Assembly: GCA_017412605.1 (NCBI GenBank)
Contig: JAFPWY010000013.1
Coordinates: forward strand, 62,001-126,000
Direction of reading: 5' to 3'
Length of the DNA: 64,000 nucleotides
From: Fibrobacter sp.
Lineage (GTDB): Bacteria; Fibrobacterota; Fibrobacteria; Fibrobacterales; Fibrobacteraceae
In this document: positions 1 through 64,000 of the stretch, one piece after another
How positions within the stretch are numbered: the stretch's first letter is position 1
How the letters are laid out: every line of letters begins with the position of its first letter
The notes under the pieces: generated by a model
What the model saw: only the letters and a program-made list of their open reading frames with translations
Database searches by the model: none
Told to the model about the DNA's origin: nothing
Translations under genes and position numbers: made by a program

Positions 1-2
1 GT

Positions 3-935
3 GCAGTCGTGCTGAACTCGAATGCCCTGTATAAGACTACGGCAGACAGCTTGATTGTTGCGAACTTCGGTTCCTCCAGCTTGGAAAACCTCTACTTCAA
101 TGTCTACAATGCTGTGACGTTGAACGCTACGAACCTCATGACTTCGAAGTCCAAAAATGTCCTTTCCAAGAAGGATGAAAGCGACTACCTCTATTCCCGC
201 TTGAATAACAACTACAAGGATGGCCATTTCTACCGCAACGGTTACACGGCGACAATCATGAACCGCCGCGAAATCGAGTCGGATATGTTTGCGCTCGATC
301 CGACGGTAAGCCTTGCGATGCCCTATGGCGACGTTACGCCTGACCGCAAAGGTATCAAGGCATCCCTCGATGTGAACTGGGACGATATCGTCATGTTCAA
401 TGCCCGCTTCGACATGTTGACCCAGTCGAAAAGCGTCAAGGTGTCCTATGATGCCGCCGGTGCAGCAAGCCTCTCCATCGAAGAAAATAAGTTCACGCGT
501 TATGCTGCCGGCCTCGGTTTCGATGTCGGCCAGCTCCTGGCTTTGGACCGCAAGCTCCTTCTTCAGGGTTCTTACGACCATTCCGAGGAAAGCGCAAGCC
601 TGAAGCGCAAGGCTGACCGCATTATGGGTGGTGTCACCTTGAACGTTTGGGGACCGGTCTCGGTCTTGGGCAGCGTGCAGATGTTCAATAAGGAATTCGG
701 GAAAACGGGCTTCGTCATTGCTGACGGCCTTGCCTCTATCTCCAAGAGCAAGGAAATGCTGACTCTCGAAGGTGTCCGCTTGAAGATCGCTCCGGCTTCT
801 TATCTGGACCTGCAGGGTGGCTACCTGAAGAACGATGTTACCTATAAATCTATGGATGAGACCGGCGCTATGAAAGAGTCTACGCTTTCCGTGGGCAAGA
901 TGGTCGCTTCCGCCGACGTAACGGTTAATTTCTAA
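3..935 (+). CDS. outer-membrane beta-barrel protein, 5' end missing
   Basis: The reading frame is open to the left edge, so the true start lies outside the window; the GTG at 9 is probably not the start. The visible ~310 residues alternate polar and hydrophobic residues in strands, e.g. KASLDVNWDDIVMFNARFDML and MGGVTLNVWGPVSVLGSVQMF, and end in ASADVTVNF. A C-terminal Phe after an alternating strand is the usual signature of outer-membrane barrels. It is followed after 12 bases by a lipoprotein gene and then by a GH18-like gene, so the three probably form one transcription unit working at the cell envelope. I do not recognise a specific family; a porin-like or assembly role is inference only. 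Confidence 0.6.
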   Translation, partial: AVVLNSNALYKTTADSLIVANFGSSSLENLYFNVYNAVTLNATNLMTSKSKNVLSKKDESDYLYSRLNNNYKDGHFYRNGYTATIMNRREIESDMFALDPTVSLAMPYGDVTPDRKGIKASLDVNWDDIVMFNARFDMLTQSKSVKVSYDAAGAASLSIEENKFTRYAAGLGFDVGQLLALDRKLLLQGSYDHSEESASLKRKADRIMGGVTLNVWGPVSVLGSVQMFNKEFGKTGFVIADGLASISKSKEMLTLEGVRLKIAPASYLDLQGGYLKNDVTYKSMDETGAMKESTLSVGKMVASADVTVNF

Positions 936-947
936 GGAGTCTTGAAA

Positions 948-1853
948 ATGAAAAAATTGTACCAAGGCTTGATGATTATTGCAACGGCAGCCCTTACGGC
1001 TTGTTCTTCTATGGAAGTCAACGATGTCGATGCCGTGGCTGAAAACTACCCGGATGATTTTGATGCGGGTGTCTATTTGGAATTGCATCCGATACTGCTG
1101 ACCATGCAGAAGCTTAACTATGTGAGTGATGCAAACGACAAATTCAAGGGATCTATGGATGCCGCGACCTATGCGGCCAAGGTGACGGAGGATTCGATTG
1201 CCTTTGCCGCTGACACGGCTTCTGTGCACACGTTCTATACAAGCCCCAAATATGCGGGCTTAAACGAGACAACGTGGGATAGCCTCTGGATCGAGAAGAT
1301 GGACACCACGATGGTGAAAGACACGGTGTTCAAAATTTCGAAGGTTACATTGGATTCGCTTGATGCTGATGGAAAGGTGACTGGATCCCAGGTCGTCTTT
1401 GTTGACAGCGTCGCTAAGGATTCTACCGGAGAATTGATTTCAGTCGTTTATGGAAAACTGGACTCGACTGATACCGAAACGGTGACAATCGAGGTGGACA
1501 GGGTCGCGATTTCGATTAACAGCAAGGCGACCAAGAGGGACGTTTCCTCGATCAACGAGGTTCCCAAAATCGATACGATTCCGCCTGGTCTCGATGTCTC
1601 CGTGAAAAATTACGCTTTCCCGTACAATATCTACGGTGTGACAAACGAATTGGTCGTATTGGATAACCTGACTCCGGATACGGAAGCTGCAGCTCTTCAG
1701 TTCGTCGCGTTTGGCAAGAGCCATGGCTGGGCCTACCGCCGCTGCAAGGCGAATGAACTGACCAATGCGGCTGTTGATCCGGTTTATGGCGTCGAGTATC
1801 CTGCAACTAAACTGTACTGCGATGACAACGGCACTGCCCGTGAAATAAAGTAG
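948..1853 (+). CDS. hypothetical lipoprotein
   Basis: This 301-residue protein starts MKKLYQGLMIIATAALTACSS, a signal peptide with lipobox LTAC, so it should be lipidated at Cys 18 or so and anchored in the envelope. I chose ATG 948 because AAGGAG at 934-939 sits 8 bases before it; the TTG at 942 would leave only 2 bases. The mature part is acidic and rich in Asp, Thr and Val with repeated short strands (KDTVFKISKVTLDSLDADG), and it carries two Cys near the C-terminus. No known domain was recognised. It lies between the barrel protein and the GH18-like protein with gaps of 12 and 13 bases, suggesting one operon and a shared surface function. Confidence 0.65.
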   Translation: MKKLYQGLMIIATAALTACSSMEVNDVDAVAENYPDDFDAGVYLELHPILLTMQKLNYVSDANDKFKGSMDAATYAAKVTEDSIAFAADTASVHTFYTSPKYAGLNETTWDSLWIEKMDTTMVKDTVFKISKVTLDSLDADGKVTGSQVVFVDSVAKDSTGELISVVYGKLDSTDTETVTIEVDRVAISINSKATKRDVSSINEVPKIDTIPPGLDVSVKNYAFPYNIYGVTNELVVLDNLTPDTEAAALQFVAFGKSHGWAYRRCKANELTNAAVDPVYGVEYPATKLYCDDNGTAREIK

Positions 1854-1866
1854 GCGAGGTATTTAT

Positions 1867-2925
1867 ATGAATCTGAAACTAGTTGCTCTTGCTTTTGCCC
1901 TAGGTTGTGCTGTTTCGGCACAGGCTGCCGCGGACAAGATTGTCGGGTACTTCCCGTACTGGAGCCAGTATTCCCAGTTCTATCCGAAGGACATCCGCTA
2001 TAACACGGTGACCCACGTTCACTATGTGTCCCTGATGCCTGGCGAAGATGCTTCGCTCAACTTCGTTGACGAAAATGACGCCCCCAACTTCAAGGACCTG
2101 GTCAAGTTCACCAAGGAAAATGGAGTGAAGCTCGTCGTTTCCGTGGGTGGCAACGAAGCCGAAGGTAACCTGAAGGCAATAGCCTCTTCCGAGGAACTTC
2201 TCCCGACGTTTGTTTCCAATGTCAAGAGCTGGCTCGACAAGAACGGCGGTGACGGTATCGAACTTGACTGGCAGAACATCACTGCCGAAGATGCCGAGGA
2301 CTTCTCCAAGCTGGTCAATGCGCTGGTGAGCGATATGCCGGGCATGATTGTGGCCTCTTCCATGTATCCGTACATAGCCCAGGAAGCCTATTCTGCCGAG
2401 ACGATGAACAAGCTCTCCTACATCGACGTGTTCATGCCGGACCAGATGACTGAAGAAACCTCCGAACTCGTCCCGAACCAGGGCGCCACCAAGATTCACG
2501 AGATGCTTTCCATGGTGAGCGACATGGGTATCGACAAGGATAAATTGCTCCCCGTGATTTACCTCTACGGCAAGTCCTTTGTCGGTGCGACTGGGTATGG
2601 TTCTTCCCACCAGGGATTCGGTAGCGGTAACGAAGGTTATCTCGGCTACAACGAATTGATGGGCAAGTTTGACGAACCCGACTACAAGGTCACCTTCGAT
2701 GAGGAATCCAAGTCCGAACTGGCCGTCAGCAATTCCGAAGCTATCGTGTTCATGGGAATTCCTTCCGTGAAGGCCGTTGCCGAGGATGTCAAGAGCGAAG
2801 GCTTCAGTGGCGTTGCCGTGTACGAGCTCGATCAGGACCATCACGAACCGATTGTTTCGCTCCTCGTGACCATCGGCCTGCAGCTCCGCCCGAACATGGA
2901 TTACAAGCCCAAGAAGAAAAAGTAA
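1867..2925 (+). CDS. secreted GH18-fold protein, probably catalytically inactive
   Basis: A 352-residue protein with a signal peptide (MNLKLVALAFALGCAVSAQA) and a GH18 barrel: KIVGYFPYW near the mature N-terminus, LVVSVGG in strand 3, and the strand-4 active-site region at residues 129-136 reading DGIELDWQ. Active GH18 enzymes carry DxxDxDxE; here the second Asp is Glu 132 and the proton-donating Glu is Gln 136, encoded by CAG. GH18 proteins without that Glu are known as chitinase-like lectins (chi-lectins), so binding rather than cleavage of a glycan is the natural reading. An SD (GAGGT) precedes the start. It is the last gene of the barrel-lipoprotein-GH18 unit and is followed by a strong terminator. 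Confidence 0.8.
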   Translation: MNLKLVALAFALGCAVSAQAAADKIVGYFPYWSQYSQFYPKDIRYNTVTHVHYVSLMPGEDASLNFVDENDAPNFKDLVKFTKENGVKLVVSVGGNEAEGNLKAIASSEELLPTFVSNVKSWLDKNGGDGIELDWQNITAEDAEDFSKLVNALVSDMPGMIVASSMYPYIAQEAYSAETMNKLSYIDVFMPDQMTEETSELVPNQGATKIHEMLSMVSDMGIDKDKLLPVIYLYGKSFVGATGYGSSHQGFGSGNEGYLGYNELMGKFDEPDYKVTFDEESKSELAVSNSEAIVFMGIPSVKAVAEDVKSEGFSGVAVYELDQDHHEPIVSLLVTIGLQLRPNMDYKPKKKK

Positions 2926-2951
2926 TCCTTTCGGAGCTAAAAGCAATTAAC

Positions 2952-2985
2952 AAAAATCCGTTCCCGACTGGGAACGGATTTTTAT
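2952..2985 (+). terminator. intrinsic terminator after the GH18-like gene
   Basis: A perfect 14-bp stem (AAAAATCCGTTCCC / GGGAACGGATTTTT) with a 4-base loop ends in a T-rich tract. The A-rich left foot makes it usable on both strands, but only the plus-strand gene lies directly before it. Confidence 0.85.
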
Positions 2986-3002
2986 TTGCAATTCTAAGCT
3001 TT

Positions 3003-3064
3003 CTGGAGGCTTTAGGATGCCTAACTCTTTCCTCTACTAGAGGCTTCAACGGCGAAGCCTCCAG
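3003..3064. repeat. long stem-loop beyond the GH5 gene
   Basis: CTGGAGGCTT at 3003-3012 and AAGCCTCCAG at 3055-3064 are perfect inverted repeats around a 42-base loop that itself contains CCTCT/AGAGG. It lies just beyond the 3' end of the minus-strand GH5 gene. There is no T-tract, so it may protect the mRNA end rather than terminate. Confidence 0.45.
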
Positions 3065-3082
3065 ATCGCGTTTCTAGGGCCT

Positions 3083-5344
3083 TTACTGCTTGTTCCAGCG
3101 GATGCTTGCCGATTGGCTTCCCTGGCGCACGACAGCTACGTACGAGCCGCTGGTGAGCCCACGGAGCTGTACGGAGTGCGTCCCGGAACCATAGCGGCCG
3201 GATTGGCTCAAAACGCGGTTGCCGAGAGCGTCATAAACCTCCAACTTGACCATTCCGGACCTTTCGGTGCTGAATGAGAGGGTGGAGCCAATTATTTGGG
3301 CGCTCAATCCGCTGCTCCTCGCTATGGAATAGTGAATGGCATCATCATCCGTATCGCCTTCGTTGCCCTGGTTCAAGAATGCCATGTGCTCTGCCAGGTT
3401 GACGGCAGACGCAGCATCACCGATGGTCACTGTCATGGAGGCTTCGATCTTCTTGTATAATTCAGTTTCTTCTGCGGTAGCCGTAACCGTGACGATTGCG
3501 TTCTGGTCTCCTGCGACAATGCTAGTCCCGTTGCGGGTTAGATACTTTGAGGTGGGCTCGCCGTCAAACGTGTAAGTAATCTTGCTGCCCTTCATCGTCG
3601 TGTCGAGGAGAACCCCTTCCTTGCTAGTTTCCCCCAGGGCGAGAGTTACGTCCTTGAAGTCGGGGGTAATTCTGTTCTTGCCCTTGGTGTAAGAGAAGGT
3701 GATGGTGTCATGCATGGCCCTGTAGCCGGGTACAGCGTCGGCCGTCGCGACAATCTTTGCATCGCCGAAGCTGTTCAGTTCGAACATCCATACATTGTTG
3801 TCGCGCATAGTGCCCGAGCATGCGGCAATCTTGCAGACCGCATTCTTGACGTTCACGATATCCGGATTCAGGGATTTCAACGTAAATTTCGATCCTTCGA
3901 CGGTCGTGTTGCTCACGGTCAGCACGTATTCCTTCTTGCCGTCCTGATCAAAGTCCTTTGCCTGGCTGGAACCCTTTGCGTTCTTGCAGTCGCCGGTGTA
4001 ATTGCAGGAGCCGTCGGAGAATCCGGGGATGGATTGCCCGGCAACCTGGGTGACCGTTACTACGGATTCGGAACCGTCGTCGCCCTTGATAATGGCGTAA
4101 CCGTAATCATGGACGTCGAGTGTCGATCCGGAAACAGATACGACGGCCTCGTTGCTGGACGTGTAGGTACAGCCGGACTTTAGTGCGTTGGTGACCTGCG
4201 ATTCAGATTGCTTGACAGTGACGCTCTTGAATGCACAGTTGCCTGTGTTCTTGCCCTTGACAAGCGAGTCTGCCCAGTTGCGCCCGTTCTTTGTGAGGTA
4301 TTCCTTGACAATCTTTCCGGAGGCGGTATAGCTTGCGCCGGAGAGGGCGTTGAAGTTGTTCAATACTTCGTTGCCATCGAACATGGCGGACTGCTCGCTC
4401 TTCTTGTCGATGGCACTGGTCAGCTGGCGCAAGCTCCAGTTGCAGTTGGGAATCTGTTTCTGGTCCATGTAGCTTGTCCATTCGCTTGTGGCGCTGGCGT
4501 TCGGGCTTCCGTTTCCGGAGGCGGCTGTCGTGCCCCATTCGCTGATGAACACCGGGTATCCGGCATTTAGGGTCTGGTCTATTCTGCCACTGAAGCTACC
4601 CTTGGAATGGGTTGCGGCATAAAAATGCAATACGTAGGCGATATTCGTTGAGTTGACGGGGTCCGAGGCTCCGTTTTGCGGATTCTGCGACCAGCTCGGC
4701 GTCCCGACGATAATCAGGTTCTGCGTGCTGTTGCGAATGATCGGGCAAATCGTGTTGGCATAGCCCTTGACAGCGCTCCAGTTGCCGCCACTGCCGTCGA
4801 CCGGTTCGTTATAGATTTCGTAGATGACGTTCGGCACGTCCTTGTACTTCTTGGAAACCGTCTCGAAGAATGTCTTCGCGAGCGAGGTTTCTGTATGGGC
4901 GCGGTGGCTGTGCCAGTCGATGATAATGTAAATGTCGCTTTCGATAGCGGCGGCGACCATGTTGTCGATCAGGCTCAGATAGCTGTCCGGGGAACCCTTG
5001 TAGGAACTCTCCGTGGCAATGGGGTTCGTTGTAGTTCCTTCGCTATCGTAGTACTGGATGCCGAGGGCAAAGCGGATAACGTCGATTTTGAGGTTTTCGG
5101 CTGCCCAGGCGACCACAGTCTTGTTGTAGTAGGGCTGCCCGGTACCATCAGACCAGAACAGGCTCATGCCGCGTAGCATTGCTTGTTCGTTGTTCTTTTC
5201 GCCAACAATCTTGTTGCCGCTGGTGTGTAATGCCCCGTATATGGAAACTGGGCCGACGCGCTTGGGTGTGCAGTCTAACGCTCCTGCGAAGGCAGGGACC
5301 GCTGCAAGCATTGCCAGAGATAGAAGGATCTTTTTCATCTTCAT
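3083..5344 (-). CDS. GH5 cellulase with C-terminal sorting tail
   Basis: A 753-residue secreted enzyme with signal peptide MKMKKILLSLAMLAAVPAFAGA. Residues about 25-340 form a GH5 (subfamily 2-like) endoglucanase: LRGMSLFWSDG near the start, DWHSH, the acid/base Glu 180 in YEIYNEP and the nucleophile Glu 269 in FISEWGT. After the catalytic domain come about 330 residues of Thr/Ser-rich, strand-forming modules, possibly Ig-like. The last ~65 residues (KLEVYDALGNRVLSQSG, GLTSGSYVAVVRQG) resemble type IX secretion sorting domains. GH5_2 enzymes cleave internal beta-1,4 bonds of cellulose. AGGAA 8-10 bases before ATG 5344 supports the start. Divergent from the next gene, with a 400-base spacer. 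Confidence 0.92.
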   Translation of the reverse strand: MKMKKILLSLAMLAAVPAFAGALDCTPKRVGPVSIYGALHTSGNKIVGEKNNEQAMLRGMSLFWSDGTGQPYYNKTVVAWAAENLKIDVIRFALGIQYYDSEGTTTNPIATESSYKGSPDSYLSLIDNMVAAAIESDIYIIIDWHSHRAHTETSLAKTFFETVSKKYKDVPNVIYEIYNEPVDGSGGNWSAVKGYANTICPIIRNSTQNLIIVGTPSWSQNPQNGASDPVNSTNIAYVLHFYAATHSKGSFSGRIDQTLNAGYPVFISEWGTTAASGNGSPNASATSEWTSYMDQKQIPNCNWSLRQLTSAIDKKSEQSAMFDGNEVLNNFNALSGASYTASGKIVKEYLTKNGRNWADSLVKGKNTGNCAFKSVTVKQSESQVTNALKSGCTYTSSNEAVVSVSGSTLDVHDYGYAIIKGDDGSESVVTVTQVAGQSIPGFSDGSCNYTGDCKNAKGSSQAKDFDQDGKKEYVLTVSNTTVEGSKFTLKSLNPDIVNVKNAVCKIAACSGTMRDNNVWMFELNSFGDAKIVATADAVPGYRAMHDTITFSYTKGKNRITPDFKDVTLALGETSKEGVLLDTTMKGSKITYTFDGEPTSKYLTRNGTSIVAGDQNAIVTVTATAEETELYKKIEASMTVTIGDAASAVNLAEHMAFLNQGNEGDTDDDAIHYSIARSSGLSAQIIGSTLSFSTERSGMVKLEVYDALGNRVLSQSGRYGSGTHSVQLRGLTSGSYVAVVRQGSQSASIRWNKQ

Positions 5345-5748
5345 AAGTGTATTCCTGTTTTCTGCTATTTCAAAATAACGCTACCTGGACCCAATCGCAT
5401 ACACCATATTAGAAAAAAAATGGTTACGGTCGTAAACGGGTTTCCCTGAATCAACCGCAATCCTTGATAATGAAAAATAAATTCCTTTGCTCCCTTCGGC
5501 GATAGCTCTGGCTCACAAAGATGGCTGTTTCGGTGTTGTGGTGATATGGCGCACATTCGTGCTTTGACCGGAATTTTGGGCTTTTGCAAAAAATTGTGCT
5601 CCAAATTACAAATTCCGAAGATTTCGTCGAGTATTGTAAATTTTTGCTAAAAAAAGGGATTTTCTTTGCCTTTTTTATTTAAATAGAATATATTAGCGCC
5701 AAAACTAGCCCCTTCGTGTGGGCATCACTTTAACAAAGAGAGAGAATT
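5345..5748. other. divergent intergenic region between GH5 and binding-protein genes
   Basis: About 400 bases with no convincing reading frame or RNA gene. It holds the promoter for the plus-strand gene (listed separately) and presumably one for the GH5 gene, which I could not place with confidence. Confidence 0.5.
5666..5694 (+). promoter_or_regulatory. sigma-70-type promoter for the secreted binding protein
   Basis: TTGCCT at 5666-5671 and TATATT at 5689-5694 are separated by 17 bases. The expected start near 5701 gives a leader of about 48 bases ending in a GAGAGAG ribosome-binding site before ATG 5749. Confidence 0.6.
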
Positions 5749-6693
5749 ATGAACAAGAAAATTCTATTTAGCACAGCTATGGCGGTGGTTGCTTCTACTG
5801 CGTTTGGTTTCGAACTGTGGAAGGGCGAATCCGAACAGGTTAACACGGAAATGGGCAATACCACCAATACGGCAGGTTACTGGTTTAGCTACAGTGACTC
5901 CAATGATGGCGGCCTTTCTGAAGTCCAGTGGCCGGTTCCTACGGGAAATGGTTATGACGACAACTCTCTGCAGCCGATCATTGAAACTTGTGGCGGTGTT
6001 TGTGGAAAGGTTGTTCTTTCCGCTGGTTCCGTGACCTATGACCCGTTCGTGGGTATTGGCTTCAACGTTGTCGGTGAAACTAGCGAAACTGACGATACTC
6101 CGGCTGCGGGTGATGCCTCTGCTTGGGGTGGTATCTGTATCGCTTATTCTTCCACGTTGCAGCCCGTGCTTGAATTGGGCCTCGGCGATGAGGGCGATCA
6201 GGCTCTTAAGTACGACAACCCGTTCAACAAGTTGGTCAAGAGCTCCGAGGGTACGTCCAAGGACATTCCTTGGGCTGACTTCTCCCAGGCCGGCTGGGGC
6301 GTTTCTCAGGGTGGTGATGTGATCGATGGTCCTACCGCCGCTACGAAGCTTGTTGCTGTTAAGTTCAAGATTCAGGCCAAGGACGGCTCTACGGGCAATT
6401 TCAACATCGTGCAAATCGGTCCCTATGGAAGCAATTGTACATATAGTGTGGGCATCAAGAATGTCCGCGCTGCTGCTGGTGTGAAGGCTATGCTTTCTGG
6501 CCGTACGCTCTCCTTCTCAGGCATTTCTTCCGACGCATCCGTCGAGGTGATCAACCTCCAGGGCCGCGTTGTCAAGAAGGGCTCCGTGAAGGGTGCTTCC
6601 TCGCTCGACCTTTCCGCTATCGATGCCGGCATCTACATGGTCCGCGTTTCTGGAAAGTCTGTTGATTTCACCAACAAGATTGTCCTGAAGTAA
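5749..6693 (+). CDS. secreted carbohydrate-binding-like protein with sorting tail
   Basis: A 314-residue protein: signal peptide to about residue 20 (ending TAFGF), a jelly-roll-like domain (residues ~25-235) and a ~75-residue C-terminal tail. The central part has the pattern of CBM11/CIA30-type galactose-binding folds: AGYWFSYSDSNDGG, then WGGICIAY, and IPWADFSQAGWGV followed by LVAVKFKIQAKDG. The tail (VEVINLQGRVVKKGSV, IDAGIYMVRVSGK) is a type IX-like sorting domain. No catalytic domain is present, so I read it as a cellulose- or hemicellulose-binding adhesin or accessory protein acting beside the GH5 and GH8 enzymes. The SD GAGAGAG precedes ATG. The ligand is unknown. Confidence 0.75.
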   Translation: MNKKILFSTAMAVVASTAFGFELWKGESEQVNTEMGNTTNTAGYWFSYSDSNDGGLSEVQWPVPTGNGYDDNSLQPIIETCGGVCGKVVLSAGSVTYDPFVGIGFNVVGETSETDDTPAAGDASAWGGICIAYSSTLQPVLELGLGDEGDQALKYDNPFNKLVKSSEGTSKDIPWADFSQAGWGVSQGGDVIDGPTAATKLVAVKFKIQAKDGSTGNFNIVQIGPYGSNCTYSVGIKNVRAAAGVKAMLSGRTLSFSGISSDASVEVINLQGRVVKKGSVKGASSLDLSAIDAGIYMVRVSGKSVDFTNKIVLK

Positions 6694-6711
6694 TATTCAA
6701 GAAACTGAAAG

Positions 6712-6745
6712 GGGGGAGTCGCCGGTGCGGCTCCCTTTTTTTTAT
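6712..6745 (+). terminator. intrinsic terminator
   Basis: Stem GGGAGTCGC / GCGGCTCCC (one G-T pair) with loop CGGT is followed by a run of nine or more T. It ends transcription of the binding-protein gene. Confidence 0.85.
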
Positions 6746-6862
6746 TCTTGTTAGAAGGATTCTTCGTAGGGGTGCGTTGGGTCACGCTCAAAAGCGTTTT
6801 TCCGTTCCAGCATGACTGGGAATATGATTTAAATGTATATTTTAAGGAAAATGAGGTATTGT

Positions 6863-8296
6863 ATGTTCGCAAAGAAAGCCTTGTATCCGTTGCTCTGCGC
6901 ATCCCTCTTGGGGATGGGAGCCTGTGGTGACGAGAAGTCCTCTGATAGCAATCCCGTTGCGCCGGAGGGCAATTCTTCGTCGTCTATTTTTGTTGACCCC
7001 ACTCTGCTGCTTAGCAGCGGGGTAGATCCGACTCCGACTCCGACACCAACTTCTTCAAATACTCCGGTGGTTGTTCCCTCGGGCAATTATGCCGCTTTGG
7101 CGACGAACATTAACGCCGTTAGGCCTGACGAACTGTATGTGGGCTGGCTGGGCGCTCACGTCTCTACCTATGAGGCCGATGCCGCCACCTACCCGACGCT
7201 TTCGCACGATTTTACCGAGGTGTTCAAGGCCGATTATCTCCCTGCAAGTCGTGTGGTGTGGCAATCCCAGACAACCGGCGGCTACAAGAATCAGTGTAGT
7301 GAGGACGATGCGACGGTCAGCCTGATGAAGGCCCGCGCCTGCACGGTATCGGAAGGTATTGGGTATGGCATGCTCCTTTCGTATTTCGCCAACGATGCGG
7401 ATACCTTCTTTAAGCTTTGGAATTATAACCGTGCTTTCAGACATTACAATGGAACCACCAATCTCATGCCGTGGATCATTGAAAGTTTTTCGTACAACGT
7501 TGTTGATGCCGCTAGTGCGACCGATGCCGACCTAGATATTGCGACGGCTTTGATTCTGATGTACTATAAGACGGGGCTGGAAGCCTACAAGACCGATGCC
7601 TTGACTATCATCAATGACTTGTGGAAGGAAGAAATCAATCCGGCCAACAACCTCATCCTGTCGGGCAATACTTCTATGTGGAACGGCAAGAGCGGTCAGA
7701 TTGTATACAACCTGAGCTATTTCTCGCCGGTGGCGCTCCGCCTGTTTGCCAAGATTGATACTGCCCATGACTGGAATGCCGTGCTGGATGCCATGTACAC
7801 GTACATGGCGAAGGTTCAGGCTGGTGGCACGGGCGTGTTCCCTGACTGGAGCGATGAAGCCGGTTCTGCAATCAAGGCCCCGAACGGCTCTGCAAACACC
7901 ACTTATTTCCGTTTCGACAAGGAAAGCGTGCGTATCCCGTGGCGTATCGCGTGGGACTACTACTGGTTCCAGGATACCCGTGCGGCGGCAATTCTGAACA
8001 AATTGAACGAATTTATTGTGGAAAAGTCTACCGGAAGCGTTACGAGTACCGCCTTGGGTACGGCCTATTCCTGGGATTTGAACTTGGGAAAAGACAAAAC
8101 GGCTAATACCGTTTCGGGAATGTGGCTCGGCGCCTGGTGTGCCACTGGTATTGCCGGCAATTCCAAATGGCTGAATGATTGTACTGCCGAACTCAACGGA
8201 AAGACGTTGTTCAATACCTCGACCAGCTACTTCACCGACATTCTTTTGGTGATGTACAGCCAGTTGCTGAACGGAAAGTTCGTGAAACCGTTCTAA
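6863..8296 (+). CDS. GH8 glucanase, lipoprotein
   Basis: A 477-residue lipoprotein (MFAKKALYPLLCASLLGMGACG, lipobox GMGAC) with a Ser/Thr/Pro linker (residues ~30-70) and a GH8 (alpha/alpha)6 catalytic domain. The acid Glu lies in VSEGIGYGMLL (about residue 164) and the conserved Asp cluster in TDADLDIATAL (about 221-225). GH8 members cleave beta-1,4 glucan, xylan or chitosan; the sequence does not tell which. Start at 6863 is chosen because GAGGT at 6853-6857 lies 5 bases before it; ATG 6833 and 6851 would lack a proper SD and spoil the signal peptide. Lipid anchoring suggests it works at the cell surface on soluble oligomers or adherent polymer. Confidence 0.9.
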   Translation: MFAKKALYPLLCASLLGMGACGDEKSSDSNPVAPEGNSSSSIFVDPTLLLSSGVDPTPTPTPTSSNTPVVVPSGNYAALATNINAVRPDELYVGWLGAHVSTYEADAATYPTLSHDFTEVFKADYLPASRVVWQSQTTGGYKNQCSEDDATVSLMKARACTVSEGIGYGMLLSYFANDADTFFKLWNYNRAFRHYNGTTNLMPWIIESFSYNVVDAASATDADLDIATALILMYYKTGLEAYKTDALTIINDLWKEEINPANNLILSGNTSMWNGKSGQIVYNLSYFSPVALRLFAKIDTAHDWNAVLDAMYTYMAKVQAGGTGVFPDWSDEAGSAIKAPNGSANTTYFRFDKESVRIPWRIAWDYYWFQDTRAAAILNKLNEFIVEKSTGSVTSTALGTAYSWDLNLGKDKTANTVSGMWLGAWCATGIAGNSKWLNDCTAELNGKTLFNTSTSYFTDILLVMYSQLLNGKFVKPF

Positions 8297-8331
8297 TTTG
8301 TTGGAATTGACGCCCTTTTAAAAAAAATTTT

Positions 8332-8360
8332 AGCCGTCGGGGTTTTCCGGCGGCTATTTT
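8332..8360 (+). terminator. terminator of the GH8 gene
   Basis: AGCCGTCGG / CCGGCGGCT (one G-T pair) with a 6-base loop, followed by ATTTT. The T-tract runs straight into TATATT, the presumed -10 box of the next gene. Confidence 0.7.
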
Positions 8361-8374
8361 GTATATTCTTGGCT

Positions 8375-9211
8375 ATGGATAGTGATTCATTAATCGAAAA
8401 CGGTACCGTGGATTCTGTTGCGCCCGAACAGGTGCTCCCTTCCCCGGAGCAGCTGGGCATTTCGGTTTCGTCCGGGCCGGTGCCCGAATTGACCGTGGGC
8501 GACACGTTCGATTATCAGGTGACCGTCAGCTGGAGCGTGCAGGGGAGTTCCCTGCTCGTGGTTCCCGTGAGTTCCGCGACAGCGAAGGGGCTTGCGCAGC
8601 TGGGGATGTCCCAGGAATCCGCCCGGTCCGTAAAGGACGGCGCCGAGATTGCCTCGATTACGTTTACTTATAAGTTGATGGTGCAGGACACGGGAAACCT
8701 GAGCATTCCTGCGCTCCGCTTCGAAATCCCGACCGCATTGGGGTCTTCCATCGACTTGCGTAGCGAATCCGTGCCCGTGCGCGTGGATTCTCCGTTCAAC
8801 CCGCTGCCGTTGGCCATGGGGCTGGTTGTTGCCGTGTGTGTGCTTTTTGCGGGCCTGTGGCGCGCCAAGCGGCGCGCGGCTGCCCAGGCTGCCGCTGCCG
8901 CAAAAAATGCGGCAGAACAGGCCCTGTGCGAGCGTATGACCGTGCTGAAGCAGCGCGTGAACGTCGCCGATAGCCGTGAGTGGCTTTTGGAGCTCGAAGG
9001 CGCCTGCAAGGAATATGCCCAAGAAAAACTGGGCCTTGCCGCAGCCGACGTGAACCTGGAATCCCTAGTGAAAGAGGGCAAGCTCGAAGGCTGGGAAACC
9101 CTGGTCGAGGAATTTGCCCACGCCCGCTACGGCGGCGGCCAACGCGACGGATTCCAGAACCTCGAAACATGGAAAGCTGCCATGCGGCTCATGGACATCA
9201 ACGAAGAATAA
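8375..9211 (+). CDS. single-span membrane protein, BatD-like
   Basis: A 278-residue protein. Residues ~1-130 form a strand-rich domain (LTVGDTFDYQVTVSWSVQGSS, ITFTYKLMVQDTGNLSIPALRFEIP) that resembles the last periplasmic module of BatD/oxygen-tolerance proteins. A transmembrane span (PLPLAMGLVVAVCVLFAGLW) follows, then an Ala-rich helical cytosolic tail. Unlike full BatD it has no obvious cleavable signal peptide and no Bat neighbours, so the assignment is loose. ATG 8375 is preferred over TTG 8369. There is no SD; TATATT at 8362-8367 lies 7 bases before ATG, suggesting a leaderless transcript. It ends convergently with pgi. Confidence 0.6.
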   Translation: MDSDSLIENGTVDSVAPEQVLPSPEQLGISVSSGPVPELTVGDTFDYQVTVSWSVQGSSLLVVPVSSATAKGLAQLGMSQESARSVKDGAEIASITFTYKLMVQDTGNLSIPALRFEIPTALGSSIDLRSESVPVRVDSPFNPLPLAMGLVVAVCVLFAGLWRAKRRAAAQAAAAAKNAAEQALCERMTVLKQRVNVADSREWLLELEGACKEYAQEKLGLAAADVNLESLVKEGKLEGWETLVEEFAHARYGGGQRDGFQNLETWKAAMRLMDINEE

Positions 9212-9232
9212 GGAAAAACCGAAAATAAGGAC

Positions 9233-9260
9233 AAAAAAGGCCGCGATTTAGTCGCGGCCT
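9233..9260 (-). terminator. terminator of pgi
   Basis: Read on the minus strand, AGGCCGCGA / TCGCGGCCT with a 5-base loop is followed by six T. It lies between the convergent genes and faces pgi. Confidence 0.85.
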
Positions 9261-9312
9261 CTCTCGTCTCTCGTCTGTAGCGCAGCCGGAGGCGAAGCGT
9301 TCTTTCGTCTAA

Positions 9313-10977
9313 CTATGCCTGGTGGGCCTTGAACCACTTGATGAGCCCATTGGTGGAGCTGTCGTGGTTCAGTTCGGCGTCGGCCTTGGCAAGTTCCGGA
9401 AGAATCTTCTTCGCGAGCTGCTTACCGAGTTCAACACCCCACTGGTCGTAGCTGTTGATGTTCCAGATAACGCCCTGTGTGAAGATCTTGTGTTCGTACA
9501 TGGCGATGAGGGCGCCGAGCGTTTCCGGAGAAACGTAGTCCATCATGATGGAGTTGGTCGGCTTGTTGCCTTCGAACACCTTGTGCGGGGCGAGGAATGC
9601 GATTTCTTCTTCGCTCTTGCCGTCCTTGCGGAGTTCTTCCTGGGCCTGGGCGAGCGTCTTGCCGTTCATCAAGGCTTCGGGCTGTGCAAAGAAGTTGGAA
9701 AGCAGCTTCTGGTGGTGATCGCCGACCTTGTTGTGGCTGTTGGCCGGGGCGATGAAGTCGCAAGGAATCATCTTGGTGCCCTGGTGGATCAGCTGGTAGA
9801 AGGCGTGCTGGCCGTTCGTACCCGGTTCGCCCCAGAGGATCGGACCCGTCTGGTAGTTCACGCGCTTAGAGTCACGGTCAACGGTCTTGCCGTTGGATTC
9901 CATGTCGGCCTGCTGGAAGTAGGCGGCCAGACGGTGCAGGTACTGGTCGTACGGGAGCATGGCGTAGCTGGAAGCGCCGAAGAAATTGTTGTACCACACG
10001 CCGATGAGGGCGAGGATGACAGGCATGTTCTTGTCTGCCGGGGCGGTCTTGAAATGCTGATCCATTTCGTAGGCGCCCTGGTGGAGCTTCATGTAGTTTT
10101 CAAAACCGATGCGGAGAGCGATCGAGAGGCCGATAGCAGACCACAGGGAGTAACGGCCACCCACCCAGTTCCAGAATTCGAACATGTTGGCGGTGTCGAT
10201 ACCGAAGGCCGCAACGGCTTCGGTGTTGGTGGAGAGGGCAACGAAGTGCTTCGCGATGGACTTCTCGTCGCCATTGAAAGCCTTGAGAACGGCGGCCTTG
10301 GCCGTTTCGGCGTTGGTCATGGTCTCGAGCGTCGTGAAGGTCTTGGAAGCAACGATGAAGAGCGTTTCTTCGATGTTCACCTTCTTGAGGGTTTCGGCCA
10401 TGTGGGTGCCGTCGATATTAGAAACAAAGTAAACTTCCGGAGAGGTCTCGCCGGCGATAGGCTTTTCGGCGTAGGGCTTCAGGGCTTCGGTCACCATCAC
10501 CGGACCGAGGTCGGAACCACCGATACCGATGTTCACAACGTACTTGATGGACTTGCCGGTGTGGCCCTTCCACTTGCCGCTGCGGACGAGGTGAGTGAAA
10601 TCTTCCATGTGCTTGAGAACTGCGCGGACTTCGGGCATCACGTCCTTGCCGTCGACGCAAATCGGGTCGCTGCCCTTGTAGCGGAGTGCAGTGTGGAGCA
10701 CGGCGCGCTTTTCGGTGGTGTTAATCTTTTCGCCAGCGAAGTACTTGGCGCGCATGTCATCGAAGTTCGCGGACTTGAGCAGGTCCTGGAGCTTCGCCAT
10801 GGTCTCGTCGGTGATGATGTTCTTGGAGTAGTCCAGGAAGAGTCCGCAGGCTTCCAGGCTGAACTTGCTGGCGCGGGCCGGGTCCTTAGCGAAGAGTTCC
10901 TTCATGTGCCAAGTCTTGGCGACTTCGGCGTGGGCCTCGAGGGCCTTCCATTCCGTAGAATCTGTCAGTTTCGACAT
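9313..10977 (-). CDS. pgi: glucose-6-phosphate isomerase
   Basis: A 554-residue cytosolic enzyme that interconverts glucose 6-phosphate and fructose 6-phosphate in glycolysis. It is full length for the large bacterial/eukaryotic type. Family signatures are all present: [16 protein letters not shown], the sugar-phosphate loop [50 protein letters not shown] with the catalytic Glu and His, and the C-terminal [11 protein letters not shown] with the catalytic Lys. AAGGA precedes ATG 10977, and TATATT about 40 bases upstream may be its -10 box. It stands alone with its own terminator. Codon use is strongly biased to C-ending codons, typical of a well-expressed gene. Confidence 0.98.
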
Positions 10978-11034
10978 AGATTAATCCTTTCCGCAAACGC
11001 GGTTCTTTGTTGCGGGGTAAATATAGAAAGTTGA

Positions 11035-11472
11035 TGGCTGGGAGGACAGGTCAAGTGCCTTTGAATGCTTTGTAAATGCTTTTAGAATGGAGACTACCGA
11101 CGTGCGGACGCTTGATAGGTGTATACCTGCTTCCGACCGGTTGTCGTGGAGGTCTCTTTGTCTTGTTGTGGAAAGGGGGGGGGCATTTTAATTATAAGAG
11201 GGGGGTGTAAGCAAAAATTCGATGTGGAAATTTGGGGAAGGGTGAATTTTTTTAGGTTGATTTAAAGTTTGTTCAAAAAAAACTTTATGTTGTTTGAAAT
11301 ACAATGTAATATGCTGTATAGACGTTATGTATCGTGCGTAAGTCGGTTGTGAATTTTCTTTTGTTTGTAATTATTTTTTAACTTACGAATAGTTTACGTA
11401 AATGTTATTTTGGAAATAACGAATAAATTCACAAACCAAACAACCCCCATACCATACCAAGGAGTTAAAAAT
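11035..11472. other. AT-rich intergenic region with G9 tract and palindromes
   Basis: No reading frame is convincing in these 440 bases. It contains a run of nine G (11175-11183), a run of six G about 20 bases later, and a perfect hairpin GTTATTT-TGG-AAATAAC at 11404-11420, 53 bases before the next start. It is the only available promoter region for the tandem unknown genes. Confidence 0.6.
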
Positions 11473-13590
11473 ATGCCTGAAAATTTACAGACAGAACAGA
11501 TAAAGAACATGCAACTGCAGTTTGCTCAAAAGGTTTTTGATGAAATTAGCAAGGTTGTAACGACCAATGAACAGGAAAAACTTTGCATGCTGCTTCCGGG
11601 TATTACCCTTACAAAAAGCGATTATGAATACGATGTAAAAAATGATGTGAAAAGTACTGTTGTAGAAGCGAATGAGTCGAAGCTTGCGAATAAGCTGTTT
11701 AATCCGTATTCGCTGGTGGCTGCTGACAATGGAACGACTCTGCCCAATCAGTACCTGTCGGCTCTCAATTTGTTGACGCCGAAACTTAACGCTTTCATTG
11801 CAAAGTCCAAGAATAAACTCCGCGAATTGCTTATGAAGCGTTATCCCTTTACTTTTGAAAATGCGGATGGCTCCACGGAATATAGAGAAGACTGTACCTT
11901 CCAGGATGTGTATTTCTACTTGTACACAGATTATCTGAATGCAGCGAAGGAATGGGCTGATGAACAGGCGCGTGAGAAGATTAATAGGCCAAATACATCG
12001 GATTATCTCAAGTGGTATCAGGATGTCGCGGATGTCCGCTTCAATATCATTAACCAGAAACGTGCAAAAATTCTTGCCATCTTCTCGCCGAACGATATGA
12101 AAATCTTGGAAGGCGTTCTTGATAGTGGCAGTGGTGCCGAACTTCAGGAAGCCCGTCAGTTGCTCAATAACTTGAGAAAGTTTAATCCGGATGGCGGGTA
12201 TACTTATCCGGTTAAATTCTATCCCTCGGATTGGTTCGATTACTTAGGAACTTCGTTTACTCCTGTTGATTTGCTCCATGATCCAATTAAGCTTTCGGAT
12301 AAATTAGAATTGCTTTATACTAGGCGAAATTCGCTTATTTCTAAAATTGAAAGCCTTGCAAGCATATCGCCTAATTTGAACGAAGTGAAGTCAGCTGCGG
12401 CAGCGGCTAGAGCTGCTGATGCAGCCTACGATGCCGCGTTTAGTAATCTCGCTTTTACAGGGGAGAAAGCTTTCTTTAGTTTTGCAAAGAATGTGGTGAA
12501 ATCTATATGCTATGCAACCGTAAGTACCCAATTACTTCGGAATTGTGGTATCCCGTATTTTGAGAGCTTTGGTGATGCCGCGTTGGCGACGATGATTGTT
12601 GATGCCATTAGTGATAATATGGTTAGTGGCGCAAGTCAGCTAAAAGATGCGGAAGATTCCTTAAAGGCTGCAGCGACGAACTGTGTCAATAAATGGGGCA
12701 CGTACGGTGATTTGGCAAATCGGGCACAATTGAAAGATTCTATCCAGATGTTGAAAGATCAGTTGATTGAAATTAATGATCAAATTGATAACCTTTCAAA
12801 TGATATGTGTCTTGCCGTTTCAAGGAATTCTTCTACAGATTCTGCTGAACCTCCTTCGACTCCCAAGGGCTTTACGCAGGTGCTGATATCGCATAAAAAT
12901 AATTATAGTACATTGTCTACGAGTTCTCATGTTGATGTAACTAGGGAAAGTACAACTGCCGGCGCTTGGATTTTCAAATATAATTCATCAAGTGTTGATG
13001 TTAACACGAGCTTTAACAGGGTCAATACAGCGGAAGGTACAACAATCGATATTGGCATGAATGTTGCAAAGGTGGCGATTGAACGTCAGTGGTTCAATCC
13101 TGGTGTGTTCCGCTTGACAAAGAACATGTACAATCTTGTGGATGACAAAATCAAGGTGTCCCTTGGACCGGATGGTTTCAAGAACGAGAATCTGAAAAAT
13201 ATGTCGGAATGCGTTCTGCCATGTTTCCCGACAGCGATGCTAGTCGCTCGCGATGTCACCATTAAGATTACGGCTTCGGAAAGCTATGATACGCAGGATC
13301 TTACGTATGCATATTCTGAATCGACAACCACTCATTCCTACGTATTCTATCATAGTTCGGAGACGACTCAGTCGACAGACCAGACGAATAATAGTACGTC
13401 CTACTTCGATGGCAGGACGATTACGCTGAAGTTTGCGGAACCGCAGGTCATAGGATTCTATCTCCAGGCTGTTGCTGAGGATGGTAGTACTGCTTATAAG
13501 GATGGTGCTGAAGATTACATGACCATCACGAAGTTCGTTGAGACGTACAAGAATCTTCTTGACGAATACATCCAGATGAACAAGAAGTAA
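11473..13590 (+). CDS. large protein of unrecognised family, copy 1
   Basis: A 705-residue protein with no signal peptide and no clear membrane span, so probably cytosolic or exported by an unusual route. AAGGAG 8 bases before ATG 11473 fixes the start; the frame extends upstream without an SD. Visible blocks shared with its neighbour are LPGITLTKSDYEY, VVEANESKLANKLF, FSPNDMKILEGVLDSGSGAELQEAR, GGYTYPVKFYPSDWF, then a middle helical region (Ala-rich, ~300-420), PKGFTQVLI, MNVAKVAIERQWFNPGVF, TAMLVARDVTIKI and DGRTITLKF. The C-terminal third is strand-rich. I do not know the family and give no function. The coding region is AT-richer than pgi and dxs, compatible with horizontal gain. It pairs with the paralog at 13697. 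Confidence 0.75.
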   Translation: MPENLQTEQIKNMQLQFAQKVFDEISKVVTTNEQEKLCMLLPGITLTKSDYEYDVKNDVKSTVVEANESKLANKLFNPYSLVAADNGTTLPNQYLSALNLLTPKLNAFIAKSKNKLRELLMKRYPFTFENADGSTEYREDCTFQDVYFYLYTDYLNAAKEWADEQAREKINRPNTSDYLKWYQDVADVRFNIINQKRAKILAIFSPNDMKILEGVLDSGSGAELQEARQLLNNLRKFNPDGGYTYPVKFYPSDWFDYLGTSFTPVDLLHDPIKLSDKLELLYTRRNSLISKIESLASISPNLNEVKSAAAAARAADAAYDAAFSNLAFTGEKAFFSFAKNVVKSICYATVSTQLLRNCGIPYFESFGDAALATMIVDAISDNMVSGASQLKDAEDSLKAAATNCVNKWGTYGDLANRAQLKDSIQMLKDQLIEINDQIDNLSNDMCLAVSRNSSTDSAEPPSTPKGFTQVLISHKNNYSTLSTSSHVDVTRESTTAGAWIFKYNSSSVDVNTSFNRVNTAEGTTIDIGMNVAKVAIERQWFNPGVFRLTKNMYNLVDDKIKVSLGPDGFKNENLKNMSECVLPCFPTAMLVARDVTIKITASESYDTQDLTYAYSESTTTHSYVFYHSSETTQSTDQTNNSTSYFDGRTITLKFAEPQVIGFYLQAVAEDGSTAYKDGAEDYMTITKFVETYKNLLDEYIQMNKK

Positions 13591-13630
13591 TCAAGGAAAA
13601 TCACCACTATGGAGATTTTCTGATATGAAA

Positions 13631-13668
13631 AAGGGGAATTCGTGGAATGGATTTCACGAGTTCCCCTT
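13631..13668 (+). terminator. hairpin between the paralogous pair
   Basis: AAGGGGAATTCGTG / CACGAGTTCCCCTT forms a 14-bp stem with one G-T pair and a 10-base loop, followed by a T-rich stretch (TTTTCTTTAAATTGGTTTTT). A smaller hairpin (GAAAATC/GATTTTC) lies just before it. It may terminate copy 1 or set the ratio between the two proteins. Confidence 0.55.
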
Positions 13669-13696
13669 TACATGTTTTCTTTAAATTGGTTTTTAT

Positions 13697-15892
13697 ATGG
13701 CAAGCAATAATCAAAATTTTGCAGATACGATTTATAATGGGATAAGCAGTGCTCTCGGTGGTACAAATCCCAATCAGTACCTGACGCTGATGCTTCCGGG
13801 TACGATTCTGAACGAGAATGACTTTACCTACAATTACGATGGTAAGGAAGCCAAGACGGCAATTGTCGAGGCGAACGAGTCTCGGCTGGCGAACAAGATG
13901 TTTGATCCGTGTAAAATGACGGCCACCGACAACGGATTTTCTTTGCCTTACCAATATAAGATGGCCCTAGATTCGCTTTCTCCGAAAATCAACAAGGCCT
14001 TGGGAGATTACAAGAACAGACTGAGGCAAATGCTCATAAGCGAATATCCCTACGATTTCGGAGACGGTTCAGATAAGGTCTATACGCTCCAAGAAGTGTA
14101 TTTCCGGCTGTACGATGAATATATCGAAGAAATGCACCGCTGGAACGATATCCAGCAGCAAAAGAAAGATGAGCTGAGAAAACAGTTCGAGATTAATGCC
14201 GACTACGAGCAGGCCTATTTGGAATGGTTCGAGAACAATGCGGATTTGTACCTGAACGAGATTAATGAAAAACGTGCGAAGGTCCTTTCGGTGTTTTCTC
14301 CGAACGACATGAAGATTCTCGAAGGTGTCCTGGATAGTGGCTGCGGCGCTGAACTTCAGGAAGCTAGGCAGACGCTGAACAACGTCCGCAAGCTGACGCC
14401 GGAGGGCGGCTATGTTTATCCGGTCCGCTTTGTCCCTCCCGACTGGTTCAAGCAAATCGGTTCCTCGTTTACTTCTGCAGATTTTATGGAAAGCCCGGAA
14501 ACCCTTTCCGAACGATTGCAGATGCTTTCGGCCCGAAGAATGGAACTTTACACCTTCGTGCAGAATGTTGCAGAACTAATGCAGGATGAGAATGTAAAGA
14601 ATGCATTGAACAGGGTGAAAGACATCAAGAGAGCCATTGACACTTCCCGCTCGGCGATTGTAAGGAATCACGGAACGACGATATCCAATGTCCTTTATTC
14701 AGCGGTTAATCTAAAGTCCAGTCTAGGGAATAATGATAGGGTGTTTAATACCCTTATAAAGACTTATAGGCGAGAGGCTCTTTCTTCCGCAAGAGTTGTG
14801 GCTGTTAAACGTCGCCTTCAAAGAGAAGCCGAACTGCAGGATAAGTATATCAACTTCTTAAGCGTTTTGGTAAGCGTTGTTAAGGAAGCGAATAAATCGG
14901 AAAGCTGTGAAAAGATAGTTATGCCGGTCATCAACCAGCTGGATGATATCAATGCAAAGATTGCTGATGTGCAGAACCAGCTGACGATATCGTCTGGTTT
15001 CTTCAGTGCCGACAGCAAGTCCACCAAGCTGAAGAGCTCGGATTCGACGGCCGTTGTCCCGAAGGGCTTTACTCAGGTTGTTATTCATTCCAATTTCACT
15101 GAATTGAAAAACAAGAGTGAGCAGTTTAGCTCGACGAGCGAATATACCCAGGGGTATAACTTCCTGTTCCTCGGGAAGCGGCAGAGCATGGAATCTTCCT
15201 CTACGTCGACGCTTGATAGCCTGATGAACTCGAATTGCAATGTGACCATTGAGATGAATGTCGCAAAGGTGGGCATTGAACGCGATTGGTTCAATCCGGG
15301 AGTATTTGCCCTGACCAAGGACATGCTTAAAATGGGCAGCGAGAAAATATCTCCTGAAAAGGATTATGACAGCATGACGGATAGTCGACTGAATGCGATG
15401 CAGAAATGCGTATTCCCGTCTTATCCGGTGGCTATGCTCATCGCGCGAGATATAAAGATTTCATTCGAGTTTAATTCCAATCAGAAGGTCTCGACCTATT
15501 ACAAGGATTTTGAAAGGCACGCCAGATATGGGGGAAACTTCTTTATCTTTGGTGGTAGCTCGAGCAATTCTTCGTTTGCGACGTCCAGGGTACATTCTTC
15601 CATTACGGATGACAGGACAATCACGCTGAAGTTTGATTCGACGCAGTTGCTGGGCTACTATATGGAAGCGACCCGTCCTGATAAGAGTGTCCAATTCGAC
15701 GCGTTGAGCAAAGATCAACGCGAATCGATCGAGTACTCGTCCATTTCCGACTTTGTCAGTACGTACAAGCGGATTTTGGATTCTATCAAGCAAACATCCC
15801 AGGCGGAACCGTCTCCCGAGCCGTCTCCCGAACCGTCAAAGCCGTCGGTGTCACCTGAGGTCCCGCCGGTGAACTACGGAGAAGAACAGTAG
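13697..15892 (+). CDS. large protein of unrecognised family, copy 2
   Basis: A 731-residue paralog of the preceding gene product, colinear over the whole length. Shared blocks: LPGTILNENDFTY, VEANESRLANKMF, FSPNDMKILEGVLDSGCGAELQEAR, GGYVYPVRFVPPDWF, PKGFTQVVI, MNVAKVGIERDWFNPGVF, AMLIARDIKISF and DDRTITLKF. The middle region has diverged most. It differs at the end by a Pro/Glu/Ser tail (PSPEPSPEPSKPS) of about 30 residues, which looks like a flexible linker. No SD is obvious before ATG 13697, so translation may depend on coupling or an unseen signal. Two diverged copies kept side by side suggest a hetero-oligomer or two variants of one activity; that is inference. Confidence 0.75.
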   Translation: MASNNQNFADTIYNGISSALGGTNPNQYLTLMLPGTILNENDFTYNYDGKEAKTAIVEANESRLANKMFDPCKMTATDNGFSLPYQYKMALDSLSPKINKALGDYKNRLRQMLISEYPYDFGDGSDKVYTLQEVYFRLYDEYIEEMHRWNDIQQQKKDELRKQFEINADYEQAYLEWFENNADLYLNEINEKRAKVLSVFSPNDMKILEGVLDSGCGAELQEARQTLNNVRKLTPEGGYVYPVRFVPPDWFKQIGSSFTSADFMESPETLSERLQMLSARRMELYTFVQNVAELMQDENVKNALNRVKDIKRAIDTSRSAIVRNHGTTISNVLYSAVNLKSSLGNNDRVFNTLIKTYRREALSSARVVAVKRRLQREAELQDKYINFLSVLVSVVKEANKSESCEKIVMPVINQLDDINAKIADVQNQLTISSGFFSADSKSTKLKSSDSTAVVPKGFTQVVIHSNFTELKNKSEQFSSTSEYTQGYNFLFLGKRQSMESSSTSTLDSLMNSNCNVTIEMNVAKVGIERDWFNPGVFALTKDMLKMGSEKISPEKDYDSMTDSRLNAMQKCVFPSYPVAMLIARDIKISFEFNSNQKVSTYYKDFERHARYGGNFFIFGGSSSNSSFATSRVHSSITDDRTITLKFDSTQLLGYYMEATRPDKSVQFDALSKDQRESIEYSSISDFVSTYKRILDSIKQTSQAEPSPEPSPEPSKPSVSPEVPPVNYGEEQ

Positions 15893-15992
15893 TTTACGGG
15901 AAGAACCAAAAATGACGGGTTTGATTGTCCTGATATAAATATCAGGTTGTATATTTGTATTGAACAATCAACCACCCCGAAGGCGGTTCCCT

Positions 15993-17747
15993 ATGCTGAT
16001 GGAAAAGATTGCGTCCCCTGCCGACGTCAAGAAAATGGACTCCGAAACCCTCAAGGCGCTGGCGGGCGAAATCCGCACGGCGCTCTTGAACAAAATTTCA
16101 AAATGTGGCGGTCACCTGGCGCCGAATCTCGGGTTCGTGGAAGCGACCATCGCGCTGCACTATGTCTTTGAATCCCCCAAGGACAAGATTGTCTACGATG
16201 TGTCGCACCAGAGCTACACGCACAAGATTCTGACCGGTCGCGCCGAGGCGTTCCTGAATCCGGAAAAGTACTGGAGCGTCACGGGCTACACCGAACCTTG
16301 CGAAAGCGAGCACGACCACTTTATGATAGGCCATACTTCGACCTCGGTGAGCTTGGCACTCGGGCTTGCAACCGCCCGCGACATCCAGGGCGAAAAGGGC
16401 AACGTAATTGCCGTCATTGGCGACGGTTCCTTGAGTGGCGGCGAAGCGTTCGAAGGGCTTGACAATGCGGGCGAATACGCAACAAACTTCATCGTGGTGG
16501 TGAATGACAACGAGATGTCCATTGCCGAGAACCACGGCGGCCTTTACGCGAGCCTCGCGGAACTCCGCGCCACGCAGGGCAAGAGTGAAAACAACTATTT
16601 CAAGAGCCTCGGGTTTGACTACCTCTACGTGGAACAGGGCAACGACATCGAAGCGCTCATCGCTGCGTTCAAGCAGGTCAAGGATTCCAATAAACCCGTG
16701 GTAGTGCATATCCACACGCTCAAGGGCAAAGGTTACAGCTTTGCAGAAAACGCGAAGGAAGGTTTCCACTGGGCGGCCCCCTTCGACATCCCGACCGGCG
16801 TGGTAAATTGGGGCAACGGCGAATCGTACGGCGCAATCCTCGGCGACTACCTGATGAAGAAAATCAAGGCCGACCCGAAAGTCGTCGTAATCCATTCCGC
16901 GGTGCCCGCAGGCATCGGGTTCTTTGCCGAGCAGCGTAAAGCGGCGGGCAAGCAATTCATTGACGTGGGCATCGCCGAAGAGCACGCCGTCGCACTCGCG
17001 TCCGGCCTTGCAAAAGGTGGCGCAAAGCCCGTATACAGCACGCACAGCACGTTCATCCAGCGCACCTACGACCAGCTTTCGCAGGACCTGTGCGCGAACA
17101 ACAACCCGGCGACAATTCTCGTGACCATGTCGGGTGCCGACGGCATGAACGACACGACGCACCTCTGCATATTCGATATCCCGATGATGAGCAACATCCC
17201 GAACCTGGTATACCTCTGCCCGACTTGCGTGGAAGAGGCTATCGCCATGATGGATTATGCCATTGACCAGACGGAACACCCGATCGCTATCCGCATCCCG
17301 AATAGCGTGACGCACCGTCGCGTGGAATTCGACAAGGACTACTCCAAGCTGAACACGTACAAAGTCGACAAGCGCGGCAGTAAGGTGGCCCTGATCGGTC
17401 TCGGCAGCTATTATGCCCTCGCCGAAGAAACCGCAGCGGAACTTGCAAAGTCGGAAATTGACGCGACGATTGTCAACCCGCGATTTGCGACAGGTGTTGA
17501 TAACGAGGTGCTTGAAGGCCTGTGCGCCGACCACCAGGTAGTCGTGACACTCGAAAACGGCGTGATTGACGGTGGCTTTGGCGAGAAAATTGCCCGCTTC
17601 TACGGCTCCCGCGAAATGAAAGTTCTCGTAAAGGGCCTCAAGAAGGAATTCTACGACAAAGTGCCTTACGGCGAATTGACGGAAAGAAACCGCTTGACAC
17701 CGGCCCAGATTGCAGAAGACGTGAAGGCTATATTGACTTCACCTTGA
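15993..17747 (+). CDS. dxs: 1-deoxy-D-xylulose-5-phosphate synthase
   Basis: A 584-residue thiamine-diphosphate enzyme that joins pyruvate and glyceraldehyde 3-phosphate in the first step of the MEP isoprenoid pathway. Seen: GGHLAPNLGFVEATIALHYVF, VYDVSHQSYTHKILTGR, the TPP/Mg motif GDGSLSGGEAFEGLDNAG with its ND pair (VVNDNEMSI), the central catalytic region FIDVGIAEEHAVALASGLA, and the C-terminal transketolase domain. GAAGG 9 bases before ATG 15993 supports this start over the upstream TTG. It is a little shorter than the E. coli enzyme (620) and has SHQSY where most have GHQAY, so it may be one of the diverged DXS-like forms. Its 3' end overlaps the opposing lipoprotein gene by 20 bases. 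Confidence 0.88.
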   Translation: MLMEKIASPADVKKMDSETLKALAGEIRTALLNKISKCGGHLAPNLGFVEATIALHYVFESPKDKIVYDVSHQSYTHKILTGRAEAFLNPEKYWSVTGYTEPCESEHDHFMIGHTSTSVSLALGLATARDIQGEKGNVIAVIGDGSLSGGEAFEGLDNAGEYATNFIVVVNDNEMSIAENHGGLYASLAELRATQGKSENNYFKSLGFDYLYVEQGNDIEALIAAFKQVKDSNKPVVVHIHTLKGKGYSFAENAKEGFHWAAPFDIPTGVVNWGNGESYGAILGDYLMKKIKADPKVVVIHSAVPAGIGFFAEQRKAAGKQFIDVGIAEEHAVALASGLAKGGAKPVYSTHSTFIQRTYDQLSQDLCANNNPATILVTMSGADGMNDTTHLCIFDIPMMSNIPNLVYLCPTCVEEAIAMMDYAIDQTEHPIAIRIPNSVTHRRVEFDKDYSKLNTYKVDKRGSKVALIGLGSYYALAEETAAELAKSEIDATIVNPRFATGVDNEVLEGLCADHQVVVTLENGVIDGGFGEKIARFYGSREMKVLVKGLKKEFYDKVPYGELTERNRLTPAQIAEDVKAILTSP

Positions 17748-18336
17748 TGTTGCTCTGTTCGCGGATGCAGCGCACGGAGCGGAGCTCGCCCCTGCCCGCA
17801 GCGTCCATCACCGCGGCCTTTTTGCTGAACTCGAGCATCATGAATTCGGCACGCTCCAGCGGCGCGCTGGAGGCTGTCCAGAAGTGAGCGTAACCGCCGA
17901 TACCGTCGAAATCTCCGCCCGCCTTGCGGAAGCCAGCAGGCAGCGCCTTGAACCCGAACGCATCGGAACCATTCTTTTTCTTGTACCAGCCACGCTTTGA
18001 TTTGAGCGCCTCGCCAGCGACCTCGGCACCGCCCACGTTCGCGATGAGCCGTCCGAAATCCGCGCTGTTGGGCAAGCGCCAGCCCTCGGGGCAAAAACTC
18101 CGCGCCATTTCCCAGGTGTAAAGGCGCCCGAACTTGGAGCAGTTGCGTTTGTCGCCTTCCGGGCACACGCTTCCATCGATATCGAAATTCAGATTTTCGG
18201 CCATCCAGACGTCCGAGCCGATTTGCACGATGTCGTAGCTCTGCTCGTCGCGCGGGTCAGTGAACGAATCGGAACAGGCAACAAACATTGCCGACGCGAA
18301 AAAAAGCAGAAATGTGCGATAACACCGAAACTCCAT
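17728..18336 (-). CDS. FISUMP-domain lipoprotein
   Basis: A 202-residue lipoprotein: MEFRCYRTFLLFFASAMFVACSD gives a signal peptide with lipobox FVAC. The rest is one Fibrobacter major paralogous domain: YDIVQIGSDVWMAENLNFD, FGRLYTWEMA, FCPEGWRLPNSADF, AGEALKSKRGW, FGFKALPAGFR and the closing LRSVRCI. The function of this abundant Fibrobacter family is unknown; surface location is expected. AAGAGG before ATG 18336 chooses this start over ATG 18429. The last 20 bases overlap the 3' end of dxs on the opposite strand, so the two genes share their transcription ends. Confidence 0.85.
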   Translation of the reverse strand: MEFRCYRTFLLFFASAMFVACSDSFTDPRDEQSYDIVQIGSDVWMAENLNFDIDGSVCPEGDKRNCSKFGRLYTWEMARSFCPEGWRLPNSADFGRLIANVGGAEVAGEALKSKRGWYKKKNGSDAFGFKALPAGFRKAGGDFDGIGGYAHFWTASSAPLERAEFMMLEFSKKAAVMDAAGRGELRSVRCIREQSNIKVKSI

Positions 18337-18412
18337 CCTTGACCTCTTATGGAGAAAGATAATAAATAATATGGTGGGTGTCTGGACTGGATTGCGGCGG
18401 AGGGGGCTAAAT

Positions 18413-19669
18413 CTAGACGGTTTCCGCAAGCTTCTGCATCTTCTCGAAATCGTGGGTGGGATTATCGACCACTTCGGGGATGCCGAACGCGTCCTCTTTC
18501 AAGGTGAGGCCGTACTGCCCGATATCATCGGCAAGTTTCGTGCCTGCGTAGACCTGCAAGGGGAACGCTCCGATTTTCCCGACACCGTAACTCTTGACTA
18601 TACCGATATCGCGGGCGAAGGAATCGTAAGTTTGCAGCGGAAGCCCGTAAATCAGGGTGACCATTGTTGCGATGCCAAGTTCCCTGCAACGGTCCAGCTT
18701 TTCGCGGAGCTGCGCTTCGGTCTTGTAGCCGCCACGCTGGATAGTCTTCAGCACAGCCGGATCAAGACTCTGCACCCCAATTTCGAAACTCACGTTCGGA
18801 TTCAGCGAAGCCTCTTCCATAAAGCGCTCCGTCAGCAGTTCTGGGCGAATCTGCAGAGTGACTTTCCCATTGAAACTGACCTTGCGGATAAGCTTCAGAT
18901 ACTGTTCCCCGTGCCCCTCGTAATCGTTGAAAAGCGGGTCCAGAACGTTCAGCTTTTTCACTCCGCGTTCCTTGAACAACTTGAGTTCGTCGAGATGACG
19001 CTCGTAATTGTCAATGCGGTACGTCTTGCCCGAAAGCGTATCGCGATGCTTGCAGAAGGAGCAGCGGAAAGAGCAACCGCGACGAGTTTCGGCCCGCACA
19101 GTATCGACGCTACCTTCAAGGGAGATGGCGCCCGAAAGGTAGGGGGATTCAAGTTCCCCGAATCTGGGCAAATCCATCACGCGGGCGACTCCCTGGTTGA
19201 TATAATGGCGTAAGTTCGCGAATATCTTTTCGCCATAACTGAGCGTAAACATGTCAGCGAACGGAAAGCCCCTGCGGAGTTCCGCCTCGCTCCCGAAAAT
19301 GGAGGCTCCCCCTAGCATGATGAAGATGCCCGGAGCACGTCGGCGAAGTTCTGCACCGGCAAGCGTGACCATCTTCTCGCACCAAGCGAAAACGCTGAAC
19401 GCAATCACGTTGTACCCGCCGATCAGCACTCTAGTGACAATCTCCTCTGCGGTGAGTTCCCAGTCGATATCAAAACCTTCGCCCGCCTTTTGGAAACGAT
19501 TCAGGTCGCTAGTGAACACATCAAGCGTATCGCCCGCATTGGCCGGGCTGTTGCGGAACGCGGAGACAAGGCAGCTTGCGCCATAGGCATCGCGCGGCTC
19601 GTTTGAACGGCAGAAATTGCTGCCCACGAGCAACACGCGAAGCGGAGCGTGAAGGAAGGGGGACGTCAT
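18413..19669 (-). CDS. B12-binding-domain radical SAM protein
   Basis: A 418-residue protein with an N-terminal B12-binding-like Rossmann domain (LRVLLVGSNF, GYNVIAFSVFAWCEKM, IFIMLGGASIFG) and a radical SAM barrel. The iron-sulfur ligands are Cys 199, 203 and 206 in RRGCSFRCSFCKH. VSFEIGVQSLDPAVLKTIQRGG and MVTLIYGLPLQTYDSF match the HemN/Elp3-like radical SAM pattern. Such proteins often methylate unactivated carbons or modify metabolites, but the substrate cannot be read here; no maturation or peptide-precursor partner lies close by. GGGAGG sits 5 bases before ATG. The start lies 13 bases after the HicA-like gene, so the two may be co-transcribed. Confidence 0.85.
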   Translation of the reverse strand: MTSPFLHAPLRVLLVGSNFCRSNEPRDAYGASCLVSAFRNSPANAGDTLDVFTSDLNRFQKAGEGFDIDWELTAEEIVTRVLIGGYNVIAFSVFAWCEKMVTLAGAELRRRAPGIFIMLGGASIFGSEAELRRGFPFADMFTLSYGEKIFANLRHYINQGVARVMDLPRFGELESPYLSGAISLEGSVDTVRAETRRGCSFRCSFCKHRDTLSGKTYRIDNYERHLDELKLFKERGVKKLNVLDPLFNDYEGHGEQYLKLIRKVSFNGKVTLQIRPELLTERFMEEASLNPNVSFEIGVQSLDPAVLKTIQRGGYKTEAQLREKLDRCRELGIATMVTLIYGLPLQTYDSFARDIGIVKSYGVGKIGAFPLQVYAGTKLADDIGQYGLTLKEDAFGIPEVVDNPTHDFEKMQKLAETV

Positions 19670-19682
19670 GGGGGCCTCCCTC

Positions 19683-19943
19683 TTACGCCGCTGCCGGCAA
19701 CTTCGGGCGAATCACACCCGACTGGATGAGGAACGCACGGATGTAGCGGTTGTAATCGCACCGGAAGTTCGCAAAGGCGCGAGCGTCGCTGGGAGTGCTG
19801 GGGATGATGAAGAACTTGGTCGTCCCGGCGGCCAAGTGGCGAAGGATCGGGTGCTTCCCATGCCGAATGAGCGCCCATCGGCCGCTTTTCAGCATCGCGT
19901 TACACATCTCGTTGATTCTGGAGTCGTTTGAAAGAATAGACAT
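19683..19943 (-). CDS. small HicA-like protein
   Basis: An 86-residue protein. WALIRHGKHPILRHLAAGTTKFFIIPSTPSDARAFANFR recalls the HicA/YcfA fold (a dsRNA-binding-like mRNA interferase), in which a strand with G-S/K-H is followed by P-x-TPSD-x-RA. Identification is by motif memory only and is tentative. No HicB antitoxin gene is adjacent, so a classical toxin-antitoxin pair is not shown. AAAGGA 8 bases before ATG 19943 supports the start. Two short perfect palindromes lie in its upstream region. It precedes the radical SAM gene by 13 bases. Confidence 0.5.
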   Translation of the reverse strand: MSILSNDSRINEMCNAMLKSGRWALIRHGKHPILRHLAAGTTKFFIIPSTPSDARAFANFRCDYNRYIRAFLIQSGVIRPKLPAAA

Positions 19944-19979
19944 GGTTTTTAGTCCTTTTTGAAATGAAGAAATACACTA

Positions 19980-20030
19980 CCCATTTGGTCAAAATGGGCT
20001 CTGTTGCCTATTGTTTGTTTTATCAATAGG
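19980..20030. promoter_or_regulatory. two perfect short palindromes upstream of the HicA-like gene
   Basis: CCCATTT-ggtca-AAATGGG (19980-19998) and CCTATTG-N10-CAATAGG (20007-20030) each have 7-bp perfect arms. They lie 37-87 bases upstream of the minus-strand start, where an operator would be expected. The binding protein is unknown. Confidence 0.4.
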
Positions 20031-20100
20031 AAAGGAACGTTTTTTGGGAGGAAATGCTACATTAGAATGTATTAGGTGTACTTGCGTTAGGCAAGGATTC

Positions 20101-20137
20101 GTCGGGCAACAGAAAACGGCTTTTTCTGTTGCCCGGC
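20101..20137 (-). terminator. very strong stem-loop after the 47-residue gene
   Basis: A 16-bp stem (GTCGGGCAACAGAAAA / TTTTCTGTTGCCCGGC, one G-T pair) with a 5-base loop begins 12 bases beyond the stop codon of the small minus-strand gene. There is no long T-tract, so it may be a terminator or an mRNA-end stabiliser. Confidence 0.6.
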
Positions 20138-20149
20138 AGAATTAGTGGA

Positions 20150-20293
20150 TTACTTTTTCCCTCCTTGGTAAAGCTTGTTGTTGGGATTCAGCTGATTGGC
20201 ATGGTTGTCCATGCGAGCCTGATATTGGTAATTGTTCGGGTTCATCTGATCTGCATGATGGTTCAGATTAGCCTGGGACTGATTCGATTTCAT
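20150..20293 (-). CDS. 47-residue Asn-rich repeat protein
   Basis: A short gene that is easily missed. ATG 20291-20293 follows AAGGA by 7 bases and the frame closes with TAA at 20150. The product (47 residues) contains two copies of one ~17-residue unit: NHHADQMNPNNYQYQAR and NHANQLNPNNKLYQGG. I recall small bacterial proteins with the pattern DNHxNQxNPNNxxY, so this looks like a real conserved small protein, but its function is unknown to me. It is hydrophilic, without Cys, membrane span or signal peptide. A strong stem-loop follows it, so it is probably a single-gene transcript. Confidence 0.7.
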   Translation of the reverse strand: MKSNQSQANLNHHADQMNPNNYQYQARMDNHANQLNPNNKLYQGGKK

Positions 20294-20405
20294 AGAGAAT
20301 CCTTTTGTTTGTTTACTTCAACATCGAAGTATTAAGAAACTAGATTTTCTTCTTCCCAAACTCAATATGACAAAGACAGCGAGTTACTCCCAAAAAATGT
20401 TTGAG

Positions 20406-20435
20406 CAAAAAAGCCATGGTGTATGAACCACGGCT
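20406..20435 (-). terminator. terminator of the ankyrin-repeat gene
   Basis: On the minus strand, AGCCGTGGT / ACCATGGCT (one G-T pair, 6-base loop) is followed by six T. It lies 25 bases after the ankyrin gene. Confidence 0.8.
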
Positions 20436-20460
20436 ATGACTTTTTAGGGAGACTTATTTC

Positions 20461-22785
20461 TTACTTGAATTGATCTCGATTTTCTTCAAGATACTTGAGA
20501 ATAGAATTTGACTTCCAAGAATATGCTATTTCCCAGCATGAAATTGTTGAACTGTATGGGCCTGTGTCTCGTGCGGTTTGGTTTGGATTTCCGCCATGCT
20601 TTATCATTAATTCAAATAGATCAATTAAATTCTTTTCTGCCGCCATCATAAGGGGGGTGTAACCAATAAGACCATTGACGTCGTGTCTTTGGTTTGGGTC
20701 CGCTCCATTCTCTAGAAGTATTTTAGCAATAGAGAACATTTTCTCCTTGGACAAATATTTTTTCCACTGTTCTTCGAAATATTGTGCTGTCCATTGTTTC
20801 GCTTGTTCCAGCATAGGATTCTCTTTTTGCAAGCGCATGGATTGATAAACTTCTTCATTTGTCATATTTCTAAAGAACTCGTTTCCTCTTCTTATGCCAT
20901 CTAGCATTTCGGGAGTCCAGGAACGCGGATTTTGGTGATAATCAATTATATTTGGCATTGAACTGTATTGAACGGCCCTATAAAGAGGGCTTTGCTGATC
21001 TGTAGATTGAATCTGGTTTACATCGGCGCCCATTTCAATGAGTTTTTGAACGACATCAACCTCTCCAGTCAATATAGCTTGACCGAGACAGGTTAATTTC
21101 TTTTTGTTGGTTGGGGTAAGGAGAGTCTTTCGATCATGGGGATGAGAGACTATCAAATGGAAAATTTCCTTGCCTTCCTTAGGTTTAAATGGGATGGTGT
21201 TATAGACCATGCTCTCGATGGCGAACAACAGAGCTGATTCGCCAGAAGAGGATAACGCATTGACATCGACATTTGCGTCAAGCAGAGTTTTTACCGCATC
21301 AACATCACTCATTTGAGTAAACCATACTAACTGCGGATAAGTTTTCCATGATATTTCAAAAGGCGTCTTATAAGGTTTTACAGGAATTTTTGGGATTTTC
21401 CCTTCTTCGAAGAATAATGGCAAATGCACATCTGTTTTCTTATCTTTTATTGATTCAATGTTTTTTACATCTTTTTCTGAAAAAAGAATAAAAAAGTCAT
21501 TTGCCCACTGCTCAACTTCCCAATCTTCTACTATATTATCGTGGCTTCGTGAGCTTTTGTTTACATAGGGAATATTGTTATAGGAATCTCTGTGAATGTC
21601 CATCGGTTTTCCTGACAATCCAAAGACAATAGCATAGGTTTGCATCATTTTTAAGAAAGGCCTATCCCCACAGATTGCACCCAAGTCTCGAGCAACACGG
21701 AAAAAACTACAACTAGTCTTTTTTTCGGGGTCTATTACATAAATAGCTGAACGAATTATATCAGTTGTATAAAAAAGATTTGGCATAACTGTTTTGAGCG
21801 TTTCTAATGCCTCATCAAATTTTCCTTCATAAATTAAGGATAACACCCAAAGGAGATTAAATCGCCATTCTACAGCAATGCTGTTAATCTGCAAAGTTGC
21901 GCAAACTTTAGCAAATTGATTAAGGGCAAGAATTGTTGTTGGAGGGTTTTGTTGTGCGCAATATCGTATTCCATCTTGTGCACAAATAAAATGCTTTTGT
22001 AATATAGAACATTTTCCAAGATGAATTTCGTCATCTTTGAATTCGTTTTTATTTGAGGAGGATTTCTCGATTAGTGATTTAAAATAATCCTGAATCTTGT
22101 ATACAGGTTTAGCTATTTCTGTTGTTTTTTGCAAAAGTTGTGAAACAAATGCAATTTCACAGCATTGTATGTAATGATTTCCAAGAACATCCTTTGCCTT
22201 ATTGATGACGTCAAATAGATTTCCCATATTGGGAAGTTGCTTGCCCGCAATCCATCGCTGGACTTTATCTCGTTTAGTATTGTGAAAACGATCAATAAGT
22301 TGCGGACATTTCTCCGAAATGACATTGAGTCCATATTGAAGAGGATTTTCCGTCAAAAGGATTTCATTTGCAAAATTATCATCCTTGAATAGTTCTTTGA
22401 CAAAGGCATAAATCATCCCGCAGATAAAGGGGATAAAAGATTTATACAATTCATTTCTATTAGGGAAGGTTTCAGGAGGCCATCCATTAATATTCTTTTG
22501 ATTGATGACGAAAAAATCTTCTTTTAACTGCTGAATAAATTCTTCGCAAATGTTATAGGTAGAACCGATAGAACCGGAACAAACTTTTGGATACTCAAAC
22601 GGTAATTTAAACACTTGTTCTACAGCATCAATCAGTGAATAAAGATTGATACTCGGATCGTTGGCAAGGTGTTCTAGTTTTTTAGTGATACCTGGAGCGA
22701 GGTCAGCGTCTAATACCCGAGCTACGATTTGTAGTTGTCGACCCAGCGTAGGATAAGGTGGATTAAATTTCATTCGTATTTTCAT
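20461..22785 (-). CDS. ankyrin-repeat protein with unrecognised N-terminal domain
   Basis: A 774-residue protein. About 500 N-terminal residues are helical and unrecognised (LGRQLQIVARVLDADLAPGITKK, RWIAGKQLPNMGNLFDVINKAKDVLG, EWRFNLLWVLSLIYEGKFDEALETL; the last resembles a TPR helix pair). The C-terminal ~270 residues hold ankyrin units: SDVDAVKTLLDANVDVNALSSSGESALLFA, GEVDVVQKLIEMGADVNQI, and SIAKILLENGADPNQRHDVNGLIGYTPLMMAAEK. Ankyrin repeats bind other proteins. The start at 22785 follows AAGGA; the frame extends 213 bases further up without an SD. The gene is AT-rich and sits beside the restriction-modification operon, so an accessory, perhaps defence-related, role is possible but unproven. 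Confidence 0.75.
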   Translation of the reverse strand: MKIRMKFNPPYPTLGRQLQIVARVLDADLAPGITKKLEHLANDPSINLYSLIDAVEQVFKLPFEYPKVCSGSIGSTYNICEEFIQQLKEDFFVINQKNINGWPPETFPNRNELYKSFIPFICGMIYAFVKELFKDDNFANEILLTENPLQYGLNVISEKCPQLIDRFHNTKRDKVQRWIAGKQLPNMGNLFDVINKAKDVLGNHYIQCCEIAFVSQLLQKTTEIAKPVYKIQDYFKSLIEKSSSNKNEFKDDEIHLGKCSILQKHFICAQDGIRYCAQQNPPTTILALNQFAKVCATLQINSIAVEWRFNLLWVLSLIYEGKFDEALETLKTVMPNLFYTTDIIRSAIYVIDPEKKTSCSFFRVARDLGAICGDRPFLKMMQTYAIVFGLSGKPMDIHRDSYNNIPYVNKSSRSHDNIVEDWEVEQWANDFFILFSEKDVKNIESIKDKKTDVHLPLFFEEGKIPKIPVKPYKTPFEISWKTYPQLVWFTQMSDVDAVKTLLDANVDVNALSSSGESALLFAIESMVYNTIPFKPKEGKEIFHLIVSHPHDRKTLLTPTNKKKLTCLGQAILTGEVDVVQKLIEMGADVNQIQSTDQQSPLYRAVQYSSMPNIIDYHQNPRSWTPEMLDGIRRGNEFFRNMTNEEVYQSMRLQKENPMLEQAKQWTAQYFEEQWKKYLSKEKMFSIAKILLENGADPNQRHDVNGLIGYTPLMMAAEKNLIDLFELMIKHGGNPNQTARDTGPYSSTISCWEIAYSWKSNSILKYLEENRDQFK

Positions 22786-23016
22786 AATAGTCCTTTTTTT
22801 TATAAAAAATACCTTCAAATTGTTTTTTTGTGGAGATTGGACGGTCCATCGTTTCACTCCCAAAAAATGTTTTGGCTTTTTTTTTGCAAAAAAATGGCAC
22901 TTTTTGCCCATAAAAAAGAGGGGCGGTTCTATTCGAACCCCGCCCACGATATGTCTCGCGCCATCAGGTAACACAATTTTTGTGCCGTTCAATGGCAACG
23001 CAGCCTGTTTATAGAC

Positions 23017-23313
23017 TCAGAACTTGAAATACGTTTCGGGTGGGGCTCCGAAAACCTGGGACAGTTTCGTGGCCATTTTCTTGGATACCGGGCGGCGGTC
23101 ATGTTCCATCGCAGATAGATTCTGTATGGAGATGCCGAGTTTTTGCGCGAGGACGTTCTGAGTCCATCCGCGGAGACCACGGTCGGCACGGATTGCCTTG
23201 CCCGGAGTCATCTCCGCAGACATCTTCTTGTACCAATCGGTGCTTTCGAGCGCGACCGACTCCTCGTCCAATTTCTTCTCATTTTTTGATAAGTTGTCAA
23301 TATTTTCTTTCAT
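23017..23313 (-). CDS. XRE-family helix-turn-helix regulator
   Basis: A 98-residue protein with a Cro/C1-type HTH in its C-terminal half: KAIRADRGLRGWTQNVLAQKLGISIQNLSAMEHDRRPVSKKMATKLSQVFG. The N-terminal ~40 residues are charged and helical. This arrangement is common for antitoxins of the HigA type and for small phage-like repressors. No HigB-like toxin lies next to it. It is 148 bases downstream of hsdR, behind a terminator, and 231 bases upstream of the ankyrin gene. It might control one of the palindromic sites at 29259-29343 or its own promoter; this is inference. Confidence 0.85.
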   Translation of the reverse strand: MKENIDNLSKNEKKLDEESVALESTDWYKKMSAEMTPGKAIRADRGLRGWTQNVLAQKLGISIQNLSAMEHDRRPVSKKMATKLSQVFGAPPETYFKF

Positions 23314-23353
23314 AATGGGTATTTATAGCCTCCATATGGGCGCGTCAACCCTA

Positions 23354-23392
23354 GAAAAAAGACGCATTTCTCCATTCAACAGAGAAACGCGT
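23354..23392 (-). terminator. terminator of the hsd operon
   Basis: On the minus strand, GACGCGTTTCTC / GAGAAATGCGTC forms a 12-bp stem (one G-T pair, 9-base loop) followed by six T. It lies 70 bases after hsdR. Confidence 0.85.
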
Positions 23393-23461
23393 CAGGCATT
23401 AATGTACCTAATATCGTCAGATGTGGCAAGAGGGGGAAGAAAATTTTACAATCGCAACCAA

Positions 23462-25807
23462 TTACGCCACGTATAATGTCTTCTGGAAATCGGTGAAGAG
23501 TTTCTTCAAATCCTTGCCGGTCACGCCCATTTTATCGCATGCGTCCTTGATGGTGCCGTACTTGAGCTTGACGAGTTCGGGTAGTTGATTCAGCGATAGT
23601 TCATCGACTCCGTTTTCCACATATTGCTGCAAGACGAATTCCATAAAGGGAACCTGCTTTTCGGATATTTCGTTCAGGATTTCTTCGTGCATCAGGCGGA
23701 CTCTTTCGGCGCGTTCCATGGGGCTTTTGTTGTAGGCGATGAGTTCCAGCACATCAAGCAGGTCGCATTTTTCATTCTGCGTCAAGGCTTGCACTTGGCG
23801 GAGCCTTTCTTTGCTGAATCCGTTGTCACTCAAGTTCTGGAGCAGAGCTTCACGGGTCGTTGGGTCAGACCAACGGGCACGCAAATCTTGGCTATCCTTG
23901 AAAAACTCCGGAATCTTACCGAAGAGAATTTTGATAAACTGTTCGAGTGTTATGAGTTCACCATCAAACATGAACTTTTCTTGCCACTGGGCCTGCAAAC
24001 GAAGCACATGATTTGCGGAAAGTTTAATTTCAACGCATTTCTTTTCTTTTGTTTTGGCGTCACATGTACACGGAAGATTGCCACAAATTTTGCAGGATTT
24101 CGGTTTGCGTTTTCCGCCACTGGAACCGTTGCCACCATCGGGGTCTCCACCGACGGGCGGTTCTGGCGTATCTATAATCGGATCACCGTCCCATTCGGGG
24201 TCACTAAAGTTTTTGTTTGCGCCCACGAAGTCGTAAATGGTGAAGAAATACTTCCCATCAAAAAGCCTTGTTCCACGACCGATAATCTGCTTAAATTCAA
24301 TGATATTATTCACAGGCCGCATCAGTACAATATTACGGACATTCTTCGCATCTACACCTGTTGAAAGCTTTTGTGATGTCGTGAGAATCGTGGGCAACAG
24401 TTTTTCGTTGTCCTGGAAAGTCTTCAAATCGGCTTCGCCCTTATCGCCATCATCGCTGGTAACACGCTTGCAGTAATTCACATTGGGCTTGCGAGAATGC
24501 TGGTTAATCATGTCGCGAAGAATTGCGGCATGAGCCTGGGTCGCACCGAATACAATCGTCTTTTCGTCGGGATCAATCTGTTTCAAGAATTCTTCTACCC
24601 TAAACTCATCGCGGTCACGAATCTTGATATTGCCATGATAGAAATCATCTTCGGTATAAATCCTGTTCGGGTCAATCTCGCCGCTTTCTACATCATCATC
24701 AGGTTCATAAACATAATTATCAATATTGCTAGAGGAACTTCGCACACGGTAAGGCGTCAAGAAGCCGTCTTCTATTCCCTGTTTCAGAGAATAAACATAG
24801 ACAGGCTTTCCAAAATACTCGTATGTGTTAGCATTTTCATTTTTCTTAGGGGTTGCCGTCAAACCTAAGTGATATGCGCGCAGGAAATATTCCAAAATAC
24901 CACGCCAACGGCTTTCGTCATTGGCGGCACCACGATGGCATTCATCGATGATAACAAGGTCAAAGAAGTCTTCAGGATAGTTCTCATAAACAAATTTTCC
25001 ATTCAATGTGGTCATCATCGTCTGGAAAATACTGAAATATATGCTCGGGCCCTTAGGCACGCCTTTTGCTTTGGCTATAGATTCTGGCGTAATGCGGCAC
25101 ATGGCATTTTCGTCAAATTGTCCGAAATCATTAAGCGCCTGGTTCGAGAGGATATTGCGGTCGGCAAGGAATAATATACGTGGCAAGCGTTCCGTTCCAT
25201 CAACATTCCATTTAGCCTTGAAAATTTTCCAGCAAATCTGAAATGCAATGTATGTTTTACCCGTCCCTGTAGCGAGCGTGAGTAAGATGCGATCCTGCTT
25301 TCGCGAAATTGCATCTATGACGTTATTGACGGCAATTTCCTGATAGTAGCGGGGAGACTTGCCACCATCCCTATTGAATGGAACAGCATTCAGCTTGTCA
25401 CGAAGCGGATTGTTTTCGGGATAGAGTCGTTCCCACAGTTCTTGCGGAGTCGGGAAAGCATCGACAAAGCCTTCCTTCCCCGTTTGCATGTCGATTGCCC
25501 AGATTTTATCGCCATTGCAAGAATACGTGAAGCGGATGTTCATGCGTTCCGCATATTCCTTGGCTTGCGGCACTCCTTCGCTCACATCGAGTTCGTCCTT
25601 TTTCGCCTCGACGATTGCAATCTTGATGCCCTTGTAAACCAGAAGGTAGTCGATTTTCTTGGGGTTGCGTTCGGCATGGCCGATTCGACCCGGTGCGATT
25701 TCGTAAGCGGACTGCTCCGTATAAATGGCGCTGTCCGGCGTCACTTCCCACAAGGCTTCTTTCAGTTTGGGGTCAATCTTTTTTCTTCTGGTATCGGACT
25801 CGTTCAT
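23462..25807 (-). CDS. hsdR: type I restriction enzyme, R subunit
   Basis: A 781-residue subunit that translocates and cuts DNA in the type I complex. The N-terminal nuclease of PD-(D/E)xK type shows Asp 53 in KIDYLLVY and Glu 67/Lys 69 in IAIVEAKK. The superfamily-2 motor has Walker A ATGTGKT (179-185), Walker B DECH (288-291), LTATP, and motif VI IGRGTRL. A short Gly-rich segment and CKICGNLPCTC, a possible zinc site, follow near residue 580. It is shorter than EcoKI HsdR (about 1,170), as in the group of compact R subunits. It is last in the hsd operon; its start lies 3 bases after the stop of the small membrane protein, so translation is probably coupled. Confidence 0.95.
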   Translation of the reverse strand: MNESDTRRKKIDPKLKEALWEVTPDSAIYTEQSAYEIAPGRIGHAERNPKKIDYLLVYKGIKIAIVEAKKDELDVSEGVPQAKEYAERMNIRFTYSCNGDKIWAIDMQTGKEGFVDAFPTPQELWERLYPENNPLRDKLNAVPFNRDGGKSPRYYQEIAVNNVIDAISRKQDRILLTLATGTGKTYIAFQICWKIFKAKWNVDGTERLPRILFLADRNILSNQALNDFGQFDENAMCRITPESIAKAKGVPKGPSIYFSIFQTMMTTLNGKFVYENYPEDFFDLVIIDECHRGAANDESRWRGILEYFLRAYHLGLTATPKKNENANTYEYFGKPVYVYSLKQGIEDGFLTPYRVRSSSSNIDNYVYEPDDDVESGEIDPNRIYTEDDFYHGNIKIRDRDEFRVEEFLKQIDPDEKTIVFGATQAHAAILRDMINQHSRKPNVNYCKRVTSDDGDKGEADLKTFQDNEKLLPTILTTSQKLSTGVDAKNVRNIVLMRPVNNIIEFKQIIGRGTRLFDGKYFFTIYDFVGANKNFSDPEWDGDPIIDTPEPPVGGDPDGGNGSSGGKRKPKSCKICGNLPCTCDAKTKEKKCVEIKLSANHVLRLQAQWQEKFMFDGELITLEQFIKILFGKIPEFFKDSQDLRARWSDPTTREALLQNLSDNGFSKERLRQVQALTQNEKCDLLDVLELIAYNKSPMERAERVRLMHEEILNEISEKQVPFMEFVLQQYVENGVDELSLNQLPELVKLKYGTIKDACDKMGVTGKDLKKLFTDFQKTLYVA

Positions 25808-25810
25808 ATG

Positions 25811-26167
25811 CTATTTTTCTGTTTTTTCTTCAATTTTTTGTTTTATTTCCACTTCTATATTTTTGAAATTTTTGTTAGCATTATCCTGAAAAACTTTTAT
25901 AAGATTATTATTTAACATATCGCATCCCCCTATAATAGATTCAAAATTATCTTCTATTTTATTTACTTTGTCCAACTGACTTATATTGGAATTATATATC
26001 AAGTTTCGTATTTCTTTACGATTTTCTTTTGTCAACTCTGTAATTTGATAAATCAATTCGAAGTTAATGTTCCATTCATTAACAAATTTTGTCCATTTTT
26101 TTCTCTCTCTATATATGCCTAAAAAAGCAATTAATATAAATACAACGCAAAGAGCATAGATTATCAT
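25811..26167 (-). CDS. small membrane-anchored coiled-coil protein inside the hsd operon
   Basis: A 118-residue protein beginning MIIYALCVVFILIAFLGIY, a single N-terminal membrane span, followed by a basic turn (RERKKW) and a helical, coiled-coil-prone region (ITELTKENRKEIRNL, KNFKNIEVEIKQKIEEKTEK). ATG 26167 follows the stop of hsdS by one base, and the SD GGAGGT is inside the hsdS end; hsdR starts 3 bases after it. This tight packing says it is translated with the RM subunits. It is strongly AT-rich. I recognise no family. It could anchor or regulate the complex, or be an unrelated passenger. Confidence 0.75.
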   Translation of the reverse strand: MIIYALCVVFILIAFLGIYRERKKWTKFVNEWNINFELIYQITELTKENRKEIRNLIYNSNISQLDKVNKIEDNFESIIGGCDMLNNNLIKVFQDNANKNFKNIEVEIKQKIEEKTEK

Positions 26168-26168
26168 T

Positions 26169-27413
26169 TTAGTTACCTCCTTGGAAAGTTTGTTTGAGGA
26201 TTGATTTTTTGAGTTCGTCGCAGTTGGCGATGATTTGCTTGTAGTTTGCTTCGAGGCGTTTGACGTTCTCGGAGAGTTTGTCTAGGCGGGCGACAATTTC
26301 TTTTTGGACGGAAAGAGGCGGGAGGGGGATTTTACATTCCTTTAATTTTTCTATAGTCAAAGCATTATATGCAGCGCCTCTTGTCATTGCCTTTAAACTA
26401 TCAATAATCGATTTTAGTTCATATTTTAAGAATATCGAATCAAATAAACTAATATTCTTCAACCAAATAATGTTACCATCTTTAAAATAAAAGGGATTGT
26501 TATTTGAAATAACCAATATTTCGCCAATTGTACCTACAGCAGAAATCAAAACATCTCCAATTTGAGGAACTCCAAATTTTTGCTTTATTTGATTATACTT
26601 TTCTTCTGAAATAAACAATTCTAAAGATAATGGTTCGCCATGAGATAACTCTTTTATTTCTTTAGTCCTATAAAAAGGTATTCCCCTTTTAACGTATTCA
26701 TCTTTAAATATTCTTTTGCTTGATGTAACTTCACACACGTCTCTCATTTTCTTCCATTCCCAGCCGGAGGGTAAATCTGCACTGGATTCTTCGCTACGCT
26801 CAGAATGACGTGATAGTGGGTTCAGTTCTTTTTCAAGGGTGGTTTCGAATAGTTCCTTGGCGTTTTTGAGATTGGTTTCGGCGTTTGTTTTGAGCGTTTC
26901 TATTTTTGAGAATTCTTCGTCAAGGAATTTGACTATGCGTTTCTGCTCTGAAAGAGGGGGAATGGGAATTTGAATTTCCTTAAATTTTGCAGAACTGACA
27001 CCACCAATTATACCCGATAAAAGTTTTTGAAACTCATCAGTGAAAGATTGTTCAAAAGTGTAATAAAAAACAAATTTTCCAATTAGTTTTTCTCTATTAT
27101 AATCAATCGCAAATAGCTTGTTTCCAAAGCAAACATCTTCATTTAAAATACATTTCTTTTTTCCTGCACTACCACCTTCTGCACATATTAAAACAGTATC
27201 CTTTCTTGCGACTTTAAATCCGGCTTCCTCAAAAGGTATTCTAATTCCATTTTCGTAATCAACTTCAGAATCATTACCAACATCTTTTGTTGCGATAAAA
27301 GGAAATCCCGATTCTACATTTGAGTATCGTTTCTTTTTTACATTAGCATTTATGCTGTTGCCGTTATAAATTTTTGCAACTTCACCAAGTTTCTTCCATT
27401 CCCATTTGCTCAT
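26169..27413 (-). CDS. hsdS: type I restriction enzyme, specificity subunit
   Basis: A 414-residue HsdS with two target-recognition domains. Each half opens with the family pattern (WEWKKLGEVAKIYNG at the start, WEWKKMRDVCEVTSS at ~217) and ends in the conserved helix (IPIPPLSEQKRIVKFLDEEF; IPLPPLSVQKEIVARLDKL), which spaces the domains and binds HsdM. The two domains read the two halves of a split DNA target; the target cannot be predicted here. Between the halves, SRHSERSEES is encoded by a dispersed palindromic repeat inserted in frame. GGAG precedes ATG 27413. It is co-transcribed with hsdM (121-base gap) and the downstream genes. Confidence 0.95.
   Translation of the reverse strand: MSKWEWKKLGEVAKIYNGNSINANVKKKRYSNVESGFPFIATKDVGNDSEVDYENGIRIPFEEAGFKVARKDTVLICAEGGSAGKKKCILNEDVCFGNKLFAIDYNREKLIGKFVFYYTFEQSFTDEFQKLLSGIIGGVSSAKFKEIQIPIPPLSEQKRIVKFLDEEFSKIETLKTNAETNLKNAKELFETTLEKELNPLSRHSERSEESSADLPSGWEWKKMRDVCEVTSSKRIFKDEYVKRGIPFYRTKEIKELSHGEPLSLELFISEEKYNQIKQKFGVPQIGDVLISAVGTIGEILVISNNNPFYFKDGNIIWLKNISLFDSIFLKYELKSIIDSLKAMTRGAAYNALTIEKLKECKIPLPPLSVQKEIVARLDKLSENVKRLEANYKQIIANCDELKKSILKQTFQGGN
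26782..26812. repeat. dispersed palindromic repeat inside hsdS
   Basis: The stretch contains ATTCT-tcgctacgctc-AGAAT followed by GACG. It matches a dispersed repeat seen in many bacterial genomes (I recall 'attcttcgctacgctcagaatgac'). Here it is read in frame as SRHSERSEES in the linker between the two HsdS halves. Confidence 0.7.
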
Positions 27414-27450
27414 AACATTCTCCGGTTGCTTAGACCCATTCGACTTTGTT

Positions 27451-27526
27451 TATCCCGGACTTGTTCCGGGACTCAGGGTGACTCTTTGTTTAATGCACTA
27501 GATTGCTTCGCGTTGCTCGCAATGAC
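27451..27526. repeat. two dispersed palindromic repeats between hsdM and hsdS
   Basis: CCCGGA-cttgt-TCCGGG (27454-27470) and ATTGC-N12-GCAAT followed by GACG (27502-27526) are two different short palindromic elements placed end to end. They fill most of the 121-base gap between hsdM and hsdS. Confidence 0.7.
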
Positions 27527-27534
27527 GTTTCTTC

Positions 27535-28977
27535 TTAAAGCAATGTCTCCAAGATTTTTTCGTTTTCCTTGTTGAGTTTCTGCATTTCCTTGATGATGGT
27601 TTTGGCATCGCGGAGTTCGACTTCGGTTTTCTTGTTGGGATTTTTCACCGAGAGGTCGTATGTTTCGGGGTTCAAATCCTTGACGTTTATGGTCCACGAT
27701 TTTTCGCTGTCTGTCTTTTTCTTCTGCAACTTCACGAATTCCGCAAGGTCGTCTTCGGTGAGCGGGTTTGTCTTGCCCAGATTGCGGCCAAAGTCCGGCT
27801 GGTAGTACCAGATTTTTTCGGTGGGGCGACCTTTCTCGAAGAAGAGCACGACGGTCTTTACGCCTGCGCCTGTAAACACGCCGCTTGGCAAATCGAGAAT
27901 CGTGTGCAGGTCGCAGTTTTCCAAGAGTTCCTTGCGCAACATGACCGATGCGTTGTCGGTGTTCGAAAGGAAGGTGTTCTTGATGACGATGCCCGCGCGG
28001 CCGCCCGCCTTGAGCAGCTTGACAAAATACTGCATAAAGAGGTAGGCAGTTTCGCTTGTCTTGATGGGGAAATTCTGCTGGACCTCGGCGCGTTCCTTGC
28101 CACCGAAGGGCGGATTCGCGATGATGACGTCCTTACGCATTTTCTGTTCCACGTTCGCCATGTTTTCGGACAAGGTATTCGTGTGCAGAATGTTCGGGGC
28201 GTTCACGCCGTGCAAAATCATGTTCATGATGCCGATGATGTAGGCAAGCCCCTTTTTCTCTTGTCCGTAGAAGGTTTTCTTCTGCAAGGTTTCCCTGTCG
28301 GCAACGCTCTTGACTTTTTGCTTCATGTAGGCGTAGGCTTCGCAAAGGAACCCAGCACTTCCGCAAGCCGGGTCAAGCACGGTCTCGCCGATTTTCGGGT
28401 CGATGATGCGGACGATGGTGCGGATAAGCGGACGCGGCGTGTAGTATTCGCCGCCGTTACGGCCTGCGTTGCCCATCCTGCGGATTTTGTCTTCGTACAG
28501 GTGGCTCATCTCGTGCTTGTCTTCGCTGCTCTGGAAACTCAGCGCGTCGGCATACCACAAGATTTCGCGGAGGTTGTAGCCGCTAGTAATCTTGTTGCGG
28601 AGTTCACCGAAGATTTCGCCAATCTTGTATTCCAGCGATTGCGGCGTGGTGGCGGATTCCTTGAACTTCTTGAGGTAAGGGAACAGCTTGTTGTTCACGA
28701 AGTCCGTGAGGTCATCGCCGGTGAGCGCCTTGGCGTGGTCGGGTTCGCCATTCTTTGTTTTCGGGGCGGCCCAGGTGTTCCAGCGGAACTTCTTTTCGAT
28801 AATCCGTTCGTAGGTTTCGCCCTTGAGTTCGGCTTCTTCTTCGCGCTCGGCTTCGAGGTTGTCCAGGTACTTGAGGAACAGGACCCACGAGGTCTGCTCC
28901 ACGTAATCCAGTTCGTTGCTGCAACCACCCTCTTTCCAGAGGATGTCATCGATATTGTTAAAAGTCTGCTCAAACAT
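27535..28977 (-). CDS. hsdM: type I restriction enzyme, methyltransferase subunit
   Basis: A 480-residue N6-adenine methyltransferase. Residues 1-150 form the HsdM N-terminal helical domain (LWKEGGCSNELDYVEQTSWVLFLKYLDNLE). The SAM site is LDPACGSAGFL (from 201) and the catalytic motif is NPPF at 288-291. GEYYTPRPLIRTIVRIIDP is the typical lead-in. It methylates adenine in the target defined by HsdS, protecting the host and forming the core of the restriction complex. GAGG 5 bases before ATG 28977 supports the start. It is the first gene of the operon hsdM-hsdS-membrane protein-hsdR. The upstream region contains a large structured element. Confidence 0.96.
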   Translation of the reverse strand: MFEQTFNNIDDILWKEGGCSNELDYVEQTSWVLFLKYLDNLEAEREEEAELKGETYERIIEKKFRWNTWAAPKTKNGEPDHAKALTGDDLTDFVNNKLFPYLKKFKESATTPQSLEYKIGEIFGELRNKITSGYNLREILWYADALSFQSSEDKHEMSHLYEDKIRRMGNAGRNGGEYYTPRPLIRTIVRIIDPKIGETVLDPACGSAGFLCEAYAYMKQKVKSVADRETLQKKTFYGQEKKGLAYIIGIMNMILHGVNAPNILHTNTLSENMANVEQKMRKDVIIANPPFGGKERAEVQQNFPIKTSETAYLFMQYFVKLLKAGGRAGIVIKNTFLSNTDNASVMLRKELLENCDLHTILDLPSGVFTGAGVKTVVLFFEKGRPTEKIWYYQPDFGRNLGKTNPLTEDDLAEFVKLQKKKTDSEKSWTINVKDLNPETYDLSVKNPNKKTEVELRDAKTIIKEMQKLNKENEKILETLL

Positions 28978-29004
28978 AAGGGCCTCATTTGCTAGCCCTT
29001 ATAC

Positions 29005-29169
29005 TGGTACATTCAATCCACAAAAAAGGCGTGGAATCGAATGCACTTACCACGACTGAGGTTCTGGTAAACCTATACTAGCATAAGCACAAACGACCCA
29101 CGCACAGGGTGCGTGAGTGTCTGCCTTATTCTCGCTAGTTTTTTTGAAATTTACCAGATTTCAGTCGTG
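29005..29169. other. nested stem structure upstream of hsdM
   Basis: Three nested pairings make one ~119-nt fold: CACGACTGA...CTGGTAAA (29051-29071) with TTTACCAG...TCAGTCGTG (29150-29169); CTAGCATAAG (29078-29087) with CTTAT-tctc-GCTAG (29125-29138); and CACGCA-N5-TGCGTG (29099-29115). A separate hairpin, CATTCAATCCAC / GTGGAATCGAATG, lies at 29010-29043. No protein is encoded. On the minus strand it would lie in or before the hsdM leader. It could be a structured RNA or a recombination-type DNA element. Confidence 0.5.
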
Positions 29170-29258
29170 AGAATAAGAGCAATAACTCAAATTTCTATGC
29201 GCCCCAAACCGTGAGGAATGGGGCTATGTCAACAACAATTTAAATAAAAATGAGCATG

Positions 29259-29343
29259 GTAATATGCAAATGATGCATATTACCCCTCTTGCAGGGCTGT
29301 TGTCAAGGATTTCTTGACAACTGTCGCAAAATTTGCGACAGTT
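29259..29343. promoter_or_regulatory. cluster of three perfect palindromes
   Basis: GTAATATGCA-aatga-TGCATATTAC (29259-29283), GTTGTCAAG-gattt-CTTGACAAC (29299-29321) and AACTGTCGCAAA-a-TTTGCGACAGTT (29319-29343) have perfect arms of 10, 9 and 12 bp. The second and third overlap by three bases. They lie between the divergent hsdM and RhuM-like genes, as operators might. Confidence 0.55.
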
Positions 29344-29361
29344 CAAAGCCGGGGTGATACG

Positions 29362-29410
29362 GGATTGTCCTTTTTTTTGCAAAAGTGGACAAAATGGCAG
29401 AAAAAGGCAC
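29362..29410 (+). repeat. decayed copy of the RhuM leader
   Basis: GTCC followed by a run of T, GCAAAAGTGGACAAAATG and GAAAAAGG closely follows the sequence just before and across the RhuM-like start (30101-30145: GTCC, T-run, GCAAAAAGGGGCAAAATG, GAAAAAGG). The frame after this copy does not encode RhuM. Confidence 0.55.
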
Positions 29411-29670
29411 TTTGCATTTTTTGCAAATTGCAAATTGTAGACCGTTTGCAAGAGCTTGATGAAAGAAGCTCATGTTCCAATTACTTGAAGGAAAAGATTT
29501 GTCTTGTTCGCGGTATAATTCCGCTAAATAAAAAACGGATCCCGTATAAGGCTAGGTTTCTATCGAAACGCATGGCATGTAGCCCGCTTTCACCTTAATG
29601 GGACCTGTTTCCACTAAAATACAAAATGATTTGTAGAAAATCAACAACTATTTGATTTTTAAATGAAAGC

Positions 29671-29736
29671 ATGTTCAAAGGTGAAATCGTATTTTATCAG
29701 CCGGAGGGAGAGGTGCGGCTGGAAGTGTATCTATAA
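29671..29736 (+). pseudogene. fragment of a RhuM-like gene start
   Basis: Read from ATG 29671 this gives 21 residues, MFKGEIVFYQPEGEVRLEVY and one more, then a stop. It matches the start of the intact gene at 30128 (KGEIVLYQPEGEVRLEV) at nearly every residue, and the DNA is equally close. After the stop the similarity ends, so this is the 5' remnant of a second copy. Confidence 0.75.
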
Positions 29737-29764
29737 AGAAGGTGAATTGGCAAAGGATATCACA

Positions 29765-29781
29765 TGTGCAAATTTTGCACA
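29765..29781. promoter_or_regulatory. palindromic operator-like site, copy 1
   Basis: TGTGCAAATTTTGCACA is a 17-base palindrome (perfect 7-bp arms), extended by one A/T pair on each side. The same TGTGC-N7-GCACA arrangement recurs at 31184-31200, beyond the RhuM-like gene. Confidence 0.45.
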
Positions 29782-29885
29782 TATGGGTGCTGACGCCGAT
29801 CAAACCTACAATACAACTCTTACGCAATCTGCCCGCGGAAGATTGCCACGGCCCCTTACAGGCCCTCGCAATGACAGAGAAAAAG

Positions 29886-30008
29886 AAGGTAGTCAAAAAT
29901 TTTGACCACCTTGTACATGAAAAAGCCGGGGCGTTGCGGGGTGACGAACGCCCGCAGAGGGGGTAGGCAAAGACTACAGGCTTTGCCGAGGGGGAGGCTT
30001 CCCCCTAC
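29886..30008. repeat. array of short hairpin repeats
   Basis: AAGGTAGTCAAAA / TTTTGACCACCTT (one mismatch, 29886-29912), GGGCGTT-N11-AACGCCC, GGCAAAG-N8-CTTTGCC and AGGGGGA-ggct-TCCCCCT follow one another within 123 bases. They look like dispersed intergenic repeats rather than gene-specific signals. The preceding 29737-29885 shows no gene. Confidence 0.55.
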
Positions 30009-30015
30009 AAAAAAA

Positions 30016-30045
30016 TTGCATTTCCTCGTCCTATTTTTGTATATT
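30016..30045 (+). promoter_or_regulatory. promoter of the RhuM-like gene
   Basis: TTGCAT (30016-30021), an 18-base spacer and TATATT (30040-30045) predict a start near 30052 and a leader of about 75 bases. Confidence 0.6.
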
Positions 30046-30072
30046 ACTCCCAACACCAGAAAAGGTTGTATT

Positions 30073-30112
30073 AAGGATCGCTAACCGCGCAAGCGGGGCG
30101 GTCCTTTTTTTT
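30073..30112 (+). terminator. terminator-like hairpin in the RhuM leader
   Basis: AAGGATCG...CCGC-gcaa-GCGG...CGGTCCTT folds as an interrupted stem followed by eight T (30105-30112), only 15 bases before ATG 30128. Placed between promoter and gene, it would act as an attenuator. Confidence 0.6.
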
Positions 30113-30127
30113 GCAAAAAGGGGCAAA

Positions 30128-31075
30128 ATGAAGGAAAAAGGTGAAATCGTGCTTTACCAGCCGGAGGGAGAAGTGCGGCTGGAGGTGCGCGTAGAGAACG
30201 AGACGGTGTGGCTCACAGCAAACCAAATGGCACGCCTGTTCGATAGAGACGAAAAAACGCTTAGAAAGCATATTAACAATACGTTTTTGGAGGAAGTCGA
30301 AAGGGATAACAACACGCATTTTTTGCGTGTTGATGGGGTCAAACAACCGGTTGCTTTTTACAGCCTTGACGTCATCATATCCGTCGGTTACCGCGTAAAA
30401 TCGGCTAATGGCGTAAAATTTCGCCGCTGGGCGAACCAAATTTTGAAGGACTACATACTTAAGGGGTATGCCATCCGCCAAAGAAAAATCACAACGGATT
30501 TGCAAATAGCAGACCGATTGCATGAGCAGCGACGACTCATCGAGAATCAACAAACAGAAATCGCGGAGTTCAAAGTTGCGTCGGAAAAACGTTTTGACGA
30601 ACAGAATTCCCGTCTTTCCGCAGTCGAGCAACACATTGATTTCTTTGTCAGGGCTTCCCAAACGCCAACCAGTGGCTTTCTCACGACGGGCACCCGATTC
30701 GACGGGTTCGTGCTCATCGCAGACTTAGTGAAGTCGGCAAAGCGTTCGGTCGTGTTCATTGACCCATTTGCCACCATCGAGGTGCTGAAATTTGCGGCGA
30801 TGCGTGTGAAGGACGTAACGGCCAAAATCTACTCTCCGCGCATCACAAAGGAATTCAAGGAGGCTGCCGCACTGCATAACAAACAATATCCGGGGCTGGA
30901 ATTGAAGACAATGCGTTCTATTCACGATCGTTTTTTGCTCGTTGACGACACCGTATATCACTTCGGGGCGAGTTTTAAAGATATGGGCAACGAGATGACA
31001 GCCTTCAGTGTTCTGGATTTCATTACACCCGCAGAAGTCATTGAAAAAATCCAGGAGAGTATGAAAGGGAGATGA
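30128..31075 (+). CDS. RhuM-like protein fused to a PLD-like domain
   Basis: A 315-residue protein. Residues 1-130 match the RhuM/virulence-protein domain: EIVLYQPEGEVRLEVRVENETVWLTANQMARLFDRDEKTLRKHINN, and VKSANGVKFRRWANQILKDYILKGYAI. A coiled-coil linker follows (~130-170). The C-terminal part resembles a phospholipase-D-fold domain: residues 266-274 read HDRFLLVDD, an HxRxxxxD form of the HxKxxxxD motif, followed by YHFGASFKDMG. Only one such motif is present, so an active enzyme would need a dimer. RhuM genes often sit beside type I RM loci and in mobile islands; their role is unsettled. AAGGGG before ATG may serve as the SD. Confidence 0.8.
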   Translation: MKEKGEIVLYQPEGEVRLEVRVENETVWLTANQMARLFDRDEKTLRKHINNTFLEEVERDNNTHFLRVDGVKQPVAFYSLDVIISVGYRVKSANGVKFRRWANQILKDYILKGYAIRQRKITTDLQIADRLHEQRRLIENQQTEIAEFKVASEKRFDEQNSRLSAVEQHIDFFVRASQTPTSGFLTTGTRFDGFVLIADLVKSAKRSVVFIDPFATIEVLKFAAMRVKDVTAKIYSPRITKEFKEAAALHNKQYPGLELKTMRSIHDRFLLVDDTVYHFGASFKDMGNEMTAFSVLDFITPAEVIEKIQESMKGR

Positions 31076-31183
31076 CGAGTCCAAATGGTGGGAAATAATT
31101 CCACCAAATAAAAAGAGAACTCGATGAAGGGGCTGCTTGTTGGAATTTCTGACAGGTTCAAATCGAAGGCAACTATCTCAACT

Positions 31184-31200
31184 TGTGCGAAAAATGCACA
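31184..31200. promoter_or_regulatory. palindromic operator-like site, copy 2
   Basis: TGTGC-gaaaaat-GCACA has the same arms and spacing as the site at 29765. It lies 79 bases before the start of the next lipoprotein gene. The rest of 31076-31278 contains a small hairpin (TGGTGG/CCACCA near 31085-31107) and no gene. Confidence 0.4.
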
Positions 31201-31278
31201 GGTTCATTACCGCCCTGAAAAGTGCCCTTCTTGACGAAAAAACGGCTCGTGTGGACTCTTTTTTTATAAATTAATAAA

Positions 31279-32262
31279 ATGACGATGGTAAACCGGAATC
31301 GAATTTTGCTTCTTTTTTGCCTTACCCTACTGTTTTGTGGCTGTGGGGGTGAAAAATATATGGAGCACAACGACTATACCGTAGTTTTTGATGTCCGCAA
31401 AGACTCCATCTTTATTGACGAAATCCTGTATCCGGATCTCTATCGTGAACTGGATGCAAATCCTCAAGACGAAACTAATCCGCTTTACGATATTGCGATA
31501 AGGCACACTGAGGAAAAAACGCGAAAGCTCAAGGAGCAAGGCAAGTGTGAAAAAACCTATAATACCGGTATGTCTAAAGGAAATTGGGAAATCAACATAG
31601 AACATTGTTTCGATTCTCTAGAACAGGAAAAACAGGTTCATGTCCGTGTTGACGGGGACGTATCTGGAATGGTTCTGCGGGAAATTTCCCAAGCAGCCCT
31701 TTTCGCTTTTGGTGGTCAGTATTCTATGGTTTTGGACCAGGATTTTCATATACCGCTAACAAGTTCGCAAAAACCAGAATGGGCGTCACCGATTCGTCCA
31801 CCCAATACCAGAGGCGTCAAGTGTCTCCTAAAAATATTGGTGAAACAGGATAGCCTTAAACATGCCAAAGATTTGACTCAGGATGATATTAAAAAACTTA
31901 TATCAGAGAATGATTCTCTCTGTAAAGATGAACCGGAAGAAGAACCTGAGACCAGGAGCTACATGGAATTGTCCATCAACTATAACAACGACGACAGTGT
32001 ATATTACGCTTTTTACAATCGCCGCCCTCCGTTAAAGATGGATTACCGGGAGAGGCTTGCGCAATCCAATAAGCCGGAAGCCGTCAAACCAGAAGATTTA
32101 CTGAAACGCATGCAACAGGAATACGAAAGCAAATCACCCGAAGAACGTGAATACCCTATTATCATTACAGTTAATAGTAATACTCAGGTCCTCGAACCTT
32201 TAAAAGCGGCAGAGGCCGCATTGCAGAGCGGTCTCAAGGTCAGCTTCGGCTTTACGTATTAG
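31279..32262 (+). CDS. hypothetical lipoprotein
   Basis: A 327-residue protein with a signal peptide and lipobox-like LFCGCG (NRILLLFCLTLLFCGCGG). The mature part has a strand-rich first half (YTVVFDVRKDSIFIDEILYPDLYREL), a charged middle (EEEPETRSYMELSINY) and an ending IIITVNSNTQVLEPLKAAEAALQSGLKVSFGF. That ending resembles the C-terminal part of biopolymer-transport ExbD/TolR-like proteins, but there is no clear support. No SD is present; TATAAA lies 8 bases before ATG 31279, as for a leaderless mRNA. ATG 31285 is an alternative start. Function unknown. Confidence 0.6.
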   Translation: MTMVNRNRILLLFCLTLLFCGCGGEKYMEHNDYTVVFDVRKDSIFIDEILYPDLYRELDANPQDETNPLYDIAIRHTEEKTRKLKEQGKCEKTYNTGMSKGNWEINIEHCFDSLEQEKQVHVRVDGDVSGMVLREISQAALFAFGGQYSMVLDQDFHIPLTSSQKPEWASPIRPPNTRGVKCLLKILVKQDSLKHAKDLTQDDIKKLISENDSLCKDEPEEEPETRSYMELSINYNNDDSVYYAFYNRRPPLKMDYRERLAQSNKPEAVKPEDLLKRMQQEYESKSPEEREYPIIITVNSNTQVLEPLKAAEAALQSGLKVSFGFTY

Positions 32263-32356
32263 GTTTCAGATTTGTCTACGGCAGCTGATTATTGTTAGCT
32301 CTTAATTCTAGATTTTTTTAAATTGTTTGGAAAAAAGCTTTTTGTGTAGGATGAGT

Positions 32357-33919
32357 ATGCGAAATTTTTGGCTTGGACTTTCCTTTGTTTCTATATGCGG
32401 AATGTTGCTTGTTGCTTGCGGAGACGACGGCAGTTCCACAAACGAGGAAAATTATAGCGAAGTCAGCAGTAGCAGTGAAAAATCCGACGATTCGCAAAAT
32501 GGCGACGAGAAAGAACATCCTAGCAAAAAAAATAACTTGGACGATGATGCTGTCAAAAGCAGTCCGGATGCCGATGACTCGCAAAATGATGACGAGAAAG
32601 CATCTTCCAGTAGCGCGAAATCTAGTTCCAGCGAGAAGGCAATCTTGTATCCTGATGCCGGTAGTGTCTATGATGCACAAAACAATACCTTGACAGACCT
32701 GCGCGATAGTCAGACCTATAGGACTGTTGTCATCGGACAGCAAATATGGATGGCTGAAAATCTCAATTTGGCAACGGATAGTAGCATTTGTTACGATAAT
32801 TCTCCTGAAAATTGCTCAAAGTATGGACGCCTTTATTTGTGGGACGATGCCATGAATGGAGCTTGTTCTTGGGGCAATGTAAAAACGGACGATGGTCATT
32901 CCATTTATGGTTGTGTTCCGTCGCATTATCCGGTACGAGGTGTTTGTCCCGAGGGGTGGCATTTGCCAGATACCACAGAATGGTTTTCATTGATTAGAAA
33001 GGTTGGATTTTATACAGCGGGTAGGGCTCTTAAATCTGATAGTGGCTGGGTAGATCACAATAGTTCGGAATATGGAAACGGATTGGACTCCTATTCGTTC
33101 TCTGTGTTGCCTGTCGGTTATGCATCCCCCGGCAAAGAATCATCTTCCGGCAAAAAATCATACAATAAAGGAAAGGAAACCATTTTCATTACTTCTACGG
33201 GAGACAGAAGTAGTAACGTTTTCTCAGCGGACTTTCGCTATGATTCTTATTATGCGGACGTCTGGTTTAACTCAAAGGATCTCATGTCTTCGGTTCGTTG
33301 CCTACACGATTCGTCTAAAAATGAAGAAAACCTGACTGGCCTAGAAGTTTATTATTCATCCAGTTCGGAAGAGGTTGACGGTGTATATGATGCAGAAAAT
33401 AACACCTTGACGGATTTGCGCGATAATAAGACATATAGAACCATTACCGTTGGCGAGCAAGTCTGGATGGCGGAAAATTTGAAGTATGATACGTTGTTTA
33501 GTATTTGCAATTATACCAGAGAAGCGTGCTTTTATACATGGTTTGCCGCATTAACGGCTTGTCCTTCCGGTTGGCATTTGCCTAAGATAGACGAATGGAA
33601 AACACTGATTATGTCCGTAGGAGATTCATCGACAGCCGGCAGAGCTCTCAAGACTGTAGAATATTGGAAAAGTAGCGACTCTGCAGAAGATGGGACTGAC
33701 TTGGTCTCATTTTCAGCGGAAGCTATTGGTCATTGTGATATGGATGGTGATTGCACTCCTGTGGGCTCTTATGGATATAGTACTGGTTTTTGGTGTGAAG
33801 ATGTGGCCGAAGAAGGTGTTCTACGTTTGGTTTTGTCTTTAATCAGTAATAGCGATGCCGCCCTTTTTACTTCTGAACCAATATCAAAAGCGTACCCGGT
33901 ACGTTGCCTCAAAAATTAG
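32357..33919 (+). CDS. lipoprotein with two FISUMP domains
   Basis: A 520-residue lipoprotein: MRNFWLGLSFVSICGMLLVACGDDG with lipobox LVAC, a Ser/Asp/Lys-rich linker (~25-105), then two Fibrobacter major paralogous domains. Domain 1 runs from GSVYDAQNNTLTDLRDSQTYRTVVIGQQIWMAENLN to SSVRCLHD. Domain 2 repeats VDGVYDAENNTLTDLRDNKTYRTITVGEQVWMAENLK and ends YPVRCLKN; it is shorter because the CSKYGRLYLWDDA segment is reduced. Start 32357 is chosen on AGGA 5 bases before it; ATG 32351 is possible. The domain's function is unknown; a surface location is expected. The gene is followed after 19 bases by a secreted protein gene. Confidence 0.85.
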   Translation: MRNFWLGLSFVSICGMLLVACGDDGSSTNEENYSEVSSSSEKSDDSQNGDEKEHPSKKNNLDDDAVKSSPDADDSQNDDEKASSSSAKSSSSEKAILYPDAGSVYDAQNNTLTDLRDSQTYRTVVIGQQIWMAENLNLATDSSICYDNSPENCSKYGRLYLWDDAMNGACSWGNVKTDDGHSIYGCVPSHYPVRGVCPEGWHLPDTTEWFSLIRKVGFYTAGRALKSDSGWVDHNSSEYGNGLDSYSFSVLPVGYASPGKESSSGKKSYNKGKETIFITSTGDRSSNVFSADFRYDSYYADVWFNSKDLMSSVRCLHDSSKNEENLTGLEVYYSSSSEEVDGVYDAENNTLTDLRDNKTYRTITVGEQVWMAENLKYDTLFSICNYTREACFYTWFAALTACPSGWHLPKIDEWKTLIMSVGDSSTAGRALKTVEYWKSSDSAEDGTDLVSFSAEAIGHCDMDGDCTPVGSYGYSTGFWCEDVAEEGVLRLVLSLISNSDAALFTSEPISKAYPVRCLKN

Positions 33920-33938
33920 CAGACCTACGTGAGCTTCC

Positions 33939-34964
33939 ATGCGCATCTTGAATAAAATCCCATGTATTCTCGCTCTTGTCTTGGCTATATTCGCCGGGGC
34001 CGAGGACGAGCTGAACTACGGTGGCGGAGAAAGCGATGTGAAGATGACCGTTTTCCGCTGCGACAGAGGCTATCTTGCTTACATGGAAAAAGAGAAAAGA
34101 TGGAGTGGCCTAGACAGGTTGCCATCCGGTTTTGAACTGAACGACGGCGAATTCGCCGATATCACGGCGGATATCGAAAGGATGTATGGAGGCCTTGCGG
34201 GCCATACGGGAACGCCCTTCGCAACAAAAATCAAGGAATTGCGCCCTGTTCCGTTCAAGGAAATGCTCAAGAGAGGCTTAATCGAGAACTACGATCCCGT
34301 GCGGTACAGGTTCTGGGGGCTCCGCATCTTGAAGACAAAAAATGGGACGTACATCGCCGCAACCGGCAGAGGTCTTGATTTCCGTCTGTATAAAGACGGA
34401 AATTTCGTAGGGAGTTACAAAACGACTCTCGAACTCGAGAAAGCTGCCGGGTTGAATACCTTGATGGATACGACCGTGGTTTTGCAAGAAGGAGGGCACT
34501 TGCCGTTCTATGTCATGCGTCTCGGGAAGACGTATTTTGCATACGCTCGGCATATAGACTTCAACAAATGGACTCCGCTTCTGAACAAGGCTTTCAAAAA
34601 CGATCCCGTGTACTTTTCCCTGGAAGACGGCGAAGTCGCAGAATTCCAAACAAGTGTGCTCAAAGTGAACGGCGGGAAAAAGAAATACGATAATGCTCCG
34701 ATGTTCGTCGATTCGGTCGACCTCTTCCAAAAAATCCGTTACGATGCTCTCACCTTGGATTTACGTATGGAACATTGGGAAGAAGGCGCACCCCAGAATG
34801 AGGCTGAATTCCGGCAGTACCATAACAACGGCGGCCAATACTTGATTGTCTACTTGGACAAGAAATATTGGGTCTACTACGAAGATGATTCGGGAAAAAA
34901 GAAGCGGCTGCTCGGGAAGTTCAGCAAGGCCTCCGATGTCGACAAGGCTCTCAATCGGCGGTGA
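33939..34964 (+). CDS. secreted protein of unknown function
   Basis: A 341-residue protein with signal peptide MRILNKIPCILALVLAIFAGAE. The mature part seems to contain three related units of about 90-100 residues, each with a strand pair around a Y/F-x-A/V-Y-x pattern: VFRCDRGYLAYMEKEKRWSGLDRL, VMRLGKTYFAYARHIDFNKWTPL and LIVYLDKKYWVYYEDDSGKKKRLL. Each unit ends near 'DGEFADI' or 'DGEVAEF'. I do not recognise the family. It lies 19 bases after the FISUMP lipoprotein and 10 bases before the DNA glycosylase gene, so co-transcription is likely. Confidence 0.65.
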   Translation: MRILNKIPCILALVLAIFAGAEDELNYGGGESDVKMTVFRCDRGYLAYMEKEKRWSGLDRLPSGFELNDGEFADITADIERMYGGLAGHTGTPFATKIKELRPVPFKEMLKRGLIENYDPVRYRFWGLRILKTKNGTYIAATGRGLDFRLYKDGNFVGSYKTTLELEKAAGLNTLMDTTVVLQEGGHLPFYVMRLGKTYFAYARHIDFNKWTPLLNKAFKNDPVYFSLEDGEVAEFQTSVLKVNGGKKKYDNAPMFVDSVDLFQKIRYDALTLDLRMEHWEEGAPQNEAEFRQYHNNGGQYLIVYLDKKYWVYYEDDSGKKKRLLGKFSKASDVDKALNRR

Positions 34965-34974
34965 GGCTCAAGCA

Positions 34975-35481
34975 ATGGTTCAAAAGAACACCCGTACATT
35001 TGTTTCTCACGAGTTCCCGGCGGTTTACGACCGGAATTCCCGCGTGTTGCTGCTGGGCTCGATTCCTTCGCCCAAGTCCCGCGAGGTGGGCTTCTATTAC
35101 GGGCATCCGCAGAACCGTTTTTGGAAGGTGCTCGCGCAGGTTCTCGGCGAAGCGGTTCCCGAAACCATTCCGCAGAAAAAGGCGATACTCAAGAAGCACC
35201 ATGTGGCTCTTTGGGATGTACTGGAAAGTTGCACCATTGTAGGCGCGAGCGATACGAGCATCGAGGATGTCGTTCCGAACAAAATAGGCGAACTCGTAAA
35301 AAGGTCGAAGGTCTCGCGCATCTTCTGCACGGGCGCCACGGCTCACAAGCTGTACCAGAAATACTGCGCCAAGGATGTCGGCATCGATGCGGAAAGGCTC
35401 CCGTCCACATCTCCCGCGAACTGCGCGGTCTCCCTGGAAAAACTTGTGGAGGCGTACAGGGTCGTGTCTTCCGCCAAGTAA
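34975..35481 (+). CDS. DNA-deoxyinosine (hypoxanthine) glycosylase, UDG superfamily
   Basis: A 168-residue repair enzyme of uracil-DNA-glycosylase superfamily family 6. Residues 26-50 (LLGSIPSPKSREVGFYYGHPQNRFW) are the hallmark of the deoxyinosine glycosylases, with Asn 47 in GHPQNRFW; ALWDVLESC, RIFCTGATAHKLY and LPSTSPANCA complete the fold. It removes deaminated adenine, and perhaps uracil, from DNA in base-excision repair. GAGG 8 bases before ATG 34975 defines the start; the frame runs 129 bases further up inside the previous gene without support. The start is 10 bases after the preceding stop. Confidence 0.88.
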   Translation: MVQKNTRTFVSHEFPAVYDRNSRVLLLGSIPSPKSREVGFYYGHPQNRFWKVLAQVLGEAVPETIPQKKAILKKHHVALWDVLESCTIVGASDTSIEDVVPNKIGELVKRSKVSRIFCTGATAHKLYQKYCAKDVGIDAERLPSTSPANCAVSLEKLVEAYRVVSSAK

Positions 35482-35520
35482 ATTGTCGCCTTGGCGAGTC
35501 TTTTTCTATTTTATTTGTCG

Positions 35521-36300
35521 ATGAATGTTCTGACGTTGCAAGTGATTCTCATTCCGTTCCTGGGGACTGTCCTCGGGGCGGCTTGCGTGTTCCTGCTCCG
35601 TCGCGAAATGGGCGAAAGTCTCAAGAGGTCGCTTTCGGGTTTTGCCGCGGGCGTCATGGTGGCGGCGAGCGTGTGGAGTCTCCTTGTCCCTGCGATGGAA
35701 GGTTCCGCGAGTCTCGGAAAGTTCGCATTCATGCCCGCTGTCGTCGGATTCTGGCTGGGCATTCTCTTCTTGCTTTTCCTCGACAACGTGGTGCCCCACA
35801 TGCATGCGAACCACGAGAAGGAGGGCCCTGCGAGCAAGCTTTCGGGCACGGCGATGCTGGTTTTTGCAGTCACGCTGCACAATATTCCCGAGGGAATGGC
35901 TGTGGGCGTGGCCTATGCGGGTTTCCTTTCGGGGAGCGTGGACATCACGGCGCTCGGCGCGCTTGCGCTCTCTATCGGTATCGCCATCCAGAACTTTCCC
36001 GAGGGGGCGATTATTTCGATGCCGCTCCGCGCCGAGGGGCTTTCGAAGAAGAAGTCGTTTGTTTACGGGGCGCTTTCGGGCGCTGTCGAGCCGGTGGCTG
36101 CGATTCTCATGGTGATTTTCGCGGAGCATTTCGTGCCGGTCATGCCGTACTTGCTGAGTTTTGCCGCCGGAGCCATGATTTACGTGGTGGTCGAGGAACT
36201 TATCCCCGAAATGTCCGAGGGACGCCATTCCAACATCGGGACTGTGTTTTTTGCCGTCGGTTTTTCGCTGATGATGGCCTTGGATGTTGCGCTCGGCTAG
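35521..36300 (+). CDS. ZIP-family metal transporter
   Basis: A 259-residue inner-membrane protein with about eight spans and the ZIP signatures in spans 4 and 5: VTLHNIPEGMAVGVAY and GIAIQNFPEGAIISMPL, whose His, Asn and Glu residues bind zinc or iron in this family. A short cytosolic loop with HMHANHEKEG precedes span 4. It is of the ZupT/GufA type and should import divalent metal; the preferred ion cannot be read. ATG 35521 is used; there is no SD, and TATTTT lies 8 bases before it, as for a leaderless mRNA. Confidence 0.9.
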   Translation: MNVLTLQVILIPFLGTVLGAACVFLLRREMGESLKRSLSGFAAGVMVAASVWSLLVPAMEGSASLGKFAFMPAVVGFWLGILFLLFLDNVVPHMHANHEKEGPASKLSGTAMLVFAVTLHNIPEGMAVGVAYAGFLSGSVDITALGALALSIGIAIQNFPEGAIISMPLRAEGLSKKKSFVYGALSGAVEPVAAILMVIFAEHFVPVMPYLLSFAAGAMIYVVVEELIPEMSEGRHSNIGTVFFAVGFSLMMALDVALG

Positions 36301-36321
36301 TTTTTTGTATAGATTAAAATC

Positions 36322-36879
36322 ATGGATACCTCGATTCTTGACAAGGCAATCGTTTTTGCCGTGAACGCTCACCGGGGCAAGGAACGCCGCGGCAAGGGCT
36401 TCCCGTATATCGTTCACCCCTTGGAGGCGGTCGCCATCGCCTCGACGATGACGAACGACCAGGAACTGCTGGCCGCCGCCGCACTCCACGACACGGTGGA
36501 AGATACCGACGTGACGCTTTCGGCGATCCGTCGCGAGTTCGGTGACCGCGTGGCGGATTTGGTGGAGGCGGAATCCGATATCACTTTCGAGGGCCGCAAT
36601 AGCGAGGAAAGCTGGAGGTTCCGCAAGGAGGAATCCATCGAGAGGCTTTCCGCCGCTTCGAACGATGTGAAAATCGTGGCGCTGGCGGACAAGCTGAGCA
36701 ACATCCGCGCCATTTACCGCGACTACCAGGCCATCGGCGACAAGGTGTGGGACTTGTTCAGCGTCAAGGACGCCGCTGCTCACCAGTGGCATTTCCAGGG
36801 GCTCGCCCGTGCGCTCAAGAGTCTCGACGCGACATTTGCCTACAAGGAATTCGTTGAGACGATAGACAAGGTGTTTTAA
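36322..36879 (+). CDS. HD-domain alarmone hydrolase-like protein
   Basis: A 185-residue protein that matches the hydrolase half of RelA/SpoT (Mesh1/small alarmone hydrolase type): IVHPLEAVAIA with His 32, the HD pair His 56-Asp 57 in AALHDTVEDTDVT, and VKIVALADKLSNIRAI. There is no synthetase or regulatory domain, so it would only degrade (p)ppGpp or a related nucleotide. It lies 21 bases after the ZIP gene but has its own TATAGA box 8 bases before ATG and no SD, consistent with a leaderless mRNA. Confidence 0.85.
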   Translation: MDTSILDKAIVFAVNAHRGKERRGKGFPYIVHPLEAVAIASTMTNDQELLAAAALHDTVEDTDVTLSAIRREFGDRVADLVEAESDITFEGRNSEESWRFRKEESIERLSAASNDVKIVALADKLSNIRAIYRDYQAIGDKVWDLFSVKDAAAHQWHFQGLARALKSLDATFAYKEFVETIDKVF

Positions 36880-36901
36880 GTTTTTCGACAATGAAAAAAA
36901 A

Positions 36902-36931
36902 TCCCCAGCATGTTAATGCCGGGGACTTTTT
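36902..36931. terminator. bidirectional terminator
   Basis: TCCCCAGCAT / ATGCCGGGGA (10-bp stem, one non-Watson-Crick pair, loop GTTA) has seven or more A on its left and five T on its right. It can serve both the HD-protein gene and the convergent Spy-like gene. Confidence 0.85.
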
Positions 36932-36951
36932 GTTTGAGGAGGGATTTTCAG

Positions 36952-37584
36952 CTATTTTTCCGAAGCCGGCGGGGGAGGGTTGTCCTGCGGGCCGGGCCTT
37001 CCGTTTTTCTTGAGTTCCTTGAACTTCTTCATCTGTTCCTTGTGGAACTGGTTGAACTTTTCGAGCTGTTCCTTCGTGAGGATTTTAGCGAGCGCGTTGA
37101 CCCCGTTGATACGGTGTTCGAGCAGAGCCTTGTCGGCTTCGAGCACCTGTGCCTTCGCGGCTTCGATGGCGGCCGGGTCTCTGCTTTCGAGCGCCTGTCC
37201 CAGGGCCTTTTCGGCGGCGTGCTTGTTCCCGCGCAGTTCCTTGAAGATGGAGTCTCCCTTGGCGCGGCTCGCGTCGAGAGCGGCCTTCTGTTCCGGAGTC
37301 ACTTCCAGCATGGAATCGATGACGACGGGATCCACCTTGTGCTTGAATTTAGGTCCCTTGAAGTCGCCATGAGGGCCGTTGCCCTTGAATTCTCCCGGAT
37401 GGTGCGGGCCGCCGGGGGGCGGCATCATGCCATGGCGCGGGCACGGGCCTTCCATTTTTTTGCAGCAGGTCATTTCGCCCTTGCTGCAGCACATGCTGCA
37501 TTTGCCGCAGAAGTTCCCCAGGAAGAACCCCAGGGCCAGGGCAAGCACGGCAAGGCTTGCGGTGAAGAGTTTTGCTCCTTTCAT
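36952..37584 (-). CDS. Cys- and His-rich Spy/CpxP-like envelope protein
   Basis: A 210-residue protein with an N-terminal membrane anchor or signal (LFTASLAVLALALGFFLGNF), then a Cys-rich segment (CGKCSMCCSKGEMTCCKK) and a His/Pro/Gly-rich segment (PRHGMMPPPGGPHHPGEF). The C-terminal ~120 residues are helical and fit the Spy/CpxP/ZraP metal-sensing or chaperone family: LEVTPEQKAALDASRAKGDSIFKELRGNK and ILTKEQLEKFNQFHKEQMKKF. The Cys and His clusters suggest metal binding. Its SD AAGGAG overlaps the end of the anti-sigma gene, 4 bases upstream, so it is the third gene of a sigma/anti-sigma operon and probably part of that sigma factor's regulon. Confidence 0.75.
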   Translation of the reverse strand: MKGAKLFTASLAVLALALGFFLGNFCGKCSMCCSKGEMTCCKKMEGPCPRHGMMPPPGGPHHPGEFKGNGPHGDFKGPKFKHKVDPVVIDSMLEVTPEQKAALDASRAKGDSIFKELRGNKHAAEKALGQALESRDPAAIEAAKAQVLEADKALLEHRINGVNALAKILTKEQLEKFNQFHKEQMKKFKELKKNGRPGPQDNPPPPASEK

Positions 37585-37588
37585 ATTT

Positions 37589-37957
37589 TTACTCCTTTAT
37601 TAAATAGCTGAAGCCGACAGTTTCCTCGAGCGTTTCGAACTCGTCGCTGGTCGAGTTGCCCAAGCTGGAATACCAGCTGGAGACCTCGTCAGGTGCGGAA
37701 CTGTTGATAGAAATGGTTTCGGTCGTGATGGGTTGGCCTTCCACGTCGTCCGTGATGGCCGGGAGGAGCGCCGTGAGGCTCACGAGCACGAGGCTCGCGG
37801 CAATCGGGATGGCGCTGTACCAACTCTTGATATCGATGATTTTGCCCTTTGCGGGTGTGCTTGCGGATTCCGCGTCCAGGCGGGCGCAGACCTTGGCCCA
37901 GGAATCATCCCTGGGGGTAAGCCTTTCGAGCTTCGAGAAGTCGATTTTGTTAGCCAT
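37589..37957 (-). CDS. probable anti-sigma factor
   Basis: A 122-residue single-span membrane protein: a short cytosolic N-terminus (MANKIDFSKLERLTPRDDSWAKVCARLD), a span (SAIPIAASLVLVSLTALLPAI) and an acidic Ser/Thr-rich outer part. Its ATG overlaps the last 8 bases of the ECF sigma gene, the usual arrangement for an anti-sigma factor. There is no HxxxCxxC zinc motif, so it is not a standard ZAS-type anti-sigma; identification rests mainly on position and topology. Confidence 0.65.
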   Translation of the reverse strand: MANKIDFSKLERLTPRDDSWAKVCARLDAESASTPAKGKIIDIKSWYSAIPIAASLVLVSLTALLPAITDDVEGQPITTETISINSSAPDEVSSWYSSLGNSTSDEFETLEETVGFSYLIKE

Positions 37958-38495
37958 GATCCTTACGCTCCTTTAAAAAGTCCCTTACGAGGTGCCTTGC
38001 GCGGCTGAGTCTCGCCTTGATGGTGCCTTCGGGCATCTTGTAGATCGAGGCGAGGTCCTTCACGTCCAGGTCCTCGGCATCCTTGAGCCAGAGCATGCTG
38101 CGCGTTTCCGCCGGCAGCTGCGCGAGCCCCTTTTCCAGAAGTTCGGCATCGAAGTCCTCGTCTTGCGAGTCCACCTTGCCGATAACTTCCTCGACAATGA
38201 CGTTCAGCCTTTCTTCCTCGAGTTCGCGGTGGCGCTTTTGCGAGCGCAACTTCATAAGGCAGGCGTTGACCGTGAGGCGGTACAGCCAGGTCCCGAGCGC
38301 CGATTCGCCCCGGAATGCCTGCACGGCCTTGGGTACCTGCACGAACACGTCCATGAGGATGTCTTCGGCCTGGTCGCGGTCCTTCAACATGCGGAAGGCG
38401 AGGTTCAGCACGTTCGAACTGTGGGCCTGCCAGAGCAGGGCCAGAGCTTCGCGGCTCCCATCCTTGAGGTGTTGAAGTATCACTTTTTCGTCCAT
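37950..38495 (-). CDS. ECF-family RNA polymerase sigma factor
   Basis: A 181-residue sigma factor. Region 2 is seen in LWQAHSSNVLNLAFRMLKDRDQAEDILMDVFVQVPKAVQAFRGESALGTWLYRLTVNACLM and region 4 in LAQLPAETRSMLWLKDAEDLDVKDLASIYKMPEGTIKARLSRARHLVRDFL. ATG 38495 follows AAAGGG; the longer frame up to 39005 crosses the divergent gene and is an artefact. It heads an operon with an anti-sigma factor and a Spy-like protein, so it probably answers envelope or metal stress. Its own recognition sequence is not identifiable from one operon. Confidence 0.93.
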   Translation of the reverse strand: MDEKVILQHLKDGSREALALLWQAHSSNVLNLAFRMLKDRDQAEDILMDVFVQVPKAVQAFRGESALGTWLYRLTVNACLMKLRSQKRHRELEEERLNVIVEEVIGKVDSQDEDFDAELLEKGLAQLPAETRSMLWLKDAEDLDVKDLASIYKMPEGTIKARLSRARHLVRDFLKERKDHG

Positions 38496-38562
38496 AGTAC
38501 CCTTTTGATGCATATCGGGGGGCATCGGTTGCATTATATAAAAATTACTATATTCCCCAAGG

Positions 38563-40095
38563 ATGTTCAAAATCTTCTGGGATAAGTTGAAAGAGGCTTT
38601 TGCCTCGGTTTTGCCCGTCACGCTGATTGTGCTTGCGGTGTCGTTTACCCCTCTTGTCTCTTTTTCGCCCAAACAGCTGATTGTTTTTGCCATTTGCGCC
38701 GTTTTTTTGGTAGGGGGCATCGGACTTTTTAACCTGGGGGCCGACCTTGCCATGACCCCGATGGGCGAGCATGTGGGTTCCGGCCTTGCCAAGTCGCGTA
38801 GGTTGATGCTGCTCGTTTCGGTGTGCTTTGTGATGGGCGTGCTTATCACGGTGGCTGAGCCCGACCTGTCGGTGCTTGCGGAACAGGTGAAAAATGCCGT
38901 GGAACCGACGCTTTTGATTGCCACAATCGGTATCGGAGTCGGGATTTTCCTGGTGTTGTCTATCGTGAAGATTGTCTTCAAGAAGGACCTCTCGACTATT
39001 ATCATCTTCTTCTACCTTGCGCTGTTCATGTTCGGCATGCTCATGGTGACCTTCGACAAAGATATGTTCGTACCGCTCGCGTTCGATTCGGGAGGTGTGA
39101 CGACTGGGCCTATCACGGTGCCTTTCATCATGGCGCTTGGCGTGGGTGTGGCTGGCGCTATTGGCGGCAAGAATGCGAACGAAAACAGTTTCGGTTTGAT
39201 TGCGCTTTGCTCTGTTGGCCCGATTATTGCGCTCATGGGGCTTGTGATTCTTTCGAAAGGGGATCTGACTTACCAACTTTCGGAATCGGCGTATTCTATC
39301 GAAGCCTCTTTGGGGGAAAATTTCGGGCCCACGATTTTCGGTGTCGTGAAGGAAGTCTCGGTTGCGCTCGGGTTGATTGTGATATTCTTTATGCTGCTCC
39401 AGATTTCCATCCTCAGGGTTTCCAAGACTAAACTGGCGCAGATGTCCTTTGGCATTGTCTATACTTTTGTTGGTCTCGTTGTCTTTTTGACGGCTGTCGC
39501 GGTAGGGTTCATGCCTATCGGTTTTGAGCTGGGCAAGCAGCTGGGCAACATGCCGCGCGCTCTCGTGGTGGCGGGATTTGTCCTTGGCATGGTGGTGGTG
39601 CTTGCGGAGCCTGCGGTTCACGTGCTCAACAAGCAGGTCGAGGATATTACGGGCGGGCTTGTGACCAAGCGGTCGATGCTCATCGCTCTTTCTGTGGGTG
39701 TGGGTATTTCGATTGGGCTTTCGATGATTCGCATTATTGTCGGGTTCCCCATTATTTATTATTTGATTCCCGGCTACTTCATTTCGCTTGGGCTTTCGTT
39801 CTTTGTTCCCAAACTCTATACGGCTATCGCATTTGACTCGGGTGGAGTTGCTAGCGGACCCTTGACTTCGAGCTTTATTTTGCCTCTCGCTATTGGTGCT
39901 TGCGCCGAGTTGCGCGACGGGGGCGATTCGGTATTGAATTATGCGTTCGGGATTGTCGCCATGGTGGCGATGACCCCCCTTATAACCATCCAGGTGCTGG
40001 GATTCAGGGCGACATTCTCCAGGGCGCTCCGCAACCGCATGATGATGCGCCGCATCCAGGATGCCGACGACGAGCAGATCATTGACTTTATGTAG
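38563..40095 (+). CDS. DUF1538 membrane protein, two-repeat
   Basis: A 510-residue protein with about 12-14 membrane spans and two homologous halves. Each half carries the family hallmark: PLAFDSGGVTTGPITVPFIMALGVGVA (~residues 170-195) and AIAFDSGGVASGPLTSSFILPLAIGA (~425-450). The paired FDSGG loops suggest a transporter or channel with an inverted or direct repeat, but the substrate is unknown. No SD; TATATT lies 8 bases before ATG. Two P-II-like proteins follow directly (8-base gap, then a 4-base overlap), which strongly suggests P-II-type control of the transporter. Confidence 0.88.
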   Translation: MFKIFWDKLKEAFASVLPVTLIVLAVSFTPLVSFSPKQLIVFAICAVFLVGGIGLFNLGADLAMTPMGEHVGSGLAKSRRLMLLVSVCFVMGVLITVAEPDLSVLAEQVKNAVEPTLLIATIGIGVGIFLVLSIVKIVFKKDLSTIIIFFYLALFMFGMLMVTFDKDMFVPLAFDSGGVTTGPITVPFIMALGVGVAGAIGGKNANENSFGLIALCSVGPIIALMGLVILSKGDLTYQLSESAYSIEASLGENFGPTIFGVVKEVSVALGLIVIFFMLLQISILRVSKTKLAQMSFGIVYTFVGLVVFLTAVAVGFMPIGFELGKQLGNMPRALVVAGFVLGMVVVLAEPAVHVLNKQVEDITGGLVTKRSMLIALSVGVGISIGLSMIRIIVGFPIIYYLIPGYFISLGLSFFVPKLYTAIAFDSGGVASGPLTSSFILPLAIGACAELRDGGDSVLNYAFGIVAMVAMTPLITIQVLGFRATFSRALRNRMMMRRIQDADDEQIIDFM

Positions 40096-40103
40096 AGGCA
40101 GCC

Positions 40104-40556
40104 ATGGTGGGTAAACAAAGTGCACTGAAGATTTCAGAAAAGCTTGCCGCGAAGGTCCCTTACCGGAGACGCCGGCAGGAATCCGAACGCAATCGGGTTT
40201 CTGTGAACAGGCTGAAAATCCTCGTGACTATCGTGGGGCGTACAAAGGCGGACTTCTACGTAGATTTCATCCAATCTTTTGGAGCGAATGTGCAGATGGT
40301 GCTGTTCGGCAAGGGCACGGCTCCCCAGGAATTCTTGAATGCAATCGGCCTTACAGATTCCGACCGCGCCGTAATTTTGAGCATCATCGGGGAAGATAGC
40401 CTCCGCAATGCGCTGGACGGTTTGGAAGACCGTTTCAATACGATTCACGGCGGCAAGGGCATTGCCTACACCATTCCCATGTCGAGTATCATCGGAAAAT
40501 CCATTTTCAATTTCTTGAGCGACAACCGTTCGCAGATTCGGAGGGACTCAGTATGA
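40104..40556 (+). CDS. P-II-like regulatory protein 1
   Basis: A 150-residue protein. After a basic N-terminal extension (KVPYRRRRQESERNR) comes a ferredoxin-like P-II fold: VNRLKILVTIVGRTKADFYVDFIQSFGANVQMVLFGKGTAPQEFLNAIG, DRAVILSIIGED and GIAYTIPMSSIIG. P-II proteins are trimers that sense nucleotides or metabolites and gate transporters. The T-loop does not show the uridylylated Tyr context of GlnB. GAGG precedes ATG by 5 bases, 8 bases after the DUF1538 gene. It probably binds the membrane partner together with the next protein. Confidence 0.75.
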   Translation: MVGKQSALKISEKLAAKVPYRRRRQESERNRVSVNRLKILVTIVGRTKADFYVDFIQSFGANVQMVLFGKGTAPQEFLNAIGLTDSDRAVILSIIGEDSLRNALDGLEDRFNTIHGGKGIAYTIPMSSIIGKSIFNFLSDNRSQIRRDSV

Positions 40557-40891
40557 ACAAGCACGAGGTCATCCTTTGTATAGTCAACACCGGGTTTTCC
40601 GAAGTAGTGATGGCGGCCGCCAAGGACGCCGGTGCACGCGGCGGAACGATTTTGAATGCTCGCGGAACGGCGAACAAGGAAGCCGAATCGTTTTTCAAGA
40701 TTGCCATCCAGCCCGAAAAGGAAATCGTGATGATTCTGGTGGATGCGAAAATTAAAGATGCCGTGCTGCACGCCCTTTACCAGAAGGCCGGCCTCGACAC
40801 CATGGGCCAGGGAATCGCGTTCTCGCTCCCAGTAGACGATGTTGTCGGACTTACCCCGTGGAAGGCGGAAGAAGTAAAGAAAGCGGAGTAG
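40553..40891 (+). CDS. P-II-like regulatory protein 2
   Basis: A 112-residue P-II-like protein: HEVILCIVNTGFSEVVMAAAKDAGARGGTILNARGT matches the P-II lead strand and T-loop start (GARGGTI), then FFKIAIQPEKEIVMILVDAKIKDAVLHALYQKAGL and GQGIAFSLPVDDVVGL. The start overlaps the previous stop (ATGA), so the two are translationally coupled. Two different P-II paralogs behind one DUF1538 transporter suggest a heteromeric sensor or two inputs. Confidence 0.8.
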   Translation: MNKHEVILCIVNTGFSEVVMAAAKDAGARGGTILNARGTANKEAESFFKIAIQPEKEIVMILVDAKIKDAVLHALYQKAGLDTMGQGIAFSLPVDDVVGLTPWKAEEVKKAE

Positions 40892-40929
40892 ACAGTAGGC
40901 AGTGGTTAGGGATAGACGAGAAAAAAAGT

Positions 40930-41060
40930 TGTCATTCGCAGGCGCATGACTCGTCGGCTCAGCCATGCCGAAACGCAAGCGTTTTGGCGTGGCATTCGCC
41001 TTGGTTGTCATTGCGAAGGGCGAAGCCCTGAAGCAATCTCTGTCAGAGAATCTAGAGGTT
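40930..41060. repeat. intergenic array of dispersed palindromic repeats
   Basis: GCCATGCCGAAACGC-aa-GCGTTTTGGCGTGGC (40962-40993) is a 15-bp stem with two G-T pairs. Next comes an element of the TTGTCATTGCGAAGGGCGAAG type with a GGGC-gaa-GCCC core, ending in GAAGCAATC. Smaller hairpins (CGGC-ttc-GCCG, ACGCAC-gaa-GTGCGT) follow to ~41125. No gene is present in 40892-41161. Confidence 0.65.
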
Positions 41061-41161
41061 AGAATCTAGGGGCTAGGGAGAAATATCACGGCTTCGCCGT
41101 CTTATATTGACGCACGAAGTGCGTGATTCTTTTCACTAGTCTCTCGCCCCGAGCTTCGTAC

Positions 41162-41869
41162 CTAATACTTAATCACATTCCTTTTCTTGTCGTTCACGCA
41201 GCGGCCGCCGGCGTCACGGTTGTGAATTTTGGGCTTTTCAACCTTCAAAACTCGGGAACGCGGTGTTGCCAAAATATCTTCTGTCGGGTTGACAAAGTAT
41301 TCGCCAGTAACTACGGCAGTTGGTATATACATACATGAGGCATTTGATTTTGCGTTGTTGAATAGAGCCGAATACCCCTTTATATAAAGCGAATCTCCAA
41401 CTTTAAGTTCAATTTTTTTGGGGTAATAAATCCAGGAAGAATCCAGTGCTTTTGTCATGGGCGATTCTGTTTCGAAGTAAGCTTTGAAATTTCGCAGAAG
41501 GACGTGCCTTATCTCTTCTTGTTGCGTGCCAGATGGGGCCAAGTATCCAACAATGCTGTAATGACAGAATGTTCTCCCATTTTTTTCGTATTCGACGCAG
41601 GAATTGATATCGAATTTCCCATTTGCACTATCCATAACTATTGGGACAACTGAATCAACAATCCCTGAGATGTTCACGGTATGTTCCAAGCTCGGGAATG
41701 TAGACATGTCCGTACTATCCGTGGGTTCATCCACCAGTCGTTGCATACCTTTGGGGTTGAGGCATTCGTGATAACTAGGTATGCATTGTTCGCGATCCCT
41801 ACCATCATGGAATGTTCCCTGGGCGAAAATCAACGCATTCAATGCAAGTATGGCTACCGGTAAACGCAT
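41162..41869 (-). CDS. secreted protein of unknown function
   Basis: A 235-residue protein with signal peptide MRLPVAILALNALIFAQG. The mature part has several Cys (CIPSYHECLNP, SCVEYEKNGRTFCHY), a strand-rich core (VNISGIVDSVVPIVMDS, KKIELKVGDSLYIKGYSALF) and an Arg/Lys-rich end. The pattern 'ISGIVD...VGDSLYIKGY' suggests an OB-like or jelly-roll fold, but I recognise no family. There is no SD; on the minus strand TATATT lies 6 bases before ATG 41869, as in other leaderless candidates here. Confidence 0.6.
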   Translation of the reverse strand: MRLPVAILALNALIFAQGTFHDGRDREQCIPSYHECLNPKGMQRLVDEPTDSTDMSTFPSLEHTVNISGIVDSVVPIVMDSANGKFDINSCVEYEKNGRTFCHYSIVGYLAPSGTQQEEIRHVLLRNFKAYFETESPMTKALDSSWIYYPKKIELKVGDSLYIKGYSALFNNAKSNASCMYIPTAVVTGEYFVNPTEDILATPRSRVLKVEKPKIHNRDAGGRCVNDKKRNVIKY

Positions 41870-41982
41870 ATAATAAATATACGTTCATTTTAAACAAAGT
41901 GGTAGTAGGGGTGAGGTCGCTTCGCTTCAAGGTACGAGGTATTGAGCCTCAAAGCTCATACCTCATCGCTCATTGCTCACAG

Positions 41983-44871
41983 CTATTTCTTTTCCATCGC
42001 AATGGCTCGGCGGAGCTTCTTGATTTCCTTCGAGATCATGAGCTTTTCGACCGGGAAGAAACTTTCATGCTTGTAGATGGCTTCCTTGTACAGCACGTTC
42101 GCCAGTTCCGGTTCCCTTGCGAGGAACGCAATCAGGATGGCGTTACGCAGGAAGAACTCGTCCATGTCCTTGACTTCGTACTTCTCGTAGAAATCGGCAA
42201 CAAGGTGAGCAGCTGTTTCGTAGTCCTTGACACGGGCGACTTCGGTGATGTTGAACTCGTCCGTGAACGATGCCGGGAAGCGTCCCAAGTTCACAAGCTC
42301 GCGGACCTTCGCATAGATTTCGTTGGTGTCACGGGCTTCGAACGGAACGCCGCGCACCCACTCGATGTACTGCATGCGGAACTTCTTCCATTCGGGAGAA
42401 ACTTCCTGTACGGTCGTGTCGATACTGTTCAGGTAACCGAGTAAGGCGCGTTCGATGAACGGATCATGCGAGCTATCCATGAGAGCCTGCACACGGTCGG
42501 GACGGCGCAGCGCGTAATCCGCAGAATCCAGGTATTCCGGCCAGCAGATTTCGCAGGAGTCGAACACCTGCACGATGTGTGCGTTGGAATGGATGAACCT
42601 GGCCTCCTCCGCCTTGTTGTCCACCATCGGAGTAAATGTACTGTTGGGCTCCACACCATCCAGCAACGACGACACCATCTTCGAGGTGAACAGGAAGTTC
42701 CTTTCGCCAAAGAAGTCGGGGTTGCGGTGGATGCGATCAAATTCCTTCACGAGCACCGGGTCCGTCTTGAAGCGGCCAATAGCCTTCTGGATGACAGGCT
42801 GGTCGCTCGCAATGATAATAATGTCGGGCTCTTCCGGCGCCTTGTACAGGCTCACGTAGGGGAACACCACGTCAAGCGCCTTGAGAATGTTGAGGAACAG
42901 CTGGTCGTTAAATTCGTATGTCTGGATCCACTGCACCCAGAGTCCACCCGGCTTCATGTAGCGGCGCATCTTGGCGTAGAACTCGTGGCTGAACAGGCTA
43001 GCAACGCCGCTGACCCACGGGTTCGAGGGCACGCTCACAATAAGGTCGTACTGGCGGCGGTTCGTGAGGAAGAACGTGTTCGCGTCGTCGATGTAGATAT
43101 GCGTGCGCGGGTCGTCGTAGCCGCGGGAGTTCCACGGGTAGAAACCCTTCGCGAGGTTCATCATCTCTTCTTCGATTTCGACGCAGTCAAAGTCCTTGAG
43201 CAGCGGGTCAGAAAGCAAATAGTGTGCGCCCATGCCACTGCCAAAGCCCACCATGGCGGCATCGTAAGGTTTCGACATCACGGCCATCGGCATAAACGCG
43301 GTTGCCGCCTGCGTGAGTTCGTCGCCTTCGATGGGGTGGTTCCTGTCCTTGCTCATGCTCGCGTCGGCCTTGCCGTTCGTCTTGATGTAGTAATGGACAT
43401 TCGATTCGTGGAAGCTGATTGTCGCCGTCTTGCCGTCACGCACGATAATCTTTTCGTCTGGGTGCAAATCCTTGTAAGCGCGGAATGCACCGGAGGTGAC
43501 TAGCGAGGGGTCGAATCCCATGAAGAACGAGGGGAGGATCATCACGCCGCCAATCACGTAGAACATGGGGCTGCGGCGGAAGCGTTTGCGGTAGATGGCC
43601 AACAGGATAAATCCAATAGCGAAGTCGAGAACGGCGGCGAACACCAACGCGCCCTTGAGCTGCAGGAAGGGAAGGAGCAGCAATCCACCGCCAGCCGAAC
43701 CGATGATGGAACCGAGCGTGTTCCAGCCGTAGACCTTGCCAATCGGGGCTTCGGACTTGAAAGCGCGAGTGAGGATAATCGTAATGAGTGGGAGCGTCAT
43801 GCCGGCAAAGAAACTCGTCGGCACCATCCACAGGAGGGACAGCACATACTTGAATATGCTCCAGCATACGTAGCCGTCATTCGTGGAATTGAATATCTGG
43901 TTCGCCTCGTTCATCATCATCCAGAACGGCTGATGGAAATAGAGTGTACACAGCGCGAAGAACGCCATGAAAATCTGGGCGAGCGAAAGCACCACCAGCG
44001 AATCTTTTTTCAGCAGCTTGCCGCTGACCGCGCTGCCGATGGAAAGCCCGAGAATAAAGGCCGAAAGCATCTGGTCGAAGCTGTGGCTCGAAGAACCCAT
44101 GAGCAGGCTGAGCAAACGGATCCAGACAATTTCGTACACAAAGGAGGTAAGGCCGGTAATGGCGGCGATCCAGAACCAGGTGCTCTTGGGCGGCATCGGG
44201 AGTTTGGAATCGACAACGACTTCCTCGACCTTCTCTTCGCCATCGTCGTCTTCGCGCACGGGAGAGGTCCCAAAGCCGATAACGCCAAAGATGGTCGCTA
44301 GCAAGAAGTTGATGGAAGCGGCGACGCAGAGCGTCACGTGGTTACCGAAAACGGGGATGAGCGTGTAGCTCGTAAACAGGATGCCGATGGCGGAACCCAA
44401 GCTGTTCGTAAAGTAGAGCATCGGGAGCGAGACTTCCGCACCGCTCTTGCGCATGAGCCCGGCGGCAATGAAGGGGAACGTCATGCCTACTGCAATCGCG
44501 ATGGGGAGCGTACTGCCGGTCGCAAGCGCCACTTTCACGATTTCGGCACCGCGGGAACTCAGGCCCGCCACAAAGGAAGAATCGTAGAAAATCCCCGTGA
44601 GCCAGTTGTACAGCGGGTGGTACGCCACGCCGCCGATACCGATAGCCAGTTCCACGGCGGCATAGCCCAACAACGGGCGCTTGATTTTTTCGACCAGTTT
44701 GCCTGCGACAAAGCTACCGATGGCAAGGCCTCCCATGTAGATGCAGAGCGTAAGCACCTGCCCGTAGCTCGAATGTCCGAGGAAAAGTTTGAGGTAGCGT
44801 GCCCACGAGCCTTCGTAAATGAGGCCCGCGAACCCGGAAAGGGCAAACAGGAAGTAGACGAGGATGTTCAT
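41983..44871 (-). CDS. membrane protein fused to a spermidine-synthase-like domain
   Basis: A 962-residue protein. Residues 1-~480 contain about 12 spans in two MFS-like halves, each opening with SGFAGLIYEGSWARYL or TGLTSFVYEIVWIRLLSLLMG, the pattern of 'fused MFS/spermidine synthase' proteins. The next part is a Rossmann methyltransferase/aminopropyltransferase-like domain: DAAMVGFGSGMGAHYLLSD, FDCVEIEEEMMNLAKGF, THIYIDDANTFFLTNRRQYDLIVSVPSNPWVSG. The last ~200 residues are helical. The substrate is unknown. No SD; TATTAT lies 6 bases before ATG in the 32-base gap after the NtrC-like gene. Confidence 0.85.
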   Translation of the reverse strand: MNILVYFLFALSGFAGLIYEGSWARYLKLFLGHSSYGQVLTLCIYMGGLAIGSFVAGKLVEKIKRPLLGYAAVELAIGIGGVAYHPLYNWLTGIFYDSSFVAGLSSRGAEIVKVALATGSTLPIAIAVGMTFPFIAAGLMRKSGAEVSLPMLYFTNSLGSAIGILFTSYTLIPVFGNHVTLCVAASINFLLATIFGVIGFGTSPVREDDDGEEKVEEVVVDSKLPMPPKSTWFWIAAITGLTSFVYEIVWIRLLSLLMGSSSHSFDQMLSAFILGLSIGSAVSGKLLKKDSLVVLSLAQIFMAFFALCTLYFHQPFWMMMNEANQIFNSTNDGYVCWSIFKYVLSLLWMVPTSFFAGMTLPLITIILTRAFKSEAPIGKVYGWNTLGSIIGSAGGGLLLLPFLQLKGALVFAAVLDFAIGFILLAIYRKRFRRSPMFYVIGGVMILPSFFMGFDPSLVTSGAFRAYKDLHPDEKIIVRDGKTATISFHESNVHYYIKTNGKADASMSKDRNHPIEGDELTQAATAFMPMAVMSKPYDAAMVGFGSGMGAHYLLSDPLLKDFDCVEIEEEMMNLAKGFYPWNSRGYDDPRTHIYIDDANTFFLTNRRQYDLIVSVPSNPWVSGVASLFSHEFYAKMRRYMKPGGLWVQWIQTYEFNDQLFLNILKALDVVFPYVSLYKAPEEPDIIIIASDQPVIQKAIGRFKTDPVLVKEFDRIHRNPDFFGERNFLFTSKMVSSLLDGVEPNSTFTPMVDNKAEEARFIHSNAHIVQVFDSCEICWPEYLDSADYALRRPDRVQALMDSSHDPFIERALLGYLNSIDTTVQEVSPEWKKFRMQYIEWVRGVPFEARDTNEIYAKVRELVNLGRFPASFTDEFNITEVARVKDYETAAHLVADFYEKYEVKDMDEFFLRNAILIAFLAREPELANVLYKEAIYKHESFFPVEKLMISKEIKKLRRAIAMEKK

Positions 44872-44903
44872 ATTACAATAATAAAAAAAGGCTTGGAAAA
44901 ATC

Positions 44904-46040
44904 TTAAGCGATTCCCAGCCGTTTTACCTTGTAATGCATCATTCGCGGGCTCACGGAGAGCTCGCGTCCTGCTGCGCTCAGGTTGCCGTCGTTGCGCTTG
45001 AGCGCTTCGTTCAATATTTCGCGCTCGAAGTTGTCGAGAATGGTTGCGAGGGGCGTCTTGTCGTTGCGGATGAGGGCCGTGTTGCTCGCGCTGCCCGTCT
45101 GCAGTGTCGGCGGCAGGTCGTGCGCGTTGATGCAGGTGTCGGTAGTGGCGAGGCAGGCGTGCTCGATGCAGTTTTCGAGTTCCCGCACGTTGCCGGGCCA
45201 GTGGTAGCTCATGAGCATGTCGATGGCGGGGGAGCTCAGGCGCAGGATTCCCTTGCCGTACTTCAAATTCATCTTCTCGATAAAATGGTCGGCGAGCAGC
45301 AATATGTCGGTCTTGCGCTGGGCGAGGTCCGGCAAGTTTATCTGGAAAATGTTCAGGCGGTAGTACAGGTCTTCGCGGAAAGTCCCTTCTTGCAGCATTT
45401 GCTCCAGGTTCATGCTGGTCGATGCGATGATGCGTGCGTTGCAGCGCTGGTAGATGTTGCTGCCCAGGCGGCAGAAACCGCGCTCCTGGACGAACTGCAA
45501 AAGCCTTGCCTGTGCCGCCCGCCCGAGTTTGCCGATTTCGTCCAAGAAGAGGGTGCCTTCGCGAGCGTGTTCCGCCTTGCCGATATGCCTGCTGGTCGCC
45601 CCGGCGAAGGCGCCGCGCTCGTAGCCGAAGAGTTCGCTCTCAAAGTTGTTCGCTCCCGGGTCGTCGTTCAGCGAGTCGCAGTTCATCAGGACAAAGGGCT
45701 TGTCCTTGCGGTCGGAAAGCAGGTGGATGCTGCGGGCCGCATGCTCCTTGCCTGTCCCGGTTTTCCCGCGGATGAGGACGGTCGCTTCGGAGTTCGCGAT
45801 GTGGCGGACGCGCTTTGAAACCTCGCGCATTTCGCGGGAGTTGCCGATGAGCTCGCCGGGCTTTTCTTCGATGAGGTCGCGGAGCTTGTCGTTGATGGAT
45901 TTGTATTCCTGGCCGATTTCTGCGAACTTTCCGGTGAGGATATCGCGGATTTGGGCGAACAGTTCCGGCTTGGCCCGTTTTTGACGGAGGGCTTGCTCTA
46001 TTTCGCTCAATGCTTCGGTTTCGATATCCTGGACTTGCAC
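44904..46040 (-). CDS. NtrC-family AAA+ regulator with GAFAGA loop
   Basis: A 378-residue protein: a short helical N-terminus (1-60) without receiver or GAF domain, a sigma-54-interaction AAA+ domain with Walker A GKTGTGKE (92-99) and Walker B GTLFLDEIG, then a C-terminal Fis-type helix-turn-helix (GNLSAAGRELSVSPRMMHYKVKRLGI). The loop that contacts sigma-54, normally GAFTGA, reads GAFAGA at 143-148; the Thr is considered important for sigma-54 contact. GTG 46040 is the start, with AGAGGA just before it. It is divergent from glutamine synthetase III, so nitrogen control is a plausible role. Confidence 0.9.
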   Translation of the reverse strand: MQVQDIETEALSEIEQALRQKRAKPELFAQIRDILTGKFAEIGQEYKSINDKLRDLIEEKPGELIGNSREMREVSKRVRHIANSEATVLIRGKTGTGKEHAARSIHLLSDRKDKPFVLMNCDSLNDDPGANNFESELFGYERGAFAGATSRHIGKAEHAREGTLFLDEIGKLGRAAQARLLQFVQERGFCRLGSNIYQRCNARIIASTSMNLEQMLQEGTFREDLYYRLNIFQINLPDLAQRKTDILLLADHFIEKMNLKYGKGILRLSSPAIDMLMSYHWPGNVRELENCIEHACLATTDTCINAHDLPPTLQTGSASNTALIRNDKTPLATILDNFEREILNEALKRNDGNLSAAGRELSVSPRMMHYKVKRLGIA

Positions 46041-46051
46041 TGTTTCCTCTT

Positions 46052-46087
46052 AAAAACCGTTCCGGGCGGAGAGACCCCGCCCGGAAT
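46052..46087 (-). terminator. terminator-like hairpin in the regulator's leader
   Basis: On the minus strand a perfect 10-bp stem (TTCCGGGCGG / CCGCCCGGAA, 7-base loop) is followed by CGG and five T, directly before the ribosome-binding site of the NtrC-like gene. With no gene upstream on that strand it would act within the regulator's own leader. Confidence 0.5.
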
Positions 46088-46170
46088 GGTTCGTGCCTCT
46101 CCGTTACCGGAAGAGGCTATCTAGGAGAGAATTAATGACTATAAAATAGCATCTTTTTGCTTCTGCGTAT

Positions 46171-46210
46171 TACATTTATGTAAAAATAGTTGATTTTTTA
46201 CATAAATGTA
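46171..46210. promoter_or_regulatory. inverted-repeat operator upstream of glnN
   Basis: TACATTTATGTAAAAA (46171-46186) and TTTTTACATAAATGTA (46195-46210) are perfect 16-bp inverted repeats with an 8-base spacer. Each arm contains a TACAT-N2-ATGTA half-palindrome. Its centre lies about 90 bases before the glnN start, a typical distance for an activator or enhancer site. Confidence 0.6.
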
Positions 46211-46280
46211 AAGAAAAAAAGGCGAAAAAGGGCTCTTTTTTCCCTGCGGAGGGGCTTGTTTCATTTCTATTTTTCCTTTC

Positions 46281-48392
46281 ATGAACCGCACAAAAGCTAT
46301 TTACGACATTGCTACTGCCACTCCGGCGCCGGTAAAACCGGCCGAACCGGTCAACATCGACTTTTACGGTGAAGACGTTTTCAACGCCGACACCATGCGC
46401 AGCTACCTGCCGAAGGATATCTGCGAAAAGCTCCTCGCCACGATCGACGAAGGGGTCGCCCTCGACCCGAACATCGCTGGCGACGTCGCCCACGCCATGA
46501 AGAAGTGGGCCATGGACCGCGGAGCCACGCACTTTACGCACTGGTTCCAGCCGCTGACCGGCTCTACCGCCGAAAAGCACGACAGCTTCCTTGAACCGAG
46601 CGGCTGCAAGGCCATCATGGCACTCAGCGGCAAGAACCTCATTGTGGGTGAGCCCGACGCCTCCAGCTTCCCGAGCGGCGGCCTTCGCTCTACGTTCGAA
46701 GCCCGCGGCTACACCGCCTGGGACCCGACGAGCCCAGCATTCATCAAGCGCCACGGCAACGGAGCCACGCTCTGCATCCCGACGGCGTTCTGCAGCTACA
46801 CCGGCGAGGCCCTCGACAAAAAGACCCCGCTGCTCCGTAGCCTTCAGGCGCTTTCCAAGTCCACTCGCCGCCTCATGACCTGCTTCAAGGCGGGCCCCAA
46901 GAAGACGACCGTCACGCTCGGCGCCGAACAGGAATACTTCCTCATCGACAAACGCTTCTACCTGCAACGCCCCGACCTGTACCAGGCCGGCCGCACCATC
47001 TTTGGCGCCACACCCGCGAAGCACCAACAGATGAACGACCACTATTTTGGCAGCATCCCGAGCCGCATCCTCAATTTTATGAACGATGTGGAAAAGGAAC
47101 TGTGGCGCCTCGGTATCCCGGCCAAGACCCGCCATAACGAAGTCGCCCCCGCGCAGTTCGAACTTGCCCCGATTTTCGAGGACGTGAACCTCGCTTGCGA
47201 CCACAACATGATGATCATGGAAACGCTCCGCAACGTGGCCGACCGCTATGGGCTCGTGTGCCTGCTGCACGAAAAGCCGTTTGCCGGTGTGAACGGTTCG
47301 GGCAAGCACAACAACTGGAGCCTTTCTTACGGCAAGGGCAACCTGCTCAATCCGGGCAAGGACCCGCACCAGAACGCCGTGTTCCTCACGACGCTGTGCG
47401 CCATCATCTACGCCGTGGATACCCATGCCGACTTGCTCCGCATGACCTGTGCCGGCGCGGGCAACGACCACCGTCTCGGTGCGCACGAGGCGCCTCCGGC
47501 CATCATCTCCATCTACCTGGGCGACCAGCTGATGGACGTGATCGACCAAATCGAGCAAGGCGTGCCCAAGTCCAGCAAGCAAGCCGGTGCCATGAAACTC
47601 GGCTCCGACATGCTGCCGCCGCTCCCGCGCGATGCCACCGACCGTAACCGTACTTCGCCGTTTGCGTTTACCGGCAACAAGTTCGAATTCCGCGCCCCCG
47701 GTTCCAGCCAGAGCTGTTCCGAGCCGAATGTCGTGCTCAACACGATTGTGGCCGAAGCTTTCGACATGATTGCCGAACAACTTGAAAAGCTCGACGAGAA
47801 GAACTTCCACACGGGCCTCCAGAAGCTGCTGCAAAAGATTGTGAAGGAACACAAGCGTATCCTTTACAACGGCAACGGCTATACCGACGAATGGGTGAAG
47901 GAAGCGGAACGCCGCGGCCTCCCGAACATCCGCACCTCCATGGAAGCCCTCAAGGCGCTCGTCAAGGACGAAAACATCGCCCTGTTCGAGAAGTACGGGG
48001 TGATGAACCGTGCCGAGATGCGTTCCCGCTACGAGGTGAACGTCGAGGATTACCACAAGCGCATCCACATCGAGGGCGAAATTGCCCGCGACCTTGCCAA
48101 AAACATCATCTTGCCGAAGGTGGTCGAGGCCTATTCCGGTGCGCTCAGGACGAACGAAATGGCCCTGAACCAGGGATTCCCCGGTCTGGACGGCTATGCG
48201 AAATCGCTGGGCGAAGGCTGTAGCAAACTCATGGATGCCGTTTCTGCCGTAGAAACAGCCTTAGATGGTGAACATGAGGGCATCATTTCGGCCATTGCGG
48301 ACCTCCGCAAGGTGGTGGATAGCCTTGAAAAGGTCGTGCCCGACGAACTTTGGCCGCTGCCGAAGTACCGCGAAATGCTGTTTATTTACTAA
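46281..48392 (+). CDS. glnN: glutamine synthetase type III
   Basis: A 703-residue enzyme that makes glutamine from glutamate, ammonia and ATP. It has the GSIII length and blocks: THFTHWFQPLTGSTAEKHDSFL, GEPDASSFPSGGLRSTFEARGYTAWDP, TLGAEQEYFLID, KTRHNEVAPAQFELAPIFED, LLHEKPFAGVNGSGKHNNWSL, and HRLGAHEAPPAIISIYLG. Glu and His residues in these motifs bind the metals and glutamate. GSIII is the main ammonia-assimilating enzyme in Bacteroidetes and Fibrobacter relatives. There is no SD; TATTTT lies 7 bases before ATG. A perfect inverted repeat lies ~90 bases upstream and an NtrC-like regulator is divergent. Confidence 0.96.
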   Translation: MNRTKAIYDIATATPAPVKPAEPVNIDFYGEDVFNADTMRSYLPKDICEKLLATIDEGVALDPNIAGDVAHAMKKWAMDRGATHFTHWFQPLTGSTAEKHDSFLEPSGCKAIMALSGKNLIVGEPDASSFPSGGLRSTFEARGYTAWDPTSPAFIKRHGNGATLCIPTAFCSYTGEALDKKTPLLRSLQALSKSTRRLMTCFKAGPKKTTVTLGAEQEYFLIDKRFYLQRPDLYQAGRTIFGATPAKHQQMNDHYFGSIPSRILNFMNDVEKELWRLGIPAKTRHNEVAPAQFELAPIFEDVNLACDHNMMIMETLRNVADRYGLVCLLHEKPFAGVNGSGKHNNWSLSYGKGNLLNPGKDPHQNAVFLTTLCAIIYAVDTHADLLRMTCAGAGNDHRLGAHEAPPAIISIYLGDQLMDVIDQIEQGVPKSSKQAGAMKLGSDMLPPLPRDATDRNRTSPFAFTGNKFEFRAPGSSQSCSEPNVVLNTIVAEAFDMIAEQLEKLDEKNFHTGLQKLLQKIVKEHKRILYNGNGYTDEWVKEAERRGLPNIRTSMEALKALVKDENIALFEKYGVMNRAEMRSRYEVNVEDYHKRIHIEGEIARDLAKNIILPKVVEAYSGALRTNEMALNQGFPGLDGYAKSLGEGCSKLMDAVSAVETALDGEHEGIISAIADLRKVVDSLEKVVPDELWPLPKYREMLFIY

Positions 48393-48414
48393 AAAAAGTG
48401 GTTCTTAAATAGGG

Positions 48415-48448
48415 ACACCCCGGTTCTCCAAGAATCGGGGTGTTTTTA
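48415..48448 (+). terminator. terminator of glnN
   Basis: ACACCCCGGTTCT / AGAATCGGGGTGT forms a 13-bp stem with one G-T pair and a 3-base loop, followed by TTTT. Confidence 0.88.
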
Positions 48449-48607
48449 CCCGTTATCCGGGAAAACCGACGTTTTGTTATGGTTTTTTTACACTTCGTTT
48501 GCTATATTTACGCCGTTCTCGATTTTGTTTTGTCTGAAAGCTAAGATAAAATGGGTTTGGGTGATCGAGGGAAAATCCAAGTTTGGGATGATTTGGAAGG
48601 AGATCAT

Positions 48608-51600
48608 ATGACGAATTCGTTTTTTGCGAATTTTAGCAAGCGTTTCGCACGTTCCTTAACAATGCTTTTGGCGGCATCTTCAATTGCCGCATTTGCCGCG
48701 GTGCCGGTGGCCCCGCTTACGTTTGGTGGAAATTCCACTTCTGATTCGGCCAAGTGGGAACAGTTGATGAAGTACAAACTGTGGGCGTATGGCAATATCC
48801 ATATGTACGATGATGTTCATATCACCGATACGGTTGGCTTTATTGGTTCAGCAAAGGGAAATCTCAATTATACAAATAACAATCACGAATTGGGTGGTCC
48901 GCTTTTGTTTGGTGGAAGTTATAATGGCAATACGGGTGGCGATGTTATTATGACGGGTCCTGTGCATTTTTTGGGTTCGTTCAATATAGGGCAGAATCCT
49001 GGAAATGACGTGTTTAATGGAAAGTATTGTGTTGGCTCGATGGGAGCTGGATTCGGTAGTACTAGAGGACAACACTCGCAAACGTGCGACGGGGTTCCAG
49101 CTGTAGATTCCAGTTTGAGACTTCCTACTTTAAAAAGCAACCCTACTTATTCTAAAACAATAGGTGGACTTTATGCGAATGGCGACAATATTATCATTGA
49201 TGTTCCGCCAGGCGATGGTGTGTACGACCTTCACATTGATGGAACAATTTCGTTTGATAATCGTGGAAACGTATATGTTCGAATGCCGCAAAATGGAAGA
49301 CCGACAAGGATTTTCTTGAATGGTATTAATTTGAAGAATAACAACTCGATATATGTTGTTTATGCGGGACCCAATGATACTTGCTCTAAGAGTGGGGTTT
49401 GGACGACTCAGGTTAAGGACACGCCTAATGAAGACTATCATGGTGATCTCCTGTTTTATATGACGAGCAATTTTGACATTCCGTCAGGACGTAAGAATTT
49501 ACAGGGAACCTATATTACGACAGGAAATGTTGATATTGCTCAAGATGCTAGTTTTGCTGGACAGCTTATTGCAAATTCAATTAACATTCAAGCACACTTC
49601 CTAGCCGACCAGTTCCGTTATGTGCCTTTCGATCCTCCGAAAATCAATTCCACTGCCTTGGCTTCTGGACTTCTTCACGAGGGCAAGTCGAATGAAACTC
49701 TGAATGTCAAGTTGGACAAGGCTCCCTCGGTCCCGGTGAAGATTAAGTATTGCTTTGCTTTTGAATCGAATGCCTCTGCGACTTCGGGAAAAACAGGGGC
49801 TACTGGCACTGTTATCACTGCGGCACATTCCTCGGACCTCAATACAAGTGGAATCCCGGTTTGTACTATGACAGGTACGAGCCCGTATGATGAGGCGACT
49901 TTTGCTGATGACGGTAAGGCCTTGACAACGCCAATCAAGTTGACTGCTGTAGACGATGAACTCGCCGAGAACAGGGAATATTTCTATCTACGAATTTTGG
50001 ACATTACCGGTGGTGTCTTGGAGGATGGAGGACATACTGGTAAATTTAAAATCTACATCGAGGACAATGACAGCGAACCTAGTGGCAAGGACACGATCAT
50101 TACCTCGATTGTAAGCGATGCAGGTGATTCTATCGGTTTCGAGGACGTCCCCTTCAAGATTGAATCGTTCCCGGCTTACTACAAGGCAACGAGTGGTAAA
50201 AATGTGAAACTCACTCCGATGACGGACTACAAGGTCCAGATTGTAAGTGTTCCCACGAAGGGGTCTCTTAAAAAAGGATCGAAGGCCGTTAGTAAAGGGG
50301 AAGTCATTAGCTCTGCAGACATCAAATCTGGGAAGTTGACCTACGTGAGCGGTCTGAACGAATTTGGTGATTCTACTACGACGGATCCAAAATTCGAGTA
50401 TTCGACATTCACATACAAGATTGTTGATGATTATGGTGAAGCCTCTAAGAATACTTTCACGATGACTATCGCGATGAATCCGGTAAACGACAAGCCAGAA
50501 ATTACAAACGCATTGTCGTCGGATTCGAAATTGCATCTGACGGTTAAAGAAAATTCTGCGGTCGGTGTTAAATTCGGCACAATCACAGCCCAGGATAGTG
50601 TTGACTCGAACCGAGATGGCGGGAATGCCCTCACGTACAAGCTTGAAAACATTTCCGGGAACCCTTCCAGCGTGTTCCAGGTCAACTCCAAGACCGGTGC
50701 TATCACAGTAAAAGCGGCTACCCTGAATTACGAAGTGCAAAAGACGTATGAAATGAGAATCATCGTGACCGATAACGGTGTGCCGGGCGACCGCTCGAAG
50801 AAACTTACCGATACGGTCGTGGTACATGTTGATGTTGAGAACCAGAACGATCCGCCGGTGATTTTGCGTGGAGATACCACAATTTCTGTACGTGAACATG
50901 CCCCGAAGGATTCCATCTTTATCGAGTACAAGGCGACTGACGAAGATGCCGGCCAGCATGTGACGTTCCGTATGGAATCTGCGGATGGTGCTACATCGCT
51001 TCCGTTTACGCTCATCGCGCTGACAGACAGCGATAGTGCTTACATCAAGGTGGTGAGCATTAACTACGAAACCCAGCCGACGGTGTACAATCTCCGCATG
51101 ATTGCCGATGATGGAACTGGTGGCAGCGATACGGCAATGCTCACAATCAACATTTTGGACGTGAACGAAACCCCGACTTTTGCGCAGTCCAGTTATGAAT
51201 TCTCCATCGACGAGAAGTACAAGGGTGGCGATCTGGTTGGCCAGGTGACTGCAGCGGATAAGGACACCAAGGCTACCCCGAAGACCGTGCTTACGTATTC
51301 TTTGGTGGGTGTTAACGACGTGACGAATGGCTCTACTGCAGTAACGGGCTTGTTCACAGTCAATTCTTCGACTGGAGAAATTAACGTAGATCCTTCCATC
51401 AGCGGAATGTTGGGTCAATCTTATGCAAACCACGATTATGAGGTGACGGTCAAGGTTACGGATAACGGTAAAGAACAGAACTTCTCCGTGAACAAGAAGA
51501 ACCTTTCCAGGAACGTCAAGGTGACAGTCAAAATCGGAAATGTCAACGATCCTCCGATCTTTGACAAGGATAAATACACGTTTAACGTCAATGAAAATAC

Positions 51601-54600
51601 TCCGCTTAATACGCGCTTCGGCAGCATCAAGGTCACGGATGAAGATGAAGAAGATGCTATGACTCTCAGCATTATCGGCTCTTCGATTCCGTTCACTATT
51701 GCGACCGTGAAAAAGGGCGAGTACAAACTGTCCGTGAACGGCGCGCTCGATTTCGAGACGAAGAATTCTTACTCGTTCAAAGTGCGCGTGACGGACGGTG
51801 TGGCTAGTGATACTGCCGATGTGGTGGTCAAGATTAACGATGTGAACGAAAAGCCCGTCATCGCCGACTACACGTTCAATGTGGATGAAAATTCCCCCAA
51901 GGGAAAAACGGTGGGCACGGTCAAGGTGAAGGACGTGGATACCTGGACGGTCATGAGATATGCTCTCGAGGATTCCACGAAGAACATTGCCAACGTGTTC
52001 ACGATTACTCCGGCGTCCAGTTGCGACAATGGGTATTTCTGCGGGGACATCAAGCTCAAGGATTCCGTGCTGGACTTTGAAAAGACCGCAACCTACTACA
52101 TGTATGTGATTGCGACAGATAACGGAGAGAACGCGGGCTTCCCGCCGGACATGTCGGATACAGCTGTCGTGACGATTAAGATCAACGACAAGAACGATCC
52201 TCCTGTCATTGGCCCGGATGCTGCGGACGTGAATGTCAAGGAACATGGGAGCGCCGGTGAATTCCTGGTTGGGTTCAAGGCGACCGACCAGGACAAGAAC
52301 CATTCTCTCACTTTCAGCATGGTGTCTAAGAATGGGAAGGCATTGCCGTTCGACATTGTGCCGGTTTCGGGTAAGGATAGTGCCTACGTCAAGACCAGTA
52401 AGGAACTGGATTACGAGACGATGGACACCCTTTACAATATCTATGTCATTGTGAACGATGGCACGGCTAAGGATACGGCGAACTTGACGGTCCATGTCAA
52501 GGATATCAACGAAGCTCCGGCTTTCGACAAGACAAGCTACACCGCTCGAATCAACGAGAAGTACAGTGGCGGTGATTCGGTATGGATTTTTGAAGCGAAG
52601 GATAAAGATATAAAGGCCAAACCTGCAACGGTCCTGACTTATTCACTTGGCAAGGTCTACGATGTGACGGATGCATCGAACAAGGTTGAAGTGACCGGAT
52701 TGTTCAGTATTTCGTCTGCAAGTAACAAGGGCAACGTCTTGGTGGCAACTTCGGGTATGCTGGGCCAGCCCTATGCCGGCCACACGTTCGAAGTTGTCGT
52801 GACGGTGAAGGACAATGGTTCAAAACAGAGCTTCTTCGATAACAAGAAGGATCTTTCCGCTACGACCAAGTTGACTATCGTGGTGAGCAACGAGAACGAT
52901 CCTCCCTATCTCGAGAACAGGCCTTTCAACTTTGATGTTGATGAAAATTCTTCGTCGGGAACGCTTGTCGGGACAATCAAGGCTGAAGACGAGGACTTGA
53001 AGGATAAACTGACATTTGATATGTTGCTTCCGTCTGGTTCTAGCGTCCCGTTCGAATTCCAGAAGGTTTCTGATAGGGAAATTAAGGTAGTTGTGAAGAA
53101 CAATGCGAAGCTCAATTACGAAGCCGATAGCCTCTACACGTTCAAAGTCACTGTGACGGACGGAATTGCCAGCGATACGGCCGATGTGACCATCAAGATT
53201 AACGACGTGAACGAATATCCGAATATCGTGACTGCCGACCTCTACATCGACGAGAACTCGTCGACCGGAACATCTGTCGGTAAGGTCAAGGTTACGGATG
53301 AAGACCTCTGGACAAAGATGAACTACAAGCTCCTGGATTCCACGGCGGGTGCTACGAGCGTCTTCAAGATTTCCTCTTCGTCCACTTGCGATAAGGGCTA
53401 TTTCTGTGGTGAAATCACTCTCAAGGATTCTGTCCTCAATTACGAAAAGGATAGCGTCTACTATATGTATGTGGTTGCTACGGATAATGGAAAGGACAAT
53501 GGCTTTAAAAGCCTTGCCGATACGGCCTTGCTTAAGGTGCATATCAACGACAAGAACGATTCTCCGACATTTGACTCTAGCTCGGTGACTGTCGGCGTGA
53601 AAGAAAATTCTCCTGTGGGAACGTCTGTGGGGTCTATTGCCAAGTATGCCAAGGACGAAGATAACAAGTATACCGTCAAGGACAATCTGGCCTATTCCCT
53701 GATTGCGGTTTCCAAGAATTCGGCGAAGTTCTTCACTATCGATGCGTCGACGGGTGAAATCACGGTCGCCATGGATTCCCTGGATTACGAGTCTGTTGCT
53801 GTGTACCAGGTGAAGGTGCGGGTGACCGACAACAGGGACGCAAAATCTGCCGATACGATGCTTGTCATCATCAACGTCGAAGACGTGAACGAGAAGCCGA
53901 CGATTGTGCAGCAGAAGTTCGATGTCGATGAACTTGAACCTGTTGGAACGGTCTTGAACGGAAGCCCTGTCAAGGACGGCGATCTGGATACGGCCAAGGC
54001 GTTCAAGATGCACAAGTATTTCGCTATCGACGGCGATACGGCCAAGTTCGCTATCGATTCCTTGACGGGCGAGCTTACGACGAAAGAAGTGCTTGCTTAC
54101 AGCAACACGGGCACAAACGACTACTCCTTGACGGTGAAGGTTGTTGACTACAGCGTGCCTAGTAAGTTGCTTGCTGCCGAAGAGGTAATGCTTATTACCG
54201 TGAACGATGTCAACAAGGCTCCTGTTATCGAACCGGATACGTTCGAGATTAAGGAAAACTCTCCGGAATCTACGTTTGTCGGCCAGATTCGGGCGACTGA
54301 CGACGAGGATCCGGCTTCCAAGTTGCTCTTCAGCCTCGTGGGTTCCTCGAAGGAATTTGATGTTTCGACCGACGGCATTATCACCGTGAAGAAGGGCGCG
54401 AAACTTGACTACGAACGCACCAAGTCCTATACGCTGCAGATTGAAGTTGAAGACCTCAAGGGCCTCACTACCGTGGGCAAGATAAGGATTAATATCCTGA
54501 ATGTGCCTGAACCTCCTGTTATCGAAGCCGATACGTTCCACGTGGCTGAAACGGCCGCGGCCAAGACGCTTGTCGGCAAGGCTATCGGTATGGACCAGGA

Positions 54601-57307
54601 AGATGCGGATTCGCTGCTGACATTCGCTTTGGTCGGAAAGTCGGACGAGTTCGATGTTTCCAAGTCCGGCCGCATTACCGTGAAGAAGAGCGGCGTGCTT
54701 GATTATGAGTCAACGACGAGCTACGTCCTTGAAATCTATGTGACCGATACGGACAGCATGTCCGATACGGCCAGGTTCCTGATTATCGTGGACGATGTGA
54801 ATGAGGCTCCGGAAATTGAACCTGCTGAATTCCATGTGGCCGAAAATTCCCCGGCAAAGACGAAGGTCGGCCGTGTGGTGGCCCACGATGCTGAGGAACC
54901 GGATTCCGTGCTCGTGTTCGCGCTTGCCGAGAAGTCCAATGAATTCGAGATTTCTTCTTCTGGCCGCATTACTGTGAAGCAGGGTGCGAACCTCGATTAC
55001 GAAACCAAGAACCGCTACGATTTGAAGGTTTCCGTGACCGATACGAAGAAGGCTTCTTCTACGGCAATCGTGAGAATCCTGATTGATGATATCCGCGAAA
55101 TTCCGACGATTGACGATACGACCATTGTCATTCGCGAAGATGCAAAGCCGGATACGACGTTTGCAAAGCTCATCATCGACAATCCCGAAGGGGACAAGGT
55201 CAAGGTGAAACTCATCACCAAGACCAAGGTGTTCAAGATTTCGGATGACGGCAAAATCACGCTTATCGATACGCTTGATTACGAAAGCAAGAAAAAGTAC
55301 GACCTGGTCGTTACTGTCGAAGGTGAAGACGGCAGCATTGACACGGCTCATGTGACCATCAAGGTCCAGAACGTTCTCGAAGTGCCCGAGGTCAAGATTA
55401 CACGTGCAAACGACGAGGATTCTCTCTGGCTTGAACCCGATACCATCTACACTCATACCAGGAAGGTCAACCTGGAATGGACTGTCGACAAGAAACTCCA
55501 GCCCGACACCTTGGTCAATCTCCCGAAGGACAGCACCTACATTGTCAGGCTGTGCTATGATGACCCGACGAAGGACAGGCCTGGCTGTGACACGGTTGTC
55601 ATCGTGGTGGACAATTCTATCCCGAAGGTGACTATATCGAAGACGGCGGAAGACACGGCTGCCATTTCGAACGTGACCATTGTTGAACAGGTTGACGAAA
55701 GCGATACGAACTTCTATGTGAATCACGAATTGAACGAAGTCCGCATCCATATCAGGGACAATGCGACCGAGACCGACTCCACGTTCAACACGAACCTCAA
55801 ATTGGATTCCCTGTTGAACATCAAGGGCTCTCTCTCGGACATCAAGAAGGTTTCGAAGAAGAAGAACATCACGATGGATGATGCGGAATCTGCCGAGACT
55901 AGGCGGAACCTGATCAATAACAAAACGTATGCCGTTTCTTTTGAAAAGGAAGTTAATGGCAAGAAGTTGACAGTGTCCTACAATACCGACAAGAAGGGCA
56001 ACCCGATCAAGAATGATGACGGTGTCGTTGTAATGAAGGTCGAGTTCCAGACTGTTGTCGGTGGCAAGGATGTTACCGTTTCTTACTACGTGAATGGCTC
56101 CACCGGTGAACTGATTGAAAACGACATTGGCGGTGTTTACGAGTATGCTTACGAGTTTGACGATGACTTCGGTGGCCACGTGGGTGTCCGCTATGCTGTG
56201 GATGACAAGGGCGAAATCATCAAGAACGAAGAAGGCAACTACGGCTATCAGGTCAGCTACACCTACAAGAACAAGTTCGGCAACGTATCCACGAAGAACA
56301 TCTTCATCGTTGTGGATAAGGTTGTTCCGGTCGTCAAGATCAATTCTCCCGAGAACAAGTCGTTCGTGCATACGCGTGGCATTGATGTCGAATGGACTGT
56401 CGATGGCGTTGTCCAGGATACCCTTGTTCTCCAGGCGCTTAAGAACGGTGTGAACCCCATTGTGCGCACCTATCGCGACAAGGCGGGCAACGAGGCTTCG
56501 GATACGGTCATCGTGGTCTTGAAGGATCCGAAATCCATCGATGTGCATGTTGTAAAGCCTGTCACGATAATCGATGTGGATTCCGTTGCGAAGTACTATG
56601 GCGACAATCCGCCGAAGAAGGGACAGACGTTTGCTGTGAGCATGTATGACCCGACTGAAGACAGGGAAGCGAAGACACTTGTCGGCGGCTCCTTTGGCAA
56701 GAAGAAGGGCAACGGCAAGGAACCTTATCCGGGCGTGAATGGTGGCCATCTCGGCCCGACGCTCGCCATCGAAGCTGTGGCCCCGCGCTGTGGTGAAAAC
56801 CCCGCTGCTGGACTTTGCACGTTGGACGACCTTGTCGAACGCGACGGCATGATCTCGCTCGGTGTCGGTGGTGGTTGGGACCGTGAAAGAATAACGGTCG
56901 ACGAATACGTCAACAACTACTGTACCAAAGAATTCCGCAAGGAATACAAGGGCGACCTCAAGAGTGCGAACCTGTACAAGATGTCGCTGCACGTGAATGT
57001 CTGGATCTATTCCAATCTGGGTTCGTTCTTGAACGAATACCGGTTCGAACAGGATTTGAACGATCCGAAATATGTCAGCGATGTCGGCGAAGCCAAGATG
57101 TTCTTTGAACTGACTCCCGATTTGGATGGTGATGTGCGGACAAAGGACGGTCGCCTGCTTGGAACGGGTGCCTACATCTTCAAGACAGAGGTCAAGTCGG
57201 TTGCCGAGCTGCGCTGTGAACTTCCGGACGAAGAAATCGGCCACAAGCGCCATGCTTCGGACGAACTGCTCAAGTCGTTCGGCTACAAGAGGCCCAAGCA
57301 GAAATAA
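48608..57307 (+). CDS. giant cadherin-repeat surface protein
   Basis: A 2,899-residue secreted protein. GGAG 6-8 bases before ATG 48608 fixes the start. After the signal peptide (ARSLTMLLAASSIAAFAAVP) comes a ~330-residue strand-rich head (GDVIMTGPVHFLGSFNIG, LLFYMTSNFDIPSGRK), a Calx-beta-like unit (KLTAVDDELAENREYFYLRI), then about 15 cadherin-like repeats with DENS-x-G-x-x-VG, D-x-D and D-x-NE/ND-x-PP calcium motifs. Repeats 2-5 and 6-9 are a duplicated block. Near 2,300 begin modules with WTVDxxxQ-DTL. The C-terminal ~230 residues, with four or five Cys, are unrecognised, and no standard type IX tail is seen. A calcium-stiffened adhesin role is inferred. Confidence 0.9.
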   Translation: MTNSFFANFSKRFARSLTMLLAASSIAAFAAVPVAPLTFGGNSTSDSAKWEQLMKYKLWAYGNIHMYDDVHITDTVGFIGSAKGNLNYTNNNHELGGPLLFGGSYNGNTGGDVIMTGPVHFLGSFNIGQNPGNDVFNGKYCVGSMGAGFGSTRGQHSQTCDGVPAVDSSLRLPTLKSNPTYSKTIGGLYANGDNIIIDVPPGDGVYDLHIDGTISFDNRGNVYVRMPQNGRPTRIFLNGINLKNNNSIYVVYAGPNDTCSKSGVWTTQVKDTPNEDYHGDLLFYMTSNFDIPSGRKNLQGTYITTGNVDIAQDASFAGQLIANSINIQAHFLADQFRYVPFDPPKINSTALASGLLHEGKSNETLNVKLDKAPSVPVKIKYCFAFESNASATSGKTGATGTVITAAHSSDLNTSGIPVCTMTGTSPYDEATFADDGKALTTPIKLTAVDDELAENREYFYLRILDITGGVLEDGGHTGKFKIYIEDNDSEPSGKDTIITSIVSDAGDSIGFEDVPFKIESFPAYYKATSGKNVKLTPMTDYKVQIVSVPTKGSLKKGSKAVSKGEVISSADIKSGKLTYVSGLNEFGDSTTTDPKFEYSTFTYKIVDDYGEASKNTFTMTIAMNPVNDKPEITNALSSDSKLHLTVKENSAVGVKFGTITAQDSVDSNRDGGNALTYKLENISGNPSSVFQVNSKTGAITVKAATLNYEVQKTYEMRIIVTDNGVPGDRSKKLTDTVVVHVDVENQNDPPVILRGDTTISVREHAPKDSIFIEYKATDEDAGQHVTFRMESADGATSLPFTLIALTDSDSAYIKVVSINYETQPTVYNLRMIADDGTGGSDTAMLTINILDVNETPTFAQSSYEFSIDEKYKGGDLVGQVTAADKDTKATPKTVLTYSLVGVNDVTNGSTAVTGLFTVNSSTGEINVDPSISGMLGQSYANHDYEVTVKVTDNGKEQNFSVNKKNLSRNVKVTVKIGNVNDPPIFDKDKYTFNVNENTPLNTRFGSIKVTDEDEEDAMTLSIIGSSIPFTIATVKKGEYKLSVNGALDFETKNSYSFKVRVTDGVASDTADVVVKINDVNEKPVIADYTFNVDENSPKGKTVGTVKVKDVDTWTVMRYALEDSTKNIANVFTITPASSCDNGYFCGDIKLKDSVLDFEKTATYYMYVIATDNGENAGFPPDMSDTAVVTIKINDKNDPPVIGPDAADVNVKEHGSAGEFLVGFKATDQDKNHSLTFSMVSKNGKALPFDIVPVSGKDSAYVKTSKELDYETMDTLYNIYVIVNDGTAKDTANLTVHVKDINEAPAFDKTSYTARINEKYSGGDSVWIFEAKDKDIKAKPATVLTYSLGKVYDVTDASNKVEVTGLFSISSASNKGNVLVATSGMLGQPYAGHTFEVVVTVKDNGSKQSFFDNKKDLSATTKLTIVVSNENDPPYLENRPFNFDVDENSSSGTLVGTIKAEDEDLKDKLTFDMLLPSGSSVPFEFQKVSDREIKVVVKNNAKLNYEADSLYTFKVTVTDGIASDTADVTIKINDVNEYPNIVTADLYIDENSSTGTSVGKVKVTDEDLWTKMNYKLLDSTAGATSVFKISSSSTCDKGYFCGEITLKDSVLNYEKDSVYYMYVVATDNGKDNGFKSLADTALLKVHINDKNDSPTFDSSSVTVGVKENSPVGTSVGSIAKYAKDEDNKYTVKDNLAYSLIAVSKNSAKFFTIDASTGEITVAMDSLDYESVAVYQVKVRVTDNRDAKSADTMLVIINVEDVNEKPTIVQQKFDVDELEPVGTVLNGSPVKDGDLDTAKAFKMHKYFAIDGDTAKFAIDSLTGELTTKEVLAYSNTGTNDYSLTVKVVDYSVPSKLLAAEEVMLITVNDVNKAPVIEPDTFEIKENSPESTFVGQIRATDDEDPASKLLFSLVGSSKEFDVSTDGIITVKKGAKLDYERTKSYTLQIEVEDLKGLTTVGKIRINILNVPEPPVIEADTFHVAETAAAKTLVGKAIGMDQEDADSLLTFALVGKSDEFDVSKSGRITVKKSGVLDYESTTSYVLEIYVTDTDSMSDTARFLIIVDDVNEAPEIEPAEFHVAENSPAKTKVGRVVAHDAEEPDSVLVFALAEKSNEFEISSSGRITVKQGANLDYETKNRYDLKVSVTDTKKASSTAIVRILIDDIREIPTIDDTTIVIREDAKPDTTFAKLIIDNPEGDKVKVKLITKTKVFKISDDGKITLIDTLDYESKKKYDLVVTVEGEDGSIDTAHVTIKVQNVLEVPEVKITRANDEDSLWLEPDTIYTHTRKVNLEWTVDKKLQPDTLVNLPKDSTYIVRLCYDDPTKDRPGCDTVVIVVDNSIPKVTISKTAEDTAAISNVTIVEQVDESDTNFYVNHELNEVRIHIRDNATETDSTFNTNLKLDSLLNIKGSLSDIKKVSKKKNITMDDAESAETRRNLINNKTYAVSFEKEVNGKKLTVSYNTDKKGNPIKNDDGVVVMKVEFQTVVGGKDVTVSYYVNGSTGELIENDIGGVYEYAYEFDDDFGGHVGVRYAVDDKGEIIKNEEGNYGYQVSYTYKNKFGNVSTKNIFIVVDKVVPVVKINSPENKSFVHTRGIDVEWTVDGVVQDTLVLQALKNGVNPIVRTYRDKAGNEASDTVIVVLKDPKSIDVHVVKPVTIIDVDSVAKYYGDNPPKKGQTFAVSMYDPTEDREAKTLVGGSFGKKKGNGKEPYPGVNGGHLGPTLAIEAVAPRCGENPAAGLCTLDDLVERDGMISLGVGGGWDRERITVDEYVNNYCTKEFRKEYKGDLKSANLYKMSLHVNVWIYSNLGSFLNEYRFEQDLNDPKYVSDVGEAKMFFELTPDLDGDVRTKDGRLLGTGAYIFKTEVKSVAELRCELPDEEIGHKRHASDELLKSFGYKRPKQK
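50836..53580 (+). repeat. duplicated four-cadherin block
   Basis: Two copies of a ~1.35-kb (about 451-residue) block lie in tandem, starting near 50836 and 52190, with block 2 ending near 53551-53580. Corresponding landmarks: VREHAPKDS/VKEHGSAGE, DEKYKGGD/NEKYSGGD, ISGMLGQSYANH/TSGMLGQPYAGH, NVNENTPL/DVDENSSS, and CDNGYFCGDIKLKDSVLDFEK/CDKGYFCGEITLKDSVLNYEK. Confidence 0.85.
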
Positions 57308-57327
57308 CAGGCTGAGCCTTTAGGCCT

Positions 57328-58041
57328 TTATCTGTGGAGTATGCCCCTGGCATGCTCCACTTCTTCGTTTGTAGGGCTGGGGGTGTCGCGGAGCGTATAG
57401 GGTATCTTGAGGTCGTCCCACTTGTGGATGGCCATGTTATGGAACGGGAGCACATCAACGCGCTCGATGTTCTTTAGGGGCTCGATGAAGTCTGCGAGTG
57501 CGTGCAGGTCCTCGTCGCTATCGGTAAGGCCCGGAACGAGTACGTAGCGTAGCCAGACGGGCTTTCCCATGCGGGCTAGCCTCTGCGCAAAGTCCAATGT
57601 GGGCTGGAGGGGCTTGCCGGTGAGCCTCTGGTGGGTCTCGGGGTTCATTTCCTTGATGTCGAGCAGCACGAGGTCTACGCTGTCGAACCATTCGTCGGGC
57701 AGGCCTGCGGCGAGGAATCCCTGTGTGTCGAGCGCTGTGTGCAGGTGTAGCTCGTTCTTTGCACGTTCGAAGATGTCGTGAACGAAGTCTGCCTGAACTA
57801 GCGGTTCTCCGCCGGTGATAGTCAGTCCGCCTGCCATGCGCAGGAACCCGGCGTATTTCCCTATTTCGGCGAGGATGTGATCGGAGTCTGTCTCGTTGCC
57901 GTCGTGCAGGTTCCAGGTGTCAGGATTGTGGCAGTACAGGCAGCGGAACGGGCAGCCTGTAGTGAACAGCGCAAAACGAACACCGGGACCGTCTGATGCG
58001 GCCCCGGTGATGAAAGAGTGTACATAGCCTTTAACAGCCAT
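57328..58041 (-). CDS. pflA: pyruvate formate-lyase activating enzyme
   Basis: A 237-residue radical SAM enzyme that makes the glycyl radical on pyruvate formate-lyase in anaerobic metabolism. The iron-sulfur ligands are Cys 30, 34 and 37 in TTGCPFRCLYCHNPDTW; GGLTITGGEPLVQ, LDTQGF and VDLVLLDIKEMNPETH are typical of the family, as is VDVLPFHNMAIHKW near the end. The length (E. coli: 246) is normal. No pflB lies next to it here. It starts 6 bases after the stop of an outer-membrane protein gene, so it may be co-transcribed with that gene, an odd pairing. Confidence 0.93.
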   Translation of the reverse strand: MAVKGYVHSFITGAASDGPGVRFALFTTGCPFRCLYCHNPDTWNLHDGNETDSDHILAEIGKYAGFLRMAGGLTITGGEPLVQADFVHDIFERAKNELHLHTALDTQGFLAAGLPDEWFDSVDLVLLDIKEMNPETHQRLTGKPLQPTLDFAQRLARMGKPVWLRYVLVPGLTDSDEDLHALADFIEPLKNIERVDVLPFHNMAIHKWDDLKIPYTLRDTPSPTNEEVEHARGILHR

Positions 58042-58047
58042 TTCCGT

Positions 58048-58878
58048 TTAGAAGAAGATGTTTATACCTGCCGTCGTGTAGAACGTGAGCAAGGTGGATT
58101 CCCTAAATTCAGGCTGGTACGTACGGGCAGGAATCAGCATGTTGGTGAAGCACTGCACGACGCGGATGTTTAAATGGACATAGCGGCTGAACATGTAGCC
58201 GAGATCAATCGCTCCGCCCACCTCGGCACCAGAAGTGGCGATGGTGTTCGGTTCAGGTTTCTTGTTTCCCGAATAGTCCTTGGTGTATTCGGAGGAACCC
58301 GTGAGCTTGAGGCCGATATCGAGACCGATACCTGCGTAAAGGTTGTAGTCCTCGAAGTTGTAGCGCACGATAATCGGAATATCGAACATCATGATATCGA
58401 TTGTCGCTTCGTCCGTACCGTAGTCGGTCTGGTTTTCGTAACGGTATTGACGGAAATTGAACGTGAGTTCCGGGACGATGTAGGTGTACTTGAAGCCTAG
58501 AGGCATCTTGACCATCAGACCACCACCGGCTTGCCAGCCCAGTCCCCATCCATCGGAATTGGAACCGAAGAACGTGTTTATACCGCCCTGGGCGCGCACG
58601 CCGAGCATGATGGAACGGGCAAAGCCTTCCGTGCGTTGACGGTTGATTTCGGCCTTGGACGTGGCCTCGTTCTTGTAACGGGCGTACGCCTGTGCGTAGT
58701 CTGCATCGTTTGCGAATTCGCTGTCATCTCCACCGTCGTAGGAACTGGTTTTAGCAGGCCTACTGCGGTTATTGGAATCACCACCAATCCAATCATCCGA
58801 ATCGTCGTCCTGTGCAAAGACGGCTACAGAAAACGCGAAAATAAAAGCACAAATCAGGGAGAGTGTTTTCGGTTTCAT
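58048..58878 (-). CDS. outer-membrane beta-barrel protein, paralog A
   Basis: A 276-residue protein: signal peptide (MKPKTLSLICAFIFAFSVAVFAQ), an Asp/Ser-rich low-complexity region (~25-80), then a barrel of the PorT/OmpA-like 8-strand type: IMLGVRAQGGINTFFG, YIVPELTFNFRQYRYENQTDY, IDIMMFDIPIIVRYNFEDYNLYAGIGLDIGLKLTG, ending TFYTTAGINIFF with a C-terminal Phe. It is a paralog of the protein encoded at 59028-60011. On the minus strand TATAAT lies 6 bases before ATG and there is no SD, so the mRNA may be leaderless. It precedes pflA by 6 bases. Confidence 0.8.
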   Translation of the reverse strand: MKPKTLSLICAFIFAFSVAVFAQDDDSDDWIGGDSNNRSRPAKTSSYDGGDDSEFANDADYAQAYARYKNEATSKAEINRQRTEGFARSIMLGVRAQGGINTFFGSNSDGWGLGWQAGGGLMVKMPLGFKYTYIVPELTFNFRQYRYENQTDYGTDEATIDIMMFDIPIIVRYNFEDYNLYAGIGLDIGLKLTGSSEYTKDYSGNKKPEPNTIATSGAEVGGAIDLGYMFSRYVHLNIRVVQCFTNMLIPARTYQPEFRESTLLTFYTTAGINIFF

Positions 58879-58984
58879 ACTTGAATTATAATAATATAAT
58901 TGATAAACAACGCTCCTCTAAAAATATCTTCAAAAAAAAATGTTGAGAAAATATATTGGTAATTTGTTTTTTACGAAAAGAGCG

Positions 58985-59008
58985 AAAAAAACGGGGCTTT
59001 TTGCCCCG
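58985..59008 (-). terminator. terminator of paralog B
   Basis: On the minus strand CGGGGC-aaaaa-GCCCCG is followed by seven T, 20 bases after the stop of the outer-membrane protein gene. Confidence 0.88.
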
Positions 59009-59027
59009 TCAAGACCCCACGAACAAA

Positions 59028-60011
59028 TTAGAATTGGTAAAAAATGCCGATTGTGGCGTTAAATGGCCATAATTTGGAATCAAACAGCGTCGGTTCGGCC
59101 AGATTGGCCTCGTCTACGAGGTTGGAAAAATATTGCACTACGCGGATGTCGAACCCGAAATGGCCGCTGAAAACGAAACCGAAATCGACGACTGCCCCCA
59201 GTTCGACCCCGTTTGTAGGAATGGACTTCTCGCGTTTGTCCTTTTGCGTTTTACCTTCGACGGAGGTTTCCTGCTTAAATTGGGAGTAACCGGAGAGCTT
59301 GAGGCCGAGGTCTGCGCCAACGCCAAAGAAGAATCCGTCGTCTTCGCCGATGTAGCGGAACATGAAGGGGATTTCGAACATGTACATTTCGACATAGGCT
59401 TCGTTGTCGCTGTATTCCGTCGTTTCTTCGTACAGGTAGCGGCGGTAGCTGAAGTCCAATGCCGTCATGAGCCTAAAGGTCTGGAATCCGAACGGGATCC
59501 TGACGAAAATTCCGAAATTGCCGAGATAGCCAGGGTTCCAGGTGTCGGCTTTTTCGCCGAATAGCATATTCACGCCGCCAGCCAGGCGGAATCCCAAATT
59601 GATGGAGGTATAGAAACCTTCTTTGCGTGCGCGGTAGATTTCGCGGTTCTCGTTGGTGTAGGTTGCATCGGCATCTTCGTTGTAGGTGATGCTCTTTTTG
59701 GCCGGGGCTTTGGCGGAATCATCGGCGCATTCCGGATTGGCGGAATCGGCCGGAGTGCAATCCTCTTCGTCGTCGGAAGCCTGGGCTTGTGAATCGGAAC
59801 TTGCCGTCCGTGTCTGGAATGTAGTTTCCCCGCAACCGTCGCCAATACATTCGGGGTTCGGCTCGTTGTTGCCGTCGTTAAGGTCTGTGCGGCCGCCGTT
59901 CTGCGCGGCAATCCATGCGGAATCCGTTTCGGATTCGTATGTGTTTTGACCAAATGATGTGACGCACATCAATAAAAAAAGAACAGCGTATATGCGAATT
60001 TTTGATAACAT
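59028..60011 (-). CDS. outer-membrane beta-barrel protein, paralog B
   Basis: A 327-residue protein with signal peptide (MLSKIRIYAVLFLLMCVTSFGQ), a longer acidic, Cys-containing linker (ECIGDGCGE, DDEEDCTPADSANPECADDS) and the same barrel as paralog A: INLGFRLAGGVNMLFG, ALDFSYRRYLYEETTEYSDNEAYVEMYMFEIPFMFRYIGEDDGFFFGVGADLGLKLSGYS, FGFDIRVVQYFSNL and the C-terminal GIFYQF. The four linker Cys set it apart from A. No SD; TATTTT lies 6 bases before ATG 60011. Function unknown; a Fibrobacter-type porin-like or assembly protein is possible. Confidence 0.8.
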   Translation of the reverse strand: MLSKIRIYAVLFLLMCVTSFGQNTYESETDSAWIAAQNGGRTDLNDGNNEPNPECIGDGCGETTFQTRTASSDSQAQASDDEEDCTPADSANPECADDSAKAPAKKSITYNEDADATYTNENREIYRARKEGFYTSINLGFRLAGGVNMLFGEKADTWNPGYLGNFGIFVRIPFGFQTFRLMTALDFSYRRYLYEETTEYSDNEAYVEMYMFEIPFMFRYIGEDDGFFFGVGADLGLKLSGYSQFKQETSVEGKTQKDKREKSIPTNGVELGAVVDFGFVFSGHFGFDIRVVQYFSNLVDEANLAEPTLFDSKLWPFNATIGIFYQF

Positions 60012-60340
60012 ATTATAAAAATAGTTTTAATTCCTTTTATTAGTGCAGTGTATGGATGTTTTTTTATATGCTATTATGGAATATATTTAAGGAATGATGG
60101 CCGTTTTGACGCATTTTTAGAGAAAAAAGGACCGTTTGAGCCTAAAAAAGTATGCCTCCTATAGCCTTTTTTCAAATTTCAAAAAATGGTGAAAGAGTAT
60201 TCCCAGAATACTTTTTTGCAAAAAATGATGTTACCCGTAATATTTATTGTTGTTGTTTACAACAAAAACAATTTGTAAGTATATTAGGGGCCATTCCCGA
60301 TTTATATTTTTTTTAAGGTTGGTTGTAATCAGGAGAATCC
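60012..60340. other. divergent intergenic region
   Basis: About 330 AT-rich bases without a gene. It holds the leaderless-type promoter of paralog B and the promoter of the Cys-rich lipoprotein gene, listed separately. Nothing else is clear. Confidence 0.5.
60250..60285 (+). promoter_or_regulatory. promoter with overlapping palindrome, first Cys-rich lipoprotein
   Basis: TTTACA (60256-60261), an 18-base spacer and TATATT (60280-60285) form a sigma-70-type promoter. TTGTTG-TTTA-CAACAA (60250-60265), a perfect palindrome, overlaps the -35 box. A similar TTTACAACAAAAA block precedes the third lipoprotein gene. Confidence 0.55.
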
Positions 60341-62164
60341 ATGTCTAAATTTTTTAAAAGAAATAAATTAATCTTCAATGCAATCGGTGCATCGGCTTTT
60401 ATGTTGGCGTCCTTCTTGGTTGCCTGCGATCATTCTTCCGATGATACCACTGTCATCGCTATTTCTACGGATCCTGAGGATGTTCCCGCCTCGGTGAGTT
60501 CCTCTTCTGTTACATCTTCGAACGATGTTTCGAGTTCTTCTGCGAAACCCAATACTTTTGGTCTCGAAAGATACAAGGCCTGTGATAAAGCTATTGATGG
60601 GCGTTACCTAAAGTATGCATATCTTTATGGTGGTTCTGGCGGCCCGTCATCCTCGGCAAGCGATGGCTCATATATAGAGGGCGGACCTAGCCTTGATGCA
60701 TATAAGTACGCTTTTTTCAAATGTGAAGATGGCGAATGGCTGCCTGCCGCCGATAAAGAGGTCCCGCTTGATTCTGATGTGTTTTTCGTGTCTTCATGGA
60801 AAGATGACGTATGTGACGCCGACCATGAGAACGTTATTGATTCGGTATGGAATGCAGATGGGCCAGGCGGTATACCCGTCTACTTTTACCGTAGGTGCGA
60901 AGATGGCGAATGGATTTACAAGAACCGCTCGGTGACTTGTGATACCGCGGGAGTGTCTGTGGGCGACACTTGTAGAAGGGCCGAGTATGTAAATGTTGTG
61001 AGTCGGGGTTTTGGAAATTCAGCGAGAACGCAAAATCAATATTGGGACAGAATATATTCGTATGCGGGGAATGGCAAGTGGAAAGAATTCAGTTGCAACA
61101 CTTCTTTGCCTGAAGAATGTACGGCCACAGATGATGATTTGTCGTATGAAAAGATTTCCAAGGACAACGGATCCTATACTTATTCAATTTATTGCAAATG
61201 TATGGATGTGATTGTACGTTATGAATCGGGTGTCTCCTTTGATGGTTCTAAATATCATACGTACTTCAATCCTATACATGGTGTCAAATGGCATGATGTA
61301 AGTGAAGATGTTTATGTCCCTATAGAGGATTCTCTTGCGGCGGTCAATTCTTTCAATCCGGATGAAATTAGACCCTGTGATAAAACATTGGAAATAGATG
61401 GCCGTGTTATAAAACATGAATATAAAACCGTTAAGATTTATAATGGTTATGATGTAGACTTAACTGATTCAATGTCCAAATATCTTTATTACAAGTGTGA
61501 GGACGGTAAATGGTCTATTCTCCGAGAAAAAAACATCGATGACGACGAGAACGTCTTGGATTCCGCTTCCGTGATTTTCTTTGCCGAACTGGGCGAGAAA
61601 CACTTCTACGATTTCAAAAAATGCAATGCGGACAACGAGAAGATTGTTGATTCGTTGCCTAGCCCGGATAGCAAGCTTGCCTCTTACGATTTCTACAGGT
61701 GCGAACAAGGCGCCTGGGTGCAAAGGGGATCGTCGGTGACTTGCAATATCGAGGGAGTGTCTGTGGGGGACACTTGTAAGAGAGCTGCGTTTGCGGGTTC
61801 TTCTTTAGAAGAAATATATATCTATGCAGGAAATGGAATTTGGGAGGAATCAAAGGGCGTTCATTTGGCTCCGCTGACAAAGGATTGTTCTGCCGAAAAC
61901 GAGGATTCGTACGTGACGCAGGTCGATACCATCGTGAAGGTGGGGGCAAGTCCCGCATACGAGACCTCCTATTACCACTGCGAATCCAATGAATGGAAGC
62001 GGGTCGATTGCCCTGCTCCGGAAACGGCGTGCGCCAAAGATGTCGAAGGGAAAATTGATTCCACGAAGGGCCTTTTGCCGCTGGAATCCAGAACGCAGGA
62101 TGTCAATACCGTGACTTGCCATTTTAAATGCACTTCTGGCAAGTGGATGAGAAACGACGACTAA
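60341..62164 (+). CDS. Cys-rich modular lipoprotein 1
   Basis: A 607-residue lipoprotein (lipobox FLVAC near residue 29) with a Ser-rich linker, followed by repeated small modules. Each module has a phrase like 'C(D/N)A(D/E)NE.(V/I)(I/V)DS' and closes with Y-x-x-C-E-x-G-x-W: FFKCEDGEW, YRRCEDGEW, YYKCEDGKW, FYRCEQGAW, YYHCESNEW, FKCTSGKW. Two stretches are nearly identical: SVTCDTAGVSVGDTCRRAEY and SVTCNIEGVSVGDTCKRAAF. The paired Cys suggest disulfide-stabilised surface modules. No family is known to me. AGGAG 6 bases before ATG. First of three tandem paralogs. Confidence 0.8.
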   Translation: MSKFFKRNKLIFNAIGASAFMLASFLVACDHSSDDTTVIAISTDPEDVPASVSSSSVTSSNDVSSSSAKPNTFGLERYKACDKAIDGRYLKYAYLYGGSGGPSSSASDGSYIEGGPSLDAYKYAFFKCEDGEWLPAADKEVPLDSDVFFVSSWKDDVCDADHENVIDSVWNADGPGGIPVYFYRRCEDGEWIYKNRSVTCDTAGVSVGDTCRRAEYVNVVSRGFGNSARTQNQYWDRIYSYAGNGKWKEFSCNTSLPEECTATDDDLSYEKISKDNGSYTYSIYCKCMDVIVRYESGVSFDGSKYHTYFNPIHGVKWHDVSEDVYVPIEDSLAAVNSFNPDEIRPCDKTLEIDGRVIKHEYKTVKIYNGYDVDLTDSMSKYLYYKCEDGKWSILREKNIDDDENVLDSASVIFFAELGEKHFYDFKKCNADNEKIVDSLPSPDSKLASYDFYRCEQGAWVQRGSSVTCNIEGVSVGDTCKRAAFAGSSLEEIYIYAGNGIWEESKGVHLAPLTKDCSAENEDSYVTQVDTIVKVGASPAYETSYYHCESNEWKRVDCPAPETACAKDVEGKIDSTKGLLPLESRTQDVNTVTCHFKCTSGKWMRNDD

Positions 62165-62233
62165 AGATTAATCTTGGCATAATACGCAAAAGATTTGATC
62201 TTTAGTTTAAAATTTTCGAAAGTGAATAGTCGT

Positions 62234-63058
62234 ATGAAAGGTCTTCGTTACGTATCGGCTGTCGTGGCAATCGCTTTTGTTACAACAATGTCTCTTGTCG
62301 CCTGCGAAGCTACGTCGTCCCTAAACGGAGAAACGCCGGAGTCGTCGGCTGATGATGCCGAAGACACGCCGTACTGCGGTGAATCCTTTAATTTGGATTC
62401 TGCGGATGTCCCGTTCTTTACTTGCAACAAGAATTTGCAAACGGACGGGATATATGTTGGCCTCACTAATCACATGACGGGCTCTTGTGCGCAGACCATA
62501 TATTATAAATGCATGGATGATGAATGGCGGATTGTCGCAAAAGAGGAAATACCCGCCGATTCGGCTGTACACCCTTGTTGTGACCCGCACGATGAGGATC
62601 CTTTCTTAAGGTTTAAAAAATGTAATGCCGAAAATGAAGGGCTTTTTGAATCAAAATGCTCTTACTATTTCAAGGGTCGCTGTGCTCAATCGGATTACTT
62701 CCGGTGCGAAAAGGGGACTTGGGTCGAGGCGGAATATGTTCCTCCGTTACCAGAGGCGGAATGTACTGCAGAAAACGAAGCCTCATTAGATTCTGTTGCC
62801 GAATCACATTTCGATTCGGACAAGCAAGAAAGCGCTGAATACTATTACTACATGTGCAACAAAAACAAGTGGAACTTGATTAACGGAACCCTCGCCGAGT
62901 GCACCACGGCAGAAACAAAGGTTGGTGACGAATGCTGTGATGTCGTTTATAGTAGTTTCATGGTGATTCACGCATCTCATAGCGTTCTCTATAAATACAC
63001 CGAAGATGGCTGGGCGAGGCAGGGTGAGTACAGCGGCCTTGAATGTGAAAACAATTAG
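62234..63058 (+). CDS. Cys-rich modular lipoprotein 2
   Basis: A 274-residue paralog of the preceding protein. MKGLRYVSAVVAIAFVTTMSLVACEATS gives the signal peptide and lipobox LVAC; ATG 62234 is chosen because the frame above it has no signal peptide. Modules: YYKCMDDEWRIVAKEEIPADS, FKKCNAENEGLFESK, YFRCEKGTWVEAE, CTAENEASLDS, YYYMCNKNKWNLI, and a VGDECCD segment equivalent to VGDTC in copy 1. It is 69 bases after copy 1. No clear SD was found. Confidence 0.78.
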   Translation: MKGLRYVSAVVAIAFVTTMSLVACEATSSLNGETPESSADDAEDTPYCGESFNLDSADVPFFTCNKNLQTDGIYVGLTNHMTGSCAQTIYYKCMDDEWRIVAKEEIPADSAVHPCCDPHDEDPFLRFKKCNAENEGLFESKCSYYFKGRCAQSDYFRCEKGTWVEAEYVPPLPEAECTAENEASLDSVAESHFDSDKQESAEYYYYMCNKNKWNLINGTLAECTTAETKVGDECCDVVYSSFMVIHASHSVLYKYTEDGWARQGEYSGLECENN

Positions 63059-63101
63059 CTATGCCTCGGCGATTTCGCTTTATGGGGCAATGTTGCTGTT
63101 A

Positions 63102-63130
63102 TTTACAACAAAAAAACATGTAACTAGTTT
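63102..63130 (+). promoter_or_regulatory. promoter-like block before the third lipoprotein
   Basis: TTTACA (63102-63107) with TAGTTT 17 bases later (63125-63130). The block TTTACAACAAAAA and the following ACA...TGTAA match the element before the first lipoprotein gene. The -10 match is weak. Confidence 0.4.
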
Positions 63131-63187
63131 ATATGGTTTTTGTTTAAATTATATTTTATTTGAGTGCTCCTGTGCTTGGAGGTTTTT

Positions 63188-64000
63188 ATGTCAATATTGT
63201 CCGGGGAAAATAAATGCTTGTTCAAGGCCGCCTGCGCGCTGGCTTTTTTGCTGGTACTCATCTTGACCGCCTGCGATGCTACTGAGACAAGTTCGCCTAC
63301 GGAAATTGGCGACTTGTCTTGTGACGACTGCATGGAAGTTGACGGCAAATGGACGAGGACTCTTGACGATTTCCAGAAGTGCAACGCCAAGAACGAAGGC
63401 CTTGTTGATTCAACGGTATTTTCAGGTTCGACCACGAAAGTAGCATTCTACACATGCGAAAACAATGAGTGGATTTGGGATGTCGAATCCACGTGGGATG
63501 CGTCTCTCCGTGATTTTGAACCGGATATGCAGTGTGATGAATCGTATGAAATTGATGGCGCATATTATGAAGTTTTATCCGAGGATTATGGTTTTGAGTG
63601 GACGCGATATTTCAAATGCGAAAATAATAAATGGTCTCTTCTTCCCAAAGAGAATGAACTGCCGGATAGTGCAAAAGTGATTTTGACTAGAGATAGGCAT
63701 GCGTCGCCAAATTTTAGTAGCGTCATGTTCAAAAAAATTCTTTTCAAGAAATGCAACGCTGAAAATGAAGGGCTGATAGATTCTGCTTATTCTACTGATT
63801 ATTCATATGCGAGTCTAAAATACAATGCCGTATACGCAAGATACCATGTCGGATACGAAATCTATTACAAGTGCGAGCAGGGAACCTGGAATGAAGTTCC
63901 TGCAAGCAGTGTGTGTGATGTTGCGGGAAAAGCAATTTTTTGTGAGGATTTTGACCCGTCTAGTTTGACGGAAACATCTGCTGAAAGGGATTCCGCTTAT
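63188..64000 (+). CDS. Cys-rich modular lipoprotein 3, 3' end missing
   Basis: The frame from ATG 63188 stays open for all 271 codons to the window edge. GGAGG 5 bases before ATG supports the start. The product begins MSILSGENKCLFKAACALAF and continues LLVLILTACD, a signal peptide with lipobox LTAC. It shows the same modules as the two genes before it: FQKCNAKNEGLVDS, FYTCENNEWIWD, YFKCENNKWSLLPKENELPDSA, FKKCNAENEGLIDS, YYKCEQGTWNEV, and then VCDVAGKAIFCEDFD. It is the third tandem paralog. Confidence 0.82.
   Translation, partial: MSILSGENKCLFKAACALAFLLVLILTACDATETSSPTEIGDLSCDDCMEVDGKWTRTLDDFQKCNAKNEGLVDSTVFSGSTTKVAFYTCENNEWIWDVESTWDASLRDFEPDMQCDESYEIDGAYYEVLSEDYGFEWTRYFKCENNKWSLLPKENELPDSAKVILTRDRHASPNFSSVMFKKILFKKCNAENEGLIDSAYSTDYSYASLKYNAVYARYHVGYEIYYKCEQGTWNEVPASSVCDVAGKAIFCEDFDPSSLTETSAERDSAY

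What the first reader, a model, noticed from the sequence alone, without database searches (positions are those of the whole stretch)
11473..15892. Tandem ~700-residue paralogs of an unrecognised family
Two colinear, diverged proteins (blocks VEANES-LANK, FSPNDMKILEGVLDSG-GAELQEAR, MNVAKV-IER-WFNPGVF, RTITLKF) stand alone in an AT-rich island between housekeeping genes. Neither has a signal peptide. The very strong conservation of these blocks with a variable middle suggests a conserved machine part or an effector pair. This is the best candidate for an undescribed system in the window.
Basis: partly seen in the sequence, partly recalled or inferred. Interest (0 to 1): 0.65.

Follow-up and report, generated by a model that had tools for sequence, protein, structure and literature searches.

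The report
Paired pore-forming-like proteins, new family
Two neighbouring genes in a gut Fibrobacter encode sister proteins of an unnamed family found in scattered bacteria and one archaeon, usually as a two-gene pair; their conserved architecture looks like that of proteins that punch large holes in membranes, which would make this a new kind of two-part bacterial membrane weapon or suicide device.

Summary
Genes A (11473-13590, 705 aa) and B (13697-15892, 731 aa) are tandem paralogs (38% identity) in an AT-rich insertion between pgi and a transketolase gene. A close relative has pgi and transketolase side by side without the pair. No Pfam, NCBIfam, PHROGs or PADLOC family matches convincingly.

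Profile searches link them to a patchy family: a long class (about 700-900 aa; Fibrobacter, gut Clostridia, Bacteroides, a Helicobacter bin) and a short class (about 440-610 aa; Bacteroidota, rhizobial plasmids, Actinomycetota, one archaeon). Tandem pairs are the commoner arrangement. In the long class the nine upstream copies form one clade and the nine downstream copies another: an ancient, co-inherited pair.

The model of a short-class relative resembles MACPF, gasdermin and CDC pores. Two C-terminal inserts have nearly fixed lengths (spacing 65/62 in short A proteins, 69/66 in the long class) with an aromatic tip at mid-point: candidate membrane hairpins. Some short-class loci carry caspase-like, trypsin-like or papain proteases or cell-wall hydrolases. 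I favour a two-component large-pore former (0.5). Against: no MACPF or CDCL motif, no strand alternation in the long class, no pore-fold match for the window protein's own model.

The parts
11473..13590 (+). Gene A (upstream paralog), 705 aa, long class, 'upstream' clade
13697..15892 (+). Gene B (downstream paralog), 731 aa, long class, 'downstream' clade; AF2 model pLDDT 73, pTM 0.60
12082..12129 (+). Conserved block FSPNDMKILEGVLDSG in A (long-class N-terminal helical region)
14294..14341 (+). Same block in B
14495..15004 (+). Variable helical middle of B (residues 267-436)
   Evidence: model; length variable 215-352 between landmarks P242 and G457
12871..13080 (+). Candidate membrane hairpin 1 of A (F467-I536, spacing 69 residues, tip GAWIF)
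13246..13446 (+). Candidate membrane hairpin 2 of A (A592-Q658, spacing 66, tip YVFY)
15068..15277 (+). Candidate membrane hairpin 1 of B (F458-I527, spacing 69, tip NFLFLG)
   Evidence: low model confidence here
15443..15646 (+). Candidate membrane hairpin 2 of B (A583-Q650, spacing 67, tip GGNFFIFGG)
   Evidence: low model confidence here
13630..13669 (+). 18-bp stem-loop between A and B, possible terminator, attenuator or processing site
   Evidence: whole 91-nt stretch -35.1 kcal/mol, z -5.6

Best explanation
A and B are the two subunits of a two-component, large beta-barrel pore former whose architecture is like that of MACPF/CDC/gasdermin proteins but which is not detectably related to them in sequence. 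Each has an N-terminal helical region, a variable helical middle and a C-terminal four-strand core with two long inserts; on activation the inserts unfold into two beta-hairpins per subunit that enter a membrane tip-first in a mixed or nucleated A/B oligomer. Shown here: the family, the pairing, the ancient split of A and B in the long class, fixed insert lengths, central hydrophobic tips, structural resemblance of a short-class relative, and a relative without the pair at this site. Inferred: pore formation, joint assembly, activation (proteolysis is suggested by neighbours in some short-class loci), the target (a rival cell, or the producer itself), and release without a signal peptide.
For: (1) The AF2 model of the short-class relative L057 (pLDDT 69) has two long beta hairpins; all 35 PDB hits under E 1e-3 are MACPF pores (pleurotolysin B E 2e-7, C9/MAC, perforin, perforin-2) or gasdermin-type pores; pneumolysin follows at E 0.015. 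VIA-align: perforin-2 Z 10.2, PlyB 9.2, GSDME 8.6, pneumolysin 8.5, EaCDCL 7.8. (2) Short and long classes are homologous: hhalign 99.5%, E 2.5e-23, 404 columns. (3) Fixed insert lengths in short-class A proteins that, outside one close group, are only 16-25% identical to the reference: insert 1 is 55-62 residues in 14 of 15 and insert 2 is 57 in 13 of 15, across archaeal, actinobacterial, Bacteroidota and rhizobial members; their partners vary 28-101 and 3-340. Motif spacing is 65/62 in short A and 69/66 in the long class, both inserts +4. In the long class the modal length covers 74% and 70% of sequences against 15% and 22% for the neighbouring middle and linker. (4) A hydrophobic aromatic peak lies at the middle of both inserts (28/60 and 29/60). 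(5) Strand-like alternation in short-class hairpins, with a helical control near zero. (6) Ancient ordered pair in the long class. (7) Proteases beside short-class members: caspase-like plus trypsin-like (L113), trypsin-like (L117), papain (L059); muramidase or CHAP in L112-L114. Published two-component bacterial CDCL toxins need proteolysis for activity (PMC11169675).
Against: The model of window protein B itself finds no pore former: best Foldseek E 0.3, helical matches, and its inserts have low confidence. The long-class inserts are Ser/Thr-rich and do not alternate. Foldseek TM-scores of the short-class match are only about 0.2, and the same model also matches levivirus maturation proteins at E 1e-5, so long sheets plus helices raise scores unspecifically; the alignment under the model had only 10 sequences. 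MACPF signature in 0 of 70, CDCL YGR motif only as two chance-like hits, hhalign to a small Bacteroides MACPF profile 0.4%. The window pair has no protease or obvious immunity gene beside it.
Confidence: 0.5

Rival explanations
1. Gasdermin-like intracellular suicide device: the protein is made inactive in the cytoplasm and, when a protease is switched on during phage attack or stress, perforates the cell's own membrane.
For: No signal peptide by eye in most members; caspase-like and trypsin-like genes upstream in L113, trypsin-like in L117, papain in L059; a SIR2-domain gene near L117, TIR genes near L055, restriction genes near L052 and in this window; patchy distribution; gasdermin pores among the structural matches.
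Against: No protease near the window pair or most pairs; no gasdermin row in the Pfam or PADLOC scans; the Sinorhizobium pair seems to carry signal peptides (by eye); several loci carry cell-wall hydrolases instead. Guilt by neighbourhood in few loci, without an enrichment test.
Confidence: 0.25
2. Antagonistic toxin, released by lysis or injection, in which the family protein delivers or accompanies an enzyme encoded next door.
For: Muramidase/CHAP genes beside L112-L114 and an NlpC-like gene beside L049; a weak ADP-ribosyltransferase-like match (Scabin-like/DUF7587, below cut-off) beside L076; DUF6765 beside L073; patatin and ribonuclease-like genes beside the G134 pair.
Against: The neighbours differ between loci; the window pair stands alone; no secretion signal or delivery tag was found.
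Confidence: 0.2
3. Not a pore former: a filamentous or scaffold protein pair whose Ser/Thr-rich inserts form an extended sheet, the MACPF match being a by-product of long predicted strands.
For: Long-class inserts lack amphipathic alternation; the window model matches only helical folds; viral-library matches to maturation proteins.
Against: Fixed, paired insert lengths and central hydrophobic tips in both classes; strong alternation in the short class.
Confidence: 0.25

Closest known systems
CDC-like (CDCL) two-component toxins of Bacteroidota (Elizabethkingia, Bacteroides fragilis)
   Same: Two paralogous genes side by side, gut bacteria, large beta-barrel pore; proteolytic activation in CDCL and proteases beside some members here; the EaCDCL pore is among the structural matches (Z 7.8)
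   Different: No F/Y-F/Y-Xn-YGR motif; no signal peptide by eye in the window pair; long helical regions
MACPF proteins (pleurotolysin B, perforin, perforin-2, complement C9)
   Same: Best structural matches of the short-class model; two inserts between core strands that become hairpins
   Different: MACPF signature found in none of 70 members; no Pfam PF01823 hit; hhalign to bacterial MACPF 0.4%
Gasdermins, including bacterial gasdermins
   Same: Pore-state structures among the matches (GSDME Z 8.6); caspase-like and trypsin-like genes beside some short-class members
   Different: Proteins here are two to three times larger, with long helical parts, usually in pairs; no gasdermin family hit
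Alpha pore-forming multi-component toxins (YaxAB, AHL)
   Same: Paralogous components, helical regions; single weak structural rows
   Different: Matches are weak and confined to helices; the core shared by the whole family here is beta

Membership tests
MACPF (PF01823) | Signature (Y/W)-G-(T/S)-H-(F/Y)-x6-GG | tested here: not met
   0 of 70 members; Bacteroides MACPF controls carry [YF]GTH in 8 of 9
MACPF (PF01823) | Profile match in Pfam or by profile-profile alignment | tested here: not met
   No hit; hhalign 0.4% against a 9-sequence bacterial MACPF profile, which is a small profile
MACPF/CDC/gasdermin fold class | Four-strand core with two inserts that become membrane hairpins | tested here: inconclusive
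   Seen in the short-class model; in the window model the core strands are seen but the inserts are low confidence and no fold match results
CDCL toxins | F/Y-F/Y-Xn-YGR motif plus GG pair (PMC7527733) | tested here: not met
   Chance-like YGR in 2 of 70
CDCL toxins | Two paralogous components encoded together | tested here: met
   Tandem pairs in Fibrobacter, Clostridia, Bacteroidota, rhizobia, Actinomycetota, archaeon; old split shown for the long class
Bacterial gasdermin systems | Cognate protease encoded with the pore former | tested here: inconclusive
   Caspase-like, trypsin-like or papain beside L113, L117, L059, absent at the window pair
Bacterial gasdermin systems | Sequence match to gasdermin profiles | tested here: inconclusive
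   No gasdermin row in Pfam or PADLOC scans, but the presence of a bacterial gasdermin model in those libraries was not verified
Any large pore former | Measured pore formation | not testable with these tools
   Needs liposome or cell assays

The most novel reading that the evidence does not exclude
A previously undescribed superfamily of two-component giant-pore formers, spread by horizontal transfer through bacteria and into an archaeon, in which one branch keeps hairpins in both subunits and the other has a hairpin-bearing subunit plus a hairpin-less partner, activated by several unrelated proteases.
Probability: 0.3. Interest if true: 0.85.

Novelty: new variant of a known kind. Interest (0 to 1): 0.66.

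Why it matters
If right, it adds a sequence-unrelated two-part branch to the MACPF/CDC/gasdermin class, with paired subunits in anaerobic gut cellulose degraders and soil bacteria and proteases beside some of them, so that questions on how two-component giant pores assemble and how proteolytic triggers were recruited become testable in harmless organisms. It also gives a name and a test to genes now annotated as hypothetical proteins.

Tried and rejected
Plasmid and phage collections with the window protein: no match; phages also none with a short-class member; six viral-contig scans, none confirmed. A phage origin is therefore not supported. PDB by sequence: only coiled-coil-type matches in the helical middle. 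Radical-SAM/small-protein genes beside several loci were considered as a RiPP link but are not beside the window pair. The viral fold library gave maturation proteins of low TM-score, taken as a warning on Foldseek specificity, not as kinship. No paper on a family of this kind was found, in an open-access library only. A nucleotidyl-cyclase-like reading of L079:7312-8154 was by eye only and had no Pfam hit, so it is not claimed.

Full report
The observation. Two tandem genes lie at 11473-13590 and 13697-15892 on the + strand. Their products, 705 and 731 aa, are 38% identical across their length. The pair sits between pgi (9313-10977, opposite strand) and a transketolase-like gene (from about 15960), in an AT-rich stretch: GC 0.42 and 0.47 for the genes, 0.38 and 0.34 for the spacers upstream of and between them, against 0.57 and 0.56 for the neighbours. 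Between the two genes there is an 18-bp stem-loop (13630-13669; the 91-nt stretch folds at -35.1 kcal/mol, z -5.6). No signal peptide is visible by eye.

Who has it. The own genome has no third copy. Within the phylum (167 genomes) 11 genomes have a member; six Fibrobacter genomes have intact pairs and one has broken remnants (G126, L028). In G079, whose transketolase is 97% identical, pgi and the first bases upstream of it lie next to transketolase with no pair between them, while G079 keeps a pair elsewhere. I read this as movement of the pair; the direction (insertion here or loss there) was not tested. One scan of the genome collection returned 28 loci in Fibrobacter, gut Clostridia, Bacteroides, a Helicobacter bin, other Bacteroidota, Nonomuraea and the archaeon Methanomethylovorans (several are metagenome bins, so binning errors are possible). 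Plasmids of rhizobia and Acuticoccus also carry members. In samples of other phyla the family is rare: 2 of 246 Actinomycetota, 1 of 398 Bacillota and 8 of 395 Bacteroidota, each count including the genome used as centre.

Two classes. Members fall into a long class (about 700-900 aa, the window's) and a short class (about 440-610 aa). They are homologous: profile-profile alignment gives 99.5% probability, E 2.5e-23, over 404 columns, and the Fibrobacterota relative G005 bridges them by BLAST.

Pairing. In the long class all nine upstream copies in the tree form one clade (95/100) and the downstream copies form another (88/78, together with one contig-edge copy); both contain Fibrobacter and Clostridia. 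The duplication therefore predates the spread between these phyla, and gene order has been kept. Support for the downstream clade is moderate. The short class was not put to the same test. Single copies exist; in the long class they form their own branches. The Sinorhizobium locus has three members in a row.

Fold. The model of window protein B (28 sequences, pLDDT 73, pTM 0.60) shows a mostly helical N-terminal two thirds and a small beta core with strands at 459-466, 514-528, 575-592 and 641-658. Searching with it gave no significant PDB match. The model of a short-class relative (Proteiniphilum L057, 10 sequences, pLDDT 69, pTM 0.53) shows two long beta hairpins in the corresponding places. 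Its 35 Foldseek hits under E 1e-3 are all MACPF or gasdermin-type pore structures, and VIA-align agrees. This is suggestive, not proof: TM-scores are about 0.2, alignment depth is low, and an unrelated viral class with long sheets scores E 1e-5.

Independent sequence evidence. In short-class A proteins, which outside one close group are only 16-25% identical to the reference, insert 1 is 55-62 residues in 14 of 15 and insert 2 is 57 in 13 of 15, while their partners vary widely and lack the pattern. Between fixed motifs the spacings are 65 and 62 in the short class and 69 and 66 in the long class, that is both +4. In the long class these spacings are modal in 74% and 70% of sequences, while the helical middle and the linker are modal in 15% and 22%; short conserved N-terminal blocks are also length-invariant, so invariance alone is not unique to hairpins. 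A hydrophobic aromatic cluster lies at the midpoint of both inserts. Short-class strands alternate polar and nonpolar (mean z 1.3, 2.1, 0.4, 0.9 for the four strands; helical control -0.1; the sequences are related, so combined z values overstate). The long class does not show the alternation, which is the main weakness for the window pair.

Context. Beside short-class pairs I found a caspase-like gene and a trypsin-like gene (L113), a trypsin-like gene (L117), a papain-family gene (L059), muramidases (L112, L113) and a CHAP gene (L114). The trypsin-like match in L113 is below Pfam's cut-off, that in L117 just above it. No enrichment test was made. The window pair has only housekeeping neighbours.

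Mechanism. I conclude that a two-component, large-pore former is the likeliest reading (0.5 for the window pair), with a gasdermin-like suicide role or a released-toxin role as versions that differ in target, or no pore at all, as rivals (their confidences overlap and are not meant to sum to one). Published CDCL toxins show that bacterial two-component large-pore formers activated by proteolysis exist (PMC11169675; PMC7527733), but the family here fails their defining motif and the MACPF signature and is not filed under either.

Limits. Counts of pairs were assembled from ORF tables by hand; metagenome-bin loci can be mis-assigned; the paper library is open-access only; predicted structures are single-chain models.

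Noticed in passing
13630-13669: 18-bp stem-loop between genes A and B, much stronger than in shuffled sequence
   Followed up: partly
23462-28977: Type I restriction-modification-like genes (hsdR-, hsdS-, hsdM-like by eye) in the next AT-rich stretch, a defence-island-like neighbourhood
   Followed up: no
20461-22998: 845-aa ORF with ankyrin-like repeats at its C-terminus in a separate AT-rich island (GC 0.36-0.39)
   Followed up: no
30128-31075: RhuM-like ORF (by eye) beside the restriction genes
   Followed up: no
L055:1742-2713 and loci L025, L028, L049: Radical-SAM genes, in the Fibrobacter loci with a small protein beside them, recur near family members
   Followed up: partly
L028:5945-7295: Broken remnants of a family gene in Fibrobacter G126, with repeated radical-SAM genes around: decay of the locus
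   Followed up: no
L076:8557-9105: Gene directly downstream of a long-class member with a weak ADP-ribosyltransferase-like (Scabin-like) match below cut-off
   Followed up: partly
L049:10028-12937: 969-aa partner protein with a long C-terminal extension ending in a hydrophobic segment (possible membrane anchor)
   Followed up: no
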